The notes beneath the pieces are model-generated. The model did not search any database. It was not told the DNA's origin and saw nothing but the letters and a program-made list of their open reading frames with translations. This document shows positions 1 to 64,000 of a DNA stretch of 64,000 bases, piece after piece; the first letter of the stretch is position 1, and every line of letters begins with the position of its first letter. The stretch comes from Deltaproteobacteria bacterium (GTDB taxonomy: Bacteria; JAGRBM01; JAHCIT01), in NCBI GenBank assembly GCA_026129095.1, contig JAHCIT010000004.1, positions 248,001-312,000 on the forward strand, read 5' to 3'. The position numbers were made by a program, and so were the translations under genes.

Positions 1-2
1 CA

Positions 3-2072
3 CCGGCCGGCGACATCAACGGCGACGGTTTCGACGACATCCTGATCGGACTCTCCCGCCGGGATCTGTCAAACGAAGGCCGTGGGTCTGCAGTGGTGCT
101 GAAGGGAAAAGCGGGGCCGTTCAGCGATATCAGCCTCGACAGCCTGTCATCCGGCGACGGTTTCCGGATCGACGGCCAGGATGAAGCCGTATACGTCTAC
201 GAAGGCGGGGCATACTACTGGGAATGGGATCAGGACCAGCGGTTCGGACGGGCACTGGCGGGCGGCACCGACTTCAACGGCGACGGCTTCGCCGACATGA
301 TATTCGGATCGCACCTTACCCGGTGGGGGTATTATTACGAATGGACCGGAGAAGGGGCCTTCACCGAAGGCTATGACAATTATGACAATGGCCGCGGGTA
401 CATCCTGTTCGGCCGGGAAACGGACTTCTCCCATCCCCTGCCATTTACCAGCTTCGATTTCGGTGAAGGTGGTGGCCTTGTGGTCCGGGGCAGCCAGGAA
501 GACGGGCTTTTTGGCTTTTCGGCGGCCTCCTCATGGGACATGAACGGCGACGGGTTTGCCGAAGCCCTGTTTGGTTCACATTCCTACCAGACCCAAGCTG
601 AAGGCACCTATCACGGGCTTGCCTGGATTGCCCGTGGCACCGATAGCCATACCGGCGGGTTTGAATCCGGTGACATTGGCGGAGAGGGTCTCCCCGGTAA
701 CCGGATATCCCACCCAGGAAATTCGGGATACGGATTCGGGTTTGCGCTCGCCGGAAGCGGCGATGTGAACGGCGATGGATACGCCGACATTGCTGTTTCC
801 AATCCCTGGCTGCACATCGAGGGCGATAACTCCGGACGGGCCTACGTCGTGACCGGCAGCCCCGTCATGAACGACAATAACAACCGGGTGCCATCAATCG
901 CTTTGTCTGCCGATGGCTATGGATGGTATTTGGGCCACAGCGTGGCGTTCGCCGACGTGAACGGCGACGGGTACAGCGACCTGATCGTTGGCGTACCGGC
1001 CTTTGGGGTCGAGGGCGAAGGCTCGGAAGGCATCGTGGCAGTACGGTTTGGATACAGCGGATACAGTGAGGGGTTCCCATATAACCAGTCCTTGGGAAGC
1101 CTGAACGGGTCCAACGGTTTCATGCTGTTTGGCAGTGCCGCCAACGATGGAACCGGAAGGTCCGTCGCCGGTATCGGCGATTTCAACGGGGATGGCTTCG
1201 ACGACATTCTCATCGGGGCTCCGTTTGCAGACCCGACTACCGGCGATATCGAAGGGATCAACAGCGCCGGAAAGGCCTATATCGTTTTCGGCAAGGCTGA
1301 CTGGACAGCCGATGGCGGCACGATGTCACTCAGCACGCTGAACGGCATGAACGGTATCACCGTTAGCGGAACACTGGCGGGCAGCATGCTCGGCTACTCG
1401 GTTGCCGCCGGCGGCGACATCAACGGCGACGGTTTCGCGGACGTCCTGATCGGCTCACTCGGCTATTACGGGGACGGGAAACAGGTACTGGTCCTGTTTG
1501 GCGGCGACGTGACCGGCAGCGTAACGGCTGAAGGCACAGCAGCCGGTGATACCCTGTCCGTGTCGGGTGGCGGCGCCGCCGTGGGAGGCCGCGGGAACGA
1601 CATCATCACCGCTACCGGCGAGGGAAATACGCTGATCGGCGGCGCTGGCCATGACCTGTTCGAAGTCAGCGAGCCGTATTTCCAGAAGGTGGACGGCGGC
1701 TCCGGCTTTGACGTCCTTCGCTTCACCCAAAGCGGCTACACGATCAGAACGGGCAAAGGCTGGTGGTCGAATAACCGCAACGCCGGGCTGGATATCCGGA
1801 ATATCGAGGCGATCGACCTTGGCGGAACAGGTGAAGGGAATGCTCTCCAATTGTCCCGCGGAGCGATCTCGCTCATGTCCACCACATCGTCGTCTCTGTA
1901 TATTCTTGGTGGAACGAACGATTACGCCTGTACCTATGGCACCTCATGGAGCATGGGAGATGGCCAGTCGATCGATATTGGTGGCGATACCATCCAGTTC
2001 GGCCGCCGGGACCATGACGGCCTCAGCCTGTTCATCCAGGAAGGCATGACTTTCAGCGACAGTTGCGACTGA
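3..2072 (+). CDS. FG-GAP repeat protein with RTX-like tail (5' truncated)
   Basis: The reading frame is open from the window edge, so the N-terminus and any signal peptide are missing. Seven calcium-loop motifs of the form D-x-N-G-D-G-x-x-D/E begin at nt 12, 270, 537, 762, 954, 1179 and 1416, spaced 64-89 codons apart. This is the FG-GAP (integrin alpha/VCBS-type) beta-propeller signature, with 'IGAPFAD' and 'VFGK'-type strands between loops. A Gly/Asp-rich stretch at about nt 1585-1665 (GGRGNDII, IGGAGHDLFE) resembles an RTX/haemolysin calcium-binding repeat. Such proteins are normally secreted or on the cell surface. The next gene starts about 9 bases after the stop, so it is probably first in an operon with the TIGR03032-type and oxygenase genes. 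Substrate or ligand is unknown. The first Met in the window (nt 93) is internal to the protein, not the start. Confidence 0.88.
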   Translation, partial: PAGDINGDGFDDILIGLSRRDLSNEGRGSAVVLKGKAGPFSDISLDSLSSGDGFRIDGQDEAVYVYEGGAYYWEWDQDQRFGRALAGGTDFNGDGFADMIFGSHLTRWGYYYEWTGEGAFTEGYDNYDNGRGYILFGRETDFSHPLPFTSFDFGEGGGLVVRGSQEDGLFGFSAASSWDMNGDGFAEALFGSHSYQTQAEGTYHGLAWIARGTDSHTGGFESGDIGGEGLPGNRISHPGNSGYGFGFALAGSGDVNGDGYADIAVSNPWLHIEGDNSGRAYVVTGSPVMNDNNNRVPSIALSADGYGWYLGHSVAFADVNGDGYSDLIVGVPAFGVEGEGSEGIVAVRFGYSGYSEGFPYNQSLGSLNGSNGFMLFGSAANDGTGRSVAGIGDFNGDGFDDILIGAPFADPTTGDIEGINSAGKAYIVFGKADWTADGGTMSLSTLNGMNGITVSGTLAGSMLGYSVAAGGDINGDGFADVLIGSLGYYGDGKQVLVLFGGDVTGSVTAEGTAAGDTLSVSGGGAAVGGRGNDIITATGEGNTLIGGAGHDLFEVSEPYFQKVDGGSGFDVLRFTQSGYTIRTGKGWWSNNRNAGLDIRNIEAIDLGGTGEGNALQLSRGAISLMSTTSSSLYILGGTNDYACTYGTSWSMGDGQSIDIGGDTIQFGRRDHDGLSLFIQEGMTFSDSCD

Positions 2073-2081
2073 CCGCCTTTG

Positions 2082-3269
2082 ATGGATAACGACGACTACG
2101 AGGGAACCCCGGTTCAGGGGATGGCACAGCCCGCCCCGCAGGGGCGCGGCGGACGGCCCGGCGCGGCCATGACGGCCGGAATCAATAACGCAGCCGCGCA
2201 ACCTGATGTACATCCACAAAAGTTCGACGTCTCCGCCTCGCGGGGGTTTCCGGCCTGGCTTCACCGGATGGGCGCGAGCCTGTCGTTCACCACCTATCAG
2301 GCCGGCAAGGTGTTTTTCATCGGTCTCAATCCCGACGGCCGCCTGTCACTCTTCGAGCGTACGATCCCCCGCTGCCTGGGCATGACCTTCCACCAGAACA
2401 GCCTCTATATCAGTTCGCTCTGGCAGATCTGGCGGTTCGAGAACGTGCTGCCTCCGGGGCAGCTCCACGACGGCTACGACCGGCTCTACAAGCCGCAGAT
2501 GAGCTGGGTAACGGGGGATCTGGATGTTCACGACATGGCCGTGGACAAAAACGGGCGGCTGCTGTTCGTGAACACGCTGTTCTGCTGCCTGGCAACGGTC
2601 AGCGGCGCGCACAGCTTCGTGCCCCTCTGGAAACCACCGTTCATCAGCAAGCTGGCCGCCGAGGACCGCTGCCACCTGAACGGCCTCGCCATGAAGGATG
2701 GCTTGCCCAAATACATGACCGCCGTGGCCGAGTCCGACGGCCCTGATGGCTGGCGTGAGCACCGCCGTTCGGGCGGCATTGTCATTGACATCGACACGAA
2801 TGAAATCGTCTGCCGCGGCCTCAGCATGCCGCACTCCCCGCGCTGGCACGACGGGAGACTGTGGCTTCACAACTCGGGCACGGGCGAGTTCGGCTTCGCG
2901 GACCTGAAGACCGGCAAGTTCGAGCCCGTGGCCTTCTGCCCCGGCTACCTGCGGGGGCTCGATTTCATCGGCCAGTTCGCCGTAACCGGCCTTTCCCGCA
3001 TACGGACGCGCAACACCAAGAGCTTCGGCGGCCTCCAGCTCGACGAGAAGCTGGCCGAAAAGAAGCTTTCCTCCCGGAGCGGCATTTTCATCATTGACCT
3101 CAAGAGTGGCGACATCACCGACTGGTTCCAGGTGGAGGGCGCCGTGGAGGAGCTTTACGATACGGCTATCCTGCCCGGCGTCCACCGTCCGATGGCGGTC
3201 GGATTCCTGGGAGACGAGGTACGCCGGATGCTGACGATGGCCGACCCGGCTGCTAAAAAGCCGGCATGA
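2082..3269 (+). CDS. TIGR03032-family conserved protein
   Basis: About 395 residues. From about residue 50 the sequence (FPAWLHRMGASLSFTTYQAG, then the SLWQIWRF region) matches my memory of the TIGR03032 family, whose biochemical function is unknown. The repeated strand-turn pattern, with many Trp, His and Gly residues, suggests a beta-propeller. A roughly 45-residue low-complexity, Pro/Gly-rich N-terminus precedes it. No signal peptide is evident. A TTG sits immediately before the chosen ATG, and ATG 2169 is an alternative start; none has a convincing Shine-Dalgarno site, so translation is probably coupled to the gene just upstream. Its TGA stop overlaps the ATG of the downstream 2-oxoglutarate oxygenase (ATGA), so the two proteins are likely made together. 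Confidence 0.75.
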   Translation: MDNDDYEGTPVQGMAQPAPQGRGGRPGAAMTAGINNAAAQPDVHPQKFDVSASRGFPAWLHRMGASLSFTTYQAGKVFFIGLNPDGRLSLFERTIPRCLGMTFHQNSLYISSLWQIWRFENVLPPGQLHDGYDRLYKPQMSWVTGDLDVHDMAVDKNGRLLFVNTLFCCLATVSGAHSFVPLWKPPFISKLAAEDRCHLNGLAMKDGLPKYMTAVAESDGPDGWREHRRSGGIVIDIDTNEIVCRGLSMPHSPRWHDGRLWLHNSGTGEFGFADLKTGKFEPVAFCPGYLRGLDFIGQFAVTGLSRIRTRNTKSFGGLQLDEKLAEKKLSSRSGIFIIDLKSGDITDWFQVEGAVEELYDTAILPGVHRPMAVGFLGDEVRRMLTMADPAAKKPA

Positions 3270-3925
3270 GCGAACCGTCCCTTGAATCCTCGATTCTTTC
3301 CTCCGGCAAGACGGAACAGTCCAGCCAGATCCGCCTGTACCGGAAGGTTTTTCCGACCGATGCCTGCCGCGAGATTATTCGCGTGTTCCGTGATTCGCCG
3401 GACAAGGTGCTGAGCCACGTCCACAATGGCAGCCCCGAAGTGACCCGGCAGGGAAAAGTCGTCAACCTGAAACCCAAACCGGAATACGAGGAGGCACGGA
3501 AACTCCTTTTCGGCATATGGAGGCAGGTGACGTTCGATTTTGCCCGCCACGATCCGGGACTGAAAATCATGGTGGCGGGGAGATTTCTCTTTTCGCACCC
3601 CCGCATCGAAGAGGTGCAGCCGGAGCAGGAGTTCACCTGGCATATCGACGCCCGGCAAACGTTCCAGGCGACCCGCTTTCTGACCATCCTGACCTACCTG
3701 AACGATGTCGCCGAAGGCGGCGAAACGGAGTTCTCTTATCAGGGGATAAAGGTTCAGCCCGAAGAGGGCTCCATCCTGGTCTTTCCGCCCTACTGGACCC
3801 ATGTCCACCGGGGCGCGCCGCCCCGGTCAGGCGTCAAGTACACGGCGGGAACCTACGCAATGGTTGAACGGGTGATGGACCAGCCGGCGGGTGCGAAGTT
3901 CCGGCCGCCGCCGGGAAATACCTAG
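3266..3925 (+). CDS. 2-oxoglutarate/Fe(II) oxygenase, prolyl 4-hydroxylase type
   Basis: 219 residues. The C-terminal half has the P4H fold signature: HxD iron ligands (His126, Asp128 in WHIDAR), 'LNDVAEGGETEF', then the distal His181 (HVHRGAP) and Lys191 for the 2-oxoglutarate carboxylate. All catalytic ligands are present, so it should be an active hydroxylase. Enzymes of this family hydroxylate Pro, or sometimes other side chains, in proteins, or small molecules. There is no signal peptide, so it acts in the cytoplasm, presumably before any partner is exported. ATG overlaps the stop of the TIGR03032-type gene (ATGA). Its 3' end overlaps the convergent COQ4-like gene by 4 bp. The neighbouring FG-GAP protein or TIGR03032-type protein is a candidate substrate (inference). 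Confidence 0.85.
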   Translation: MSEPSLESSILSSGKTEQSSQIRLYRKVFPTDACREIIRVFRDSPDKVLSHVHNGSPEVTRQGKVVNLKPKPEYEEARKLLFGIWRQVTFDFARHDPGLKIMVAGRFLFSHPRIEEVQPEQEFTWHIDARQTFQATRFLTILTYLNDVAEGGETEFSYQGIKVQPEEGSILVFPPYWTHVHRGAPPRSGVKYTAGTYAMVERVMDQPAGAKFRPPPGNT

Positions 3926-4731
3926 GTGTCCCGCCTGTCCATCAGAAACATCATGTCCGGAGACCGTTTCACTTCCGGCCAGTGACGGCTCCACGCATAG
4001 AGGCCGCCCCGGTGGGCCTTTGACGGCGGCTCGATATGTAGCCTGCGGCGCACGTCGTCGAGCGGGAGCTCCAGCATCTCCTCCAGCGGCTCCGCCAGCA
4101 GCCACTTGGCCCGCCGGCCGCGCTCCCACGCCGCCAGCATGTAGGGCTGGAAACCCCATCTGTCATTTGGCAGGGCGAGCGGAGCAAAACCGAAAGCAAC
4201 ACCCGCCAGCACCGCCACGCCGAAGATCGGCGACTGGCCGTAAGTAAAAGCCAGCAGCGCCGCCTCGCCCAGCTCGTCGGCACCATAACCGGCGAGCGGG
4301 TGCCACAGGTCGTGGTTGTCCCGGAACCGGTCGCGGAACCACTGGCGGTCGGCGTCCACCTTCAGCTGGGGATCGTCCTCCCGGTAGGAGCTCGAAGTCG
4401 CTTCGGCGAGGCCGTAACCGTCGAGCCGCTCCTCTTCCATGTAACGTGCATAGGCGTAGCCGAACGTGTTCTTCGGCAGCCGGAGCAGGCGGGTCCGGTT
4501 CCCGGTGAGATATTCCAGCAGCGACGGTTTTTCCCTGAGAAGCTTCTGCCCGCGGGCGGTCCGGCGGAACCGCTGGAAGGCCCGTTCGAGGCCGTCGCCT
4601 TCCAGCGAAAAAACCATCTCCGCCACCTTGTCGGAGCGGCTCGTGTCTTTCACTACTTCCAGAAGAGCCTTCCCTGCCCGTCCCCACTGGTATTTGAATG
4701 CAGGCAGGCGGTCCGTCTCTCTGGCGCCCAT
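3922..4731 (-). CDS. COQ4-like protein
   Basis: 269 residues from the chosen ATG. The diagnostic COQ4 metal motif H-D-x-x-H-x11-E is complete (HDLWHPLAGYG then Glu; His140, Asp141, His144, Glu156). In eukaryotes COQ4 acts in ubiquinone ring modification (C1 decarboxylation/hydroxylation); bacterial relatives are less studied. The N-terminal 100 residues are mostly helical. An upstream in-frame ATG exists at 4749, but the ATG at 4731 has a GAGG site 6 nt in front and is preferred. It is divergent from the TetR gene, and the intergenic region contains a 34-bp palindrome, so it may be controlled by that repressor. It could act on a quinone or on another lipid-like substrate of the downstream catabolic genes. 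Confidence 0.8.
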   Translation of the reverse strand: MGARETDRLPAFKYQWGRAGKALLEVVKDTSRSDKVAEMVFSLEGDGLERAFQRFRRTARGQKLLREKPSLLEYLTGNRTRLLRLPKNTFGYAYARYMEEERLDGYGLAEATSSSYREDDPQLKVDADRQWFRDRFRDNHDLWHPLAGYGADELGEAALLAFTYGQSPIFGVAVLAGVAFGFAPLALPNDRWGFQPYMLAAWERGRRAKWLLAEPLEEMLELPLDDVRRRLHIEPPSKAHRGGLYAWSRHWPEVKRSPDMMFLMDRRDT

Positions 4732-4780
4732 AAGAAACCTCGCTCCCATAACCCCGGCAACCTCTTATTGAAGTTGCCGC

Positions 4781-4814
4781 TTGACAACCTACCTGCGCGC
4801 AGGCAGATTGTCAA
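4781..4814. promoter_or_regulatory. 34-bp palindromic operator between COQ4-like and tetR genes
   Basis: The sequence is an almost perfect inverted repeat centred between 4797 and 4798: each arm is 17 nt and 15 of 17 positions pair. The outer ends are TTGACAA and TTGTCAA and the core is CCTGCGCGCAGG. TTGACA at 4781-4786 could serve as a -35 element. Location between divergent genes, one encoding a TetR protein, is typical of an autoregulatory operator. The likely GTG start of tetR is only one base beyond the palindrome. Confidence 0.75.
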
Positions 4815-4815
4815 C

Positions 4816-5469
4816 GTGAATGCACGGGCGACACTGGGGACACGGGCCGAAAAAACTCACGCGGCCATTCTGGAAGCGGCTGAGGATATCTTCGCACTCA
4901 AGGGTTTTGCGGCGACGCGCCTTGAGGACATTGCCGAGAAAGTCGGCATCAAGCGGGCCTCCCTCGTTTATTACTATCCCGACAAGCAGGCCCTCTATGC
5001 CGAAGTACTGAAAGAAGTGTTTGGAGACCTGTACGAAAAAGTCTCGGCCGCATTCGGGGAAGAAGGCCCGCTGGCAGCCCGGATCGAGGCGATCTCTCTT
5101 GCCTGGGTGGACTACCTGGCTGCCCGGCCCTCGCTGCCCCGTCTCCTGCTCAGGGAGATCGCCGATGCCAGCCCCCGCCCCAGCGATGCGATTCTGAAAA
5201 GCGTGATGCCGTTCTTCCAGATGATCCAGAAGGGATACATGGAGGGAGTTCGCCAGGTGAAAAGGCCGGCAGATCCGGCAGCGGCCCTCGCGTTCTGCAG
5301 CGTGGTTTCGGGCGCGACAATCTTCCAGCTGGCCGCCATTCCGGCCCTCTCGCCGGCAGGTATCCAGATGCCCACCGGTCCGCAGATCGAACGGCTCCGC
5401 AGCGGAATATCGGAACTGGTCCGTGTCCTGCTTGCTCATGGCGGCCTGTCCGTCGAGCAGTCCGGCTGA
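4816..5469 (+). CDS. TetR/AcrR-family transcriptional regulator
   Basis: 217 residues. The N-terminal helix-turn-helix is clear (AAEDIFALKGFAATRLEDIA, then KVGIKRASLVYYYPDKQALY, about residues 18-60). The C-terminal half is a ligand-binding helical domain. A much longer open frame reaches back to 4300 but runs antisense through the COQ4-like gene, so GTG 4816 is chosen. No Shine-Dalgarno site precedes it; the palindrome ends one base upstream, so the message may be leaderless, or a TTG at 4768 or 4774 may be used. Likely represses itself and the divergent gene, and possibly the following hydrolase/SDR/LLM genes, which run in the same direction with short gaps. The ligand is unknown; a hydrophobic substrate is plausible. 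Confidence 0.85.
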   Translation: MNARATLGTRAEKTHAAILEAAEDIFALKGFAATRLEDIAEKVGIKRASLVYYYPDKQALYAEVLKEVFGDLYEKVSAAFGEEGPLAARIEAISLAWVDYLAARPSLPRLLLREIADASPRPSDAILKSVMPFFQMIQKGYMEGVRQVKRPADPAAALAFCSVVSGATIFQLAAIPALSPAGIQMPTGPQIERLRSGISELVRVLLAHGGLSVEQSG

Positions 5470-5499
5470 ACGCGCAGGCGGGGAAAAGGAAAAGACGAT

Positions 5500-6450
5500 A
5501 TGGAAATGGTCCCCGCCACCCAGCCGTTCCACTATGAATACGTACAGGCGAACGGACTCAGGTTTCGTGTCGCCACGGCCGGAAGCGGAGAGAAACTCGC
5601 GCTTCTGCTGCACGGGTTTCCGGAGTTTTCCCACTCATGGAGGTTCCAGATCCCGCTGCTCGCCAGACTCGGCTACCGGGTCTGGGCCCCCGATCTCCGC
5701 GGCTATGGCGGAAGCGATGCGCCCGATGGGGTCAAGAACTACCGGATCTCGGAAATACTGAAAGACATCGCCGGGCTCATTGATGCTGCCGGAGCGGAAA
5801 GTGTCACGCTCGTGGGGCACGACTGGGGGGCCTACATTGCCTGGAACTTTGCCATCCGGAAGGTCCGTCCGCTGGACCGGCTCGTCATCATGAACGTCCC
5901 CCATCCGGGCGTCATGGAACGGGCCATGGGAAAGCTCAACGATGGTTCGTTCAACTGGGCCCAGCTAAGGCGGTCCTGGTACATGTTTCTTTTCCAGATT
6001 CCCCGGCTGCCCGAGGCACTGAGCACCTGGGGTCATGCCAGGTGGCTCGCCTCGGCATTCCGCAAGCAGATCCCTGATTCCCGGCTGCTCACTGACGAGG
6101 ATATCCAGGCCTACCGTGACAACGCCTGCCTGCCCGGACGGATGACGAAGATGATGAACTACTACCGGGCCATGCTGCAGGGAGATGCGCCCAAGCTGCG
6201 GAAGCATGGCTACCCGGTGATCGAAACGCCCACGCTGATGCTCTGGGGGGATGGGGATATCGCCCTTGGCAAGGAACTGACCTACGGCACGGACCGATTC
6301 GTCCGGAACCTCTCGATCCGCTATCTTCCCGGCATATCCCACCTCGTCCAGCAGCACGCGCCGGGGACCGTGAACGCCATGCTGAAGGCATGGCTCGCCG
6401 GGAGCGAGATCCCCGAAGCGCATGAACTTGGGCTGCAGCGGGCCTCCTGA
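5500..6450 (+). CDS. Alpha/beta hydrolase, epoxide hydrolase-like
   Basis: 316 residues. The oxyanion motif HGFPEF is at residues 38-43. DLRGYGGSD follows, then the nucleophile elbow VGHDWG with Asp108. An Asp nucleophile rather than Ser separates epoxide hydrolases and haloalkane dehalogenases from esterases. HGxPE plus GHDWG favours epoxide hydrolase. The catalytic His is in 'GISHLVQQHAPG' near the C-terminus. A helical cap follows the elbow. It begins 30 nt after tetR with a purine-rich A/G ribosome-binding region and is followed by SDR and LLM genes, so it likely belongs to a catabolic operon. Reaction: hydrolysis of an epoxide to a diol, by family; substrate unknown. Confidence 0.85.
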   Translation: MEMVPATQPFHYEYVQANGLRFRVATAGSGEKLALLLHGFPEFSHSWRFQIPLLARLGYRVWAPDLRGYGGSDAPDGVKNYRISEILKDIAGLIDAAGAESVTLVGHDWGAYIAWNFAIRKVRPLDRLVIMNVPHPGVMERAMGKLNDGSFNWAQLRRSWYMFLFQIPRLPEALSTWGHARWLASAFRKQIPDSRLLTDEDIQAYRDNACLPGRMTKMMNYYRAMLQGDAPKLRKHGYPVIETPTLMLWGDGDIALGKELTYGTDRFVRNLSIRYLPGISHLVQQHAPGTVNAMLKAWLAGSEIPEAHELGLQRAS

Positions 6451-6483
6451 CTTCCCGCCCGGCAGCCCCCAGGAGATGATCCG

Positions 6484-7305
6484 ATGAAAAGTTTCAAGAA
6501 CCGGATTGCCGTCGTCACCGGTGCAGGCTCAGGCATCGGCCGGGCGACGGCCATCGCGCTGGCGAAGGAAGGCTGCGACGTGGCTGTCTCGGATATCAAT
6601 GAGGCCTCCGCCGCCGAAACGGCCAAATTCATCGAAGCTCTCAGCCGGAAAGCGAGTGTGCACCGGATTGACGTCTCCAGCCGGCAGGAGATGGAAGCCT
6701 TTCCCACCGAGGTGCTGAAGACACATGGCAAGGTGAATATCATCGTCAACAACGCCGGGATCGGTATTGCCGGTTCGTTCCTGGACCAGTCAATCGAGGA
6801 CTGGGAAAAGATCGTCGGGATCAACTTCTGGGGGGTCGTCTACGGCTGCAAGTTCTTCCTGCCGCACCTGCTCAAGGCAGAGGAAGGACATATCGTGAAC
6901 ATTTCCAGTCTTGCCGGTCTGGTGCCGGGACCGGGAATGTCATCCTATGGCGCGACCAAGTTCGCCGTGCGCGGGCTGTCGGAGGCGCTCTACAGCGAAC
7001 TCAAGAAGACCCGTGTCGGAGTCACCAGCGTTCATCCCGGGATGATCAACACGAACATTCCCAAGGCGACGAAGTTCATCAACCCCAAGGATCCTGGTGC
7101 CCAGAGCCGCGGGGCGAAAGCCTTTGAGCGGTTCGGCCATCCGCCGGAGGCCGTCGCCAAGGCCATCGTAAAGGCAATCCGCAGCAACCGGCCGCGGACC
7201 ATCGTCGGAGTCGAGGCCAAGGTATTCGACGCCATCCAGCGGGCCGCGCCGGAACAGTTGATCCGGTTTTCGAGCCGTCTGTCGGGACAGATCACGGGCC
7301 AGTAA
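6484..7305 (+). CDS. Short-chain dehydrogenase/reductase (SDR)
   Basis: 273 residues. Classical SDR: nucleotide motif TGAGSGIG (12-19), Asp37 at the end of beta-2 suggesting NAD(H) preference, NNAG (89-92), catalytic Ser142, Tyr155 and Lys159 (YGATK). Cytoplasmic alcohol/ketone oxidoreductase. An AGGAG site lies 7 nt before the ATG. It sits 33 nt after the epoxide hydrolase-like gene and 29 nt before the luciferase-like gene. In this context it could oxidise the alcohol or diol made by its neighbour (inference). Confidence 0.9.
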   Translation: MKSFKNRIAVVTGAGSGIGRATAIALAKEGCDVAVSDINEASAAETAKFIEALSRKASVHRIDVSSRQEMEAFPTEVLKTHGKVNIIVNNAGIGIAGSFLDQSIEDWEKIVGINFWGVVYGCKFFLPHLLKAEEGHIVNISSLAGLVPGPGMSSYGATKFAVRGLSEALYSELKKTRVGVTSVHPGMINTNIPKATKFINPKDPGAQSRGAKAFERFGHPPEAVAKAIVKAIRSNRPRTIVGVEAKVFDAIQRAAPEQLIRFSSRLSGQITGQ

Positions 7306-7334
7306 TCCAGTTTTCAGCACCGGAGGAAATCACC

Positions 7335-8507
7335 ATGTCAGGACGAATGAAGTTCGGAATCTTTCTTGCCCCGTTTCATCCGGTGGATGAAAACCCCACG
7401 CTCGCGCTGGAGCGTGATCTTCAGCTCGTCCAGTGGCTGGACACCCTGGGCTACGACGAGGCCTGGATCGGCGAGCACCACTCGGCCGGGTACGAGATCA
7501 TCGCGAGTCCCGAGGTGTTCATCGCCACGGCGGCCGAACGCACCCGGCACATTCGCCTCGGGACCGGCGTCTCGTCGCTCCCCTACCACCACCCCCTCAT
7601 GCTGGCCGACCGGATCATGCTCCTCGACCACCTGACCCGCGGACGGGTGATGTTCGGCGTGGGCCCCGGCTCCCTCCCTTCGGACGCCACCATGATGGGT
7701 ATCGAACCTGCCCAGCAGCGCGACATGATGGACGAGGCGATATCAGTGCTGGTACCGCTGCTCCGCGGAGAAACCGTCACCTGCAAGACCAGCTGGTTCG
7801 AGCTGAAAAATGCGCGGCTCCAGCTGAAGCCCTTTTCCCGCGACGGGATCGAGATCGCCGTGGCCTCGATGGTCTCCCCGGCTGGCGCACGGGCGGCCGG
7901 CAAGTACGGCCTGGCGCTGCTCTCCATCGGGGCTACGACACAGGGCGGTTTCAATGCGCTGGCGAGCAACTGGAAAATCGCCGAGGAAAAGGCCGCCGAA
8001 TACGGCCAGACGGTTGACCGCAACGCCTGGAGGCTCGTGGGGCCGATGCATGTGGCCGAAACCCGGGAAAAGGCCCGCGATAACGTAAAGTTCGGCCTGG
8101 GAAAATGGCTGACCTACTTCACTGAAGTGGGCGCCCTGCCCCTCGTCCCCGGCGGCGACCCTGACAAGGCGGTCGATTCGCTCATCAAGACCGGCATGGC
8201 CGTCATCGGCAGCCCGGATGACTGCATCCAGCAGATCGAACGGCTCCAGAAGGAGTCAGGGGGCTTCGGCGGAATGCTCCAGATGGCGGTCAACTGGGCG
8301 GACTTCGAGCAGACAAAGAAGAGCTACGAACTCATCGCCCGGTATGTATTTCCGCATTTCCAGGGAACAAACACGGCCCGCGAGGTCTCCATGGAATCGG
8401 CCCGGCAGAACCGGCCGGAACTGATCGGCAAGGCGACCGGTGCCATCGCCGCCGAGATCAAAAAGCATTACGAGGAAAAGAAGGCCGCCGAGAAGAAGGC
8501 GGGATAG
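7335..8507 (+). CDS. LLM-class flavin-dependent oxidoreductase
   Basis: 390 residues. Bacterial luciferase-like (TIM-barrel) family: FGIFLAPFHP at the N-terminus, 'DEAWIGEHHS' in strand 2, then 'RIRLGTGVSSLPYHHPLMLA'-type segment and 'GRVMFGVGPGSLPSD'. Family members use FMN with a reductase partner, or F420, to oxidise alkanes, alkanesulfonates or other small molecules; the cofactor cannot be settled from sequence alone. The last 20 residues are Lys/Glu/Ala-rich. GGAGG precedes the ATG. Last gene of the tetR-side group; a weak hairpin with a T-run lies 113 bp beyond its stop, before the formate operon. Confidence 0.88.
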   Translation: MSGRMKFGIFLAPFHPVDENPTLALERDLQLVQWLDTLGYDEAWIGEHHSAGYEIIASPEVFIATAAERTRHIRLGTGVSSLPYHHPLMLADRIMLLDHLTRGRVMFGVGPGSLPSDATMMGIEPAQQRDMMDEAISVLVPLLRGETVTCKTSWFELKNARLQLKPFSRDGIEIAVASMVSPAGARAAGKYGLALLSIGATTQGGFNALASNWKIAEEKAAEYGQTVDRNAWRLVGPMHVAETREKARDNVKFGLGKWLTYFTEVGALPLVPGGDPDKAVDSLIKTGMAVIGSPDDCIQQIERLQKESGGFGGMLQMAVNWADFEQTKKSYELIARYVFPHFQGTNTAREVSMESARQNRPELIGKATGAIAAEIKKHYEEKKAAEKKAG

Positions 8508-8620
8508 CCTGCCGGCCATCCGCCCCCGTTTGCAACAACCGGTTGACCGGCCTGGCCCTATGACCATCATCATGGTCCGGCAGGGTCCACTACAATAGAC
8601 TGCGGCTTTACGGCTACCAG

Positions 8621-8641
8621 AATCCCGGTTTTGGGATTTTT
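8621..8641 (+). terminator. Possible weak intrinsic terminator or leader hairpin before fdh operon
   Basis: AATCCC (8621-8626) pairs with GGGATT (8633-8638) around a 6-nt loop, followed by TTT. The stem is short (6 bp, up to 8 with a G-T pair). It lies between the luciferase-like gene and the formate operon, so it may end the upstream transcript or attenuate the downstream one. A TACAAT hexamer at 8591-8596 upstream has no good -35 partner. Confidence 0.35.
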
Positions 8642-8671
8642 CCGGCCGGTTGAGGGGAGCCGCCCTACGCC

Positions 8672-10768
8672 TTGAGCCACATCAGCCAGATCGTCCGGAC
8701 CGTCTGTCCCTATTGCGGCGTCGGCTGCGGGATGGGACTCCGCGTGGAAGGCTCACGGGTCACCGGCGTCGAGCCGCTGGCCACACACCCCGTGAGCCGC
8801 GGGGAACTGTGCACCAAGGGCTGGAGTTCCGCCTTTGGTATCGGTGCCGAAGACCGCATCACCACGCCCCTGATCAAGGAACAGGGCAGGTTTCGCCGGG
8901 CAAGCTGGGACGAGGCAGCCGGATATGTCGCCGACGCCCTGCAGGAAGCCATCCGGACAAGCGGTCCGGATTCGACTGGAGTGGTGAGCTGCGCCCGTGC
9001 CACCAACGAGGACAACTACGCCGCCCAGAAGTTCGCCCGCCTTGTTCTCGGAACGAACAACGTCGATCACTGTGCCCGCATCTGCCACAGCCCGTCGGTG
9101 GCAGGACTGAGGCAAACGCTCGGTTCCGGCGCCATGACCAACTCCATCACCGACCTTCATGAGGCTGACCTGATTGTCGTCTGGGGCAGCGACACGACCG
9201 AAAACCACAGCATCATCGGCGGGCAGATAATCCGCGCGAAACTGGCTGGAGCGAAGCTGCTCGTCGTGGATCCGCGCAGGATACGCCTGGCGCATCTGGC
9301 TGACCTGCATCTCCAACCCCGGCTTGGAACGAATATCGCTCTTGCCAACGGCCTTTTGCATGTGATCTTCCGGAACGGGTGGGAGAACCGGGATTTCATC
9401 TCCAGCCGGTGCGAGGATACAGCCGGGCTCCGGAAGAAAGTGGAAGAGTACCCCCCTGACCGCGTCGCCAGCATCACAGGCGTTCCCGAAACCGATATCG
9501 TTGAGGCCGCCCGCCTGTACAGCCAGTCAAAGGCGGCATGGCTCTGCTACGGCATGGGGATCACCCAGCACGCCACCGGCACCAGCAACGTCATCGCCCT
9601 GTCGAACCTCGTGCTGGCGACCGGCCAGATCGGACGGCCCGGGGCAGGGATCAATCCCCTCCGCGGACAGAACAACGTGCAGGGGGCCTGCGACATGGGT
9701 GCCCTGCCCAATGTGTATCCGGGCTACCAGGACGTCCTTGATCCGGCCATGCAGGCAAAGTTCGAGAAGGCATGGAATGGGCCCGTGCCAAAGACTCCGG
9801 GCATGACCTCGCTCGGCATGACTTCGGCCGCACTGTCGGGATCATTCAAGTGTCTCATCATCATGGGTGAAGATCCGGTCGTTACCGATCCCGACCAGAA
9901 TCATGTGCGGCGGGCGCTCCGGGCCCTGGACCTGCTGGTGGTGTCGGAGCTCACGCTCACCGAGACGGCCAAGGAGGCGGACGTCATCTTTCCAGCGGCG
10001 TCCTTCGCCGAAAAGGACGGAACCTTCACCAGCTGCGAACGGCGTGTCCAGCGGGTCCGGGCGGCCATTCCGCCGCCGGGCGAGGCCCGTCCCGACTGGC
10101 GGATGCTGGGTGAACTGGCGCGCCGGATGGGGAAAAGCGGACTCGACTGGGAGAGCGCCACCAATATCTTCGATGAAATGGCCGCATTGAGTCCCATCCA
10201 CTCGGGCATGAGCTTTGCGAAGGTCAGCGCGGGCGACGGCATCCAGTGGCCATGCAACGCAGAACATCCCGGCGGCATGTCCGTGCTGCACGAAAAGTCA
10301 TTTCCAGTCGGACGCGGCCGGCTGATTCCGATCTCGCATGCAGGACCTGCGGAACTGCCCGATGAGAACTATCCGTTCTGGTTCACAACGAACCGGCTCC
10401 ACTTCCACTACGGATGCGGCTCGATGACCCGCAAGTCGCCGCTGCTGGAGCGGGAAATCCCGGATGGCCTGGTGTTCATGAATCCCGCGGACGCCGGGCA
10501 GCTGGGGCTCAGGGACCGGAGTCCGGTGAGGATCGTTTCCCGGCGCGGAGCGGTCGAAACCCGCGCCATCCTGACCGACGACCTGCCGCCTGGAACCCTC
10601 ACCATGCCGTATCACTTCCGGGAAGCGCCCTCGAACCTCGTCACCAATACCGCGCAGGATCCGGTGACGAAGATGCCTGAGCTTAAGGTTTGTGCTGTTC
10701 GCGTGGAAGTCCTTCCCGCCGGTCATGTTCCCTCCAATCCCGTTGGACCGGAGACGCTCCCCCTGTGA
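8672..10768 (+). CDS. fdhF: Formate dehydrogenase catalytic subunit (Cys form)
   Basis: 698 residues, molybdopterin (or tungstopterin) bis-MGD oxidoreductase. The N-terminal [4Fe-4S] ligands are Cys12, Cys15, Cys19 and Cys47 (CPYCGVGC...GELCTKG). The active-site loop reads HCARICHSPSV, with Cys138 where selenocysteine occurs in E. coli FdhF, followed by the catalytic His139. The C-terminal molybdopterin-binding domain is present (GRLIPISHAG; TNRLHFHYGCGSMTRKSP). It lacks the long N-terminal ferredoxin region of NAD-linked FdsA-type enzymes, fitting a catalytic chain that passes electrons to separate subunits. Start is TTG, with GAGGGGAG 12 nt upstream. Its stop overlaps the GTG of the next gene. 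No twin-arginine signal, so cytoplasmic. Reaction: formate to CO2 (or reverse). Confidence 0.9.
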   Translation: MSHISQIVRTVCPYCGVGCGMGLRVEGSRVTGVEPLATHPVSRGELCTKGWSSAFGIGAEDRITTPLIKEQGRFRRASWDEAAGYVADALQEAIRTSGPDSTGVVSCARATNEDNYAAQKFARLVLGTNNVDHCARICHSPSVAGLRQTLGSGAMTNSITDLHEADLIVVWGSDTTENHSIIGGQIIRAKLAGAKLLVVDPRRIRLAHLADLHLQPRLGTNIALANGLLHVIFRNGWENRDFISSRCEDTAGLRKKVEEYPPDRVASITGVPETDIVEAARLYSQSKAAWLCYGMGITQHATGTSNVIALSNLVLATGQIGRPGAGINPLRGQNNVQGACDMGALPNVYPGYQDVLDPAMQAKFEKAWNGPVPKTPGMTSLGMTSAALSGSFKCLIIMGEDPVVTDPDQNHVRRALRALDLLVVSELTLTETAKEADVIFPAASFAEKDGTFTSCERRVQRVRAAIPPPGEARPDWRMLGELARRMGKSGLDWESATNIFDEMAALSPIHSGMSFAKVSAGDGIQWPCNAEHPGGMSVLHEKSFPVGRGRLIPISHAGPAELPDENYPFWFTTNRLHFHYGCGSMTRKSPLLEREIPDGLVFMNPADAGQLGLRDRSPVRIVSRRGAVETRAILTDDLPPGTLTMPYHFREAPSNLVTNTAQDPVTKMPELKVCAVRVEVLPAGHVPSNPVGPETLPL

Positions 10769-11790
10769 ACGTGTTTGAACTCCCCGCGCCGGAGCTGCTG
10801 AGGGCCCACCTCGCGAGGTCGCGGCGTGTATATGAACCTCGGTCCGATTCGACCGGCACAGTTCACTGGCTGGAGGCGGGAACGGGCTTCGAGGCCCGGT
10901 TCGATCCGGCGACGCCGCTTGCCCAGTATTCTCCCAAGCAGTTTTTCTTCGCTGAACGTGAAGCCCTGCACCGTTTTGACGGGCGCGAATATACGGAAAC
11001 CCTGCCGGAGACAGGGCCGCAGGCGCTGTTCGGAGTCCGGGCCTGTGACCTCACCGCCATCGCCTATCAGGACCGGTTTTTCCGCGACGACCCGCACTAC
11101 CAGGCCCGGCGGCGGACAATGCTGCTCGTCGGGATCGACTGCCTGAAGCCCTGCGAACGGGGATTCTGCCCCACTGTCGATGCGGGACCGTTCGTGCGTG
11201 AAGAGACCGCCGATCTGGTGCTCCACCAGTCCGGGCCCTCTGGCCGGTGGCTCATCTACGTCCAGTCGGAAGCGGGACAGAATGCCCTCGAAGGGCTGAG
11301 TCTCATACCGGCGACGGGCGACCCGGTGGCGGACCGATCGGCCGCCGAGCAGCCGGTCATCGCCGCCTTTCCCGATGCGTCCCATGTCTCCCAGGGAGTC
11401 CGGCTGCTGAACGAGGGGAAGATCAGGCCGGAGACCTGGGACCAGCTGGGTATCCAGTGTTTTGCCTGCTCCGGTTGCACGTCCCTGTGCCCCACCTGCT
11501 CCTGCTTTGCGACCTACGAGCGCCCGCTACCGGACGGTGGGCAGGAAACACAGCGATGCTGGGATTCCTGTCTGTACGAAGGCTTCCAGAAGGAGGCCAG
11601 CGGGCATCACCCCCAGCCCACGGCCGGGCAACGGGTGTTCCGGTACTGGTACCACAAGTTTTCAGACGACTACCTGCCGGAGTTCGGCCGCCATGGCTGC
11701 GTCGGCTGCGGCCGATGCGAGCAGACCTGCCTCGGTGTCATCGGGGTCCATTCCATCATGAAGCGGATTGTTCAGGAGAACGCCCGATGA
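10765..11790 (+). CDS. AsrA/HydB-like 4Fe-4S electron-transfer subunit
   Basis: 341 residues from GTG, overlapping the fdhF stop. It resembles the beta subunit of NAD(P)-linked sulfhydrogenases (HydB) and anaerobic sulfite reductase subunit A. The mid-region has FGVRACDLTAI and 'LLVGIDCLKPCERGFCP'. The C-terminal third is a dicluster ferredoxin: Cys232, 235, 238, 242 (CFACSGCTSLC) and Cys312, 315, 318, 322 (CVGCGRCEQTC), with extra Cys245, 247, 265 and 269 between. It should carry electrons between the formate dehydrogenase chain and the flavin subunit that follows. A longer frame starts at 10690 but lies inside fdhF. Its ATGA overlap with the next gene argues for a stoichiometric complex. 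Confidence 0.85.
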   Translation: MNVFELPAPELLRAHLARSRRVYEPRSDSTGTVHWLEAGTGFEARFDPATPLAQYSPKQFFFAEREALHRFDGREYTETLPETGPQALFGVRACDLTAIAYQDRFFRDDPHYQARRRTMLLVGIDCLKPCERGFCPTVDAGPFVREETADLVLHQSGPSGRWLIYVQSEAGQNALEGLSLIPATGDPVADRSAAEQPVIAAFPDASHVSQGVRLLNEGKIRPETWDQLGIQCFACSGCTSLCPTCSCFATYERPLPDGGQETQRCWDSCLYEGFQKEASGHHPQPTAGQRVFRYWYHKFSDDYLPEFGRHGCVGCGRCEQTCLGVIGVHSIMKRIVQENAR

Positions 11791-12635
11791 AGGGGCTTAT
11801 GACTCCGGCTCCTGTCCGGATCGCGAGCGTCTATGACGACGGTGAAGATACGCGTCATTTCACGCTGGAACCGGTCCATCAGGGAGCGGCTGTAACCGCC
11901 GAGCCCGGCCAGTTTTTCATGCTGGCTGTTCCGGGTTCCGGCGAGGCACCGTTCACCTACGTCAGGCTGCCCGATACGCATGGCAGATTCGACATGGTGG
12001 TCCGGCGGACGGGGAAGCTGACCCATGCCCTCTTCGACCGGAAGCAGGGGGATATCCTCGGCTACCGCGGCCCGTTCGGGCACGGATGGCCCCTCAACGA
12101 ACTCCAGGGGCGGCGGGTGATGGTGATTTCCGGCGGATGCGGGCTTGCACCGCTGGCCGCCGTGATCGACTGGCTGATCGAGGGCCGGACCACAACGGCA
12201 CTCATATACGGTGCAAGAAACCCTGCCGCGCAGGTACTGGCGAGGGAGCGGGCGCTCTGGGCGCCGAAGCTCCCCATCCTTGAGACATTTGACCAGACCG
12301 CACCGGGCGTGCAGCGGACCGGAACCCCGCTGACCGCCCTCGGAGCGGCAACGGAACGGCTGGGCGGCGCGCCGGAAATTGTCCTGACCTGCGGCCCGGA
12401 AGCGATGATGGAAGCAGTGGCCCGCCATTTCGTCGATTCCGGACTTCCGGCTGACCGTATCTGGCTTTCAATGGAAAGGCGGATGCATTGTGGAGTGGGG
12501 CTCTGCGGACACTGCTACATTGCGCATACCTACGCCTGCCGTCAGGGGCCTACCTACCGGTGGGATGAGATCTCCACCCTCCGGCAACGGGCGCCTTCAT
12601 GGCCCGGCCACGTGCGAGAAGTGAGGCACTGCTAG
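11787..12635 (+). CDS. AsrB/HydG-like FAD/NAD(P)-binding diaphorase subunit
   Basis: 282 residues. Ferredoxin-NADP reductase-like: beta-barrel with GQFFMLAVPG and TYVRLP for flavin binding, GYRGPFG, then the NAD(P)-binding Rossmann region GGCGLAP (117-123) and TCGPEAMM. C-terminal [2Fe-2S] ligands Cys235, Cys240, Cys243 and Cys251 (HCGVGLCGHC). This matches the gamma subunit of sulfhydrogenase, AsrB and PyrK-type proteins. It would link formate oxidation to NAD(P)+ or another acceptor. ATG overlaps the previous stop; the longer frame starting at 11247 overlaps the previous gene and is rejected. The downstream transporter ATG directly abuts its TAG stop. Confidence 0.86.
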   Translation: MKGLMTPAPVRIASVYDDGEDTRHFTLEPVHQGAAVTAEPGQFFMLAVPGSGEAPFTYVRLPDTHGRFDMVVRRTGKLTHALFDRKQGDILGYRGPFGHGWPLNELQGRRVMVISGGCGLAPLAAVIDWLIEGRTTTALIYGARNPAAQVLARERALWAPKLPILETFDQTAPGVQRTGTPLTALGAATERLGGAPEIVLTCGPEAMMEAVARHFVDSGLPADRIWLSMERRMHCGVGLCGHCYIAHTYACRQGPTYRWDEISTLRQRAPSWPGHVREVRHC

Positions 12636-13472
12636 ATGGACGGACCCAGCCTCGACGCATACACACCCGCCCAGATGGCTGCCCGGGTCGAGCAGGCGGG
12701 CGTCGGGAAGGCGAACCTCGACGCGGCCAGCCTGTTCGCGCTCGCCGTGCTCGCCGGCGCATTCATCAGCCTGGGAGCTGCCTTTTCCACCGTCACGATC
12801 GCCGGAATCGACGCGGGATTCGGCATTACCCGGCTGCTCGGCGGCCTCACCTTCTGCCTGGGACTTATCCTCGTGGTTGTCGCGGGCGCGGAGCTGTTTA
12901 CCGGAAACAACCTGATCGTCATGGCATGGGTGAGCGGAAAGGTCTCCACCGGCAAGCTGCTCCGGAACTGGGGGATCGTCTATGCCGGCAACCTCGCCGG
13001 AGCCCTGGCGACGGCCCTGGCGATGACCTGGGCCCGGTCATGGCTGCCTCCCGCCGATCCGGTGGGGCTTGCCGCGCTGAAGATCGCCCAGACGAAAGCC
13101 TCCCTTCCATTCATGCAGGCCTTTGTGGCCGGTGTGTTCTGCAACGCGCTGGTGTGTCTCGCCGTCTGGTTATGCTTCAGTGCGCGGACCACGACGGACA
13201 AGATCCTTTCCATCCTGTTTCCGATCACCGCCTTCGTCGCGCTCGGCTTTGAGCACAGCATCGCCAACATGTACTTCATTCCGCTCGGGATATTCCTCGC
13301 ATCCAGACCGGCCCTCGCCGCCGCATCGGCCCAGGCCGGGATACAACTGGAAGCCGTCAACTGGTCCGGATTCCTGAGCAATCTGGTCCCCGTCACCGCG
13401 GGGAATATCCTGGGCGGCGCGCTCCTGGTCGGCGGGGTGTACTGGTTCATATATCTGCGAAAACCCGCCTGA
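12636..13472 (+). CDS. focA: Formate/nitrite transporter (FocA family)
   Basis: 278 residues with six hydrophobic segments, as in FNT channels. Family features include 'LAGAFISLGAAFS' in the first helix, 'GAELFTGNNLIVMAW' (the helix 2-3 region), 'NWGIVYAGNLAGAL' and 'GFEHSIANMYFIPLG'. FNT proteins form pentamers that pass formate or nitrite with a proton. Position directly after the formate dehydrogenase subunits (TAG immediately followed by ATG) indicates formate. It supplies or releases formate across the inner membrane. The gene symbol is by family and context. Confidence 0.9.
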   Translation: MDGPSLDAYTPAQMAARVEQAGVGKANLDAASLFALAVLAGAFISLGAAFSTVTIAGIDAGFGITRLLGGLTFCLGLILVVVAGAELFTGNNLIVMAWVSGKVSTGKLLRNWGIVYAGNLAGALATALAMTWARSWLPPADPVGLAALKIAQTKASLPFMQAFVAGVFCNALVCLAVWLCFSARTTTDKILSILFPITAFVALGFEHSIANMYFIPLGIFLASRPALAAASAQAGIQLEAVNWSGFLSNLVPVTAGNILGGALLVGGVYWFIYLRKPA

Positions 13473-13564
13473 CGGCTGGTTTCCCCCGCAGCTACAGGGC
13501 TGCTCAGGGCATCCCCCAACGACATTGCCGGTTCAGAAATCACATTCCGGTTCCCGTAATTTCC

Positions 13565-13579
13565 ATATCTTGCAGATAT
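13565..13579. promoter_or_regulatory. Short inverted repeat before hybrid kinase gene
   Basis: ATATCT (13565-13570) and AGATAT (13574-13579) are perfect inverted repeats with a 3-nt spacer. The element sits just before the possible GTG start 13583 and 40 nt before ATG 13619. It may be an operator; it is short enough to be chance. Confidence 0.3.
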
Positions 13580-13582
13580 CCG

Positions 13583-15721
13583 GTGAGAGCTCCCCGGGTT
13601 TTTGGTAAAATAGGTGCGATGTTCGGAGGGGCAATCAAGGGGACCGCCGTGGCGGCCATTATCCTGCTGTCGCTGATGGTGGCAGGGGGATCGGCATGGT
13701 CGGCCTATTCCTTTCTGGAGCAGGAAACCACACGGCAGCTCCGCCAGCGGGCGATTACCGTCGGCCGGATGCTTGCATTCAACGTGCGCGCAGGAATCGA
13801 GTTCGAAGACATCGAGACAGTACAGGCGGTGCTGGATGCGATCAGGGACAACCCTGAAATCGCCCTGGTGCAGATACTGGACACCAGGGGGAACCCTGTT
13901 GCTACCTACCCTCCCCTTCCCGCCGACAGCGTTCCGGTGAGGACCGGCAGGGCATCCGGGTCCAACCTGATCGTTGAGGAGATCCCGATAGAAGGGGTCG
14001 TGTCAGCCGGCCGGATCGGGACCGTTCTCATTGGCGCCAGTGCCATGGAACTGAAGCAGTTCCGGCAGCGAAGCGTGTTCGTTCTTGGTGTTGCGACCCT
14101 GATCATGACACTGCTGTCGGCCTCATTTGCACTGTTCTTCGCCGGGCAGTTTTTCAAGCGAAAGCGGGCCGAACTGACACTGGGTGGACTCGCTAACGCC
14201 CTGCCGGGACAGGCCTTCGTGATCTCCAGGGATGGCCACTTCCTCAACACGTTCGGTTCCGGCGAAACCTCCATGCTCCAGGCGGCTGGCTTCAAGGGTG
14301 ATCCGACCGGCCGCAACCTGACCGGACTGCTGGGCCCAGCGCAGGCCGGACCGCTGCTCGAAGCCATCGCCCGTTCAGTCGATCACCGGGAACCCAGCCG
14401 CCTGGAGTTCCGGATCGGGACGAACCACCAGGCCAAGTGGTTTGAAGGACGTCTTTCACCACTGGAATCGGACGGCGTATCGCCGGGCCGGGTCATTCTC
14501 CTCACTCATGATATTACCGGCCAGCGCAAGCTGGCCGACCAGATCGCCCAGGTGCAGAGACTGGACGCGATGGGACAACTGGTGGGTGGAATCGCCCACG
14601 ATTTCAACAACATCCTGAATGTGATCGTCAGCCACGCCGAACTGCTCCGGATCGAGACCGGGGCCTCCGACAGCCGGATATCCGACGTGAACGGAATCCT
14701 GGCAGCCGCCCACCGGGGCGCCCAGGTTACTCACCGGTTGCTCGCTTTTGCGCGGAAGGAGGTCGTTCAGGTCCAGAATATAGACCTGGGCGAGATCGTC
14801 CGCAGGATGCAGCCGCTTCTGGAACGTGCGGTCAGTGAACGGATCACCCTGCGGATCTCCATTGGCGTGGGACTGGCTCCGGTAACGGCCGCCGTCAGTC
14901 AGATCGAGCAGGCCCTTCTGAACCTGGTCATGAATGCCAGGGACGCCATACCGGATTCCGGCGTTATCGTCGTCGAGGTTGCCAATGCCATCCGCCATAT
15001 CCCCGACGCCAGCGCGACTGGAGAGCGGAAAACCGGTGGACGATCAAAGCCGAGCGTCATGCTGGCGGTGAGCGATACCGGCGCCGGTATTCCCCCCGAA
15101 ATCCGGGACCGGATCTTCGAGCCGTTTTTCACCACGAAGGGGATCGGACAGGGCACGGGGCTCGGACTCTCCAGCGTTCACGGTATCGTCAAGCAGAACG
15201 GCGGGCACATCGAGGTCTATTCGGAGGCCGGATCAGGCACAACATTCAAGCTCTATTTCCCCGCCGCCCAGGGAATCATCGCCGAACCGCTGGGACCGGT
15301 GAACGACCAGTCCGCCCGGCTTCCCCGCGGACGGGAAACAGTCCTGCTGGTGGAAGACGACGCGCAGCTCCGGACCGCCAACACCCGCCTGCTGAAGAGC
15401 CTGGGATATACGGTGCTGGAGGCCGACGATGGAGAGGACGCGCTCTATCTGGCAAAACGGTTCAGCGGGCCGATTGATATCGTTATCACGGACGTGGTGA
15501 TGCCCAAGGTCACAGGGCCGGAACTGGTCATCAAGCTGAAGGCCATGCGCCCCCAGACCCATGTGCTCTATATTTCCGGCTATACGGACAACGTGGTCCT
15601 TTACCACGGCGTCCAGCACGAGGGGGTCCACTTCCTGCACAAGCCATTTGCCGCCGAGGCGCTGGCCTCGAAAATACGGGTCATCCTCGACGAGCCGAAA
15701 CTGGTTCTGGTAAAAAGCTGA
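13583..15721 (+). CDS. Hybrid sensor histidine kinase with C-terminal receiver
   Basis: 712 residues from GTG 13583; ATG 13619 is an equally good start (700 residues). Two transmembrane helices (about 15-40 and 170-195) flank a periplasmic sensor region of about 130 residues. A PAS-like segment follows, then the HisKA domain with His339 in GGIAHDFNN, the N-box ([11 protein letters not shown]), G1 (DTGAGIP) and G2 ([11 protein letters not shown]). The C-terminal receiver has the phospho-acceptor Asp637 (ITDVVMPK). This layout is common in 'PAS-hybrid' kinases that feed a separate phosphotransfer or DNA-binding protein; none is adjacent, so it looks like an orphan. It lies between the formate operon and the radical SAM gene, and no functional link to either can be shown. 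Confidence 0.9.
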
Positions 15722-15825
15722 AAAACACGGTCAATGCCCATTCAACTGGTTTTCTGGCCATAAATGAATTGCATTTTTCCGCCCCGATCAGGCAAGTATG
15801 GAGCGGGGCTGGATTGCCCGTGACA

Positions 15826-15846
15826 GAGATCACACGGCGTGATCTC
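15826..15846. promoter_or_regulatory. Perfect 8-bp inverted repeat upstream of hpnR-like gene
   Basis: GAGATCAC (15826-15833) and GTGATCTC (15839-15846) flank a 5-nt loop. The AGGAGG ribosome-binding site follows shortly after. It could be a regulator site or a 5' leader hairpin. Confidence 0.45.
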
Positions 15847-15872
15847 GGGTCTTTCAGGAGGAACGATTCCAG

Positions 15873-17378
15873 ATGAAGGTTCTTTGTTGCCATCCGAGCG
15901 GCCTGATGTACACCGAGATCTATCTGCGGCTCGAACCGCTCGGCGTCGAACTGGCGGCGGCCGCTGCCCGGCAGGCCGGTCACGACGTCCGGCTCATGGA
16001 CCTGCAGGCCGAAACCCACAAGGACTATTTCAAGACGCTGGATGACTTCCGCCCCGATGCCGTCTGTTTCGGCGTCAACTACCTGGCGAACATTCCGGAA
16101 ATCATCGATCTGGCCAAGGCCACACGGGAAAAGTTTCCGGAGATCTTCTTCTTCATTGGCGGGCATTCGGCGTCGTTCACCGCCGAGGAGATCCTTGAAC
16201 ATGCCGCCGGGGCAATCGACTGCGTGGTGAAGGGCGAAGGCGAGGAGATCATCCCCCTTCTGCTGCTCGCTGCCGCGAATGACCGGAAGAAGCTTCACAC
16301 CCTGCCCGGCGTCGTGACCAGCGAAGGCGAGGGACCACCCCCGAGAATCATCGAGGATCTGGACAAGGTCGTCCCGGCGCACGACCTTCTTCAAAAGCGG
16401 CGCAAGTATTTCATCGGAGTGCTCGACCCGGCCGCTTCCATCGAGTTCACCCGTGGCTGCCCGTGGGACTGCTCGTTCTGCAGCGCCTGGACATTCTATG
16501 GCCGGACCTACCGCCGCCGGACCCCGGAGAGCATCGCCGACGAGCTGCAGCGCCTGAAGGAACCTGGCATCTTCATCGTGGACGATGTCGCTTTTATCCA
16601 GCCCGAACACGGCTATGCCATCGGCAAGGAAATCGAAAAGCGCGGTATCAAGAAGCAGTTCTATCTGGAAACCCGGGGCGACGTGCTGCTCCGCAACAAG
16701 GACGTGTTCCATTACTGGAAGACCCTGGGCCTCCAGTACATGTTCCTGGGGCTCGAGGCGATCGACGCCGACGGGCTCAAGCAGTTCCGGAAGCGGATCA
16801 ACATCACGCGAAACTTCGAGGCGCTCGAATTCGCCCGCTCGCTCGGCATCATGGTCGCCGTGAACATCATCGCCGACCCGGACTGGGACGAAAAACGGTT
16901 CGAGGTCATCCGCGAGTGGGCCTTGTCGATCCCCGAAATCGTCAATGTCAGCGTCAATACGCCCTATCCCGGAACCGAGACATTCGTGACCGACTCCCGC
17001 CAGTTCGCCAGCCGCGACTACCGGCTGTTCGATATCCAGCACGCGGTGCTCCCGACCAAGATGCCGCTGGAGAAGTTCTATGGGGAACTGGTGAAAACCC
17101 AGCAGATACTGAACATGAAGCATCTGGGCTGGCGGGCCCTCAAGGATACGGCCATCATTGCCGCCAAGCACCTCGCAAGCGGGCAGACGAATTTCGTCAA
17201 GATGCTGTGGAAGTTTAACAGTGTCTACAATCCCGAGCGGCAGCTCTCCGACCACCGCAGGCCCGTCAAGTATGAAATGCGGCTGCCCAAGGTGCTGCCG
17301 GAAGGCCAGCGGCCGAGCCGGGACCAGCTCTACATCCTTCAGCCGGATGCCGCCAAGCAGATCGAAGTGCCGGCCTGA
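15873..17378 (+). CDS. hpnR: B12-binding radical SAM protein, probable hopanoid C-3 methylase
   Basis: 501 residues. N-terminal cobalamin-binding-like domain (about 1-140, starting MKVLCCHPSGLMYTEIYLRL), then radical SAM core with Cys196, Cys200 and Cys203 (TRGCPWDCSFC). The length, the N-terminal sequence and the SAWTFYGRTYRRR segment after the cluster fit HpnR as I remember it; HpnR adds a methyl group at C-3 of bacteriohopanepolyols. The broader BchE-like B12-radical SAM family is the alternative. No other hopanoid genes are in the window, which is usual for hpnR. AGGAGG precedes the ATG, and a good terminator follows at 17402. Monocistronic by layout. Confidence 0.75.
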   Translation: MKVLCCHPSGLMYTEIYLRLEPLGVELAAAAARQAGHDVRLMDLQAETHKDYFKTLDDFRPDAVCFGVNYLANIPEIIDLAKATREKFPEIFFFIGGHSASFTAEEILEHAAGAIDCVVKGEGEEIIPLLLLAAANDRKKLHTLPGVVTSEGEGPPPRIIEDLDKVVPAHDLLQKRRKYFIGVLDPAASIEFTRGCPWDCSFCSAWTFYGRTYRRRTPESIADELQRLKEPGIFIVDDVAFIQPEHGYAIGKEIEKRGIKKQFYLETRGDVLLRNKDVFHYWKTLGLQYMFLGLEAIDADGLKQFRKRINITRNFEALEFARSLGIMVAVNIIADPDWDEKRFEVIREWALSIPEIVNVSVNTPYPGTETFVTDSRQFASRDYRLFDIQHAVLPTKMPLEKFYGELVKTQQILNMKHLGWRALKDTAIIAAKHLASGQTNFVKMLWKFNSVYNPERQLSDHRRPVKYEMRLPKVLPEGQRPSRDQLYILQPDAAKQIEVPA

Positions 17379-17401
17379 AGTTCAGGCAGTGCATGTGCAC
17401 A

Positions 17402-17433
17402 GGGCCAGCCCTTGCGGCTGGCCCCTGCTTTTC
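17402..17433 (+). terminator. Intrinsic terminator after hpnR-like gene
   Basis: GGGCCAGCC (17402-17410) pairs perfectly with GGCTGGCCC (17416-17424) across a 5-nt loop and is followed by CTGCTTTTC. It reads rightward and separates the hpnR-like gene from the convergent DsbA-like gene. Confidence 0.8.
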
Positions 17434-17453
17434 ATGCCACAACCGGGGTTTGG

Positions 17454-18641
17454 CTACCGGGAAGCCAGAATCGCGTCGATTTCCGCCTTGAAGGCGGAGA
17501 AAGGCTGCGCCCCGGACAGCTTCTTGCCATTCACGAGGAACCCCGGAGTGCCAGTGATGCCGAGGGCGCTTGCCTCCGCCATGTCCTGATCGAGCTGCTT
17601 CTGAGTCTCCCGGTTCTCAAAGCACTTCTTGAACTTCTGCTCGTTGATGCCGAGAGTCTTCACGAAATTGTAGGTCTTGTCCTTGAGATTTCCCTCACTG
17701 AGCGACTTCTGGTTGTCGAAGTAATAGTTGTACAGCTTCCAGAACTTTTCGTCGCCGGCGTCACGCTGCACGCACAGCGATGCAATCGAGGCTTCATCGG
17801 CCCACTTGTGAAACGGCAGGGGCAGGTGCTTGAAGTAGAATGTCACCTTGTCCTTGTAGGCAGGATAAACCTCCTGCCGCATGGTCTTGGCGGCACGGTC
17901 GCAGAACGGACACTGGAAGTCCGAGAACTCGACGATCACCACCTTCCCGTTTTTCGCGCCCTGCTTCGATGCACCCTCCAGAGTGACCATCTTCATCCGC
18001 TCGGCCCTGGGATCGGACTGTGTGTCGGTCCAGACTCCGAAGGTGGCGAACTGTCCGTCATCGGTCACCATCAGCTCGCGGCCGCCTTCTTCCTCGTCTT
18101 CATCCGGGGTCAGCGCCCGGAACGACAGGATCTTGAACCCCGGCATCTCCGACTTGCTCACCTGGTCCAGCTTGTACATTCCTCCGATGGTCACCCAGCG
18201 TCCGTCTTCCGAGGCGTAAACCGGCTTGGTGATCGTCTGCCCACGGGCGCCGAGCACCGCCTCGCCCACAAGAACACCTTTTGCCGACGACCTGCGGAAA
18301 TTCTGGATCTGGATGGTGATTCCGGGCCGGGAGATCCGGTCCTCCAGGGCGGTTACCATCTTGCCGATCACTTCGGCCGGAACATTTACCGGCGCATTCT
18401 CTGTCCATGAAGAATCCTTGCCCGGCTCCTGGGCGTTGGCTGCTGCGGGACGAAGCACGCTGAATACGCCGCCTTCTCCCGGAGCCACCGCCTCCCGGGC
18501 CACCGGTTTCGCGGCCGCTGCAGACGGACGGGCCCGGCTGGCGGTATCTTCCTTCTTTTCGCTGGCAGACTGCGTACATCCGGCGGACGACAGGACGGCC
18601 GCAGATGCGAGACAACCGAGGACCCCTCGTAACTTCAACAT
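17454..18641 (-). CDS. DsbA-family thioredoxin-fold lipoprotein with N-terminal extra domain
   Basis: 395 residues from ATG 18641 (GTG 18665 is an alternative). Signal peptide ends in a lipobox (LSSAGC), so it is lipid-anchored in the envelope. A Lys/Ala/Pro-rich linker and a roughly 140-residue domain of unknown type follow. The C-terminal 170 residues are DsbA-like: CPFC at Cys244-Cys247 in SDFQCPFC, helical insertion, and the cis-Pro motif TGTPGF. The N-terminal domain resembles the region seen before thioredoxin folds in DsbC-like proteins (inference). It is 55 bp downstream of ccdA on the same strand, so a reduced partner, fed electrons by CcdA, is plausible. The four Cys-rich lipoproteins at 23848-25766 are possible clients. 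Confidence 0.85.
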   Translation of the reverse strand: MLKLRGVLGCLASAAVLSSAGCTQSASEKKEDTASRARPSAAAAKPVAREAVAPGEGGVFSVLRPAAANAQEPGKDSSWTENAPVNVPAEVIGKMVTALEDRISRPGITIQIQNFRRSSAKGVLVGEAVLGARGQTITKPVYASEDGRWVTIGGMYKLDQVSKSEMPGFKILSFRALTPDEDEEEGGRELMVTDDGQFATFGVWTDTQSDPRAERMKMVTLEGASKQGAKNGKVVIVEFSDFQCPFCDRAAKTMRQEVYPAYKDKVTFYFKHLPLPFHKWADEASIASLCVQRDAGDEKFWKLYNYYFDNQKSLSEGNLKDKTYNFVKTLGINEQKFKKCFENRETQKQLDQDMAEASALGITGTPGFLVNGKKLSGAQPFSAFKAEIDAILASR

Positions 18642-18696
18642 GGTCGAAACATACCTCTCTGGCACCCACCGGTCCCCGGCAGGCGCATTTACAAGC

Positions 18697-19446
18697 CTAT
18701 AACTGCCAACTGTTCAGGAAAGACAGGTATCCAGCCAGAACTGTCAGATTGTCGGTCACCAATAGCATACCCACCAGCAAAAGGATGCAGCCGGAGACTA
18801 TCTCCACCTTGCGCATGTGAAGCTTGGCACGGCTCATCGCCTTGAGGGCCGGCCGGATCAGAAGCCCGGACATGAGAAACGGTATTCCCAAGCCGGCCGA
18901 GTAGATGACCAGCAGGCCCACACCCTGCGACAATGTCTCCTGCCGTTCCGCCATCAGCAGGATTGCCGCCAGCACCGGCCCAATGCAGGGCGTCCAGCCA
19001 AAGGCGAACGCCAGCCCCAGCAGATAGGCCCCGGCAAGGCTGGCCGGCCGGTGCGTCGTGTGAATACGCGCCTCCCGGTACAGCAGCGGAATCTTGATAA
19101 CACCCATCATGTGCAGGGCAAAGACGATCACCACCACCCCGCCGGCTCGCCCCAGCCACGGCTGGTTCTGGAACAGCACAGAGCCGATGGCACTGGCGGT
19201 CGCCCCCAGCAGGACAAAAATTGTTGAAAACCCGAGTACAAAGAACAGGCTGGCCAGGGCCACCCGCTGCCCGGCTCCTTCGGCCAGGGCGTTCTCGTGC
19301 CCGGCTGTGCCTCGCAGATCGTCCATGGACACACCGGAAATAAACGACAGGTAGCCGGGAACGATCGGAAGCACACAAGGAGACAGAAAACTCACCACCC
19401 CCGCCAGAAAGGCGGCAAAGATGGTCACATGCTGGATGGCATCCAC
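18697..19446 (-). CDS. ccdA: CcdA-type cytochrome c biogenesis/thiol electron transporter
   Basis: 249 residues, about six transmembrane helices. The two redox Cys motifs of the DsbD/CcdA family are present: SFLSPCVLPIVPGY near residue 24 and GWTPCIGPVLAAIL near residue 155. These membrane proteins carry electrons from cytoplasmic thioredoxin to envelope thioredoxin-fold proteins. It lies between the HEAT-repeat gene and the DsbA-like gene on the same strand; the latter is the obvious partner. No other cytochrome c maturation genes are nearby. Confidence 0.9.
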   Translation of the reverse strand: MDAIQHVTIFAAFLAGVVSFLSPCVLPIVPGYLSFISGVSMDDLRGTAGHENALAEGAGQRVALASLFFVLGFSTIFVLLGATASAIGSVLFQNQPWLGRAGGVVVIVFALHMMGVIKIPLLYREARIHTTHRPASLAGAYLLGLAFAFGWTPCIGPVLAAILLMAERQETLSQGVGLLVIYSAGLGIPFLMSGLLIRPALKAMSRAKLHMRKVEIVSGCILLLVGMLLVTDNLTVLAGYLSFLNSWQL

Positions 19447-19522
19447 AACGCAGACAGCCTACCGGCCAGGATACGTCCGGACAATGGACGAGATAGCTAA
19501 ACTCCCGATTCTCAACGTATTT

Positions 19523-20989
19523 TCATCTGTCTTGTCCAGCCGAAGCCGGGGAACCATACCAAACTGGCTTGCCCCGGAAGGTCGGCCGGGGATCCTTGCG
19601 CCACTTGCGCCGGATCAGGCGGTGGACCTCCTGGTAGGTTTCGAATGCCCGGTAGTGGTCGAGCGTCAGGTTGGACGTGAGACGGGGCAGGACATCCTCG
19701 AGAATAGCCACATCGTCCAGAGCAGCCGACAGCACGATCGTCTTCCGGTTTGCAGACAGGGTGAGCCCGTCCGACTCCTGAAGCTCACGAACCAGCTGCT
19801 GCCATGAAACGGGATCCAGAACCTGCCCGGTAAGCGCCGGGTAGACCTCCGGCCATTCGGCCAGCGTACTTTCCATGTCTTCCGTCAGAACCGAATCTAT
19901 GAAATACGCGAAAGAAGGCCACTTGCGCTTTGCCTGAATGAGCAGCTCGCGGTAGCCCTTCGGCTTCAGCCGGAGCAGCCCCTTCACATAATCGGGCCGT
20001 ACCAGCGCCGATTTCTCCTCCAGAAACCGTTCGGCAAGTATCTGGCCACTCTCAGGCATTTGCATGGCGTAGATCGAGGCCACGGCAGTGGAACGGATTT
20101 CCTGGTCGCTGTCACCAAGCGCCTTCGTAAGCGCAGACATAGCCAGCGGGTGTGCCATTTCACCCAGCACGAAGACGATTTCCCGGCGGACGGCACGGTC
20201 GGTTTCCTGGTCATACATCCGTGTCAGGAAGGGAACCGATCGCTCGTCATCCATTTTTCCGAGCGCCCAGACCGCCGTCCGCCGCCGGTCCCCCTTGAGC
20301 GAGGGGATGGTCTTTTCGAGTTCGCGGGCGACGGGAACCCAAGGATAGTGGTCCATGAGCGCCATGAGGCTGCGCCACCGGACGTCGTTCACCAGAGATG
20401 GTTTCCGGATGATCTCAAGAGTCCGTTTCAGGCCAGCCTCCCCCGCCGAAGCGAGCAAAAATGCCATCAGCGCAGGGCTGTGAACCTTGCCTTCCAGTTC
20501 GGCCAGTTCGATATCCATCGGAGGGATATCGAGCAGGCGGTTCATGATGGCAGCAGTGTCCTGCCCCTCCAGACGCAGACAGATATGCAGCCATCTGACA
20601 AACAGATCCGGGTGCAGGGTCGCCCCCACGGGTTCGAGGGCACGCCGGGAGAGTTCGACACCTGAGGGGCCTTCGGCCAGCACGAGCAGGGAGGCAATGA
20701 CGATCAGGTATGCCGGGTTATGATGGCCCTGCTGGAGTGCCTCGCGCAGGAGCGATATGGCGTCCGGGCCTGCACGCTCGAAGCGTGCAACCGCCTCTTC
20801 CATCCGCCGCCTCTGGATTTCGGACTCGTCGTGTTCCTTGGACTGACCGACCGTTTCGAGCGTCTTCAGCGCATCCCTGAGATCAGCCTGCTGGCGCTCG
20901 CTCGGCGACCGGTAAATCTGGGCGGCTGCTGGAGATGCACCGAGAACCACCAGAAGTATGACTGCTGCCCATGAAACCGGATGAAGCAT
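19523..20989 (-). CDS. Secreted HEAT-repeat protein
   Basis: 488 residues. Signal peptide ending near AAAQ (residues 1-25). Several HEAT/PBS-type repeats are visible, for example 'RRTAVWALGKMDDERSVPFL', 'VRREIVFVLGEMAHPLAMSAL' and 'IRSTAVASIYAMQMPESGQIL', about residues 220-330. Such repeats form a helical solenoid for protein binding. No enzyme motif is seen. Upstream is a GAGG site 5 nt before the ATG and a perfect 8-bp hairpin at 21001-21021. The ccdA and DsbA-like genes follow on the same strand with a 76-bp gap, so it may be the first gene of a redox-related operon. Confidence 0.75.
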   Translation of the reverse strand: MLHPVSWAAVILLVVLGASPAAAQIYRSPSERQQADLRDALKTLETVGQSKEHDESEIQRRRMEEAVARFERAGPDAISLLREALQQGHHNPAYLIVIASLLVLAEGPSGVELSRRALEPVGATLHPDLFVRWLHICLRLEGQDTAAIMNRLLDIPPMDIELAELEGKVHSPALMAFLLASAGEAGLKRTLEIIRKPSLVNDVRWRSLMALMDHYPWVPVARELEKTIPSLKGDRRRTAVWALGKMDDERSVPFLTRMYDQETDRAVRREIVFVLGEMAHPLAMSALTKALGDSDQEIRSTAVASIYAMQMPESGQILAERFLEEKSALVRPDYVKGLLRLKPKGYRELLIQAKRKWPSFAYFIDSVLTEDMESTLAEWPEVYPALTGQVLDPVSWQQLVRELQESDGLTLSANRKTIVLSAALDDVAILEDVLPRLTSNLTLDHYRAFETYQEVHRLIRRKWRKDPRPTFRGKPVWYGSPASAGQDR

Positions 20990-21000
20990 ATGGACCTCGC

Positions 21001-21021
21001 TTGATGCGGCAAACGCATCAA
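21001..21021. promoter_or_regulatory. Perfect 8-bp inverted repeat upstream of HEAT-repeat gene
   Basis: TTGATGCG (21001-21008) and CGCATCAA (21014-21021) flank a 5-nt loop. It lies 11 nt before the ATG of the minus-strand gene, next to its ribosome-binding site, so it could bind a repressor or fold in the mRNA leader. The rest of the 20990-21280 gap holds no gene that I can see; it must contain promoters for both divergent genes. Confidence 0.4.
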
Positions 21022-21280
21022 TTCAAAACCTTCGTGGCGTTCCAGGTCCACGACCCCTGCCAGTTCCCGTTTTCGCTTGCGTCCCTGCAAGCAGGTTTGG
21101 TATTTTAGTAGAAGGTTCAGGACTGGTTGCCAACTTGTAACGGTTTAAATCTGACCGGGGAAAAGTGCGAAAGCATTTCTTAACGGACCAAGCTTGTTGC
21201 CTCTGCCTGGCGGCGCGCCAGCGGGGGTTCTTCCTTCACAACCCAGACTCCAGTTTACCCAGACCAAGGGAGGTCATGTC

Positions 21281-21973
21281 ATGCCTGCAGTTCGGCTGGA
21301 AATTCATCCGGTAAACCCGCAACGGCGCTTTCTGGAACGGGCCGTCGAGATCCTTCGAAACGACGGCGTCATCATCTACCCCACCGATACGGTGTACGGG
21401 CTTGGGTGCAACGTCCATTCACGAAAGGCCATCGAACGCATCCACCGGATCAAGAAGCTGAAACCGGGCAAACCGCTCTCATTCGTCTGCGCGGACCTGT
21501 CACATCTTTCCGAATACGCGACGGTTTCAAAGCCTACATTCCGCCTGCTCAAGCACTATCTCCCCGGACCCTATACGTTCATTCTGGAAGCGTCCCGGGA
21601 AGTCCCCAAGCTGCTCCTTTCCAGGCAGAAAACGGTCGGCATCCGGGTGCCGGACTGCAAGTGCTCAAGGGAACTGGTCAAGCTGTGCGATGCGCCGATC
21701 GTCTCGTCGTCAGTTGATGACCGCACCGAAGGGCTCGCCAACGGGCAGCGGCGAATGCTGGCCGATCCGGACGAAATCGAAGCCCAGTACGGCAATGATG
21801 TGGACCTGATCCTGGACATGGGACCGCTGGGCGGCGAGGCGTCCACGGTTGTCTCCCTGATCGGCGACGAGCCGACCCTGCTGCGTGCAGGCAAGGGGAA
21901 AAGCTACTGGTCGGATTCCGGTGGCTGGATCGAAAACGGCGCCGGCGACATTTCGCTGCGCGCACTGGCCTGA
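21281..21973 (+). CDS. Sua5/YciO/YrdC-family protein (threonylcarbamoyl-AMP synthase-like)
   Basis: 230 residues. The YrdC fold signature is present: 'VIIYPTDTVYGLGCN' near the N-terminus, the basic 'IKKLKPGKPLSF' (nucleotide and threonine site) and 'TVGIRVPD', 'PIVSSS'. The family makes threonylcarbamoyl-AMP for tRNA t6A37; YciO is a close paralogue with weaker activity. The KPGKPL sequence and length without a Sua5 C-terminal domain fit YciO or TsaC. ATG 21281 has GGGAGG 7 nt upstream; the frame extends back to 21194 without a better start. Monocistronic. Confidence 0.85.
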   Translation: MPAVRLEIHPVNPQRRFLERAVEILRNDGVIIYPTDTVYGLGCNVHSRKAIERIHRIKKLKPGKPLSFVCADLSHLSEYATVSKPTFRLLKHYLPGPYTFILEASREVPKLLLSRQKTVGIRVPDCKCSRELVKLCDAPIVSSSVDDRTEGLANGQRRMLADPDEIEAQYGNDVDLILDMGPLGGEASTVVSLIGDEPTLLRAGKGKSYWSDSGGWIENGAGDISLRALA

Positions 21974-22030
21974 CGCCGCGTCCAGCCTAACACCGGATAT
22001 TTCCGGCAATCCCGGTCCTGCGGTTTCCTG

Positions 22031-23653
22031 CTACCCGTTCAGGGACTTCAGATAGTCTTCCCGGTCATCGTCGTCGTAAAGCGTCTCGTACGCCTTGGTG
22101 ATCTGGAGGTAAATCGCCGCCACCTTGGCCCGCTCCGCCTGGTCAATATCATGGCTGAGTTTGGCCGGGTGGAATATCCGCGCCAGTTCCACGTACGCCG
22201 TCCGCACTTCTTCCCGGCCTGCATTCCGGGTGACTCCAAGCACCTGGAAATAGTCGTCCGAGTCCAGCGTCTTGAACTTCTCGGCGATCCGCTCGAAGAA
22301 CGGCAGCTCGGACAGCTTGCCAGGAACCCGCTGTGCGGCCGGGACATCCAGCGTATCCGACGGAACAGCGGGCGGCGGGACCGAATGGCTGGCGACAATC
22401 ACACCGGGAATGTCGGGCGCCATCCCCCGGTCGTCTGCAGGACGGACCGGCAGCATTTCACTGCTTACGCGTTCGCTCAGCCGTTCGGAGTCCGGGTCCG
22501 GAAGCGCCTTGAACTCCATATACCCCAGGACCATGAACCCGTATGCAAGACGCAGCATCTGTTCCGGCCGGGGGGCCACTTCCAGAACATTCCGGAGCGT
22601 CCTGCGCCCATCCACCAGCCGGAGCAGTTCTGCTTCGTCATACTCCAGCACAAAGCCGGCGAGATCGCTGTCAAAATCCGCCCAGCTCACCACCTGGTTT
22701 GCGTAAGGCACCATCCGTTTCTTGATCGAGTCGAACGCCATGCGCCGGACAACAGCCTCCTTGAACGAATGCTGTAGCGGTGTGCTGCCCGCAGGCGCAG
22801 GTCCCTTCGGCTTCTCCGGAACGAAACTGTATTCGCCGGCCGCCCATGAAAAGCAGTTCTCGAACTTCTCCGCATGCTGCCGGTTCAGGGCCGCCTGGAG
22901 CTCATCGGCGGTCAGAAGCCCCAGTTCCACCAGCACGTCGCCGTGGCGCTTCTTCCGCTGCTTGGAAATGAGCCGCGTGTCGTCGCACTGGGTCTGGGTG
23001 ATCTTTCCCTCGGCGACCAGCAGCCGTCCCAGCACCTCACTGAGCAGGTTCGACTGGATACCGGTCAGGGCACCATGGACGAAACCAAATGTTTTCCTGA
23101 CCTTCGCCTTGATGGCTGTCAGCGTTCCGGTGCGCTTTTCGGTAACAATCGAACCGATCACTTCGGCGAACGGTGTTTCGGCGAAGGTTCCCTGATACCC
23201 ACCCCCCGCAGCCTCTGACTGTAATCCCGCGCCTCCGGCCTCTTCCCCTTCATCATCCACCCCGGAGTCAACCTCTCCTGCGTGGAAAAGGATACGGTCC
23301 CGCAGCAGCCCCAGGTTGAGCGGCTTGGTCAGAAAATCATTGGCGCCGTATTTCTGCCGGGCCTCGTTCTGGACCTGGGAGGATTTGTACACCGCGCTCA
23401 TCAGGATGATCGGCAGCTTCAAACCATCGGCCTGCTTGCGGATCGCCTGGCAAAGCTCGAAGCCCGTCATTTTCGGCAGCAGCACATCCGACAGGATCAG
23501 GTCCGGCCGGTCCGTCTCAAAAAACTTGAGCCCTTCCAGTCCGTTTGTGGCAAAAACGATCCTGAGCGGCAGGTCCTGCAGCCCTTCCGATATGAAACTT
23601 CGCACCAGCTTGTCATCCTCGACGACAAGCAATTTTTTCGTGGAGTCGCCCAC
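22031..23653 (-). CDS. Response regulator with DUF4388 and degenerate J domain
   Basis: 540 residues from GTG 23653 (GTG 23674 adds 7). N-terminal receiver with DLILSDVLLPKMTG (phospho-acceptor Asp about residue 50-56) and the conserved TKP Lys. A DUF4388 domain follows: GTFAETPFAEVIGSI, then a tandem 'LGRLLVAEGKI'/'RHGDVLVELGLLTADELQAA' motif. Near the C-terminus is a DnaJ-like domain: DYFQVLGVTRNAGREEVRTA, then FHPAK where J proteins have HPD, then ITKAYETL. The HPA change should abolish DnaK stimulation. It probably acts as a phospho-switched scaffold or regulator in motility or development-like pathways, as seen for related myxobacterial proteins (inference). Confidence 0.85.
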   Translation of the reverse strand: MGDSTKKLLVVEDDKLVRSFISEGLQDLPLRIVFATNGLEGLKFFETDRPDLILSDVLLPKMTGFELCQAIRKQADGLKLPIILMSAVYKSSQVQNEARQKYGANDFLTKPLNLGLLRDRILFHAGEVDSGVDDEGEEAGGAGLQSEAAGGGYQGTFAETPFAEVIGSIVTEKRTGTLTAIKAKVRKTFGFVHGALTGIQSNLLSEVLGRLLVAEGKITQTQCDDTRLISKQRKKRHGDVLVELGLLTADELQAALNRQHAEKFENCFSWAAGEYSFVPEKPKGPAPAGSTPLQHSFKEAVVRRMAFDSIKKRMVPYANQVVSWADFDSDLAGFVLEYDEAELLRLVDGRRTLRNVLEVAPRPEQMLRLAYGFMVLGYMEFKALPDPDSERLSERVSSEMLPVRPADDRGMAPDIPGVIVASHSVPPPAVPSDTLDVPAAQRVPGKLSELPFFERIAEKFKTLDSDDYFQVLGVTRNAGREEVRTAYVELARIFHPAKLSHDIDQAERAKVAAIYLQITKAYETLYDDDDREDYLKSLNG

Positions 23654-23847
23654 CCTGGCCCGGTTCCCTCGCACCCACGCGCCCGCAAGGCACGCAGCAT
23701 TCAGTTCGGTTGCGAACAGTATACGGGTGCACTGAAAATCGAGTCAAACTTCGGCGGTGCCCGCCGCAACAAAACAGGATCCGCCAACTTTTGCAGCGCC
23801 CCGGTTGTGCCGGCAATCCGATTCAGAGCGGTACGGGCCGGAAAGAA

Positions 23848-24264
23848 TCAGTTGGAAATCTCGAACTCTCCGCCATCCTCTTCGCACTGGTCCGTTTCCG
23901 AGGAGAAGCTGTCAGCTGATTCGTAGGACCCCAGAAACAGCAGGACACGGGTCAGCGCGAAATCAACGCCACCGAATCTCCGGTCCTCCGGGATAATGCA
24001 GGCGGCCTGGGCCTCTGCCCGGCCGGTACACAGCTCATCCATCAAATAGGTCCCGCCAAAGGTGGCGCACTCTGCTTCCAAACGGTCATGGGCGGCCGTC
24101 CGCTGGCCGTCCTGCAGGGCCGGAAGCACCCGGTACTCAATACAGCGGCCAGTGACACTGTCCAGGCAGCTTCCTGCCAGTGCAAAACTGGTGTCGGCCC
24201 GGTTGCAGCCGGTCGCCGCCATCAGAGCCATCGCTACCGGAACCCATTGAATACACCTGTTCAT
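23848..24264 (-). CDS. Small Cys-rich lipoprotein (family member A)
   Basis: 138 residues from the ATG at 24264. Signal peptide with lipobox ending ATGC. The mature part has eight or so Cys in a pattern shared with the next two genes: Cys-x3-Gly-Gly, Cys-Thr/Pro, Ala-Cys, and near the end Cys-x3-Gly-Gly-x-Phe. No known domain recognised. Probably an outer-membrane or periplasm-facing lipoprotein. It is the last of four similar genes on this strand. Confidence 0.65.
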   Translation of the reverse strand: MNRCIQWVPVAMALMAATGCNRADTSFALAGSCLDSVTGRCIEYRVLPALQDGQRTAAHDRLEAECATFGGTYLMDELCTGRAEAQAACIIPEDRRFGGVDFALTRVLLFLGSYESADSFSSETDQCEEDGGEFEISN

Positions 24265-24295
24265 GCCGGATCCGCTACCCCACTCTCCGATGCAT

Positions 24296-24715
24296 TCAGT
24301 GAAACTCCAATACGCCGTCACGGCCGTTACAATCGCTGATTATTTCCGGGTCGCCGGCCGAATCCCATTGACCGGACATCCAGACGCGCATTCCCGCCAG
24401 CCCTGCACTGTCCGGCGGTTCGACGCAGGTGGCATAACGGTCTTCACCGGGGCACCCGAACAGGGGATTGAAAAGCCCACCAGCCGCAGTGCATTCCGGA
24501 CCGACTACCGCCATGCAGGCCTGCGTAAGCTCCTTGCGAAGTCCCACAGCCGAATCAATACCGTCACAAAGCCCTTCCGACTGCTGGATGCAACTGCACC
24601 CGATAAGCCCGACGGGGGGCACCGACCTGCCACACCCGGCCAGTGGCAGGAATCCCACGGCAAAACAGACTGCCAGCAGGTCCATCGCCCGTTTTTTCCC
24701 TGTCAGTTGCCTCAA
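24296..24715 (-). CDS. Small Cys-rich lipoprotein (family member B)
   Basis: 139 residues. TTG start is chosen because it supplies the basic n-region (KKR) and has GGGGAG 7 nt upstream; ATG 24685 would remove it. Lipobox PLAGC. The mature chain shows Cys-Thr-Ala-Ala-Gly-Gly, FGCPGED, ATC and a final Cys-x3-Asp-Gly, as in its neighbours. Function unknown. Confidence 0.65.
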   Translation of the reverse strand: MRQLTGKKRAMDLLAVCFAVGFLPLAGCGRSVPPVGLIGCSCIQQSEGLCDGIDSAVGLRKELTQACMAVVGPECTAAGGLFNPLFGCPGEDRYATCVEPPDSAGLAGMRVWMSGQWDSAGDPEIISDCNGRDGVLEFH

Positions 24716-24745
24716 GCGTGACTCCCCGCCGGTGTCCGTATCCGG

Positions 24746-25141
24746 TCAGGGGTCACAGGACAAATCCGAAGGACCATCGAATGAACCATCCTTGGATTCG
24801 CAATCCGCCTGAATGTCACAAATCTGTTCGTCTGTAAGTCCGGGGTCCGAGTAGAAGCGGGTTTCGGTGATGCCATCGCCGGACTGCTCGCAGGAGGCAA
24901 TAACCCCTTCATCAGGGCAGCTTTCCAGGGCCGTACCGCCGCCGTCACGGCAGGCGTCGTCAACCGACTCGATCTCCAGTCCCAGGTTGAACCCCGGCGG
25001 AAGATCCAAGCCTCGCAGATCATATTCCCACTGTTCGCAAATGAAGCCGTTCTCGCAGGCCGTCGTCGCCGACAGGGAGGCCCCGCCTCCGCATCCCGCC
25101 AGAACCGCACACAAGACCAGTCCTGTCACCACGTATTGCAT
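24746..25141 (-). CDS. Small Cys-rich lipoprotein (family member C)
   Basis: 131 residues. Short signal peptide with lipobox VLAGC. The Cys pattern is ACRDGGG, ESCPDEG, ASC, then QADCESKDGSFDG near the C-terminus, again matching members A and B. Acidic mature protein. Function unknown; located 30 bp upstream of member B on the same strand. Confidence 0.65.
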   Translation of the reverse strand: MQYVVTGLVLCAVLAGCGGGASLSATTACENGFICEQWEYDLRGLDLPPGFNLGLEIESVDDACRDGGGTALESCPDEGVIASCEQSGDGITETRFYSDPGLTDEQICDIQADCESKDGSFDGPSDLSCDP

Positions 25142-25274
25142 TCAGCCATCCCCGTATCCGGACCGAACATATGGCCCGGTCAAGCGTTCCACTAACCTGG
25201 CGTGGCACTGCCGCCCGAATGATGGAAGTCTAGGCGAGCATCAAAGCCGAGGGAAACCCCCGCCGGAACCATTC

Positions 25275-25766
25275 TCATGGTGTTTCCGCTGACCACATGC
25301 CCTTGAGAGGCGCCGCCTGGCATATGCTTCGGGCACCATCCTGGGCGTCTTCCAGGGTTCCCGTGCCGTCCCAGTACACCGACACCGAAGCCACGAAGTC
25401 GAAATGGATGCCCTGCCCTTCATAAATGAATGTCTGGTCCCGCCGCTCGGGAACCTGGCACCGGCCGATCCGGCCATTTGCCGCCAGAAGTTCCGGACAG
25501 TCCAACAGTTCCACCGACAGGGAACCGGTTTCGGAATCGTAAGCCTCGCCGGTTTCCACACATACTTCTCCCGCCGCCGCCTGCCGGAGCGCTTCTGTCC
25601 CCGCAACGGTTTCCACGGCATCGACTGCCACATCCACTTCAACGCAGATGGGAACTGTTGCCAGCGGCGCCGAACAGGTTCCGGCCCGCTGCAAGCCGCG
25701 CCCGTCACCGCCACAGGCGGTGGCCAGCATCAGGAAAACCGGCGCTACCTTCCAGAATCTGCCCAA
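25275..25766 (-). CDS. Small Cys-containing lipoprotein (more distant member D)
   Basis: 163 residues from a TTG start, four bases after the stop of the acyl-CoA dehydrogenase gene, suggesting translational coupling. Signal peptide with lipobox ATAC. The mature chain has six Cys, with LDCPELL, GRC and SICQAAPLKGMW roughly in the order seen in A-C, but the spacing is looser. Membership in the same family is likely but not certain. Confidence 0.55.
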   Translation of the reverse strand: MGRFWKVAPVFLMLATACGGDGRGLQRAGTCSAPLATVPICVEVDVAVDAVETVAGTEALRQAAAGEVCVETGEAYDSETGSLSVELLDCPELLAANGRIGRCQVPERRDQTFIYEGQGIHFDFVASVSVYWDGTGTLEDAQDGARSICQAAPLKGMWSAETP

Positions 25767-25770
25767 CAGT

Positions 25771-26916
25771 TCAGTCCTTCAGCAGGGACTTGGCGATAAT
25801 ATGACGCTGGATCTCGCTGGTCCCTTCATAGATGCGAAGACCGCGGGCTTCGCGGAAAATGTGCTCGATCTCGCATTCCTTCATGTAGCCCATGCCACCA
25901 TGAATCTGGACGCACCGGTCCACGACGCGCCAGAGCGCCTCCGTGCCGTAAAGCTTGCACATCGAGGCTTCCGTATCGACGTTCTGGCCCTGATCCTTCC
26001 GCCAGGCCGTGGCGTAGAGGAACTCCCGGAGCGTGGCGATATCCACCTCGTTGTCAGCCAGCATGAACTGGACGGCCTGCTTCGTGGCGATCGGCTCGCC
26101 GAACTGGATGCGCTGTTTCGCGTAGGCCACGGTCAGTTCCTGCGCCCGCTGCATGGCCCCAAGCGACCTGGCCGCGATGGAGAGGCGGCCGGCAGCCAGC
26201 ACCCTGAGGCCGAGCCGGAAACCGCCGCCCACCTGGCCGATGACGTTTTCCTCAGGCACCCGGCAGTTCTCGAACACGATCTCGCACTGGCGCACCACAT
26301 CCGAACCCATGCTCGCCATGTGGCGCGTGATGCTCATTCCCGGCGTGTCGCGTTCGATGGCGAAGGCCGTAATGCCGCCCTTGGCGCGCTTGTTACGGTC
26401 AGTCAGCGCGATGATGGTGAAAAATCCGGCGATATCGGCACGGGTGATGAAGTGCTTGCGGCCATTCAGAACCCAGTGCTTGCCGTCCTTAACCGCAAGT
26501 GTCTCGATGGCGGCGGCGTCGCTTCCCGCCGCTGGCTCGGTGATGGCAAAGGCCGCGATCACCTCGCCACTCGCCAGCCGTGGCAGGTACTTCTTCTTCA
26601 GGTAGTCCGATCCTTCATAGACCACCCCCATTCCGCCTATCCCGTTGCTGCCGGAAATCAGCAGGTTGAAACAGTTATGGGCGAAGGCGAACTGCTCCTG
26701 GATCAGCATGTAGGCGAGTGTTCCCAGATTCTGTCCGCCGAACTCCTCGGGAACCATAATACCGAAATATCCCAGTTCGCGAAGCCGCTGGATCAGTTCC
26801 GGGGGAATACTCCTGGTTTCCTCGATCCGCATCGTGTGCGGCATGAGCTCCTTCTGAACAAACTTTCGGGTCGTGTCGCGGAGCATCTGCATGTCGTCGG
26901 ACAGTTCGTAGTGCAT
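25771..26916 (-). CDS. Acyl-CoA dehydrogenase
   Basis: 381 residues. Typical ACAD: N-terminal helical domain, 'ITEPAAGSDAAAIET' and 'NGRKHFITRADIAGFF' in the central beta domain, C-terminal 'FGEPIATKQAVQFMLAD' and 'GLRIYEGTSEIQRHIIAK'. The Glu in YEGT is the usual catalytic base position. FAD enzyme that makes an alpha,beta-double bond in an acyl-CoA. ATG 26916 has GAGGAA close by; the frame extends upstream to 26964 without support. It is 86 bp downstream of an enoyl-CoA hydratase gene on the same strand, so together they could do two steps of beta-oxidation. Confidence 0.93.
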   Translation of the reverse strand: MHYELSDDMQMLRDTTRKFVQKELMPHTMRIEETRSIPPELIQRLRELGYFGIMVPEEFGGQNLGTLAYMLIQEQFAFAHNCFNLLISGSNGIGGMGVVYEGSDYLKKKYLPRLASGEVIAAFAITEPAAGSDAAAIETLAVKDGKHWVLNGRKHFITRADIAGFFTIIALTDRNKRAKGGITAFAIERDTPGMSITRHMASMGSDVVRQCEIVFENCRVPEENVIGQVGGGFRLGLRVLAAGRLSIAARSLGAMQRAQELTVAYAKQRIQFGEPIATKQAVQFMLADNEVDIATLREFLYATAWRKDQGQNVDTEASMCKLYGTEALWRVVDRCVQIHGGMGYMKECEIEHIFREARGLRIYEGTSEIQRHIIAKSLLKD

Positions 26917-27002
26917 GAAAATTCCTCGCGGCCGGTTAATTGACCGGTACAACGGCCAAATCAAGAGGAGAACCGGAGCGATTCCGGCCGGCAGGAAACA
27001 GC

Positions 27003-27809
27003 CTACTTGCCCTTGAATCCGGGAGGACGCTTTTCGTTGATGGCGCGGATCCCCTCACGGGCGTCCTCGCCGTAGGTGGCGATTGTCTGGTGGGCGGCTT
27101 CCAGTTCCAGAACGGCCCGCATGGAGCTTTCCAGCGCGAGGTAGACCTGCCGCTTCACCATCGACAGGGAACCGGTTGGACCCGAAGCGAGCTTTTCTAC
27201 AAAAGAGGCCGCTTCCTCGTCGAGCTTCTCATCGGGGACAAGGCGGTTCACAAGACCAATCGCCTTCGCCTCCTCTGCCATGACCAGCTCGCCGGTATAG
27301 TACATCTCCAGCGCCTTCGCATGGCCGACAAGTTTCGGAAGAAGAAACGAAAGACCCAGGTCCGATGCAAGGCCGATCTTCGTAAACACCGCCCCGAATT
27401 TTGCGGTCGTGCTGGCAAGCCGGATGTCGCAGGCGGCGGCGATGCTGAGGCCGGCTCCGACGCATGCTCCCCGGATCACCGCGACCACGGGCTTCGGGCA
27501 GGCAGTGAGGCTGGAGGCGACCCCGCTGATCTCCGTGAGGTAGTTCCATCGTCCGGGGACAGGCTGCGAAAGCCGCGCCTCCATGGTCTTGACGTCGCCG
27601 CCCGCTGAAAACGCTTTTCCCGCGCCAGTCACCACGAGCACCCGGATGGCCGGGTCATCCGTGGCCTTGCGGATACCTTCCAGGATCGGCGGGAACTGCG
27701 CCGGTCCGAGCGGGTTCAGCTGCGCGGGCCGGTTCAGCCGGATTGTAGCCACCGGCCCGTCTGTCTCGTAAACCACCGCATCATCGGCTGCCTGTGCAAG
27801 GGGAGGCAT
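27003..27809 (-). CDS. Enoyl-CoA hydratase/isomerase family protein
   Basis: 268 residues from ATG 27809. Crotonase-fold motifs: 'GKAFSAGGDVKTM' (first oxyanion segment), 'RGACVGAGLSIAAACDIRLA', 'FGAVFTKIGLASDLGLSFLL'. The IGLASDLG segment, rather than a Glu at the second catalytic position, is more like PaaG/isomerase members, so hydratase versus isomerase is open. Neighbours are an acyl-CoA dehydrogenase downstream and an MBL-fold gene upstream, all on the same strand. Confidence 0.9.
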   Translation of the reverse strand: MPPLAQAADDAVVYETDGPVATIRLNRPAQLNPLGPAQFPPILEGIRKATDDPAIRVLVVTGAGKAFSAGGDVKTMEARLSQPVPGRWNYLTEISGVASSLTACPKPVVAVIRGACVGAGLSIAAACDIRLASTTAKFGAVFTKIGLASDLGLSFLLPKLVGHAKALEMYYTGELVMAEEAKAIGLVNRLVPDEKLDEEAASFVEKLASGPTGSLSMVKRQVYLALESSMRAVLELEAAHQTIATYGEDAREGIRAINEKRPPGFKGK

Positions 27810-27839
27810 AAGTTCTGAACATCCTTCCAAAGTCTTCAG

Positions 27840-28841
27840 TTACATCGGAACGTAGTACCGGTCCACGCCCTTGACCATCCTGCAGTCGATGGCGGCTTCG
27901 CGGAGCAGAAGGTCAACATAGCAGAACGCCACTGCCAGGGAGGAAATCAGCCGGTCCGGTCCCGGTTTCCCCGCGATTTCCCACGGGGTCAGTTCCTCGT
28001 CGATCAGCCGGGACATGAGGCGCTGGGCACTGCCGCGAAAATGATGGATTTCCTCGTCCAGTGCCCCGTCCGGGTTCGATATGGTCCCACCATGGCCGGG
28101 GAATACCACCTTTGGACCGAACTCCTTGAGCCGCTCCAGACCGTCCACCAGTTGCGGGCCGGCGGCCACATGGGAGCCGTTCGCACTTGCAGCCAGCAGC
28201 GGAGCCGGGAATACGTCCACGCCTACATTGTCTCCGGCGAATACCTCGCCACCATCGTCGTGAACGAGCACGATCGCACCGGGATGGTGTCCCGGCGCCT
28301 CTTCCACACGGAACGGAACACCCGCAAGGTCCAGCACGTCACCGCCATTGACCGCGTGAACTGCCGGTCCGGGCAGATCAGCCATCGTACGGCGGCGACG
28401 GTAGTCATCCAGTGCTTCGTCGACTCCTCCCTTGCCACCGCCGGGGACTCCCCACCTGAGCAGTTGCGACCGGAGCTGGCGAATCTCGCTATCCACCGCC
28501 TTCTGCACGGAAGGCAGCCATTTCGCATCGTACCGGCTTGTATAAACGGCAAGTTCCGGGAACCGGGCCTTCAGCACGCCAATGCCCCCCGCATGCTGCG
28601 GATGTCCATGCGTGATCACCAGCTTATGCAGGGCTTCCGGCGCCACAGAGGCCGCCTTGAGCAGCGCCAGTATTGCGGCGGCCGTCTCATCCCCTTCAGG
28701 CCCGGCGTCCACGAGCGCGCCTTCGCCGTCCTTCCCGCGGACAAGATGGACATTGGTATCCGGGCCAATGCGGAGCCTCCAGACCTCGAATGGCCCCGCA
28801 TTCCCCTCCCCATGATGGATACACTGGATATCCGCCGGCAT
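27840..28841 (-). CDS. Metallo-beta-lactamase-fold hydrolase with altered metal motif
   Basis: 333 residues from ATG 28841 (ATG 28892 adds 17). MBL fold with a C-terminal helical extension, as in LACTB2-like proteins. Metal motif reads ITHGHPQHAGG: His and His are kept but the Asp of HxHxDH is Gln. Other ligands are present: 'EAPGHHPGA' (His), 'FAGDNV' (Asp) and 'FPGHGG' (His). The C-terminal 120 residues are helical and include a winged-helix-like region. It may hydrolyse a thioester or phosphodiester, or may bind one metal; activity is unclear. It is 30 bp upstream of the enoyl-CoA hydratase and divergent from an SDR gene. Confidence 0.85.
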   Translation of the reverse strand: MPADIQCIHHGEGNAGPFEVWRLRIGPDTNVHLVRGKDGEGALVDAGPEGDETAAAILALLKAASVAPEALHKLVITHGHPQHAGGIGVLKARFPELAVYTSRYDAKWLPSVQKAVDSEIRQLRSQLLRWGVPGGGKGGVDEALDDYRRRRTMADLPGPAVHAVNGGDVLDLAGVPFRVEEAPGHHPGAIVLVHDDGGEVFAGDNVGVDVFPAPLLAASANGSHVAAGPQLVDGLERLKEFGPKVVFPGHGGTISNPDGALDEEIHHFRGSAQRLMSRLIDEELTPWEIAGKPGPDRLISSLAVAFCYVDLLLREAAIDCRMVKGVDRYYVPM

Positions 28842-28918
28842 CGGCTCCCCGAATACCCCAACTGGACTTTCCCGCCAAGACCTTTTTTGCATGCCACTGG
28901 CAAGATACGCTTTTCCGC

Positions 28919-29707
28919 ATGGAACTTGGGATTAGCCGAAAAGTGGCGATTGTGACCGGCGCCAGCAAGGGGCTCGGCCGGGCCTGCGCCGAAGCCCTTG
29001 CCAGGGAAGGTGCGAGGCTCGTCATCAGCGCCCGCACGGCGCCGGATCTGGACCGCGTGGCCGGGGAGATCCACGGACGCACGGGGGCCGACATCGCCTA
29101 TTTCGCGGGCGACATGGGCGATCCTGCTACTGCAGACCGTCTGGTCAGGTTCACAGCCGAAAAATTCGGAGCAGTCGATATCCTTATCAACAATGCGGGC
29201 GGACCTTCGGCCCTTCCATTCAGCGAAACCGATGATGACGGGTACCGGGTTGCCCTGCAGCGGAACCTGCTTGGCAATATCCGGCTGATCCACGCGGCCA
29301 TCGGCCCCATGCGGAAACGGAAATGGGGGCGGGTGCTCTCCATCACCTCATTCGGCGGCCGGCAGCCGATCCCGAGCATGTACTATTCGAATACCGCCCG
29401 CGCTGCGATGCATGGCTTTTCCAAGACCCTCGCCCACGAAACCGCCGCTGACGGCATTACCGTCAACTGTGTCTGCCCCGGGTACATCCTCACCGACCGT
29501 CTCCGGGGGTTCATATCCATGATGGCCGGGCAAACCGGCATGACGCGGGAGGCCTACGAAGCCCAGACCCTCCGCGACGTGCCCGCCGGGCGCTTCGGTA
29601 CTCCTGAGGAATTCGCCAACGTCGTGGCTTTCCTCGCCTCCGAGCGGGCGGGCTACCTGACGGGCAGCCTCATCACCATTGACGGGGGGCTGGTAAAGGG
29701 GTTGTGA
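28919..29707 (+). CDS. Short-chain dehydrogenase/reductase (SDR)
   Basis: 262 residues. TGASKGLG at residues 12-19, 'NNAGGP' near 85, the catalytic Ser in ITSFGG, and 'MYYSNTARAAMHGF' in which the catalytic Tyr and (at the +4 position) Arg rather than Lys appear: Tyr-S-N-T-A-R. The missing Lys is unusual and could weaken activity, or the alignment may shift by a residue. C-terminal 'GYLTGSLITIDGGLVKGL' is classical. The long frame from 28673 runs antisense to the MBL gene, so ATG 28919 is used. Probably acyl- or sterol-type metabolism by neighbourhood (inference). Confidence 0.88.
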   Translation: MELGISRKVAIVTGASKGLGRACAEALAREGARLVISARTAPDLDRVAGEIHGRTGADIAYFAGDMGDPATADRLVRFTAEKFGAVDILINNAGGPSALPFSETDDDGYRVALQRNLLGNIRLIHAAIGPMRKRKWGRVLSITSFGGRQPIPSMYYSNTARAAMHGFSKTLAHETAADGITVNCVCPGYILTDRLRGFISMMAGQTGMTREAYEAQTLRDVPAGRFGTPEEFANVVAFLASERAGYLTGSLITIDGGLVKGL

Positions 29708-29814
29708 CGGCCAGACCGCTCATTTCTGCCCAACCTGTCGGTTGTCATAAAACTCCTGCTAGGCAGACCCTATTATCCAGAATGCGTGCGTGTATGCTTT
29801 CCTGAGGTGTTTTT

Positions 29815-30324
29815 ATGACCGAACTCCCTTTGCATCCTGCCATTGTCCACATTCCCATCGGCATCGCCCTTGCGCTCCCGGTCGTCGCCGGCGCAGCACT
29901 GGCGGGCATCTGGCTCAAGAAGTTCGAACCGAGGACCTGGTACCTGATTTTGCTCCTCCAGCTCATCCTGCTGGCTGGAGGTGGGCTCTCCATGAATACC
30001 GGCGAGGACGAGGAGCACAAGGTGGAGGCGATCGTCGCGGAAGAACTTATCGAATCCCATGAAGAGACAGCCAAGCTGTTCATGCTGATATCGGCACTGG
30101 GGACTATCGGCAGCCTGGGAGCCATCGTGGCGATGCGGTCGAATGAAAAGACCGGGCGGTACATCATGGCGGGAACCACCGCCGTGCTGGTTGCGGCTGC
30201 TGGCATGGCTCTGGCCACCGGCCACGAGGGCGGCGAGCTGGTATACCGGCACGGTGCGGCAGGAGCCTACACGGCACCGGCCAGCGCGCCCGCCGGCCAG
30301 CCGCGTGGAGAACGGGACGACTAG
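29815..30324 (+). CDS. DUF2231 membrane protein
   Basis: 169 residues. Four hydrophobic segments, with 'LHPAIVHIPIGIALALPV' at the N-terminus and GHEGGELVYRHG near the C-terminus, both characteristic of DUF2231 proteins. Histidines in these motifs may bind metal or haem. Function unknown. GAGG precedes the ATG. Its stop overlaps the convergent acyl-CoA dehydrogenase stop by 4 bp. Confidence 0.8.
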   Translation: MTELPLHPAIVHIPIGIALALPVVAGAALAGIWLKKFEPRTWYLILLLQLILLAGGGLSMNTGEDEEHKVEAIVAEELIESHEETAKLFMLISALGTIGSLGAIVAMRSNEKTGRYIMAGTTAVLVAAAGMALATGHEGGELVYRHGAAGAYTAPASAPAGQPRGERDD

Positions 30325-31526
30325 AACCGGACCCAGTTCACCTTCGGCGGATTCCTGGCGATCTGCCTGAAAAAGTTCCGGGCGATCACCATCCGGTGCA
30401 CTTCCGAGGGGCCGTCATAGATGCGGAAGGCCCTGCCCTCGCGGAAGAACCGCTCCACCGGCGTATCTCCGGAATAGCCGAGCCCTCCCATCACCTGGAC
30501 GGCGCGATCAAAAACGCGGTTGACCGCCTCGGACGCGTACAGCTTCGCCATCGACGTCTCTTCGCGGGCCTCGCTCCCCTGGTCCAGCAGCCAGGCGGCA
30601 TGCAGCGTAACAAGTTTCGCCGTGTGGAGATCCATCACCGAATCGGCCACCGACCACTGGGTATTCTGGTGGTCCGCGAGCTTCACCTTGAACGCCTCGC
30701 GTTCGAGAGCACGGTGAGCCATCAGGTCGAGGGCCCGTTCCGCGGCACCGATCCAGCGCATGCAGTGGGTAAGCCGTGCCGGCCCCAGCCGCACCTGCAT
30801 CAGCTTGAAGCCCTCTCCCTCCTTGCCCAGCATCGCCGACTGCGGCACGCGGACATTCTCGATCACCATCTCGCAGTGCCCGCCCGGCCCGTGGGTACCG
30901 AGTACCGGCACCATGCGCTTGACGGTAAAGCCGGGCGTGTTCATCGGCACCAGGAAAAGCGAAACCCCCTCATGTGCCTTCACCTTCGGATTGGTCACCG
31001 CCGCAAAGATGCAGAAACCCGCGCCCATGGCGCCCGTCGTGAACCACTTGTGGCCGTTCAGTACCCATTCGTCGCCGTCCCGGACGGCGGTGGACTTCAC
31101 CATGCTGGCATCGGCACCGACACCCTGTGCCGGTTCGGTCATGCCGAAACAGGAACGGAACTTCCCCTCGACCAGCGGCCGGAGATACCTGCCCTTCTGC
31201 TCGTCATTCGCCGTCTTCCAGAGCAGATGCATGTTGCCCTCGTCCGGCGCCGCGCAGTTCAGGGCCACGGGTCCGAGGAGCGAGCGTCCTGCCGCCATGA
31301 ACACGGCGGCCGTTTCCACATGTGACAATCCCTGCCCGCCCAGTTCCACTGGCAGGTGCGGCGTGTAGATGCCCCAGTCGCGGGCCTTCTGCCGCATCTC
31401 GGAAATCAGCTCGTCGGGCAGATGGTCCGAATCCTCCCGCCCTTCATACGGGATCACCACCTCGTCAATGAACCTTCGGACCGTGGCGGAGAGATCCTCA
31501 GCGCGCTTGGACATGGTGAAATCCAT
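30321..31526 (-). CDS. Acyl-CoA dehydrogenase (ACAD10/11-like)
   Basis: 401 residues. Motifs include 'GMTEPAQGVGADASM', 'NGHKWFTTGAMGAGF', 'VLGTHGPGGHCEMV' and the C-terminal 'RIYDGPSEVHRMVIARN'. The Asp in YDGPSEVH replaces the Glu of the common IYEGT motif, and this is typical of the ACAD10/11-like subgroup, so the base is probably Asp. FAD-dependent. GGAGG lies 8 nt before the ATG. No operon partner on this strand; the sensor kinase gene is upstream, 114 bp away. Confidence 0.92.
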   Translation of the reverse strand: MDFTMSKRAEDLSATVRRFIDEVVIPYEGREDSDHLPDELISEMRQKARDWGIYTPHLPVELGGQGLSHVETAAVFMAAGRSLLGPVALNCAAPDEGNMHLLWKTANDEQKGRYLRPLVEGKFRSCFGMTEPAQGVGADASMVKSTAVRDGDEWVLNGHKWFTTGAMGAGFCIFAAVTNPKVKAHEGVSLFLVPMNTPGFTVKRMVPVLGTHGPGGHCEMVIENVRVPQSAMLGKEGEGFKLMQVRLGPARLTHCMRWIGAAERALDLMAHRALEREAFKVKLADHQNTQWSVADSVMDLHTAKLVTLHAAWLLDQGSEAREETSMAKLYASEAVNRVFDRAVQVMGGLGYSGDTPVERFFREGRAFRIYDGPSEVHRMVIARNFFRQIARNPPKVNWVRF

Positions 31527-31640
31527 CTGTTTTGCCTCCCTGCCGCAGCAGGCCCGGTATCGCCAGGCCGCCGGCGGCGCCAGTTTGAATGGATACAGCC
31601 GGAAAAGGGAAGGGAAACCGGAATGATCCGGCCACGAAGA

Positions 31641-33026
31641 TCAGTCCGCAATCGGAATCCGGATAGTAGCTATGGTCCCCTCGCCCGCCGTGCTCCTGAT
31701 ATCAATGCTGCCGCCGATACGCGACAGCATGACGTGGGTGATGTACAGGCCGAGCCCCACGCTGTGCCCCTCACCTGATTTTTCTCCGGTTGTAAACGGC
31801 TTGAACACATGTGGAAGCAGGTCGGCAGATATGCCCCTGCCACGGTCGGAAACCGTGCAGATGAGATCGCCACCAATCCGTTCGAGGCGGAGTGACGGCG
31901 GGATGGAACTCCCTGACCGTGCCGCATTGTCCACAACGGCAAGGAGGATTTTCGTCAGGTACCGCTGTGGCACCAGAAGCCCCGACAGCGGCTTCAACCC
32001 TTCGATCTGGAGCTGCGGGAAGGCTCCCTGCACTACACCCATAACCGTCGCCAAAGCGGCCCGGTCCTCGACAGCCGCCAGTTCATCTGACAGTTCGTAC
32101 ATCCGGTTCACGATGAGCGATGCACGCTCCTGCCCCCGGAACGACATGGACAGTGCCTGCAAGGCGGCCGACTTTTCGGCCGCTGCCAGCGAGGGCGACT
32201 GCCCGATGTCTTCCTTCAACATCTGGAGGATAGAGAAGCTGGACCCCAGCGGATTCCGGAGTTCATGGGCGGCGCCGTGAACCAGCGAGCCGAGGGACGC
32301 GAGAGCTTCGGACCGGACGAGCTGGTCCTGTGTGGACTTCAGTTCGGCATGAGCCTTGGAAAGGTCGTCATAGGCCGATGCGAGCGCCCGTTCACTGGAC
32401 CGGAGACGTGCGAACAGTGCCGAGGTCAACCCTACGATGAGCATCGCCAGGAAAAGCCCCAGGGCGAGCCGCTGCTGTTCCCATAAAGCCGACAGGCGTC
32501 CGTCCACTACAGGCGGGCTTTCCATCAGGGGTGCGTAAGGCATCCAACCCGCGGTCATGGAAACCGTTGCAGCCGTAATCATCAGGAGCCCCGCACCGGT
32601 CCCCGCAATTACAGGCCTCGGCTCGAAGTAGAGGAAGGCGAGAATCACCCCGCCGATCAGCTGGACCCAGGCGAGATTGTCGTCCGGGCCGAAGAACCAC
32701 GCCCCCACCGTGTTGGCCAGCGCGTAGTAGATGACTGTCACATAGACGAGCAGGAACAGTTCCGGCCGCGTCTTGCGTACGGCCAGCGCGATAGCGGCAA
32801 TGACGGCCCACCCTGCGATGAGTCCCTTCACCGTGCGGATGAAAACCGGCAGAACATCCCGGTTCACGAACGGCAACAGTCCGGGGTCAGCCTCGACCTG
32901 GTAAAGATAGTTCAGATTACCGGCCGTGATGACGCCGCAGATACCAGCGGCGAAGAGACACTTGTCCGCATTGCTCCAGTGGATGGAGCGTGCGAAAAAA
33001 TCGCGTATCCGGCGAAGCACAGACAT
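31641..33026 (-). CDS. Membrane sensor histidine kinase
   Basis: 461 residues. About six hydrophobic segments between residues 20 and 215 form a membrane sensor. A coiled coil and H-box follow (GAAHELRNPLGSS), with the N-box (DNAARSG), G1 (VSDRGRGIS) and G2 (SVGLGLYITH). No receiver or HAMP is seen. Orphan: no response regulator is adjacent. The 5' leader contains a strong hairpin at 33099-33133 followed on this strand by a T-rich run. Confidence 0.88.
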   Translation of the reverse strand: MSVLRRIRDFFARSIHWSNADKCLFAAGICGVITAGNLNYLYQVEADPGLLPFVNRDVLPVFIRTVKGLIAGWAVIAAIALAVRKTRPELFLLVYVTVIYYALANTVGAWFFGPDDNLAWVQLIGGVILAFLYFEPRPVIAGTGAGLLMITAATVSMTAGWMPYAPLMESPPVVDGRLSALWEQQRLALGLFLAMLIVGLTSALFARLRSSERALASAYDDLSKAHAELKSTQDQLVRSEALASLGSLVHGAAHELRNPLGSSFSILQMLKEDIGQSPSLAAAEKSAALQALSMSFRGQERASLIVNRMYELSDELAAVEDRAALATVMGVVQGAFPQLQIEGLKPLSGLLVPQRYLTKILLAVVDNAARSGSSIPPSLRLERIGGDLICTVSDRGRGISADLLPHVFKPFTTGEKSGEGHSVGLGLYITHVMLSRIGGSIDIRSTAGEGTIATIRIPIAD

Positions 33027-33098
33027 GGAACGGAAACCCTATCCCGGCGTCTCGACAATTACCCGTTGCATCGCATAAAACTGCCGGGCAAGAAAAGA

Positions 33099-33133
33099 AC
33101 CCGGCCCTGGTTCATGATGAACCAGAGCCGGGT
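33099..33133 (-). terminator. Strong hairpin with T-rich tail in kinase leader (possible attenuator)
   Basis: Arms 33099-33115 and 33117-33133 pair at 16 of 17 positions with a 1-nt centre (the loop will open to 3-5 nt). On the minus strand the hairpin is followed by TTCTTTTCTT, like an intrinsic terminator. It lies 73 nt upstream of the kinase start. It may end a small minus-strand transcript or control the kinase. Confidence 0.5.
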
Positions 33134-33297
33134 CGGGGAAGGGGAGGGAACTAGGTGATACCAAGATGACAGATTCACCTGAACCCCCTCTTAAGGCCGT
33201 GTTAATTGAACTTCATTTCCCCAATAAAATCCGTGATTTCTGATACGTTTGATTCCGCGAGGCCGGCTGGAAGGCCGCTTTTGGGAGCGAAAACCCC

Positions 33298-34227
33298 GTG
33301 AAATCCAACGTCAGAATAGGCACCCGGGGATCGAAGCTAGCGCTGTGGCAGGCGAACCATCTGGCTGACCTTTTGCGTCAAAAGCATCCTGGAATCGAAA
33401 TTGAACTGGAAACGATCAAAACCACCGGAGACCGGGTTCTGGATCGTCCACTGGCGGAGATCGGTGGAAAAGGCCTGTTCGTGAAAGAGATCGAGGATGC
33501 CCTGCTCTCCGGCCGCATTGATCTCGCCATCCATTCGCTCAAGGACGTGCCAGCCGAACTTCCGCCGGGGCTGGGTCTGGTCACGTTTCTCCCGCGCGAG
33601 GATCCACGCGATGCCCTTTGCGTCCGGGGCCGGAAAAATCTCGCGGAACTTCCTGAAGGGGCACATGTGGGGACATCGAGCCTCCGGCGGCAGGTTCAGC
33701 TCAAGCGGGCGCGCCCTGACCTCAGGATTTCCCCGCTTCGGGGAAATGTTGATACCCGGCTTCGCAAGCTGGACGATGGCGAATACGACGCGATCATACT
33801 GGCAGCGGCCGGGCTGAAGCGGCTCGGCCTCGACGGCCAGATCGGCGAGCTCGTCAGTACGGAAACCATGATTCCGGCCGTCGGTCAGGGAATTCTTGCC
33901 ATCGAAGCCCGCCTCGAAGACATGGAGACGCGCCATCTGCTCGGTCCGCTGAACGACAGCGAGGCCTCCAAGGCCGCCCGTTGTGAACGGGCCCTGCTTG
34001 CCGGGATGGGAGGCTCCTGCTGGCTGCCGATGGGAGCCCATGCCCGGCAGGCCGCCGGTGGTCTTTTGCTCACGGCGTTCGTCTCGTCTATCGACGGAAG
34101 CTGCTTCCTCCGGCATGATGCGACCGGAACAGACCCTGTCCATCTCGGTACCGAAACAGCCGAATGGCTGATCGGGAACGGCGGCAGGCAGCTCTTGAAG
34201 GATATCCAGGACCGGCATGGGAACTGA
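33298..34227 (+). CDS. hemC: Porphobilinogen deaminase (hydroxymethylbilane synthase)
   Basis: 309 residues. Polymerises four porphobilinogen units to hydroxymethylbilane in tetrapyrrole synthesis. Features: 'IGTRGSKLALWQAN' at the N-terminus, 'IAIHSLKDVP', 'GTSSLRRQVQLK', and the dipyrromethane-cofactor Cys241 in GGSCWLPMG. Start is GTG with GGGAG 10 nt upstream. The fused cobA-hemD gene starts 11 bp before its stop, so the pathway steps are coupled. Confidence 0.96.
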   Translation: MKSNVRIGTRGSKLALWQANHLADLLRQKHPGIEIELETIKTTGDRVLDRPLAEIGGKGLFVKEIEDALLSGRIDLAIHSLKDVPAELPPGLGLVTFLPREDPRDALCVRGRKNLAELPEGAHVGTSSLRRQVQLKRARPDLRISPLRGNVDTRLRKLDDGEYDAIILAAAGLKRLGLDGQIGELVSTETMIPAVGQGILAIEARLEDMETRHLLGPLNDSEASKAARCERALLAGMGGSCWLPMGAHARQAAGGLLLTAFVSSIDGSCFLRHDATGTDPVHLGTETAEWLIGNGGRQLLKDIQDRHGN

Positions 34228-35752
34228 CGGCATAACCGGAATCGTATATCTCGTCGGCGCGGGGCCGGGGGATCCGGAACTCCTGACGCTCAAGGGCAGA
34301 AGGCTGCTCGGCGAGGCCGATATCGTCTTTTATGACTATCTCGCCAATCCCGAACTGCTCACGCATGTCCGGCCCGGAGTCCGGACCGTTTTCGTCGGGA
34401 AAAAAGGCGGCACCGACTATATCCAGCAGGACGAGATCAACCGGCTGATCGTCGAGGCGGCCAGGGCCGGCCAGAAGGTCGTGCGGCTCAAGGGCGGCGA
34501 CCCGCTGGTCTTCGGACGCGGCGGCGAGGAGGCGGAAGAACTTGCCGCCGCCGGGATTCCGTTCGAGTTCGTTCCGGGCATCACCAGCGCCATCGCCGCT
34601 CCGACCTATGCCGGGATTCCCCTCACTCACCGGGATTTCACGGCCACGGTCACTTTCGCCACCGGAAACGAAAAGGAAGGCAAGGAAGGCTCCCTGCTGC
34701 CGTGGGAAAAACTCGCCGCACCGGATTCCACGCTCGTCATCCTGATGGGCGTCAAGCAGCTTGCCAGCAACGTCGAACAGCTCATCCGTCACGGCCGTGC
34801 GCCACATACCCCGGCGGCACTTGTGCAGTGGGGCACCTGGAACCGCCAGCGAAGCGTCACCGGCACGCTGAACGACATCGAACTGAAGGCAAGGGAGGCG
34901 GGCATCGAGGCCCCCGCCGTATTCATCGTCGGCGAAGTGGTCGCCCTCCGCGACAAGCTGAACTGGTTTGAAACCCGCCCCCTGTTCGGCAAGCGCGTGC
35001 TCGTCACCCGTGCCCGCAAGCAGGCCAGCGAATTCGCCCGCGGCCTCAGGGAACTGGGCGCCGACGTGCGCGAGACCCCGGCCATCGAAATCGCCGATCC
35101 CGAAAGCTGGGGGCCCTTCGATAATGCCGTGAAATCCATCGAGCGCGACACCTGGCTGGTGTTCACCAGCGCCAACGGTGCCGAGAAAACCGTCGAACGG
35201 CTCCGGGCAACCGGTCATGACATCCGTGCGCTCAAGGGCCCCCGTGTGGTGGCCATTGGGCCAGCGACGGCCGCCGCCTGCGAAGCCGCCGGACTCAAGG
35301 TGGACGCCGTGCCGGGCGAATTCGTCGCCGAGGGCGTGGTGAAGTTCTTCGAGACCCAGGATGTCAAAGGCCGGCGCATCTCGGTCTTTCGCGCAGCCGA
35401 GGCCCGCGAGGTGCTTCCCGATGCGTTGAGGCAGATGGGCGCGGACGTGAACGTCGTACCGGTATACCGCACGGTTCAGCCGGCTGCCGGCGGCGAGGAA
35501 CTGGCCGCCGAACTCCTGTCCGGCGCCATCGACCTGGTGACATTCACCAGCTCTTCCACGGTGACAAACTTCATCAGGCTCATTGGCGAACCCGCGGCCC
35601 GAAAGCTGCCGCCACCGGTGAAAATTGCCACCATCGGCCCGATCACCGCCGAGACCGCCCGCAAGGCGGGATTCCGTGTCGATATCGAGCCGCCGGACTT
35701 TCACATCCCGTCATTTCTCAAGGCTATCGGGCAATACTACGCTCGCCGCTGA
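34217..35752 (+). CDS. cobA-hemD: Fused uroporphyrinogen-III C-methyltransferase / uroporphyrinogen-III synthase
   Basis: 511 residues. Residues 1-250 are SUMT/CobA: 'VYLVGAGPGDPELLT', 'VRLKGGDPLVFGRGGEE', 'VPGITSAIAAPTYAGIPLTH'. Residues 255-511 are HemD-like, with 'FTSANGAEKTVERL' and 'GPATAAACEAAG'. The fusion makes uroporphyrinogen III and then precorrin-2, the branch point to sirohaem and cobalamin. Such fusions are known in Firmicutes and Deltaproteobacteria. It overlaps hemC upstream and abuts fmt downstream (TGATG). Confidence 0.95.
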   Translation: MGTDGITGIVYLVGAGPGDPELLTLKGRRLLGEADIVFYDYLANPELLTHVRPGVRTVFVGKKGGTDYIQQDEINRLIVEAARAGQKVVRLKGGDPLVFGRGGEEAEELAAAGIPFEFVPGITSAIAAPTYAGIPLTHRDFTATVTFATGNEKEGKEGSLLPWEKLAAPDSTLVILMGVKQLASNVEQLIRHGRAPHTPAALVQWGTWNRQRSVTGTLNDIELKAREAGIEAPAVFIVGEVVALRDKLNWFETRPLFGKRVLVTRARKQASEFARGLRELGADVRETPAIEIADPESWGPFDNAVKSIERDTWLVFTSANGAEKTVERLRATGHDIRALKGPRVVAIGPATAAACEAAGLKVDAVPGEFVAEGVVKFFETQDVKGRRISVFRAAEAREVLPDALRQMGADVNVVPVYRTVQPAAGGEELAAELLSGAIDLVTFTSSSTVTNFIRLIGEPAARKLPPPVKIATIGPITAETARKAGFRVDIEPPDFHIPSFLKAIGQYYARR

Positions 35753-36687
35753 TGCCCTCCATCTGGTATTTCGGAACACCCGGTTTCGCTGTCCCGCCGC
35801 TCCAGGCGCTGCTGGAACACGGCGAAAAGGTGTCACTGGTCGTCACGCAACCAGACCGTCCGGCGGGCCGCAGGGAAGAACTGAAGGCCCCGGAAGTGAA
35901 GCAGTTCGCGCTCGCCCATGCCCTGCCCGTATTCCAGCCGGAACGGGTCCGGGCACCCGAGGCAATCTCCAGGTTCCAGGCCGAGGCGGAAAAGGACTGG
36001 CCGGAACTGGCGGTCGTCACCGCCTTCGGACAGATCATCCCCAAGACGCTTCTTGCTATACCCCGGCGTGGTTTCTGGAATATTCACGCCTCTCTGCTCC
36101 CCAGGCTCCGTGGTGCATCGCCGATACAGGGAGCGATTCTGGAGGGCATGGGCGAAACCGGTGTCACCATCATGCAGATGGATGAGGGACTGGATACGGG
36201 AGATATCCTGCTCACCCGGACCTGCCCCATTGGGCCGGACGAGACAGCCGGTGAACTCCACGACAGGCTGGCCCCACTGGGAGCGGAGGCCCTCATCGCC
36301 GCGCTTGATCTTGCCCGGCAAGGCAGGTTGACGCCCCGGAAGCAGGACGATTCCCTCTCCACCCATGCGCCCAAGCTGGACCGGGCCTCGGGGCAGATCG
36401 ACTGGTCCCATCCGGCCAGACGCATCGTGGACCAGATCCGGGCGCTGAACCCGTGGCCCTCGGCACAAACCACGCTGGAACAGGAACGGATCAAGATTCA
36501 CCGGGCGCAGGCGGTGCCGGGATCCGGAGCCGCCGGCACGATCATCAGCTACGAACCTCTTGTCGTGGCCAGTGGCGAGGGAGCCGTGGAAATCCTCGAA
36601 CTCCAGCGGGAAGGGAAAAAACCGCTGGGCGCACACGATTTCGTCCGGGGGCTGCGCCTCAAACCCGGCGCCCGGTTCGGCAGATGA
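35752..36687 (+). CDS. fmt: Methionyl-tRNA formyltransferase
   Basis: 311 residues. Formylates initiator Met-tRNA. 'FGTPGFAVPPL' opens the N-terminal domain; catalytic Asn110, His112 and Asp148 are present (NIHASLLPRLRGASPI; MDEGLDTGDI). The C-terminal OB-like domain follows. ATG overlaps the previous stop and its own stop overlaps the rsmB ATG (ATGA), so four genes here are translationally linked. Confidence 0.96.
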   Translation: MPSIWYFGTPGFAVPPLQALLEHGEKVSLVVTQPDRPAGRREELKAPEVKQFALAHALPVFQPERVRAPEAISRFQAEAEKDWPELAVVTAFGQIIPKTLLAIPRRGFWNIHASLLPRLRGASPIQGAILEGMGETGVTIMQMDEGLDTGDILLTRTCPIGPDETAGELHDRLAPLGAEALIAALDLARQGRLTPRKQDDSLSTHAPKLDRASGQIDWSHPARRIVDQIRALNPWPSAQTTLEQERIKIHRAQAVPGSGAAGTIISYEPLVVASGEGAVEILELQREGKKPLGAHDFVRGLRLKPGARFGR

Positions 36688-38078
36688 AACCACCGGCGCG
36701 CCCCCGGGGGCAGCATTCAACGAACCTGAAGCCGTCACGCCTGTCTCCCCGGCAAGCCGCGCTCGAAACCCTGCTTGAGGTGGGACGCGGCGCTCATCTG
36801 GATGCTGCCCTGGATGCCCGCCTCCGGCAGATCGAACGGCCCGAGGACCGGGGGCTCGCCACCACCATCGCCTATGGAACGCTCCGGTGGCGGGGGCAGA
36901 TTGATCCAGTGCTGGCCGGGCTTTCTTCCCGGCCGATTGACACTCTGGACAGGCGGCTACTGGAAGCGGCGCGCATCGGACTGTTCCAGCTCATGTACCT
37001 CAGCCGGGTTCCCCACCACGCCGCCGTGGCCGAAACGGTCGCGCTGATTCCCGAACAGCATCTTCGCAACTTCGCCAACGGCGTCCTGCGGGAAGCCGCC
37101 CGCCGGGTCGAAAAGGGCGATCTCCGGTATTCGGACACCAGTTCGCCGGAAACACTGGCCCGCACGGCGAGCCTGCCCCTCTGGTATGTGCGTCGGTTAT
37201 GGCACCGGCTGGGTCCAGAGGCTGCCGTGCGGGCAGCAGAGGCCCTGAACCAGACGCCACCGGTATTTCTCCGGATCAATACCCTGAAAATCACCCGTGA
37301 GGGCCTGCTCGACCGTCTTCGCGTGGTAGGAACCGAACCTGCTGCGTGTGCATTTTCACCAGCCGGGATCGAGCTCAACGGGGCGCGCGCCATCACCGAC
37401 CAGATCACTGGCGGCGGCTTTGCCTTCATTCAGGACGAGGCGAGCCAGATGGTCCCCCTTCTGGTGGACCCCAAACCGGGAGAGAAAATCCTGGATCTGT
37501 GCGCCGCGCCCGGCGGCAAGACGCTGGGCCTTGCGCTCCTTTCCGGAGGCAAGGCGGAGATTACCGCCGTGGACCGTTCGGCACCCCGGCTGAAACGGAT
37601 CGACACACTGGCCCGGTCGCTCGCCATACCCGGCATCAGGACCATGCAGGCAGATGTCTCAGCACCGGTGCCCGGACTCGCCCCGCAGTCATTCGACCGG
37701 GTACTCGTGGACCCGCCCTGCTCGGCTATGGGCACGCTGCACAGAAACCCCGATGCCCGCTGGACCCGGCGCGAGGAAGACCTGCCGCTCTATGCCGCCA
37801 CGCAACGGAAAATCCTTGAACAGGGATGGAACCTCCTGAAGCCGGGCGGGCGGCTTGTCTACTCGGTCTGCACGGTCGAACCGGAAGAAACGACCGGCGT
37901 TACCGGCGCATTTCTCGCTGCACATGCGGATGCACGCCCTGTTCCGGTCACGCGTGCGGCTGCCGGGCTTGCGGCCGAAACCGCCGCCAGAATCTCCACA
38001 CGGGAGGGCCACTTCCGGATGACCCCGTGGGACCACCGTACCGACGGTTTCTTTGCGGCAGTCCTGGGAAAGGACTAG
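36684..38078 (+). CDS. rsmB: 16S rRNA (cytosine-967-C5)-methyltransferase
   Basis: 464 residues. N-terminal NusB-like helical domain, then a SAM-dependent methyltransferase: 'LDLCAAPGGKTLGLALL' (SAM site), 'VDPPCSAMGTLHRNPDARW' with Cys346, and the catalytic Cys396 in YSVCTVEPEE. fmt-rsmB is a classic gene pair. The frame runs upstream to 36453 but ATG 36684 overlaps the fmt stop and is the natural start. Confidence 0.95.
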   Translation: MKPPARPRGQHSTNLKPSRLSPRQAALETLLEVGRGAHLDAALDARLRQIERPEDRGLATTIAYGTLRWRGQIDPVLAGLSSRPIDTLDRRLLEAARIGLFQLMYLSRVPHHAAVAETVALIPEQHLRNFANGVLREAARRVEKGDLRYSDTSSPETLARTASLPLWYVRRLWHRLGPEAAVRAAEALNQTPPVFLRINTLKITREGLLDRLRVVGTEPAACAFSPAGIELNGARAITDQITGGGFAFIQDEASQMVPLLVDPKPGEKILDLCAAPGGKTLGLALLSGGKAEITAVDRSAPRLKRIDTLARSLAIPGIRTMQADVSAPVPGLAPQSFDRVLVDPPCSAMGTLHRNPDARWTRREEDLPLYAATQRKILEQGWNLLKPGGRLVYSVCTVEPEETTGVTGAFLAAHADARPVPVTRAAAGLAAETAARISTREGHFRMTPWDHRTDGFFAAVLGKD

Positions 38079-38086
38079 CGTTGGCC

Positions 38087-38524
38087 ATGGCTGAAAATGA
38101 CCTGACACCGAGCATCCCCTTGCGCCCCACCCTGACGCACACGGCGATCCGGGTGCGCGATCTCAAGGCCACGATCCGGTTCTACGAGGAGTTCACTCCA
38201 CTGCGTTCGGTCCATACGCGTGTGGACCAGGACACCGGCACCGCCGTGACCTGGCTGCGGCAGGAACAGCCGCACTTCACCATCGTCGCCATCCAGCCGG
38301 AGAAGTTCGAGGGGCCCGATTTCCGTCTGGAAGGACTTGAGCATCTGGGGTTCGAGCTCACCTCGCGGGCGGCCGTGGACGAAATGGCCAAACGTCTGCG
38401 CGATGCGGGCCATGACGTGTTCTATGGTCCCCGTTACTACGACCGGATCGTCGGCTACATCTGCCTCGTCCGCGATCCGGATGGCCGGATCGTCGAGTAT
38501 TCGGCCGAGCAGGTGATGGAATAG
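38087..38524 (+). CDS. VOC-family (glyoxalase-like) protein
   Basis: 145 residues. Vicinal oxygen chelate fold in one domain pair: beta-alpha-beta3 with 'LTHTAIRVRDLKATIRFYEEF', His18, His86 and Glu137 at positions expected for metal ligands. Could be a lyase, dioxygenase or isomerase; the family is too broad to pick. Ribosome-binding site is weak. It is 8 bp after rsmB and likely on the same transcript. Confidence 0.8.
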   Translation: MAENDLTPSIPLRPTLTHTAIRVRDLKATIRFYEEFTPLRSVHTRVDQDTGTAVTWLRQEQPHFTIVAIQPEKFEGPDFRLEGLEHLGFELTSRAAVDEMAKRLRDAGHDVFYGPRYYDRIVGYICLVRDPDGRIVEYSAEQVME

Positions 38525-38620
38525 GCTGGCAGGGCCCCGGCATTATCCTTTTGAGTTTTTCCCGCAGGACCGGCTATGTGAGCCCCGCAATCCTCTCCTG
38601 CAAGGAGCACATCCAGCACC

Positions 38621-40900
38621 ATGCCACAGATCGAAACCACCCCTGAAATGGTCGAAAACACCTACCGGAAGATGACCGAGCGGCTTGCCATCATACGCAA
38701 GCGGCTGGGCCGCCCACTGACCCTGATGGAAAAGGTGCTGCTCACTCATCTGCGTGATCCGGAAAAGCAGGACCTGAATCCCGGCAAGAGCTACCTGCTT
38801 GTCCAGCCGGACCGGGTGGCCATGCAGGACGCCACAGCGCAGATGGCCCTGCTCCAGTTCGCGCAGGCCGGGATCCCGCAGGTGGCCGTGCCCTCCACGG
38901 TCCACTGTGACCATCTCATTCAGGCATACGTCGGGGCGGACGCCGACCTCAATACGGCCCTCGACAAGAACCGCGAGGTCTACGACTTTCTCGCTTCCAT
39001 GTCGAACAAGTACGGCATCGGCTTCTGGAAACCCGGCGCGGGAATCATCCACCAGGTCGTTCTGGAGAACTACGCCTTTCCGGGCGGCCTGATGATCGGC
39101 ACCGACTCCCATACCCCGAACGCCGGTGGACTTGGAATGTTCGCGTCGGGCGTGGGCGGAGCCGACGCCAGCGACGTGATGGCGGGACTGCCGTGGGAAG
39201 TCCTCTATCCAAAGAAGGTCGGGGTCGTGCTCAAGGGCAAGCTGAACGGCTGGGCCGCGCCCAAGGATGTCATCACGCAACTGTGCGGCATCCTGACCGT
39301 CAAGGGCGGCACCAACCGGGTCGTCGAGTATCTCGGTCCGGGTGTCAGGTCGATCAGTTGCACGGGCAAGGGGACGATCACGAACATGGGCGCCGAACTG
39401 GGCGCCACGACGTCGATCTTCCCTTACGACGAACGCATGGGCGCGTATCTCAAGGCGACCCGCCGGGCAGCCATCGCGGCCATCGCCGACAAGTATTTGG
39501 ATCTCCTCCGGGCCGACCCGGAAGTGGAAACCGATCCGAAAAAGTATTTCGATGAGGTGGTCGAAATCGACCTGGACAGGCTGGAACCGGTTGTCGTGGG
39601 GCCGCACACGCCGGATCTTGCCCGGCCGGTCTCCCAGCTTCCCGCCGACGTAAAGAAAAACAGCTACCCGGCCGAACTCACATCGGCACTGATCGGGAGC
39701 TGCACGAACTCCTCCTACGAGGATATCTCCCGCGCCGCCGACGTGGCCCGGCAGGCCAAAGCCGCCGGAATCAAGGCAAGGATACCGCTACTGGTGACGC
39801 CGGGCTCGGAACAGGTGTTCGAGACCATCAAGCGCGACGGCCTGATGGCCGATCTTGAGGCGATCGGCGCGACGGTGCTCGCCAACGCCTGCGGACCCTG
39901 CATCGGACAGTGGCGGCGCGACGACTTCCAGAAAGGTGTGAAGAACTCGATCATCAACTCTTTCAACCGGAACTTCCCGGCCCGTAACGACGGGAACCCC
40001 GACACCCTGTCGTTTATCGGAAGCCCCGAAGTGGTGGTCGCCTATGCGCTGGCCGGACGGCTGGACGTGAATCCGCTGACGGACGAGGTGGGGAAAAACG
40101 GCAGGCCGGGTGTACGGCTCAAGGCTCCCGCCGCCGCGCCGGAAGTCCCGCCCAAGGGGTTCACCAGCAAGGATGCCGGTTACATCGCTCCCGCATCCGA
40201 TGGCTCGAAAGTGCAGGTCAAGGTCGCTCCAGACAGCGAACGGCTGCAGCTTCTGGAGCCGTTCAAGCCATGGGACGGCAGGGATTTCGAGAAGCTCCCG
40301 GTACTACTCAAGGCGGCCGGCAAGTGCACGACCGACCACATCTCTCCCGCCGGGGTATGGCTCCGCTACCGGGGCCACCTGGACAAGATCAGCGACAACA
40401 TGTTCCTGGGCGCAATCAATGCCTACACGAAGGAAGCCGGACGGGCGAAGAACTTGCTCACCGGGACGTCTGACACCGTTCCCGCAGTGGCCCGTCACTA
40501 CAAGGCACAGGGCCACCGCTGGGTCGTGTTCGGCGACGAGAACTACGGCGAAGGCAGTTCCCGCGAGCACGCCGCCATGTCGCCCCGCTACCTGGGAGCG
40601 GCGGCGATCATCGTCCGCAGTTTTGCCCGCATTCACGAGACGAATCTGAAGAAGCAGGGCGTGCTGCCGCTCACGTTCGTAAATCCCGCCGATTACGAGA
40701 AGGTGCGCGAGACAGACCGGGTAACTGTTTCCGGACTTTCCAGCCTGGCGCCGGGATCGAAAGTGAAGGTGACGCTCCATCATGAGGATGGCGGCACCGA
40801 CAGCTTCGACGCCGCACACAGCCTGAATGCCGAGCAGATCGAATGGTTCAAGGCCGGATCGGCCCTGAATCTGCTCGCCCGGCAGGCCAAGCGGGGCTAG
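38621..40900 (+). CDS. Aconitate hydratase
   Basis: 759 residues; mitochondrial-type bacterial aconitase length. Interconverts citrate and isocitrate in the TCA cycle. [4Fe-4S] ligands Cys361 (IGSCTNSSYED), Cys424 and Cys427 (NACGPCIGQW). Further markers: 'GTDSHTPNAGGLGM' and 'FGDENYGEGSSREHAA' in the swivel domain. A GGAG lies 13 nt before the ATG. Monocistronic or cotranscribed with the following unknown gene, 12 bp away. Confidence 0.95.
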   Translation: MPQIETTPEMVENTYRKMTERLAIIRKRLGRPLTLMEKVLLTHLRDPEKQDLNPGKSYLLVQPDRVAMQDATAQMALLQFAQAGIPQVAVPSTVHCDHLIQAYVGADADLNTALDKNREVYDFLASMSNKYGIGFWKPGAGIIHQVVLENYAFPGGLMIGTDSHTPNAGGLGMFASGVGGADASDVMAGLPWEVLYPKKVGVVLKGKLNGWAAPKDVITQLCGILTVKGGTNRVVEYLGPGVRSISCTGKGTITNMGAELGATTSIFPYDERMGAYLKATRRAAIAAIADKYLDLLRADPEVETDPKKYFDEVVEIDLDRLEPVVVGPHTPDLARPVSQLPADVKKNSYPAELTSALIGSCTNSSYEDISRAADVARQAKAAGIKARIPLLVTPGSEQVFETIKRDGLMADLEAIGATVLANACGPCIGQWRRDDFQKGVKNSIINSFNRNFPARNDGNPDTLSFIGSPEVVVAYALAGRLDVNPLTDEVGKNGRPGVRLKAPAAAPEVPPKGFTSKDAGYIAPASDGSKVQVKVAPDSERLQLLEPFKPWDGRDFEKLPVLLKAAGKCTTDHISPAGVWLRYRGHLDKISDNMFLGAINAYTKEAGRAKNLLTGTSDTVPAVARHYKAQGHRWVVFGDENYGEGSSREHAAMSPRYLGAAAIIVRSFARIHETNLKKQGVLPLTFVNPADYEKVRETDRVTVSGLSSLAPGSKVKVTLHHEDGGTDSFDAAHSLNAEQIEWFKAGSALNLLARQAKRG

Positions 40901-40912
40901 ACTACCGGGAGC

Positions 40913-41863
40913 GTGCTTTCCCGCCTGTCAAAATTGCGTGGTCTAATGCCACATCTGGGTCACTGCCAGAACGTGGTGCTGCTCGTTCTGACGCTGACCG
41001 CGATGACTGCGGCCGCCTATCTCCTCCCGCCGGAGAAGGTGATCCAGTACTCCCGTGATCCGTGGAAAGGCTCCGAGCCGTTCCGGGTTAACGCCAGGCA
41101 TACCCTCATCCGGCAGGGACAGCAGCCGCTCCAGACCACGGCAGAGATCGACTTCGGCACCGGGGGCAACTTCCGGATCGCCGACAGGGACCAAGACGGG
41201 ATTCTCCTCCATGTCACGCCCGCCGGGGCAGCCGAATACTCAGCCGGGCAACCGGTGGATCCCGTGGTTGACCTGTTCGGATTCCGGTGGCTGTTCATGC
41301 CGGTCGTGGCCCCGCCAGCCAAGCGGCTTCAGGAGCTGCGGGACCAGGGGTTCCTGCTCCCTGACAATGCGGTAATGATGGTCGTGGACCGGATGCTGAG
41401 ACGGGGGCTCAAGGCGGACAGGCGGCGTCTGACCGCCTGCGAGGACCGGAAGGATCCCTGCTACGTCATCGGATCAGAACTCCCGTCGCGGCCGGGCGAT
41501 CCTCCCCGGAGCGAGCTGTGGGCCAACTCGGTCACATTCAGGCCGGTTCGATGGGTCGAGGTACGTGGCTCCGTGGTGATCGATACGCGGCTGGAATATG
41601 CCGGGAAGGATTTTGCCGGCCTGCCCTATCCTGCCGTTGTCACGATTCGTGCGCCCGGTATCGAACACCGGTTCGAGACGGTTGACCTGGCACGCAACCC
41701 GAAATTTGCCCCCGACCATTTCGAACCCCGCCCACCTGCCAAGGGTGAAAAACCGGGTAACGGCAAGAAGTCCGGAGACTCCAGCTCCGCAAATGACAAG
41801 GCGCCGATATGCAACGAGAAAAGCGCGGAAACTGGCCCTACTGACAGCTGCCCGCTCCCCTGA
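40913..41863 (+). CDS. Hypothetical secreted or membrane-anchored protein
   Basis: 316 residues from GTG (ATG 40946 is possible). One hydrophobic segment at about residues 19-40 could be a signal anchor. The middle is beta-rich, with a 'VEVRGSVVIDTRLEYAGKDF' and 'GIEHRFETVDLARNPKFAPD' pattern that faintly recalls LolA/LolB-like sorting proteins, but no firm family can be claimed. Pro/Lys/Ser-rich C-terminal tail with two Cys. It follows aconitase by 12 bp. Function unknown. Confidence 0.7.
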   Translation: MLSRLSKLRGLMPHLGHCQNVVLLVLTLTAMTAAAYLLPPEKVIQYSRDPWKGSEPFRVNARHTLIRQGQQPLQTTAEIDFGTGGNFRIADRDQDGILLHVTPAGAAEYSAGQPVDPVVDLFGFRWLFMPVVAPPAKRLQELRDQGFLLPDNAVMMVVDRMLRRGLKADRRRLTACEDRKDPCYVIGSELPSRPGDPPRSELWANSVTFRPVRWVEVRGSVVIDTRLEYAGKDFAGLPYPAVVTIRAPGIEHRFETVDLARNPKFAPDHFEPRPPAKGEKPGNGKKSGDSSSANDKAPICNEKSAETGPTDSCPLP

Positions 41864-41916
41864 CTCCCTGGATAGTCCATGAACCGGACTTCATTTTCAT
41901 TGACAGGCAGATAAGT

Positions 41917-41964
41917 CAGAACACCGCAAAAGGTGATGCTGCGTGTTCTGCCGGCAATAGCCGG
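41917..41964. promoter_or_regulatory. Two inverted repeats upstream of micro-membrane protein and priA
   Basis: CAGAACAC (41917-41924) pairs with GTGTTCTG (41943-41950) with an 18-nt spacer, followed by a CCGGC/GCCGG hairpin (41951-41964, 4-nt loop). TTGACA at 41900-41905 is a possible -35 but no convincing -10 lies 17 nt on. Could be an operator/leader. This gap otherwise holds nothing recognisable. Confidence 0.35.
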
Positions 41965-42026
41965 TATGTGCCGCATGAACCCACGGTAGTTGTTCTTTCC
42001 CCAATGCCGGTTACGCTTCCCGCCTG

Positions 42027-42224
42027 ATGAGCTGGGTGCCCCTCACCGAAAACGACTGGTACTATGCGGCCGGTATGTTCGCGTTTATCCAGATATACAT
42101 GTCGTGGATGTTCGCCCGCCAGATGAGAAAGCACGGCGACCTGAAGCCCAACGTCTCCCAGAACGACGCCCGGCTGCCGCTCCTCCGGCGCCGCCTGAAA
42201 AAAAACAAGCCTGCGGCGGACTGA
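42027..42224 (+). CDS. Small single-helix membrane protein
   Basis: 65 residues. One hydrophobic helix (YYAAGMFAFIQIYMSWMF, about residues 12-29) followed by a basic tail ending RRRLKKNK. Codon third positions are G/C-rich like the neighbours, so it is probably real. The priA ATG is 3 bp downstream of its TGA, which suggests coupling. No family recognised. Confidence 0.6.
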   Translation: MSWVPLTENDWYYAAGMFAFIQIYMSWMFARQMRKHGDLKPNVSQNDARLPLLRRRLKKNKPAAD

Positions 42225-42227
42225 CGC

Positions 42228-44702
42228 ATGGCCTTCTACGCTCTTGTCGTGGTCCAGGAGCCGCGCTGGAGCGCACTCACCTATGCGCTCCCGCCGGAAC
42301 TGACCCGCCAGCTGACTGCCGGGTGGCGGGTCCGGGTTCCGTGGGGACGGGCGGAAAAGCGAGGGATCATCGTCTCCCTTCACCGGGAGCCGCCCGCGAA
42401 TCTCGACCCCGGCTCCATCCGCATGGTGCTCGGAACCGACGGCGGCGCGCCGCTCATCGATCCTGCTTCCATTGAACTGGCCCGCTGGATCGCCCGCTAC
42501 TACCGGTGCTCCATTGGGCAGGCTGTCCGGCTTTTCATTCCACCCGAGGGCCGGGACCGTCAGGAGATGACGGTCCGGCTTAACCTCTGGGACACGCCTG
42601 TGATCGACCTCTCCGAACTCGATGGCCCGGCATCCCGCTTGTACGAATACCTGCTGGAACGCGAGGCCCGGACACCGGGCAGGCCGCTGAAACTCTCCGG
42701 GCGTGCGATTTCCGGGCTGTCGTCAGGCGAAATGAATACGGCCGTCCGCGATCTGGCGCAGATGGGAATCATCAGTGCCAGTGCCGGTCATTCCAGGGGG
42801 CGAATACGGGAACGGACCGTACCGGTTTATTCCCGTTCCGGCACCCCGGTCCCCAGCAACATCAAGCTTGCTCCCGTGGCGCTGAATATTCTCACCGCGC
42901 TGGAACATGCCCCCCGTCAACTGGCGCTGGCGGATCTGCCCGGCAGTCCCGCATCCCGGAAAAAAGCACTGGCGGAGCTGGAGAGGCTGGGCCTTGTGGT
43001 ACCGGGCCAGCAACTCCTGCCGCGGGTGCAACCGGGAACCAGTGCCGAGGCAGAAAAACCCCCAAAGCCAAGCCCCGAACAGGAACAAGCCATCGGCCTG
43101 ATCCAGAACGATATATCCAGAAACGGTTTCCAGGTAACCCTGCTCCGGGGCGTCACGGGCAGCGGAAAAACCGAGGTGTACCTCCGGGCCATCGAGACAG
43201 CCCTCTCGCTCGGCAGGGGAGCACTGGTGATCGTGCCGGAAATCGCCCTGACGCCTCAGACCGCTTCACGCTTTACCGCCCGGTTCCCCGGACAGGTGGC
43301 CGTACTCCACAGCGGACTCGGTGCCGGCGAGCGGCATGACGAATGGTGGCGTCTCCGCAGGGGCGAGGCCCGGGTCATTGTGGGAACCCGTTCTGCACTG
43401 TTCGCGCCGCTTCAGGATACCGGCCTCATCGTGGTGGACGAGGAGCACGACTCCTCGTTCAAGCAGGACACGGTTCCCCGGTATCACGCCCGCGATACGG
43501 CGGTGAAAAAGGCCCAGATCCTGAAAATCCCGGTCGTGCTCGGTTCAGCAACCCCTTCACTCGAAACCCTCGATAATGCCTGGCGTGGCCGTTACCGGAT
43601 CGTGGAACTGACCGGGAGAGTTGCCGCCCAGCAGATGCCCTCCATCCAGGTCGTTTCACTCCGGAAGGAAGACCGCACGGATTACGACCGCGATCGGCCA
43701 TGGTTCCTCTCCGGGCCGGCGGAAAAAGCCATCGAGCAAACGCTTGCAGCGGGCGAGCAGGCCATGATCTTCCTGAACCGGCGGGGTTATTCACCGGTGT
43801 TCCCATGCCTGTCCTGCGGACATGTGCCGGAATGTCCGCACTGCTCGATCCCGATGACCTACCATCATGGGGCCGGAACGCTCGCCTGCCACTACTGCGG
43901 GCACGAAACCTCACTACCCCGTACCTGTACTGCCTGTGGCGGCGCGGAGTTCGACGCCAAAGGGCTCGGTACCGAGCAGGTCGAGATGGCCCTCCAGAGC
44001 CGGTTTCCGGGAGCCCGGATTGCCCGGCTCGACCGCGATTCGATCCGGCGCAAGGGCACGCTCCATTCGATTCTCGACAGGTTTCGCAGCAGGGAGATCG
44101 ACCTGCTGGTTGGGACGCAGATACTCGCCAAGGGCCATGACTTTCCGGGTGTCACGCTGGTGGTTGTGGTCAGTGCCGACCAGGCACTGCGAATCCCCGA
44201 TTTCCGGGCCGAGGAAAAGGCCGCCCAGTTACTGGCACAGGTATCGGGCCGTGCCGGACGCGCTGACCGGCCCGGCCGGGTGATCGTTCAGACCCATGAA
44301 CCTGAACATCCGGTCATCCAGTGGCTCCAGAAACCCGGCGATGAACTCTGGAAACGGATCCGGGAGGAACGCGAACCGCTGCTCTATCCGCCTTCGGGAC
44401 GCCTTGCCACAGTGGAAATCTCCGCCCGCAACGAAACGGCGGCCGACCGGGTAGCCCGCTCCCTCGCCGGCCAGTGGGCAGTTCCAGCCGGAGTCGTGCG
44501 TCTGGGGCCGGCAACGCCACCTGTCGGCAAGCTGGCGGGCCGCTACCGTCGCCGGTTCCTTCTGAAAGGAAATTCATCAGGCGTGCTGAATAATGCACTG
44601 ACGGGACTGGAACAGTTGCTCGCCAGTATTCGGGAGCGCGACGCGTCATCCCTGGCCATGGCACGGATCACTGTGGATATCGACCCCCAATCCCTGCTGT
44701 AA
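42228..44702 (+). CDS. priA: Primosomal replication restart helicase PriA
   Basis: 824 residues. Superfamily 2 helicase that reloads the replisome at stalled forks. Walker A GVTGSGKT (308-315), DEEH (404-407), 'VIVGTRSALFAPL', 'GTQILAKGHDFPGVTLV' and 'QVSGRAGRAD'. Two zinc-binding Cys sets lie between about residues 527 and 573 (CLSCGHVPECPHC, CHYCG, CTACGG). N-terminal DNA-binding domain is present. Three bp after the small membrane protein. Confidence 0.96.
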   Translation: MAFYALVVVQEPRWSALTYALPPELTRQLTAGWRVRVPWGRAEKRGIIVSLHREPPANLDPGSIRMVLGTDGGAPLIDPASIELARWIARYYRCSIGQAVRLFIPPEGRDRQEMTVRLNLWDTPVIDLSELDGPASRLYEYLLEREARTPGRPLKLSGRAISGLSSGEMNTAVRDLAQMGIISASAGHSRGRIRERTVPVYSRSGTPVPSNIKLAPVALNILTALEHAPRQLALADLPGSPASRKKALAELERLGLVVPGQQLLPRVQPGTSAEAEKPPKPSPEQEQAIGLIQNDISRNGFQVTLLRGVTGSGKTEVYLRAIETALSLGRGALVIVPEIALTPQTASRFTARFPGQVAVLHSGLGAGERHDEWWRLRRGEARVIVGTRSALFAPLQDTGLIVVDEEHDSSFKQDTVPRYHARDTAVKKAQILKIPVVLGSATPSLETLDNAWRGRYRIVELTGRVAAQQMPSIQVVSLRKEDRTDYDRDRPWFLSGPAEKAIEQTLAAGEQAMIFLNRRGYSPVFPCLSCGHVPECPHCSIPMTYHHGAGTLACHYCGHETSLPRTCTACGGAEFDAKGLGTEQVEMALQSRFPGARIARLDRDSIRRKGTLHSILDRFRSREIDLLVGTQILAKGHDFPGVTLVVVVSADQALRIPDFRAEEKAAQLLAQVSGRAGRADRPGRVIVQTHEPEHPVIQWLQKPGDELWKRIREEREPLLYPPSGRLATVEISARNETAADRVARSLAGQWAVPAGVVRLGPATPPVGKLAGRYRRRFLLKGNSSGVLNNALTGLEQLLASIRERDASSLAMARITVDIDPQSLL

Positions 44703-44897
44703 ACCGCTGTAAACCACTCTAGATTGGAGGCACTGGCGTTGCGCCGGGAAGCTTCGGGCCGCTACACTTGTCACGGTGGGCCAATGGTTCACGCGGCTAC
44801 TGTATTCCCCTATATGCGGGCGGCCTTCCGCCGTGCAGCAGGGGCTGCTCTTTAGCCCTCTGTATCATGGGATAAGCCACTGGAAGGCATAACGGAT

Positions 44898-47774
44898 TTG
44901 TCAGTCCGCCTGAAATTTCTTCTTCGCTCGGCCGCACTCGCAACGATTGCCTTCATCGTCGTTGCCTCGGGCACACGGGCGGCGCCAACCGCGGCGCCGT
45001 CTTACGACCTCAGCAGGGCGGCAGTGGTCGAGACAGTACTCAAGTTCGTCGCCGAGGCCTACATTGATCCGGCCCGGTTCGATCCTGAGCGGGCATTCGA
45101 AAACACGATGAAGGATCTCGAGGCATTCATCCCCGAGTTCCGGTGCGATTTCATCAAGGGCTCACGCCGCTACCGTATGCAGATGAACACGCAGGCCAAG
45201 GAAGTCGAGCAGGTCCGGCTGCTCACGTTCGACGATTACCTCCGGAATGTCCGCGGCGTGCTCGCGTTTATCCAGCAGACCCTGAAAAGCGACATCCCGC
45301 TCGCCAAGATCGAGTATGAGGCGGTCAACGGGTTCCTGGGTATCCTGGATCCGCACTCGCGGCTCATGGATCCCGACGGCTACGAGGAGTTCGTCGTTGC
45401 CACACAGGGCGAGTTCGGCGGGCTCGGCATCCAGATCCAGATGCGGGACAACCAGCTGACGGTTATCTCGCCTCTTGATGACACTCCTGCCTCGAAGGCC
45501 GGTATCCGGCCGGGCGACCGGATCGTCAAGATAGAGGACGAGGCGACCGACAACATGACGCTGGACGAGGCGGTCAAGCGGCTGCGCGGTCCGGCCAACA
45601 CCCAGGTAAAACTCACCCTGCTTCGCGGCAAGCTGGACCCGTTCGACCTCACCCTGACCCGGGCCCGCATCAAGCTGAAGGCCATTGAATCAGCCCTGCT
45701 CGAAGACAATGTGGGCTATGTCCAGGTAAAGAGCTTTCAGGAAAATACCGCCGTCAACATGGAACAGGCTCTGGACAACCTCCAGCGGCAGTCCCCTGAC
45801 AAGGCGCCCCTCAAGGGCGTCGTGCTGGATCTCCGGAACAACCCCGGCGGCCTGCTTGATGAGGCCACGGCCCTGGCGAACCGGTTTCTGAAGCAGGGAG
45901 TCATCGTCACGACGGTTGACGGGCGCAACACGAAGTCCACACGCGCGAAGTCGGGGCTTGCCCGCAAATACGGCGAAATCCCGGTCGTGGTGCTGGTCAA
46001 TGAGGGGTCGGCCTCGGCCAGTGAAATCATCGCCGGCGCCATCAAGAACCAGAACCGGGGCATCATCCTCGGACAGCGGACCTTCGGCAAAGGATCAGTG
46101 CAGAATGTTTTCCCGCTGAGCGACCGCTCGGCACTGAAACTGACCGTGCAGCAGTACCTGACGCCCGGCGACATCTCGATCCAGAACGTCGGCGTCATGC
46201 CCACCATCCAGCTGAACCCCGTCGTCGTCACCGCCGAGGAGATCAGGCTCCGCGCCCACCAGCGCCCGTACCGCGAGGTTGATCTGGACAACCACCTGAT
46301 CGCCCACGGGTCCGATGAAAAGGCACAACAGCCGGTGGATCCTCCGCTGGCCGACCTGGATTTCCTGATGGAGCCGGAGCCAAAGGCGGGAGACACCCCG
46401 GTCGGCGAAGACGATCCGAGCAAGCCCTTCTCCAACGCCGAGCAGATGCGCGCCGCGCTCCCCAAGGACTTCTCCGTGCAGCTCGCACGGCAGATGATTT
46501 CCGAAGGCGGCGCCGCGCAGATGCCCCAGTTCCTGGAACAGGCTCGTCCGGTCCTCCGCCGCGTGGCCAAGCAGCAGTCGGCGCTGATTGACAAGGCGCT
46601 GGCCAAGGCCGGTATCGACTGGAGCCCCGGCCCCGCCCTTCGCGCCGGCATCAATCTCGAAGTTTCACTGACCGTGCAGGACGAACGCGGCAATCCCATC
46701 CGGGCGGCCGTGTCTGGCCGGAAGAACTACCTCAGTCTCAAGGTCGTGAACCGCTCCCAGGCGATGCTCTACCGGCTTCACGGCTACACGACGGCCAAGA
46801 ACGGTTTCCTCAACAACCAGGAGTTCCTTTTGGGCAGGGTGGCCCCTGGCGCGACGGTCGAAAAGAAGGTTCCCGTACAGCTCGGACACGGCCTGTCCGG
46901 ATGGACTGAATTCGTAAAGGTGACGTTTGAAGCCGGCGAGAAGGAAAAGATTTTCGAGACCAGCCTGCCGGTTTCCATCGACCGGGCACCAAGTCCCCGT
47001 TTTGACGTCACCTATACGCTCTCGGACAACACCAGCATCAGTCCGCTGGTGAAAGGGGACGGCGACGGGCTCATCGAGCCCGGCGAAACCATCGGCATCA
47101 GTTTCCGGGTCCGCAACAGCGGCAAAGGGGATTCCGAGCGGGCGTTCCTCCAGCTCCGCACCCGGAACGGCCAGCTGATCGAGATCGGCACCGCGGGATC
47201 GCGATACCAGATACAGGGGCTCAAGGCCGGGACCACCCAGAACATCCTCGTTCCGGTGCAGATCAGCAAGGATTTCATGGAACCCCGGCTGACCCTGCCC
47301 ATGCGGATAACGGACGCGAACTTCCCGTCCGAACTGAGCGCCGATATCGTGATCCCGGTTTCGATCGGTCCGGCCGCCCATGCGAGGGATCCGATCGTCA
47401 CCAACACGCCGGTCACACTGTCTGCGCCGGCCGTACAGATCGAGCAGGCCGTCTCCGCCGGAGCGACCGTCAACGAGCGCTCCTTCAAGCTGAGCGGCGA
47501 GGTTATCGATGACGGTCCTGTCCGCGACCTGTTCGTGATGGTGAACGGGCGCAAGAGCTTCTACTACTCGTTCGAGCAGGCAGCCGCGGCCAAGCTCGAC
47601 AAGTACCCTTTCAACGTCCGGTTGCCGATCCAGACCGGGCTGAACCGGGTGATACTGGTCGCACGGGATACGGCCAACCTGACCTCCGTGCAGAGTTTCA
47701 CCGTCTGGCAGACGGACGGGCCCCTGCCCGCTTCCACGGCCCAGCGGGATGCGCCGCCTCCTGCGACACCCTGA
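44898..47774 (+). CDS. S41 C-terminal processing peptidase, MXAN_5808-like
   Basis: 958 residues, about twice the length of a simple CtpA. N-terminal signal anchor (LLRSAALATIAFIVVASGT), PDZ domain (about 175-250, GGLGIQIQMRDNQL...), then S41 catalytic core: Ser in 'NEGSASASEIIAGA' (371-375) and Lys398 in 'TFGKGSVQ'. The C-terminal half is beta-rich, with a CARDB-like 'DGLIEPGETIGISFRVRNSG' and a last domain containing 'RDLFVMVNGRKSFYY'. This matches the MXAN_5808-type serine peptidases known from Myxococcota and relatives. Acts in the periplasm on protein C-termini. TTG start with GGAAGG 10 nt upstream. A rhomboid protease gene follows after 9 bp. Confidence 0.88.
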   Translation: MSVRLKFLLRSAALATIAFIVVASGTRAAPTAAPSYDLSRAAVVETVLKFVAEAYIDPARFDPERAFENTMKDLEAFIPEFRCDFIKGSRRYRMQMNTQAKEVEQVRLLTFDDYLRNVRGVLAFIQQTLKSDIPLAKIEYEAVNGFLGILDPHSRLMDPDGYEEFVVATQGEFGGLGIQIQMRDNQLTVISPLDDTPASKAGIRPGDRIVKIEDEATDNMTLDEAVKRLRGPANTQVKLTLLRGKLDPFDLTLTRARIKLKAIESALLEDNVGYVQVKSFQENTAVNMEQALDNLQRQSPDKAPLKGVVLDLRNNPGGLLDEATALANRFLKQGVIVTTVDGRNTKSTRAKSGLARKYGEIPVVVLVNEGSASASEIIAGAIKNQNRGIILGQRTFGKGSVQNVFPLSDRSALKLTVQQYLTPGDISIQNVGVMPTIQLNPVVVTAEEIRLRAHQRPYREVDLDNHLIAHGSDEKAQQPVDPPLADLDFLMEPEPKAGDTPVGEDDPSKPFSNAEQMRAALPKDFSVQLARQMISEGGAAQMPQFLEQARPVLRRVAKQQSALIDKALAKAGIDWSPGPALRAGINLEVSLTVQDERGNPIRAAVSGRKNYLSLKVVNRSQAMLYRLHGYTTAKNGFLNNQEFLLGRVAPGATVEKKVPVQLGHGLSGWTEFVKVTFEAGEKEKIFETSLPVSIDRAPSPRFDVTYTLSDNTSISPLVKGDGDGLIEPGETIGISFRVRNSGKGDSERAFLQLRTRNGQLIEIGTAGSRYQIQGLKAGTTQNILVPVQISKDFMEPRLTLPMRITDANFPSELSADIVIPVSIGPAAHARDPIVTNTPVTLSAPAVQIEQAVSAGATVNERSFKLSGEVIDDGPVRDLFVMVNGRKSFYYSFEQAAAAKLDKYPFNVRLPIQTGLNRVILVARDTANLTSVQSFTVWQTDGPLPASTAQRDAPPPATP

Positions 47775-47783
47775 CCGGACCGC

Positions 47784-48467
47784 ATGATTCCCTGGCGTGA
47801 CGAAAACCCCCGCCGCCGCTTTCCGGTGGTGTCTGTTCTGCTGATTGCGGGCAACACGCTGGTCTTCGTCTGGACGAGATTCCTGTCCGGCCAGTTCGAA
47901 ACCCTCATCAACCAGTGGGGTTTCATTTCATCCGAGTGGCGGGGACTGGACATCCTGGAGACAGCGGCCAGTCCATCCAGTGCCTCCACCCTGGCGACGC
48001 CACTGACGTCGCTTTTTCTCCATGCCGGAGTGCTGCATGCCCTGAGCAACCTGTGGTTCCTGAAGGTGTTCGGCGACAACGTGGAAGACGCCCAGGGGCG
48101 GCCCCGGTTTCTCGTGTTCTACATCCTGTGCGGCCTGTTCGCCGTCTTCGTCCACTACGCGGTGGATCCGGCTGCCTCGCTTCCGCTGGTAGGCGCAAGC
48201 GGAGCCGTGAGCGGCGTGCTGGCGGCCTATGTCTTCTACTACCCGACCGTCATGATCCAGTCGTTCGTGCCGGTCATCATCATTCTGGTGCCGGTCCGGA
48301 TTCCGGCCTTCATGTTCATCGGGATATGGGCGCTGATCCAGGTGGCCGGAAGCATGGTCTACACGGGAGGCCCCGGCATCGCCTACGGCGCCCATATCGG
48401 CGGGTTCCTGGCCGGGCTCGCACTCGCCCCGGTGTTCCGCCGCAAGCGGTCATCACGGCGCGGGTGA
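47784..48467 (+). CDS. Rhomboid-family intramembrane serine protease
   Basis: 227 residues, six transmembrane helices. Catalytic Ser139 in GASGAVSG and His204 in GAHIGGF; 'LHAGVLHALSNLWFLKVFG' is the conserved loop/helix 2 motif. Cleaves transmembrane helices of client proteins. Directly downstream of the S41 peptidase, so envelope proteolysis seems to be a joint theme. Its 3' end overlaps the convergent SUMF1-like gene by 15 bp. Confidence 0.92.
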   Translation: MIPWRDENPRRRFPVVSVLLIAGNTLVFVWTRFLSGQFETLINQWGFISSEWRGLDILETAASPSSASTLATPLTSLFLHAGVLHALSNLWFLKVFGDNVEDAQGRPRFLVFYILCGLFAVFVHYAVDPAASLPLVGASGAVSGVLAAYVFYYPTVMIQSFVPVIIILVPVRIPAFMFIGIWALIQVAGSMVYTGGPGIAYGAHIGGFLAGLALAPVFRRKRSSRRG

Positions 48468-49190
48468 GGCGGGAAGCGGCGGCGCATCCTTGCAGCAGCG
48501 GGTTCCCCGCATTTGCGGAAGCAGGCCGGGGCCGGCCGTGCGGCCGCGATTGCAGCTGATTCCCGAACCCGCGGCGGAACCGTAGCTCCCGCCCACGATC
48601 ACACCGCCCCGTCCATCCTCGACCCACTCGGCCAGATTTCCGATCGCGTCCGAGAGCCCGCGCCGCGTCACGCAGCCGTACATCTCGCCCGACTTCCGGA
48701 GCTGCATGGGCCGGTCCGGATCCGGAGAGGCGATATTGCAGGCCCGCTCCACCCGGTAGAGCGAATGATCGCCCGTCGGTCCGCCGCCCGAACATCCGTC
48801 CCGGAACTCTTCAAGCGTGCAAAGCCGTTTGCCCGCCGACAGGCACGCCGTCCTCGCACTATCGGCTGTCTCCAGAACCTTGGGCGGAGATTTCCGCCGG
48901 TTCGGATACTCGTACCGGTCCATGCACACATCCCCCACGCGAACCATTTCTTCCGGGCAACCCCTCCTCAGGTCCGCCTCCGGATCATACCGCTCGTCGA
49001 GCCGGAAGGCGTAGCGGCCCGGGAACAGCACCGGTCCCAGCCGGTTCAGGAGAAACACGCCGCCCCAGATCACCGCGTTTGCCACCATGATCCACGCGAA
49101 CCGCCGCCACATCTGGCGGCGGTCGTCATCGGGCTGGCGTTTTCCGGGTGCCGGGAATTCGGGCAGCGGCTGGCCGGGATTGTCTGTCAA
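48453..49190 (-). CDS. Membrane-anchored SUMF1/formylglycine-generating-enzyme-like protein
   Basis: 245 residues from TTG (GGAG 9 nt upstream). A single transmembrane helix (about residues 32-50) precedes a Cys-rich extracytoplasmic domain: 'VCMDRYEYPNRRKSPPKV', 'GKRLCTLEEFRDGC', 'DAIGNLAEWVEDG', 'VIVGGSYGS', 'GTRCC'. These are SUMF1/FGE-sulfatase fold motifs. The domain is shorter than true FGE, and no equivalent of the FGE catalytic Cys pair is obvious, so a binding or structural role is more likely than sulfatase activation. Confidence 0.82.
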   Translation of the reverse strand: MTDNPGQPLPEFPAPGKRQPDDDRRQMWRRFAWIMVANAVIWGGVFLLNRLGPVLFPGRYAFRLDERYDPEADLRRGCPEEMVRVGDVCMDRYEYPNRRKSPPKVLETADSARTACLSAGKRLCTLEEFRDGCSGGGPTGDHSLYRVERACNIASPDPDRPMQLRKSGEMYGCVTRRGLSDAIGNLAEWVEDGRGGVIVGGSYGSAAGSGISCNRGRTAGPGLLPQMRGTRCCKDAPPLPASPAP

Positions 49191-49226
49191 GCTGGAGACT
49201 CCAGTTCCGGAGGACAGGCGGGAACT

Positions 49227-49448
49227 TCAGTGAACGGTTGGCGAGCCATCCGTGCCGTCCCCGCCGTCACCCTCGCCGGCGAGACCCTCTTCCTCATCAT
49301 CCAGCACCGGGCCGCCCGGCACCCGGAACCCGCCGCTCATCCATGTGCCGAAATCGACCATCTGGCACCGCTTCGAGCAGAACGGGAAGTAGCGGCTTTC
49401 CTCCCGCACGAACTCCTGACGGCACTGGGGACAGCTCATTTTCGCCAT
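49227..49448 (-). CDS. yacG: DNA gyrase inhibitor YacG-like zinc protein
   Basis: 73 residues. Zinc motif CPQC...FCSKRCQMVDFGTW is the YacG signature (CxxC x~15 CxxxC). In E. coli YacG binds and inhibits DNA gyrase. The C-terminal 30 residues are acidic and Gly-rich. A long upstream frame (to 50345) runs antisense through the TetR gene, so the ATG at 49448, with GAGG 8 nt upstream, is used. Confidence 0.88.
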   Translation of the reverse strand: MAKMSCPQCRQEFVREESRYFPFCSKRCQMVDFGTWMSGGFRVPGGPVLDDEEEGLAGEGDGGDGTDGSPTVH

Positions 49449-49545
49449 GGGCGTATCCTCTGAAATCCGGAAGACCGGACACAAACAGTCTAGCTCACCC
49501 GGCGCACCACCGGCGAAGATTGCCGGACCGGATATTTCAGGGGCC

Positions 49546-49597
49546 TTGACAGCGGCACGGGGGGCCGATATCTGGATATTGACTGACGGGTCAATCA
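49546..49597 (+). promoter_or_regulatory. Promoter and palindromic operator of the TetR gene
   Basis: TTGACA at 49546-49551, a 17-nt spacer and TATCTG at 49569-49574 form a plausible sigma-70 promoter. Immediately downstream, 49578-49595 is ATTGAC-N6-GTCAAT, and an overlapping quasi-palindrome TGACTGACG/GGTCAATCA spans 49580-49597. Position over the likely start site fits autorepression by the TetR protein encoded next. Confidence 0.6.
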
Positions 49598-49628
49598 CCA
49601 ACCCGCCAGCAAAAGCATAGAGGTCCGC

Positions 49629-50285
49629 GTGCCGTCCAGAACCCCCCGCCTCCGAAAAGCCGCCACCCAGCCCGATGCCCAGAGCTCGCGGGCCGGTGCG
49701 CTCGAAAAGCGGAAGGCCATCCTCGACGCCGCCGTCAAGGTGTTCGCCAAGAAGGGCTACTACGGCTGCCGCGTGTCGGACATCGCCGAGGAGGCGGGCG
49801 TCGCCTACGGCCTTGTCTACCACTACTTCAAGAGCAAGGAGCAGGTGCTCAACTCCATCTTCCAGGAGCGGTGGAGCGTGTTTATCGCCCTCCTGAAACG
49901 GGTGGACGAGACGCCCGACCCGCTCGAAAAGAAGCTCCGCACCATCGTCAGCTACATGGTGGACGGCTACCGGCTGAACCCGGCCATGATGGAGGTGGTG
50001 ATCCTCGAGATCTCGCGCAGTTCCAAGTTCTTCAGCGCCGCCCACACGGAGATATTCACCGACGCCATGACGCTTCTCGACCGGATGCTCACACGCGGCG
50101 TGGAAAACCGAGAGGTCCGCGCCGGACTCGACACCCGCACGGCCGCCTATCTGTTTTTCGGCATGATCGAGACCGTGCTCACCGGTTTCGTGCTGGGAGC
50201 CCTCAAGACCGCCTCCACCGCCGACTTCGACCGGATCAAGACCGAGGTCGTCGAAACGTTCCTGAACGGCATCCGCGCCCGCTGA
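49629..50285 (+). CDS. TetR/AcrR-family transcriptional regulator
   Basis: 218 residues from GTG. HTH: 'ILDAAVKVFAKKGYYGCRVS', then 'DIAEEAGVAYGLVYHYFKSK' (about residues 28-72). The C-terminal ligand domain is helical, similar in layout to FadR-type TetR proteins that sense acyl-CoA (family-level inference only). Preceded by its own promoter/operator. No catabolic gene follows; the tRNA and a molybdoenzyme on the opposite strand are next. Confidence 0.9.
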   Translation: MPSRTPRLRKAATQPDAQSSRAGALEKRKAILDAAVKVFAKKGYYGCRVSDIAEEAGVAYGLVYHYFKSKEQVLNSIFQERWSVFIALLKRVDETPDPLEKKLRTIVSYMVDGYRLNPAMMEVVILEISRSSKFFSAAHTEIFTDAMTLLDRMLTRGVENREVRAGLDTRTAAYLFFGMIETVLTGFVLGALKTASTADFDRIKTEVVETFLNGIRAR

Positions 50286-50367
50286 GAGCGGGGATAGATT
50301 GTCATAATCAATCCTGTGTTGCTGCCACTGGGGTAGGGAAGTCACACAATTCCGGCCGCAGGGGTGA

Positions 50368-50443
50368 TGGTGCCGAGGGGCGGACTCGAACCGCCGACAC
50401 GTGGATTTTCAGTCCACTGCTCTACCAACTGAGCTACCACGGC
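50368..50443 (-). tRNA. tRNA-Phe(GAA)
   Basis: Complete cloverleaf on the minus strand, 76 nt including an encoded CCA. Anticodon loop CTGAAAA gives anticodon GAA. D-stem GCTC/GAGC, anticodon stem GTGGA/TCCAC, T-stem GGCGG/CCGCC with TTCGAGT loop. The acceptor stem GCCGTGG/CCTCGGC has one U-U mismatch at 5:68. Confidence 0.97.
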
Positions 50444-50576
50444 ATGATGCGGACGCGGGAAGGCCGCCGGGTGCGGCCGGAGCGGTGTCGCCGCTCCACG
50501 GGCTTTTAGGTAGCCACTTTTCCGGCCCAAGTAAATCCCCGAACGGGGCGGTTTTTCATCTTCCCAGGCTGCCGCT

Positions 50577-52775
50577 TCAACCGGCCTCGGCCATCGGCTC
50601 GGCCGCCCGGCGAACCTCCACCCGGATGCCGTTCAGGTGCGCCATCCCGGCGAACTTCTCCAGCGCGCCCGGCCCGTCGGCAGCAAGGAGGTTCGCGTTC
50701 GCGCCGGAGGTCCGGCTGGCGATGCTGAGGCCGTCGGCCTTCCTGTGCCCCCATCCATGCGGAAGCGCGACCACCCTGGGCATCATCTCGTCGGTGATTT
50801 TCACCGGCGCCGTGACCGTGGCCGTGGCCGAGCTGATCTCGGCCAGATCGCCGTCCTCCAGTTCCGCCCGGCGGGCGTCCTCCGGGTGCATGTAGAGGTA
50901 GTTCGTCCGGCGCTCGCCCTTCACGAACTCCTCGATATTGTGCATCCAGGAGTTGTGCGTGAACCGCTCGCGCTTGCTGATCAGCTTGAGCTGCTCCCGG
51001 CACTGGAGTTCCTCGGCGTAGTCGCGCACGAGGTCGCGGGCGGCGTCCACCAGGTCCGGCGGCGCAAGATCGATCTTTCCGTCACCGGTCAATACCCGCT
51101 TGCCGAGGAAATCCCCTGCCGGGTTCGGCTTCAGCAGAACCCCGTGCGGCTTCTTCCTGAGCGCCCAGGGGGTGATCTGGCGCGAGGCGAGCACCAGCAT
51201 CTCCATCATCCGTTCCGGCCTGAAGCCGACACGGCCGCCGATCAGCGGCAGTTTCGATAACAGGCGGTTCAGGTTGAAATAGGCCTGCACCGGTTTTGCC
51301 CCGAAAATGCTGATGCCGCAGGCACGGGCCAGCTCGGTGTAGATCCACCACTCGTCGCGCTGCTCGGCGTCGGGCTGGACCATCGCATCGGTCCACTGGA
51401 GGTATGGTACCGGCTGGAAGCCATTGGCCGGCATGGGCAGGTCCGGCCGCTCGAAAAACGACAGCGACGGCAGGATATAGTGGGCGAGATTGCCGGTCTC
51501 GTTGCGGAACATGTCCACCGAGACGATCAGTTCCAGCTTCTTCAGGGCCTCCTCCATCCGCGACCCGTTCGGGCAGGAAAGCAGCGGATTTCCGGCCGAG
51601 ACGAACAGCGCACGGATCTGCCCGTCCCCCGGCGTGAGGATTTCATCCGGCAGCACGCCGGCCGGGAAGCTGTCCATGACGCTTTCGAAGTTCCCGATCC
51701 GCGACCGGGCCTTGCGGGCTCCGACCCCGGCCATCTTCCCCAGCCGCGGAAGATCAACCAGGCCTCGCGAGACGATCATCCCGCCCCGGCGGTCCAGGTT
51801 CCCCGACACGCAGTTGATGACGTTCAGGACCCAATAGGCGAGCGTGCTGTTTTTGGCCATGTTGAGGCCGGTCGAGCAGTACAGGGCCGAGCCCTTCGAG
51901 TTTCGGTACCGGGCCACCATCTCGCGCAGCTTTTCCGCCGGGATCCCGGTCACCTTCTCGGCCTGCTCCGGCGTCCACTGGCGGGCCAGCTTCTCGGCAG
52001 CGTCCCAGTTCTTCATGTATTTCCCGATCAGGTCGTTCCGGACTCCGCCCGTGGCGATCAGCTCGTTCAGGAACGCCAGCAGGAAATAGACATCCGTGTC
52101 GGGCCGGACGAAAACCTGCTCGCCCAGTCCGCGGGCCGATTCGGTCTTCCGCGGGTTGACGAAATAGACCTTGCCGCCGCGCTGCTCGATCGCCTTCAGC
52201 CGCTCGATCGGCCGTGGCGCGCTCACGAAGCTCATCTGCGAGATGGCGGGATTGGACCCCACGATAATGAAGCAATCCACGTGGTCGAAATCCGGTATGG
52301 GCTGGATGGCCGGTGAGCCATACATGCGGATGGTCGCGGCGAACTTGTTGTTACAGTCCTGCGAACCGGCCGAATAGAAGTTCTTGCTCCCGAGGCCGGA
52401 CAGGAAGGCCTGCGAGAACACCGGATGGGTGCCGCTGAAGGCCGCCGGATTCCCCATGTACATCGCGATGGAGCTGGGGCCGTGCTGGCGGCGGAGTTCC
52501 TTCACTTTCCGGCCGATCTCGCTGAAGGCCCGGTCCCAGGTGATCCGGACCCACTTGTCGCCCACCCGTTTCATCGGGTGCTTGATCCGGTCGGGCGAGT
52601 TGTGGACATCGAGAAACCTGATCCCCTTGATGCACACGTAGCCCTGGGTCACCACATGCTCGCGGTCGGGTTCGACCTTGACGATGCGGTTTCCCTCCGT
52701 CGTCACTTCCAGGCCGCAGGCGGCCTCGCAGATGCGGCAAAAAGTCGTCTTGGTCTCCGTCACCGGTCCGGACAT
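50577..52775 (-). CDS. Molybdopterin-dependent oxidoreductase, DMSO-reductase superfamily
   Basis: 732 residues from ATG 52775 (AGGGGGA 7 nt upstream). N-terminal [4Fe-4S] ligands Cys13, Cys16, Cys20 and Cys48 (CRICEAACG...GYVCIKG). The region where the metal ligand is expected reads YSAGSQDCNNKFAAT (about residues 131-150), unlike the usual formate dehydrogenase (CARxC/U H) or DMSO-reductase (SSxDQ) loops; a Cys within it may coordinate the metal. C-terminal MGD-binding domain has 'HNSWMHNIEEF' and 'PEDARRAELEDGDL'. No Tat signal, no partner subunit next to it. Substrate unknown. Confidence 0.85.
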   Translation of the reverse strand: MSGPVTETKTTFCRICEAACGLEVTTEGNRIVKVEPDREHVVTQGYVCIKGIRFLDVHNSPDRIKHPMKRVGDKWVRITWDRAFSEIGRKVKELRRQHGPSSIAMYMGNPAAFSGTHPVFSQAFLSGLGSKNFYSAGSQDCNNKFAATIRMYGSPAIQPIPDFDHVDCFIIVGSNPAISQMSFVSAPRPIERLKAIEQRGGKVYFVNPRKTESARGLGEQVFVRPDTDVYFLLAFLNELIATGGVRNDLIGKYMKNWDAAEKLARQWTPEQAEKVTGIPAEKLREMVARYRNSKGSALYCSTGLNMAKNSTLAYWVLNVINCVSGNLDRRGGMIVSRGLVDLPRLGKMAGVGARKARSRIGNFESVMDSFPAGVLPDEILTPGDGQIRALFVSAGNPLLSCPNGSRMEEALKKLELIVSVDMFRNETGNLAHYILPSLSFFERPDLPMPANGFQPVPYLQWTDAMVQPDAEQRDEWWIYTELARACGISIFGAKPVQAYFNLNRLLSKLPLIGGRVGFRPERMMEMLVLASRQITPWALRKKPHGVLLKPNPAGDFLGKRVLTGDGKIDLAPPDLVDAARDLVRDYAEELQCREQLKLISKRERFTHNSWMHNIEEFVKGERRTNYLYMHPEDARRAELEDGDLAEISSATATVTAPVKITDEMMPRVVALPHGWGHRKADGLSIASRTSGANANLLAADGPGALEKFAGMAHLNGIRVEVRRAAEPMAEAG

Positions 52776-52987
52776 GATCGGTCCCCCTGTTGTTTCGTCC
52801 CGCCAGCATATCACTGGCCGGGCTCCCTGGTACCGGCAAAACCCTAGAGGCTCAGGGCCGGACTGACAAGCATGTCATTTTTGAGTGCCCCGATGGTTTT
52901 CCCCTTGCCCCGACCGGCTGGCCGGGGTATCCCGTCCGGCTGGGGGACGCCCGGAACCGGTACCGGTTCCGGGCAGCAACAGAGGCG

Positions 52988-54436
52988 ATGACGCTCGGAC
53001 AATATCTCGTCAAAAATGGCTTCGCCACACCGGCGCAGATCGATGATGCGCTGAACCTCCAGGTCGTATATGGCGGCCGGCTGGGCACGAACCTGCTGGA
53101 AGTGGGCGCCCTGGACGAGCGCACCCTCGCCAAGGCGCTCTCGAAATACCACAAGGTAAAGGCCCTGGACCCCACAGCCCCGCTGACCGTGCGGCCCGAT
53201 GCCTTCGAACTCATCAGCCGCCATTTCGCCCGGAAATACAACTGCATTCCCATGTGGACCGAGGGGCAAAAACTCTACGTGGCCACATCGGACCCCCGTA
53301 ACCAGTTCAGCCTGGAGGCGATCGCACGGGTGACGGGCCGCCAGATCGTCCCGCTGGTGATGCCAGAACTGAAGTTCCACGCGGCCCTGGAGAAGTTCTA
53401 CAACATCAAGCGCGAACTCAGGTTCGTGACGCTCTCGATGAAGCTGATCGAGCGCGAGCGGCGGAAGAAGGCCCAGAAGGTCAAGCCCAAGGAGGAAGCC
53501 CCCAAGGCCGCCCCGCCGACCGAAGACCTGATGCCGGAAGAAGTCTTCGAAGGCCAGATCGCGTCGCTCCAGGAACGGCAGGGGATGACGACCGCCCCGC
53601 TCTCCGGGGACCATCCGTTCGGCGACACCGAAGCCCCCGCCGCTGCGGCAAAGGCCCGCGCTCCGGCGGCCAGCGCGCCGCCAAGCATGCCTCCCGGCGA
53701 CCCGAACGCGCAGACGCACACTCCATTCGCCGGCAAGGGTGTGCAGGTGATCGACCGCGAGGCCCTCGCCCGCGCCGAGGCCGAAAGCGCCGACGAGATA
53801 CTTGAAATCGACGATGCCGACATCATTGAAATCGATGATGCCGATATCATCGAGGAAGTCGTCTACTCGCAGTCGGCGGATGCCGCGCCCGAGGAGATAC
53901 TCGAAGCCGACGAAGCGGAACTGGAAGCGCCGAAGTTCACCGCCATCGACCTCAAGACGGCCCAGCAGATGATCGCCGACGCCAGGAACCGAGACGATAT
54001 CGCACGCGCGGCCCTCTCGCTGGCGCTGAATACCATGAGCCGGGCGCTGATCTTCATCGTGAAGGGCAACCTCGTGATGGGCTGGGACGGCGCCGGAGAA
54101 CAGGTGGACCGGGGCACCATCCAGAGCCTGGTGCTGCCGCTGAACGTCCCCAGCGCGTTCAAGTTCGTCTTCGACACGCGGGCGCCATTCGTGGGCCCGC
54201 TGCCGGCCAACGAAACCAACGACCAGTTCCTGAAGCTGCTCGGCGGGGCGCGGCCCAAATCGTCCGTGATCTTCCCGATCCTCTTCCGTGGACGGGTTGT
54301 GAATGTTATTTATGCCGATTCAGGACCGGGCAAGCTGGCCTCGACGGACATTTCGGACCTGCAAATCCTGTCCCCGAAGATCCCGGCGACCTTCGACCGC
54401 ATCCTGAACGAACGCAAGCGCAAAGTGTCCGGGTAA
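52988..54436 (+). CDS. MshEN/GspE-N-terminal-domain protein without ATPase
   Basis: 482 residues from ATG 52988; the frame extends further upstream but overlaps the promoter region of the molybdoenzyme gene. Residues 1-60 are two copies of the MshEN motif (LGQYLVKNGFATPAQIDDAL, then RLGTNLLEVGALDERTLAKA), which in MshE binds c-di-GMP. The GspE-N fold continues to about 150. No Walker A or secretion ATPase domain follows. Instead there is a charged, Ala/Pro-rich linker with repeats of EIDDADII (about 250-290) and a C-terminal domain of about 150 residues, GAF-like by pattern. Likely a second-messenger sensor or adaptor (inference). Downstream is a carbonic anhydrase gene. Confidence 0.78.
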   Translation: MTLGQYLVKNGFATPAQIDDALNLQVVYGGRLGTNLLEVGALDERTLAKALSKYHKVKALDPTAPLTVRPDAFELISRHFARKYNCIPMWTEGQKLYVATSDPRNQFSLEAIARVTGRQIVPLVMPELKFHAALEKFYNIKRELRFVTLSMKLIERERRKKAQKVKPKEEAPKAAPPTEDLMPEEVFEGQIASLQERQGMTTAPLSGDHPFGDTEAPAAAAKARAPAASAPPSMPPGDPNAQTHTPFAGKGVQVIDREALARAEAESADEILEIDDADIIEIDDADIIEEVVYSQSADAAPEEILEADEAELEAPKFTAIDLKTAQQMIADARNRDDIARAALSLALNTMSRALIFIVKGNLVMGWDGAGEQVDRGTIQSLVLPLNVPSAFKFVFDTRAPFVGPLPANETNDQFLKLLGGARPKSSVIFPILFRGRVVNVIYADSGPGKLASTDISDLQILSPKIPATFDRILNERKRKVSG

Positions 54437-54502
54437 CCGGCTTCCGGCCCCGGCATAAGGGCTGCCAGACCGGCAGGCCATCACGGCTCCAGGGAGGAAC
54501 CG

Positions 54503-55207
54503 GTGCAGAAACTGTTGCAAGGCATACTGAACTTCCGCAGGAACGTCGCCCCCGGCTATGCGGAGACGTTCGCCAAGCTCGCCCTCGGCCAGTCACCCGA
54601 CACCCTGCTTATTGCCTGTTCCGACAGCCGCGTTGTTCCCAACCTGTTCGCCTCGACCGAACCCGGCGACATGTTCGTCCTCCGGAACGTGGCCAACCTG
54701 GTCCCTCCCTATGACGATTCCCGTCCCGATACCGGCACCGAATCGGAAGGGGCCGCCATCGAATTCTCCGTCCGGACACTGGGGATTTCCGACATCATCG
54801 TCTGCGGCCATTCGGAATGCGGCGGCATGCAGGCCCTGATGCGCGGCCGGGAGCAGATTCCCGCCCGGAACCTCCGTGCCTGGCTCGCCAACGGCGACCG
54901 GTCCCTGTTCCGGTACCGGGCGGGTGAACGGGCAAGTCCGGAACCGGACGCCGTCAACCAGCTTTCCCAGCTCAACGTGCTCCAGCAGATGGATCACCTC
55001 GCCACCTATCCGGTAATCCGGGAAAAAATGGACGCCGGGAAGCTCCGCCTGCACGGCTGGTGGTTCGAGATATCCACGACCATCGTGCACGCCTGGGATC
55101 CGCTGGAAAACCGGTTCGTGCCGATTGACGAGATGGAAGCCGAGCGGATCATGCAGCGCCTCCATGCCGAGTCCAGCGGCGGCCCGCAGGCCTCCGGTTC
55201 CCGCTGA
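54503..55207 (+). CDS. Beta-class carbonic anhydrase
   Basis: 234 residues from GTG (GGGAGGAACC just upstream). Zinc ligands Cys39, Asp41 (ACSDSRV), His103 and Cys106 (CGHSECGG). Interconverts CO2 and bicarbonate. Cytoplasmic. It precedes proS by about 90 bp. Confidence 0.95.
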   Translation: MQKLLQGILNFRRNVAPGYAETFAKLALGQSPDTLLIACSDSRVVPNLFASTEPGDMFVLRNVANLVPPYDDSRPDTGTESEGAAIEFSVRTLGISDIIVCGHSECGGMQALMRGREQIPARNLRAWLANGDRSLFRYRAGERASPEPDAVNQLSQLNVLQQMDHLATYPVIREKMDAGKLRLHGWWFEISTTIVHAWDPLENRFVPIDEMEAERIMQRLHAESSGGPQASGSR

Positions 55208-55297
55208 GCTGCCAGCCCTCCGTTTGCCACCTTCCGGGCGTCAAGTTACACCAACGCATCCCAGCTGGTACCCCAAGAACAGGAAGAACAATCCCCC

Positions 55298-57016
55298 GTG
55301 CGCCAGAGCCACTACCACCTGCCAACGCTCCGTGAAGACCCCGCCGATGCCGAGCTGATTTCACACAAGCTGCTGTTGCGGGCCGGCCTGATCCGCAAGA
55401 TTGCCGCCGGCATATATGACTACCTGCCAGTGGGCCTGCGTGCGCTCAGGAAGGTGGAACGAATCGTCCGCGAGGAGATGGACCGGTCCGGCGGCCTGGA
55501 GGTCCAGCTCCCCGGCGTCGTCCCGTCGGAACTGTGGGTCGAGTCGGGACGCTGGTCCAAATACGGGAAAGAACTCCTTCGCCTCAAGGACCGGCACAGT
55601 CACGAGTTCTGCATCGGCCCTACTCACGAAGAAGCCATCGTCGATCTTGTCCGCCAGGATTTGCGGAGCTACCGCGAGCTTCCCCGGAACTTCTACCAGA
55701 TCGGCAACAAGTTCCGTGACGAGGTGCGCCCCCGGTTCGGCCTGATGCGCGGACGTGAGTTCCTGATGAAGGACGGCTACAGCTTCCATCCGTCCTACGA
55801 TGATCTGGACCGCGAATACGAGAACATGCGGCAGGCCTACAGCCGGGTTTTCGAACGCTGCGGCCTCAGGTTCCGCGTCGTCGAGGCCGACACCGGAGCC
55901 ATCGGCGGGTCGTCCTCCCACGAGTTCACCGTGCTGGCCGATGCGGGCGAGGATGCCATCGCCTCATGCAACAGCTGCAGCTACACGGCCAATGTTGAAA
56001 AGGCCGAGGCTCGCGCCACGGATCCGGCCCCTGGGAAGCCCCAGAAGCCGAAGCCGGAGGAAGTGCACACCCCGAACCTCAAGACCGTCGAGGAGGTGGC
56101 CGCGTTTCTCGGCATGACGCCACACCAGAAGATCAAGACCATGATCTACGACACCGACCTCGGTCCGGTTGTGGCACTGGTCCGCGGCGACGATACGGTC
56201 AACGAGATCAAGCTCAAGAACGCCTGCAAGGCCGAGTGGGTTCTGCTTGCCAGCGATGAGACTGTCCGGAAGGTCACCGGCGCTCCGCCGGGCTTTGCGG
56301 GCCCCGTCGGCCTCAAAATAGCGGCCCCGATCTATGCCGACCACACCATCCAGACGCTCGTGGATGCGGGCTGCGGGGCCAATCGTGAGGACTATCACCT
56401 GATTGGCGTCAATCCCGGCCGGGATTTCCAGCCAAAGGCCTATGTCGAGCTCCGGACGGTCAGGGCCGGTGATGCCTGTCCACGCTGCCCAAACGGGAAG
56501 CTGGACCTTTTGCGGGGAATCGAGGTCGGCCACATCTTCAAGCTGGGAACCCGCTATTCGGAGCCGATGGGACTCAGTTTCCTGGCCGAGAACGGCGAAA
56601 AGCAGACGGTCATCATGGGTACTTATGGCATCGGTGTGAGCCGGACGCTTCAGGCGGCTGTCGAACAGAATCATGACGCGGACGGCATCATATTCCCGCA
56701 TGGAATCGCACCCTTCGATGTTCATCTGGTCTGCGTGAATGCGAATCAGCCCGAGGTCATCGAGGTCGCCGACCGGATGTACGACCTGCTCCGGCGGTCC
56801 GGCGTGGAAGTCCTTTATGACGACCGGGATGAGCGCCCCGGCATCAAGTTCAAGGATGCCGATCTTCTGGGACTCCCCGTCCGGATGTCGGTCGGCGCCA
56901 AGGGACTCAAGGACGGAGTTGTCGAGTTCCGCCGGCGCAAGGATGGCGAGACCAGCCGGGTTGCCCTTGCAGAGGTGGAAACCTTCGTGAAAACTCACCT
57001 CCTGCGGCAGGACTGA
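55298..57016 (+). CDS. proS: Prolyl-tRNA synthetase (bacterial type with editing domain)
   Basis: 572 residues from GTG. Class II synthetase: 'LLLRAGLIRKIAAGIYDYLP' (motif 1 area), 'RFGLMRGREFLMKDGYSFH' (motif 2), 'GTYGIGVSRTLQAAVEQ' (motif 3). The INS editing insertion, about residues 240-385, is present. Charges tRNA-Pro. Its stop overlaps the ATG of the DUF4388 gene (TGATG). Confidence 0.96.
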   Translation: MRQSHYHLPTLREDPADAELISHKLLLRAGLIRKIAAGIYDYLPVGLRALRKVERIVREEMDRSGGLEVQLPGVVPSELWVESGRWSKYGKELLRLKDRHSHEFCIGPTHEEAIVDLVRQDLRSYRELPRNFYQIGNKFRDEVRPRFGLMRGREFLMKDGYSFHPSYDDLDREYENMRQAYSRVFERCGLRFRVVEADTGAIGGSSSHEFTVLADAGEDAIASCNSCSYTANVEKAEARATDPAPGKPQKPKPEEVHTPNLKTVEEVAAFLGMTPHQKIKTMIYDTDLGPVVALVRGDDTVNEIKLKNACKAEWVLLASDETVRKVTGAPPGFAGPVGLKIAAPIYADHTIQTLVDAGCGANREDYHLIGVNPGRDFQPKAYVELRTVRAGDACPRCPNGKLDLLRGIEVGHIFKLGTRYSEPMGLSFLAENGEKQTVIMGTYGIGVSRTLQAAVEQNHDADGIIFPHGIAPFDVHLVCVNANQPEVIEVADRMYDLLRRSGVEVLYDDRDERPGIKFKDADLLGLPVRMSVGAKGLKDGVVEFRRRKDGETSRVALAEVETFVKTHLLRQD

Positions 57017-58329
57017 TGGGCTCCAGCGATATCACCATTGACGAGCAGGGCGCACTCCAGCTTTCTCCCGAAACACTGGAGCGGCTCAATCTTGAGCCGG
57101 GCCAGACCGTACGGATCCTGTTCGAGGGCGAGAATACCCTCGGACTGCTGACGGCAAGAGGCGAAGTGCGGGACATGCCCGATGGCACCCCCCTGTTCAT
57201 GGGGTCGCTGGCCAATATGCCGATTGCCGACGTGTTCAGTTTCCTGACCATGATCGCCCGCAGCGGTGTGCTGCGGATTTTCACCGAAGGATACGAGAGG
57301 GCCATTTACTTCCGGACCGGCGAGATCATCTTCGCGATCAGCACGCATCCGGAGTACAAGCTGGGTGTTTTCCTGCTGAACCGCGGCGTGATCGACAAGC
57401 GGCAACTGAGAGAAGTGGAGCGGGACTACACATCGGACCGGCGGTTCGGAAAGCTGCTCGTCGAGAAGGGATTCCTCACCACGCAGCAGCTCTGGGATTC
57501 TGTCCGTGCCCAGATCGAGGAAATCGTCTATTCCCTGTTCACGCTCCAGGCGGGAGATTTCATCTTCGTTGAGGGGGAGAATTTCCTCTCCGAAGACCTC
57601 GCCGGGTTTTCCCTGTCATCCCAGAATCTCCTGATGGAAGGCATCCGTCGCACAGACGAGTGGGCTCTCATCAATGAGGAGCTTCCGGACGATGGCGCCA
57701 TCCCCCTCCTGCCGGACAGCCCGCCAGCCAAGCTGCCTGATACCGAGAATGCACGGAAGGTGCTGACGCTTGTTGACGGGCGGCGATCGATCAAGCTGGT
57801 CGTCAAGCTCTCCCGGCTGGGGGAGTTCGAGGGCAAACGGGCCCTGTATGACCTGCTGAAGTCGAAGCACGTCAAGATTCCGCGGGAAGACTCCGGGAAA
57901 AAGGCCGCACGGGACTATGCCGCCGAGGCCCGGGCACTCGTTGACCGGCACAACACCCTGCTCCGCCAGCTTTATGCCGATCTCAAGTCCAAAAACATCG
58001 AGGTGAATTTGCAGGGGACGCTTCGCACGTTCCTGAAGGAACTGGCAACCACGCGGTTTGCCGACATCTTCCAGAACGTCGAACTCAACGCCGCCGGCGA
58101 GATGGATCCCGATGCGGTCATCCGGAACCAGAAGCCGGGTGCCAGCACCTCCCAAAAGGCCCTCGCCATTGAGGGCCTGGGAGAACTGCTCAACTTCGAA
58201 CTCCTTCAGGACGCCCTCCGCGAAATGGCCAACTACGCCATTTTCACGGTCCGGAACTCCTGCCCTGATGACGTGGCAGAACATATCGTCGGCCGTGTGC
58301 GGCAGCTTCAGGCAGGGAAGACCGAGTGA
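57016..58329 (+). CDS. DUF4388-domain protein
   Basis: 437 residues. N-terminal DUF4388 region (LANMPIADVFSFLTMIARSG, then GVLRIFTEGYERAIYFRTGE), followed by the tandem helical motif 'KLGVFLLNRGVIDKRQLREV' and 'FGKLLVEKGFLTTQQLWDSV'. The middle and C-terminal parts are helical with no known domain. Possible second-messenger-responsive regulator, by similarity of the motif to MshEN domains. Cotranscribed with proS (ATG overlaps the stop) and pyrF (GTGA overlap). Confidence 0.8.
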   Translation: MGSSDITIDEQGALQLSPETLERLNLEPGQTVRILFEGENTLGLLTARGEVRDMPDGTPLFMGSLANMPIADVFSFLTMIARSGVLRIFTEGYERAIYFRTGEIIFAISTHPEYKLGVFLLNRGVIDKRQLREVERDYTSDRRFGKLLVEKGFLTTQQLWDSVRAQIEEIVYSLFTLQAGDFIFVEGENFLSEDLAGFSLSSQNLLMEGIRRTDEWALINEELPDDGAIPLLPDSPPAKLPDTENARKVLTLVDGRRSIKLVVKLSRLGEFEGKRALYDLLKSKHVKIPREDSGKKAARDYAAEARALVDRHNTLLRQLYADLKSKNIEVNLQGTLRTFLKELATTRFADIFQNVELNAAGEMDPDAVIRNQKPGASTSQKALAIEGLGELLNFELLQDALREMANYAIFTVRNSCPDDVAEHIVGRVRQLQAGKTE

Positions 58330-59060
58330 CTGAAGCCATGATGGCCGGATTGCCCCGCCTGTTCGTGGCTGCGGATCTCTCCAGCCGGCGGGAACTGGAC
58401 ACGCTGCTGGCGCAGATTGCGCCCACAGGTGCCGGGATCAAGATCGGACTGGAGGCCTATACCGCACTCGGCGGAGAACTGGTTCAGGCAGCAGCGGAAC
58501 AGGGATGTTCCGTCTTTCTGGACCTCAAGTTCCACGATATTCCGACCACCGTGGCCCGTGCCTGTACCAATGTGGCCGCACTCGGGGCCTCCCTCACCAA
58601 TGTGCATGCGCTGGGTGGCCCCCGGATGATCTCCGCCGCCCGCGAGGCGCTGGAAAAGCACGGTGGCCCAGGCCGCACGAAACTTCTCGCCGTCACCATC
58701 CTGACGAGCCACAGCGAAGCCGATGTCCGCGAACTCGGATTCACGGAAAACTCCGCCGTGCTGGTCCCGAGGCTGGCCCGGATGGCCAGGGATGCGGGAG
58801 CCGACGGCGTGGTTTGCTCGCCACACGAAGCCTCCGGCGTCCGTGAGGCCGCCGGGCCCGGCTTTCTTATCGTCACACCCGGAGTCCGCCCGTCCGGATC
58901 GGCCTCGAACGACCAGCAGCGGATTGCAACACCGGTGGACGCCATCCGTTCCGGGGCCACCCATCTCGTCGTGGGACGTCCCATCACGGGCGCACCCGAT
59001 CCGGCCGCCGCGGCGCAGGCGATTATCGGGGAAATCCGGGCCACACTGGCCGGTAACTGA
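58326..59060 (+). CDS. pyrF: Orotidine 5'-phosphate decarboxylase
   Basis: 244 residues from GTG 58326, with ATGs at 58338 and 58341 as alternatives. Catalytic DLKFHDIPTTV gives Asp66, Lys68 and Asp71 (DxKxxD). Last step of UMP synthesis. Start overlaps the previous stop; anmK begins 2 bp after its stop. Confidence 0.95.
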   Translation: MTEAMMAGLPRLFVAADLSSRRELDTLLAQIAPTGAGIKIGLEAYTALGGELVQAAAEQGCSVFLDLKFHDIPTTVARACTNVAALGASLTNVHALGGPRMISAAREALEKHGGPGRTKLLAVTILTSHSEADVRELGFTENSAVLVPRLARMARDAGADGVVCSPHEASGVREAAGPGFLIVTPGVRPSGSASNDQQRIATPVDAIRSGATHLVVGRPITGAPDPAAAAQAIIGEIRATLAGN

Positions 59061-59062
59061 TC

Positions 59063-60229
59063 ATGCCACCAGTTACCGGCCTTGGGATGATGAGCGGCAC
59101 ATCGGCCGACGGAATCGATGCCGTTCCGGTGGAGTTTCCGCCGGGCAAACGCCCCAGACCAGGGAAACGGGTGACGGCGCCCTACCCGGCTCCACTCCGG
59201 ACCGAACTCCTGAAGCTGGCCGAAGCGCGCTCGTTTCCGGTAGACCGGATCGCCGAACTGTCGGTCGAACTCGGACGGCTCCATCTGGAACTGGCACTGA
59301 AAGTCTCGAAGTCACTCAAGCGAAATCCGGATTTCATCGCACTGCATGGGCAGACCATCCGTCACCGGCCCGAGGCCGGGTACACCTGGCAGCTTGTGGA
59401 CCCGGCTCCGGTGGCCGCCGGAACCGGAGCAACAGTGATCTCCGATTTCCGCACCGCCGATGTGGCCGAGGGCGGGGAGGGAGCGCCGCTGGTCCCGTTT
59501 GCCCACCAGATCCTGTTTGCTGACGCGAAAAAATGGACCGCTGCCGTCAATATCGGCGGTATCGCCAATGTGACGCTGCTCCCCCCTGCCGGATCGAACC
59601 ACTCCATCACCGGATTCGACACCGGCCCCGGTAACATGCTGATCGACGCCTGGGTCCAGGAACATGCGGGACAGCCGTTCGACCGTGACGGCCGGATCGC
59701 CCGGAAAGGGACGCCGCAGCCGGCAGGCCGGAGGTGGCTTGAGCGTGAGCCGTATTTTGCCGAACCCCCTCCCAAATCCACGGGGCGCGAGCAGTTCGGC
59801 AAGGTGTTTCTCGGCAAGATCCGCCGGAACCTCGTCCGCATGGGGCTGCACGATGCCGTGGCGACGCTTACGCTTTTTACCAGCGCCTCCATCGCTGACC
59901 AGGTTCTCAGGTGGTCGCCCGTTCAGCCCGAACGCGTCGTCGTCTGCGGCGGCGGGGCCTTTAATCCAGCCATCCTCTGGGGTCTCCGGCAGATGCTTCC
60001 GGGATCGGAGGTCATTCCGAGCACCCGGATGGGGATAGAGCCGCTGGCCGTGGAAGCCGCTGCCTTTGCCCTGCTGGGCATGGAGACGCTGAAGGGGCTG
60101 CCGTCGAATATCACATCCGTTACCGGGGCCACCCGGCCCGCGATCCTCGGGCGCATATCCCCCGGAAGATTATTTTTTAAGACGGTATCAGCTGTCCACG
60201 CCCTGCCCGCAATCGGGTACACTGGCTGA
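59063..60229 (+). CDS. anmK: Anhydro-N-acetylmuramic acid kinase
   Basis: 388 residues. ATP-binding 'GLGMMSGTSADGIDAV' at the N-terminus, 'ALHGQTIRHRPE', and the catalytic Asp in 'DFRTADVAEGGEGAPLVPF'. Opens the 1,6-anhydro ring of anhydro-MurNAc and phosphorylates it, recycling peptidoglycan sugar. The next gene is a MurU-like nucleotidyltransferase starting 5 bp after the stop. Confidence 0.93.
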   Translation: MPPVTGLGMMSGTSADGIDAVPVEFPPGKRPRPGKRVTAPYPAPLRTELLKLAEARSFPVDRIAELSVELGRLHLELALKVSKSLKRNPDFIALHGQTIRHRPEAGYTWQLVDPAPVAAGTGATVISDFRTADVAEGGEGAPLVPFAHQILFADAKKWTAAVNIGGIANVTLLPPAGSNHSITGFDTGPGNMLIDAWVQEHAGQPFDRDGRIARKGTPQPAGRRWLEREPYFAEPPPKSTGREQFGKVFLGKIRRNLVRMGLHDAVATLTLFTSASIADQVLRWSPVQPERVVVCGGGAFNPAILWGLRQMLPGSEVIPSTRMGIEPLAVEAAAFALLGMETLKGLPSNITSVTGATRPAILGRISPGRLFFKTVSAVHALPAIGYTG

Positions 60230-60234
60230 CGGGT

Positions 60235-61314
60235 ATGGATGCGCTCATTCTCGCTGCCGGCCTCGGAACCCGGCTCCGTCCGCTGACGGAGTACCTTCCC
60301 AAGCCGCTGGTACCGGTGCTGAACACGCCGCTCATTGACCTTGCCATCGACTGGCTGCGGGTTCAGGGGATGAGCCGTTTTACGGTCAATTCGCACTACA
60401 AGGCCGATCTGCTCCGCTCCCACCTGAATCAGCGGGCTCTCCATGACCGGATCGATATAACGGAGAGCCACGAACCCGCCATCCTCGGGACAGGTGGGGC
60501 CATCCTCAAGGTGATTGATACCTTCAAGGGCGACTGCTTCGTGCTCTGGAACTCCGATATCCTGTTTGCACCGGAACTGGGACCGGTCATCGAGGGGCAT
60601 CGCTCGTCAGGTGCGCTGGCAACTCTGGTTCTCCGGCGGCGTGATGTGCAGAAATTCGGCGGCTTTACACGCGAACCCGATGGGCTCATCACCTCCTATG
60701 TCCCCCCCAGCCCCGGCCGGCCGCCCCTTCATGCGGGCATCTATACCGGAGTCATGGTGCTCAGCCCGGAGATTCGCATCCACTTTCCGCCGGGGAAAGA
60801 CATCTTCTGCATTATCGCCGACGTGATCCGGCCGCTGATCGAAAAGGGCGAAAGGGTCCGCGGGGTGTTCAGCGATGAATCTTGGAGCGATCTCGGGAAC
60901 CCTGAAGCCTATTTCCGGGCGAATTTCGAGGAACTGGCCCTGCTGGAAAGCGGCCCCAATCCTCTCACCCGGTTTCTCAGGAGCCTGCTGGAGCGCAAGG
61001 GCTACGAAAACCGGGGCAACGGATTCTGGGCCATGCCGCACCAGAAACAGGTGCCGGCCCAGGGGCCGTCGCTGGTGGGCCCGGATGTCGTCTGCGGACG
61101 GGACGTGGCTCTCGGCGAGCGGGTCATCATTGGCAGCGGGGCGCGAATCTACGGCGCCGGCCTGCTGGAGGACTCGATTGTCTGGCCCGGCGTCGAGGCC
61201 GTCCTGCGCTCGCCATCCGGGAACCGGAAGATCCAGGACCGCATCTTTTCCGGTAGCGGCTACTATGCCGTGCCGACGAACCGCGAGGAAATCCCCCAGC
61301 TTCCGCCGGTCTAA
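60235..61314 (+). CDS. MurU-like sugar nucleotidyltransferase with hexapeptide C-terminus
   Basis: 359 residues. Rossmann nucleotidyltransferase: 'LILAAGLGTRLRPLTEYLPK' with the GxGxRxxPxT-Lys-P motif, 'GTGGAI' and 'VLWNSDI' (metal Asp). Residues 265-330 are a left-handed beta-helix (hexapeptide-like: GPDVVCGRDVALGERVIIGS). The N-terminal part resembles MurU (UDP-MurNAc from MurNAc-1-P) but MurU has no such C-terminal extension; mannose- or glucose-1-phosphate enzymes are alternatives. Position after anmK favours a cell-wall recycling or glycan role. Confidence 0.8.
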   Translation: MDALILAAGLGTRLRPLTEYLPKPLVPVLNTPLIDLAIDWLRVQGMSRFTVNSHYKADLLRSHLNQRALHDRIDITESHEPAILGTGGAILKVIDTFKGDCFVLWNSDILFAPELGPVIEGHRSSGALATLVLRRRDVQKFGGFTREPDGLITSYVPPSPGRPPLHAGIYTGVMVLSPEIRIHFPPGKDIFCIIADVIRPLIEKGERVRGVFSDESWSDLGNPEAYFRANFEELALLESGPNPLTRFLRSLLERKGYENRGNGFWAMPHQKQVPAQGPSLVGPDVVCGRDVALGERVIIGSGARIYGAGLLEDSIVWPGVEAVLRSPSGNRKIQDRIFSGSGYYAVPTNREEIPQLPPV

Positions 61315-61336
61315 TCGAGGGCCCGGTCCCGGCCGG

Positions 61337-63730
61337 TCAGGCAAGCCCCCACTGGCGGCGCAGGAACCATTCGACCGACAGCAGTGCCGCCAGAACCAGC
61401 AGCACGAATCCGTTGTCCCAGAGTTCGACTTCACGGGCCCCCAGGACCCGGAACGCATCCACGGGCTTTACCGACGGCACACCGTCTGTCCGGCCCTTCT
61501 CGATCCGGAGCGACCGTCCTCCAAGACGGTTCGCCAGTGCATCCATCAGCTCCGTTTCGACACGGGTTCGCTCATATTCGGCCACCGGGCTCAGCACCTC
61601 GACAAAAGCGGTGTCGGAACCGAGCTCCAGACCGGAAGAGGACTTCGCCCCGCTCCAGATGGACAGGAACCCCTTTCCCTCGGCAATGCAGGTGGTTTCA
61701 AAGACGCCCGGCCCCGACTGGACCACCGGTTGCGGACAGATATTGCCGGTCATCGAACTGATTCCCCGCGCCTTCAGGTCAACAATCGCCTGCTCGGCCG
61801 GGCGGTACTGCTCGTCCAGGACGGATACACGCACACGCATTTCCTCGCCGGGACGGTACTGGCGGCGCGGCGTCGTCACCTGTACCCGCTGGCTGGAAGG
61901 ATCCTTGGTGAGCCACCGGAGGGCTTCACGCCAGAATGTCGCATAGTGCCGGGCTGTCCCCTCCTGTGCGGCTGCAGGGAAGGCCCAGAACCATGACGAA
62001 TCACCTGCCACGGAGAGCACCCGCCCCTTGCTGTACTGCCGCCCGGCGACCAGTGACATAGGCCTCCCATCCGGATACTTCAGTCTGGGATGGTTCATGA
62101 GCGAGAACGCATCCGGCTTGAGCGGTCCCGTCAGGTTCATGCCTTCTACTGGCGGAAGCCGTTTCCAGAGTTTTTCATTCTCGTCCGGATCGGAAACCAG
62201 CCGGGTCATGGGGTGGATACGCCCTGTCTGGGATAACTCGGGAGCGAAAGGAGCCGTCTCGTAGACCCGGCCCATGTCCAGCAGGCCAGCCCCCTGGAAC
62301 CGCTCGAACGGCATCAGGTCACGGATGGCAGCCCAGTTGAAGTTGGTGTCGGAAAAACCCTGGTCGCCTCCGATTAATACCAGTCCACCACCCTGCTCGG
62401 CCACGAACTTCCGCATGTTCTCCAGATGACCCAGGTTGATCCCGTAATGATCCTGGTACTGGAAGTTCTGCATGATCACGACATCAAAGGAAGGAAGCTG
62501 ACGGTCAAAAATCTCGTCTGTCGGAAACGGAATCAGGGACAGGTCCCGCTCGGGAAAGTTCTGCATTCTCACCTGCGCCAGATCCCGCAGGATCATGAAC
62601 GAGATCAGGTCGATATTGGGGTCACGCTTGAACAGCTGCCTCAGGAACCGGACGTCCCAGCTCGGATGCCCGACCACCTGAAGCACCCGGATCCGGTCGC
62701 GGATCACGTTGAGAATAAAGGCCTTCTTGTTATTGTCGCGGATCCGTTCCACTTCGACAGGCGGAACCTGAACCTCGTAAATGAACTCACCTACCTCCTG
62801 CGGCGAAAAAGACAGGGTGGCTTTCAGTGTGTGCGCGCCAGAATCAGGAACCTGGACCTGGGTCTGCGCGATCACTCCTCCCCCGAACCGGAGCTGGACT
62901 GGCAGACGCTGGGCGGAAATGCCGCTGGTGCGAACGTGTATGGTGATTTCCGCCTGGTTCCTGATGAACGCATAGTCGTCCACCTCTAGCGAGGAGATCG
63001 CCACGTCCGGTATGGGCTCCTCGCCACCGACCAGAACCGTCGAGACGGGGGCATTCACCCCGGCAAGCCCGGCCTGCCGGAGCCGGTCGGCGAACACGTT
63101 TTCCCGGCGAGTGGCCTCGGAAAGCCCGGACAGGTCCGCGCCGTCGGAAACAATGACCACTCCGCTGGTCGGCTGATCCTTGATACGCCGGGCCATATCC
63201 ACGAGGAGCGAGGAGAAATCGGTCGAGAATCCCGCCACCGGCAGGCTCGCCCCCTCGCCCGCCATTCCGGGGAGCGGCGCGATCCGGAAATCATCGCCGC
63301 TGCCTGAAAAGCCGAGCATCCTTATGTCGTAGTTCTCGCGCCACTGATCCAGCGGGAGTCCACCTGCCGCCAGCCACCTTGTCACCGCTTCCCGGCGTTC
63401 GGCACCCCCGTTCGCGTCCGGAATCTCCATGCTTGGGCTCTGGTCAAAATACACGACCAGCTGGTTGCGGATCGGCTGTGTTTTCTGGAGCTGCACACGC
63501 GGGCCGGCAGCCGCCACGGCAATCGCCCCAACGGCGGCCAGACGCAGCAGCACCAGCAGCACTCCCCTGGCACCCCCGGCACGGATATCGGAAACGGCGC
63601 TGGCGAGCAGGGCTGCCACGAGTGCCACCAGGACATATAGAAACAGGCCTTCCAGCCGCTCCGAATAGACGATCTCCCAGCGATCGAAATCCCCGCCCGA
63701 AGCGGCCAGCCTGTCCATCAGTCCGTTCAC
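61337..63730 (-). CDS. VWA/glutamine-amidotransferase-like membrane protein (Bat-type cluster)
   Basis: 797 residues. N-terminal transmembrane helices (about 30-75) then a von Willebrand A-like segment with 'VVYFDQSPSME' (DxSxS, MIDAS-like). A middle beta-rich region (about 245-345) follows, then a class I glutamine-amidotransferase-like domain with 'FVAEQGGGLVLIGGDQGF', and a C-terminal transmembrane helix near 'LSVEWFLRRQWGLA'. This layout is common in 'DUF58/VWA/DUF4159' membrane clusters linked to MoxR AAA proteins. Function is unknown in detail. GTG start overlaps the stop of the upstream DUF4159 gene (GTGA). Confidence 0.82.
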   Translation of the reverse strand: MNGLMDRLAASGGDFDRWEIVYSERLEGLFLYVLVALVAALLASAVSDIRAGGARGVLLVLLRLAAVGAIAVAAAGPRVQLQKTQPIRNQLVVYFDQSPSMEIPDANGGAERREAVTRWLAAGGLPLDQWRENYDIRMLGFSGSGDDFRIAPLPGMAGEGASLPVAGFSTDFSSLLVDMARRIKDQPTSGVVIVSDGADLSGLSEATRRENVFADRLRQAGLAGVNAPVSTVLVGGEEPIPDVAISSLEVDDYAFIRNQAEITIHVRTSGISAQRLPVQLRFGGGVIAQTQVQVPDSGAHTLKATLSFSPQEVGEFIYEVQVPPVEVERIRDNNKKAFILNVIRDRIRVLQVVGHPSWDVRFLRQLFKRDPNIDLISFMILRDLAQVRMQNFPERDLSLIPFPTDEIFDRQLPSFDVVIMQNFQYQDHYGINLGHLENMRKFVAEQGGGLVLIGGDQGFSDTNFNWAAIRDLMPFERFQGAGLLDMGRVYETAPFAPELSQTGRIHPMTRLVSDPDENEKLWKRLPPVEGMNLTGPLKPDAFSLMNHPRLKYPDGRPMSLVAGRQYSKGRVLSVAGDSSWFWAFPAAAQEGTARHYATFWREALRWLTKDPSSQRVQVTTPRRQYRPGEEMRVRVSVLDEQYRPAEQAIVDLKARGISSMTGNICPQPVVQSGPGVFETTCIAEGKGFLSIWSGAKSSSGLELGSDTAFVEVLSPVAEYERTRVETELMDALANRLGGRSLRIEKGRTDGVPSVKPVDAFRVLGAREVELWDNGFVLLVLAALLSVEWFLRRQWGLA

Positions 63731-64000
63731 AGCCGCCGCCTCTTCAGGATGAACGGGATATGGACCTGATCGCTCTTGTAGTCCACGTTCAGCGCATACA
63801 TGAAGATATTCAGGCCCATGCGGAACGCCCGTTCCCGGCCGGCCTCGCCAGCCGAAATCTGGTCATGAACAAACCCGCCATCCGACCGCCGGGCCCATGC
63901 ACCTCCAAGATCATTCCGGGAATACAGAATTGCCGTCCGGCCGCCCACCTGAACGCCTTCGATCTCCTTCGCGACGGAAAGCCGTCCCGGGGCGCCCTCC
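63727..64000 (-). CDS. DUF4159-domain protein, C-terminus (truncated by window edge)
   Basis: Open on the minus strand from the window end, 90 codons visible. The sequence includes GGRTAILYSRNDLGGAWAR, 'RAFRMGLNIFMYALNVDYKS' and a basic tail ending ILKRRRL, the typical end of DUF4159 proteins. Its stop overlaps the start of the VWA gene. The GTG at 63948 is internal, since the frame is open above it. Confidence 0.85.
   Translation of the reverse strand, partial: EGAPGRLSVAKEIEGVQVGGRTAILYSRNDLGGAWARRSDGGFVHDQISAGEAGRERAFRMGLNIFMYALNVDYKSDQVHIPFILKRRRL

Follow-up and report, generated by a model that had tools for sequence, protein, structure and literature searches.

A tandem array of divergent cysteine-rich lipoproteins with relatives directly behind RHS proteins

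Organisation of the array

Four successive genes, here termed A to D, lie on the minus strand of the window, by which we mean the whole stretch of 64,000 nucleotides that was analysed. They encode lipoprotein A (23848..24264, 138 aa, ATG start, lipobox Cys20; an alternative GTG start is possible at 24321), lipoprotein B (24296..24715, 139 aa, TTG start, lipobox Cys28), lipoprotein C (24746..25141, 131 aa, ATG start, lipobox Cys17) and lipoprotein D (25275..25766, 163 aa, TTG start, lipobox Cys18). Lipoboxes and signal peptides were called by inspection, and codon use makes the annotated frame the best of six for each gene, in keeping with an earlier note on this DNA that had listed four consecutive minus-strand lipoprotein genes; B itself scores close to zero (+0.008 per codon), against −0.094 for its next frame. 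The proteins contain 8 (A), 10 (B), 10 (C) and 7 (D) cysteines, compared with 41 cysteines in the 4071 residues of ten neighbouring proteins. A crude filter for a lipobox followed by six later cysteines, applied to window ORFs of at least 80 aa, passes one ORF beyond A–D (8672–10768, 698 aa).

The genes are separated by 133 bp (D–C), 30 bp (C–B) and 31 bp (B–A), and from their layout a single transcript is plausible; promoter and terminator scans gave no more signals than in shuffles. Directly upstream of D, and outside the family, lies an acyl-CoA dehydrogenase gene (25771..26931, minus strand; Pfam Acyl-CoA_dh_N/M/1). The start of D lies 4 bp past its stop and AAGGA is found just 5′ of D, so the proposed coupling of D to the dehydrogenase is plausible, while the arrangement may be mere gene order. 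Downstream of A, at 173 bp, is a gene for a response regulator-DUF4388-DnaJ protein (22031..23674, minus strand, by Pfam). No recombinase or secretion cluster was found by Pfam among the nine flanking proteins scanned.

The lineage is isolated, with one genome of the same order (G001) in the list of relatives and none nearer. There the best dehydrogenase homologue has 58% identity and only 182 bp of contig beyond it, and the downstream regulator has a homologue (43% and 41% identity over residues 12–402 and 449–546) that sits behind an apparent lon gene, without such lipoproteins. At 13 dehydrogenase loci from other genomes no such lipoprotein was found by motif. Some 4–6 kb downstream of the array, on the same strand, is a disulfide-handling pair, comprising a DsbA/thioredoxin-like protein, which by inspection has a lipobox, and a DsbD-TM protein (Pfam), encoded at 17454–18665 and 18697–19446 (both minus strand); a functional tie between this pair and the cysteine-rich array is only suggestive.

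Family membership and distribution

The motif order described for the four proteins stands in part. Cys-x3-GG is present in A, B and C and missing from D, Cys-Pro is present in B, C and D and missing from A, and Ala-Cys occurs only in A, being replaced by Thr-Cys in B, Ser-Cys in C and Arg-Cys in D. The terminal motif reads Cys-x4-G-x-F in A and C, whereas B (Cys-x4-G-x-L) and D (Cys-x6-G-Met-Trp) deviate. Pairwise similarity is clear for A and B, modest for B–C and B–D, and not significant for the other pairs. The A–B score was reached by 0 of 2000 full shuffles and by 2 of 2000 in which cysteine positions were kept; the corresponding counts, each out of 2000, were 21 and 21 for B–C, 16 and 48 for B–D, 418 and 608 for A–C, 196 and 392 for A–D, and 282 and 331 for C–D. 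By this test the array members are extremely divergent from one another. As A–D alone are only loosely alike, their status as a family rests on homologues outside the window, of which we found six: three in the same genome (E1–E3), two in G151 and one in G289, the last two genomes belonging to another phylum.

These homologues emerged from successive profile searches. Single-protein searches with C and with A (60 genomes each) matched the genome of the window only. Profile A1, run against six genomes, recovered the four array genes and four weak matches (E 0.17–0.45, one of them in G001) at profile positions 1–36, the N-terminal end. Profile A2, built from the four mature domains, matched three of 386 genomes; the one credible outside genome was G151, in which two adjacent genes encode lipoproteins of the same layout (G151a and G151b), while a match in G219 (E 0.0066) was dropped, its frame reading like a chemoreceptor and its ORF having no cysteine. 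Addition of the two G151 proteins gave profile A3, which in 22 genomes matched only the window's genome and G151 at E up to 3, and added two places in the former, E1 and E2 (E 0.0018 and 0.0057). The same profile matched one of two genomes of the G151 phylum, and four of 385 relatives of G151, three of which were dropped (E 0.027–0.036): two are interrupted by stops, and the frame of the third (L050), rich in Arg, Ser and Cys and lacking a lipobox, has the look of a wrong-frame ORF. E3 was located beside another RHS core through a TIGR03696 search. The nine-row profile A4 matched three of 386 genomes, with seven places in the window's genome, two in G151 and one in G289, the last a new member (E 1.8e-9) not itself in the profile.

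Absences in these searches are weak, since at most 11 candidates were scored per genome in the 386-genome (A2, A4) and 385-relative (A3) searches and three A3 searches failed to pick up the G289 member that A4 then matched. Within this scope G001 gave no match with A2, A3 or A4. An ORF scan of all loci analysed (2494 ORFs) returned only the known members, two viral scans found no relative, and tblastn against plasmids gave four matches at E 2–9 for one member, none at E 10 for another and none at E 1 for an RHS tip.

The family layout comprises a lipobox, six ordered cysteines and a glycine after the last cysteine, usually with GG after the third cysteine and Cys4-x8-Cys5. In an alignment of all ten members, which includes G151b without its linker, five cysteine columns and one glycine column are occupied in 10 of 10 rows and the sixth cysteine in 9 of 10. 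GG follows the third cysteine in seven (it is absent from E3, G151b and D), and the Cys4-x8-Cys5 spacing, seen in C as CPDEGVIASC, is common to eight, the exceptions being A (x9) and D (x12). In A the family cysteines are residues 33, 41, 66, 79, 89 and 127. The mature domain spans ~100–145 residues, and its six conserved cysteines probably form three disulfides.

A profile of the six members outside the window scored C at 17.8 bits, A at 13.9 bits, B at 12.2 bits and D at 5.0 bits, compared with 3.6 bits for the best of 359 other window ORFs; five of these six members had been found with profiles containing A–D (E3, found by position, being the exception), and the test is thus not fully independent. 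None of 1000 full shuffles scored as high as A, B or C, and of 1000 shuffles with cysteines fixed none equalled B or C and 3 equalled A; for D the counts were 9 and 12. By these profile scores A, B and C are secure members, and D, the weakest with its longer spacings and lack of Cys-x3-GG, a likely one. The tandem family of small cysteine-rich lipoproteins proposed in the earlier note is therefore borne out by outside homologues and the non-window profile, and relatives with the same cysteine order occur both in the genome of the window and, outside its phylum, in two others. A tree contains no supported branch, weakly placing A, B and C together and D with the outside members.

The family could not be assigned to a known one, as had been surmised. 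A–D have no match above cut-off in Pfam, NCBIfam, PHROGs or PADLOC; below threshold, D matches NF005688 (E 0.11), and B (E 0.89) and D (E 0.098) weakly match PHROGs of unknown function. Scans of Pfam and NCBIfam covered A–D, E1, E2 and G151a and gave no match above cut-off for E1 or E2, while E2 and E3 had no match in PADLOC or PHROGs. G151a aligns to DUF3514 over residues 28–63 (E 0.00032, 20.9 bits), below the cut-off of 25, and A–D, E1 and E2 have no DUF3514 match, so filing the family under DUF3514 was rejected. No paper fitting a named family of cysteine-rich lipoproteins was found in the open-licence PMC literature. AlphaFold models from four-sequence alignments (mean pLDDT 44 and 56) were too poor to use, a Foldseek search with the better model gave no match below E 0.6, and PDB sequence searches gave one match each, at E 6.1 and 1.3, which we attribute to chance.

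RHS-linked members

E1, E2 and E3 each lie directly downstream of an RHS C-terminus, in the cassettes that we term C5a, C17 and C5b, respectively. As longest ORFs, E1 and E2 overlap the 3′ end of the RHS gene by 25 bp, with a later in-frame ATG giving an ATGA overlap, and E3 likewise overlaps its RHS gene as the longest ORF. The RHS carrier of E2 has Ig-like, FG-GAP, SpvB, TcdB-mid and RHS domains in addition to the RHS core, in an open frame of 4293 codons (3219 of them in the stretch analysed), while the RHS genes ahead of E1 and E3 are orphan ends of 340 codons. This genome has five RHS-core places: a family member lies behind three of them, one is a remnant, and in the fifth (L063:1405–2617, plus strand, near 54 kb of C4) the core continues in frame as an AHH nuclease (PF14412, Pfam E 3.2e-15), after which comes a gene for 158 aa without a lipobox or Pfam match. 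The nuclease and this small gene are likely to be a toxin-immunity pair, and with such a pair behind another RHS core the RHS loci of the genome look like polymorphic toxin loci.

Comparison of the three cassettes reveals how tip and lipoprotein vary. Between C5a and C5b, DNA identity is 87% in the RHS core and 91% in the flank beyond the lipoprotein gene; for the intervening stretch, which comprises the final ~95 RHS codons and the complete lipoprotein gene, blastn found no match (E 1e-5), and forced alignment gave 0.38–0.58 per block versus 0.42 for one shuffle. C17 aligns with C5a unbroken through tip and lipoprotein (77%), and with C5b only on either side (74% each). At the protein level the C5a and C5b tips share 14/37, 11/38 and 7/19 positions, after 31–40 of 40 per core block. 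Both elements thus differ jointly between C5a and C5b and both align between C17 and C5a, and therefore tip and lipoprotein gene move as a unit, in the manner of toxin and immunity genes of RHS systems; the co-variation stems from a single cassette lineage and a single exchange and does not amount to three independent cases.

HESLH, an instance of the zinc-peptidase-like HExxH motif of metallopeptidase toxins, is present in two of the three tips, and the C5b tip has DESVH at this point. None of the three matches a Pfam family up to E 10, and a PDB search with one tip gave no match supporting a peptidase fold; the HExxH motif alone suggests that the tips may be metallopeptidase-like.

E1–E3, directly behind a variable tip and changing with it, are placed as RHS-linked immunity genes would be, and their role as RHS partners is well supported. 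We consider it likely that they are the cognate immunity lipoproteins of RHS toxins. The RHS-delivered toxin tips would act outside the cytoplasm, and E1–E3, anchored in the envelope, would bind and block the cognate toxin in the periplasm. Alternatively, E1–E3 might serve as accessory lipoproteins by which RHS proteins are anchored or displayed at the surface, with A–D as related anchors. The gene overlap, the lipid anchor and the very large size of one RHS protein, with its FG-GAP, SpvB and TcdB-mid domains, would suit such a role, yet an anchor would be expected behind the conserved part of the RHS protein whereas E1–E3 follow the variable tip, which leaves this proposal improbable.

Proposed function of the array

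The immunity reading of A–D is drawn from E1–E3 only. A–D themselves are not RHS-linked in the same way: no RHS core lies beside them, and none of the genome's five TIGR03696 places falls in the window. The layout of a polyimmunity locus is nevertheless there, the genes being tandem, on the same strand and distant paralogues. By analogy, A–D may be an orphan tandem immunity array (a homogeneous polyimmunity locus), to which we give a little less than an even chance. Such an array would keep several divergent immunity lipoproteins without their toxins and would guard against toxins delivered by neighbouring cells. The divergence within the array had earlier been likened to that of fast-evolving surface proteins; with three paralogues of the same genome sitting behind RHS tips, it points rather to toxin-immunity turnover.

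The main rival, nearly as likely for A–D as the orphan array, is that these are plain envelope lipoproteins: a general family of small cysteine-rich proteins with binding or structural roles at the cell's own surface, of which the RHS-linked copies were captured, leaving A–D unrelated to toxins. Only three of ten members (E1–E3) are RHS-linked and all are copies of one cassette, while six (A–D and the G151 pair) lie away from RHS genes and a seventh, in G289, sits at a contig end, its upstream side lying beyond the contig. The G151 pair, tandem in another phylum, has no RHS gene beside it and is away from the single RHS place of that genome, and the short flanks examined at this place and at the two RHS places of G001 contain no family member. 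Small lipoproteins with a similar Cys...GG...CP...C...YYY...C..GG pattern are frequent in Leptospira and myxobacteria, which also favours a general envelope family. A captured passenger would, however, account poorly for the overlap of E-type copies with the RHS gene and for their exchange along with the tip, and a plain envelope role does not sit easily with the extreme divergence inside the tandem array. We regard this reading as a serious contender that falls somewhat short of even.

Immunity as the role of A–D is further opposed by the lack of any toxin found beside them and of an RHS gene beside the G151 pair, and by the residue at +2 after the lipobox cysteine, which reads as Asp in E1–E3 and as Asn or Gly in A–D. 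Judged by this residue the cellular location of the two groups may differ; the Lol +2 rule is that of E. coli.

Taken as a whole, the proposal of a new immunity family, in which three-disulfide lipoproteins would block RHS-delivered HExxH-type toxins in the periplasm and A–D would be an orphan array against several foreign toxins, is tentative. If true, it would show specificity being rewired on a fixed scaffold, lipid-anchored and framed by cysteines, that tolerates extreme sequence change, and would assign an immunity partner to those RHS tips whose motif is metallopeptidase-like. With two exchangeable RHS cassettes in one genome, the claim of cognate pairs can be put to a direct test, and A–D are four divergent candidates for cross-protection.

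Comparison with known systems

The best parallel for the mechanism would be the Tpe-Tpi pair VgrG2b/PA0261. As described in PMC6899460, the C-terminal domain of VgrG2b is an HExxH toxin that is toxic in the periplasm, and the small envelope protein PA0261 provides immunity; the immunity family is divergent, has partly conserved cysteines, includes predicted lipoproteins in some bacteria, and needs disulfide formation to work well. The RHS cassettes resemble this pair, as described, in their HExxH tip, small downstream gene, putative envelope lipoprotein immunity and conserved cysteines, whereas the carrier is a VgrG/T6SS protein there and an RHS protein here, in one case with SpvB/TcdB-mid.

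Tandem "homogeneous polyimmunity loci" of distant paralogues are described in PMC3482391, orphan immunity arrays are proposed in PMC5361080 to arise by effector displacement in Vibrio, and such arrays protect gut bacteria according to PMC12247911. As far as these accounts describe them, A–D are similar in being tandem, same-strand, distant paralogues with relatives elsewhere that follow putative toxin genes. They differ in being only a putative polyimmunity locus and in that neither a recombinase nor a secretion cluster was seen in the nine flanking proteins scanned; a recombinase adjoins several, not all, known polyimmunity loci.

A lipoprotein immunity family has a precedent in Imm65, the lipobox-bearing partner of Tox-JAB-1, which PMC3482391 presents as the only lipoprotein in its 2012 collection and describes for Bacteroidetes, with a YxC motif and beside a JAB toxin. 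The present family, its immunity role being putative, differs in that A–D, E1 and E2 have no match to Imm65 in Pfam, in so far as Pfam includes that family. Nor was a JAB domain found in the RHS proteins of E1 and E2 or in the three tips, and A–D have no adjoining toxin. In the 2012 table of PMC3482391 the RHS- and TcdB/TcaC-linked metallopeptidase toxins Tox-MPTase1 and 2 have no immunity family entered, an empty slot that the present family could fill.

Small polymorphic lipoproteins in tandem also recall the SitA lipoprotein toxins of Myxococcus (PMC5562445, PMC8546572), and A–D might themselves be exchanged toxins. As portrayed in PMC5562445, SitA proteins share with A–D their polymorphism and lipid anchor; unlike SitA, A–D have no toxin domain recognisable in Pfam, NCBIfam, PADLOC or PHROGs, and no separate immunity-like gene is interleaved between them. 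The six-cysteine domain moreover makes up the entire mature protein, and E1–E3 occupy the position of immunity genes, so that we consider a SitA-like role very improbable.

Additional observations

In G001 a gene for 82 aa with a probable membrane helix and no Pfam match (L062:371–619, minus strand) shares 4 bp with the end of an RHS gene, an immunity-like arrangement of a different type. Behind the E-type lipoproteins of the window's own genome are convergent ORFs with a shared C-terminal part (L057:6433–7905, L078:7715–8164 and L065:103–291, plus strand; 490, 149 and 62 codons, the longest without a Pfam match), and the E-type cassettes seem to have been copied together with this flank. About 0.4 kb from the E1 cassette lies a gene for a phage-type integrase (L056:8110–9381, minus strand, Pfam E 1.1e-25), and a tRNA-Lys at 4675–4751 is the sole tRNA detected in the surrounding 20-kb stretch.
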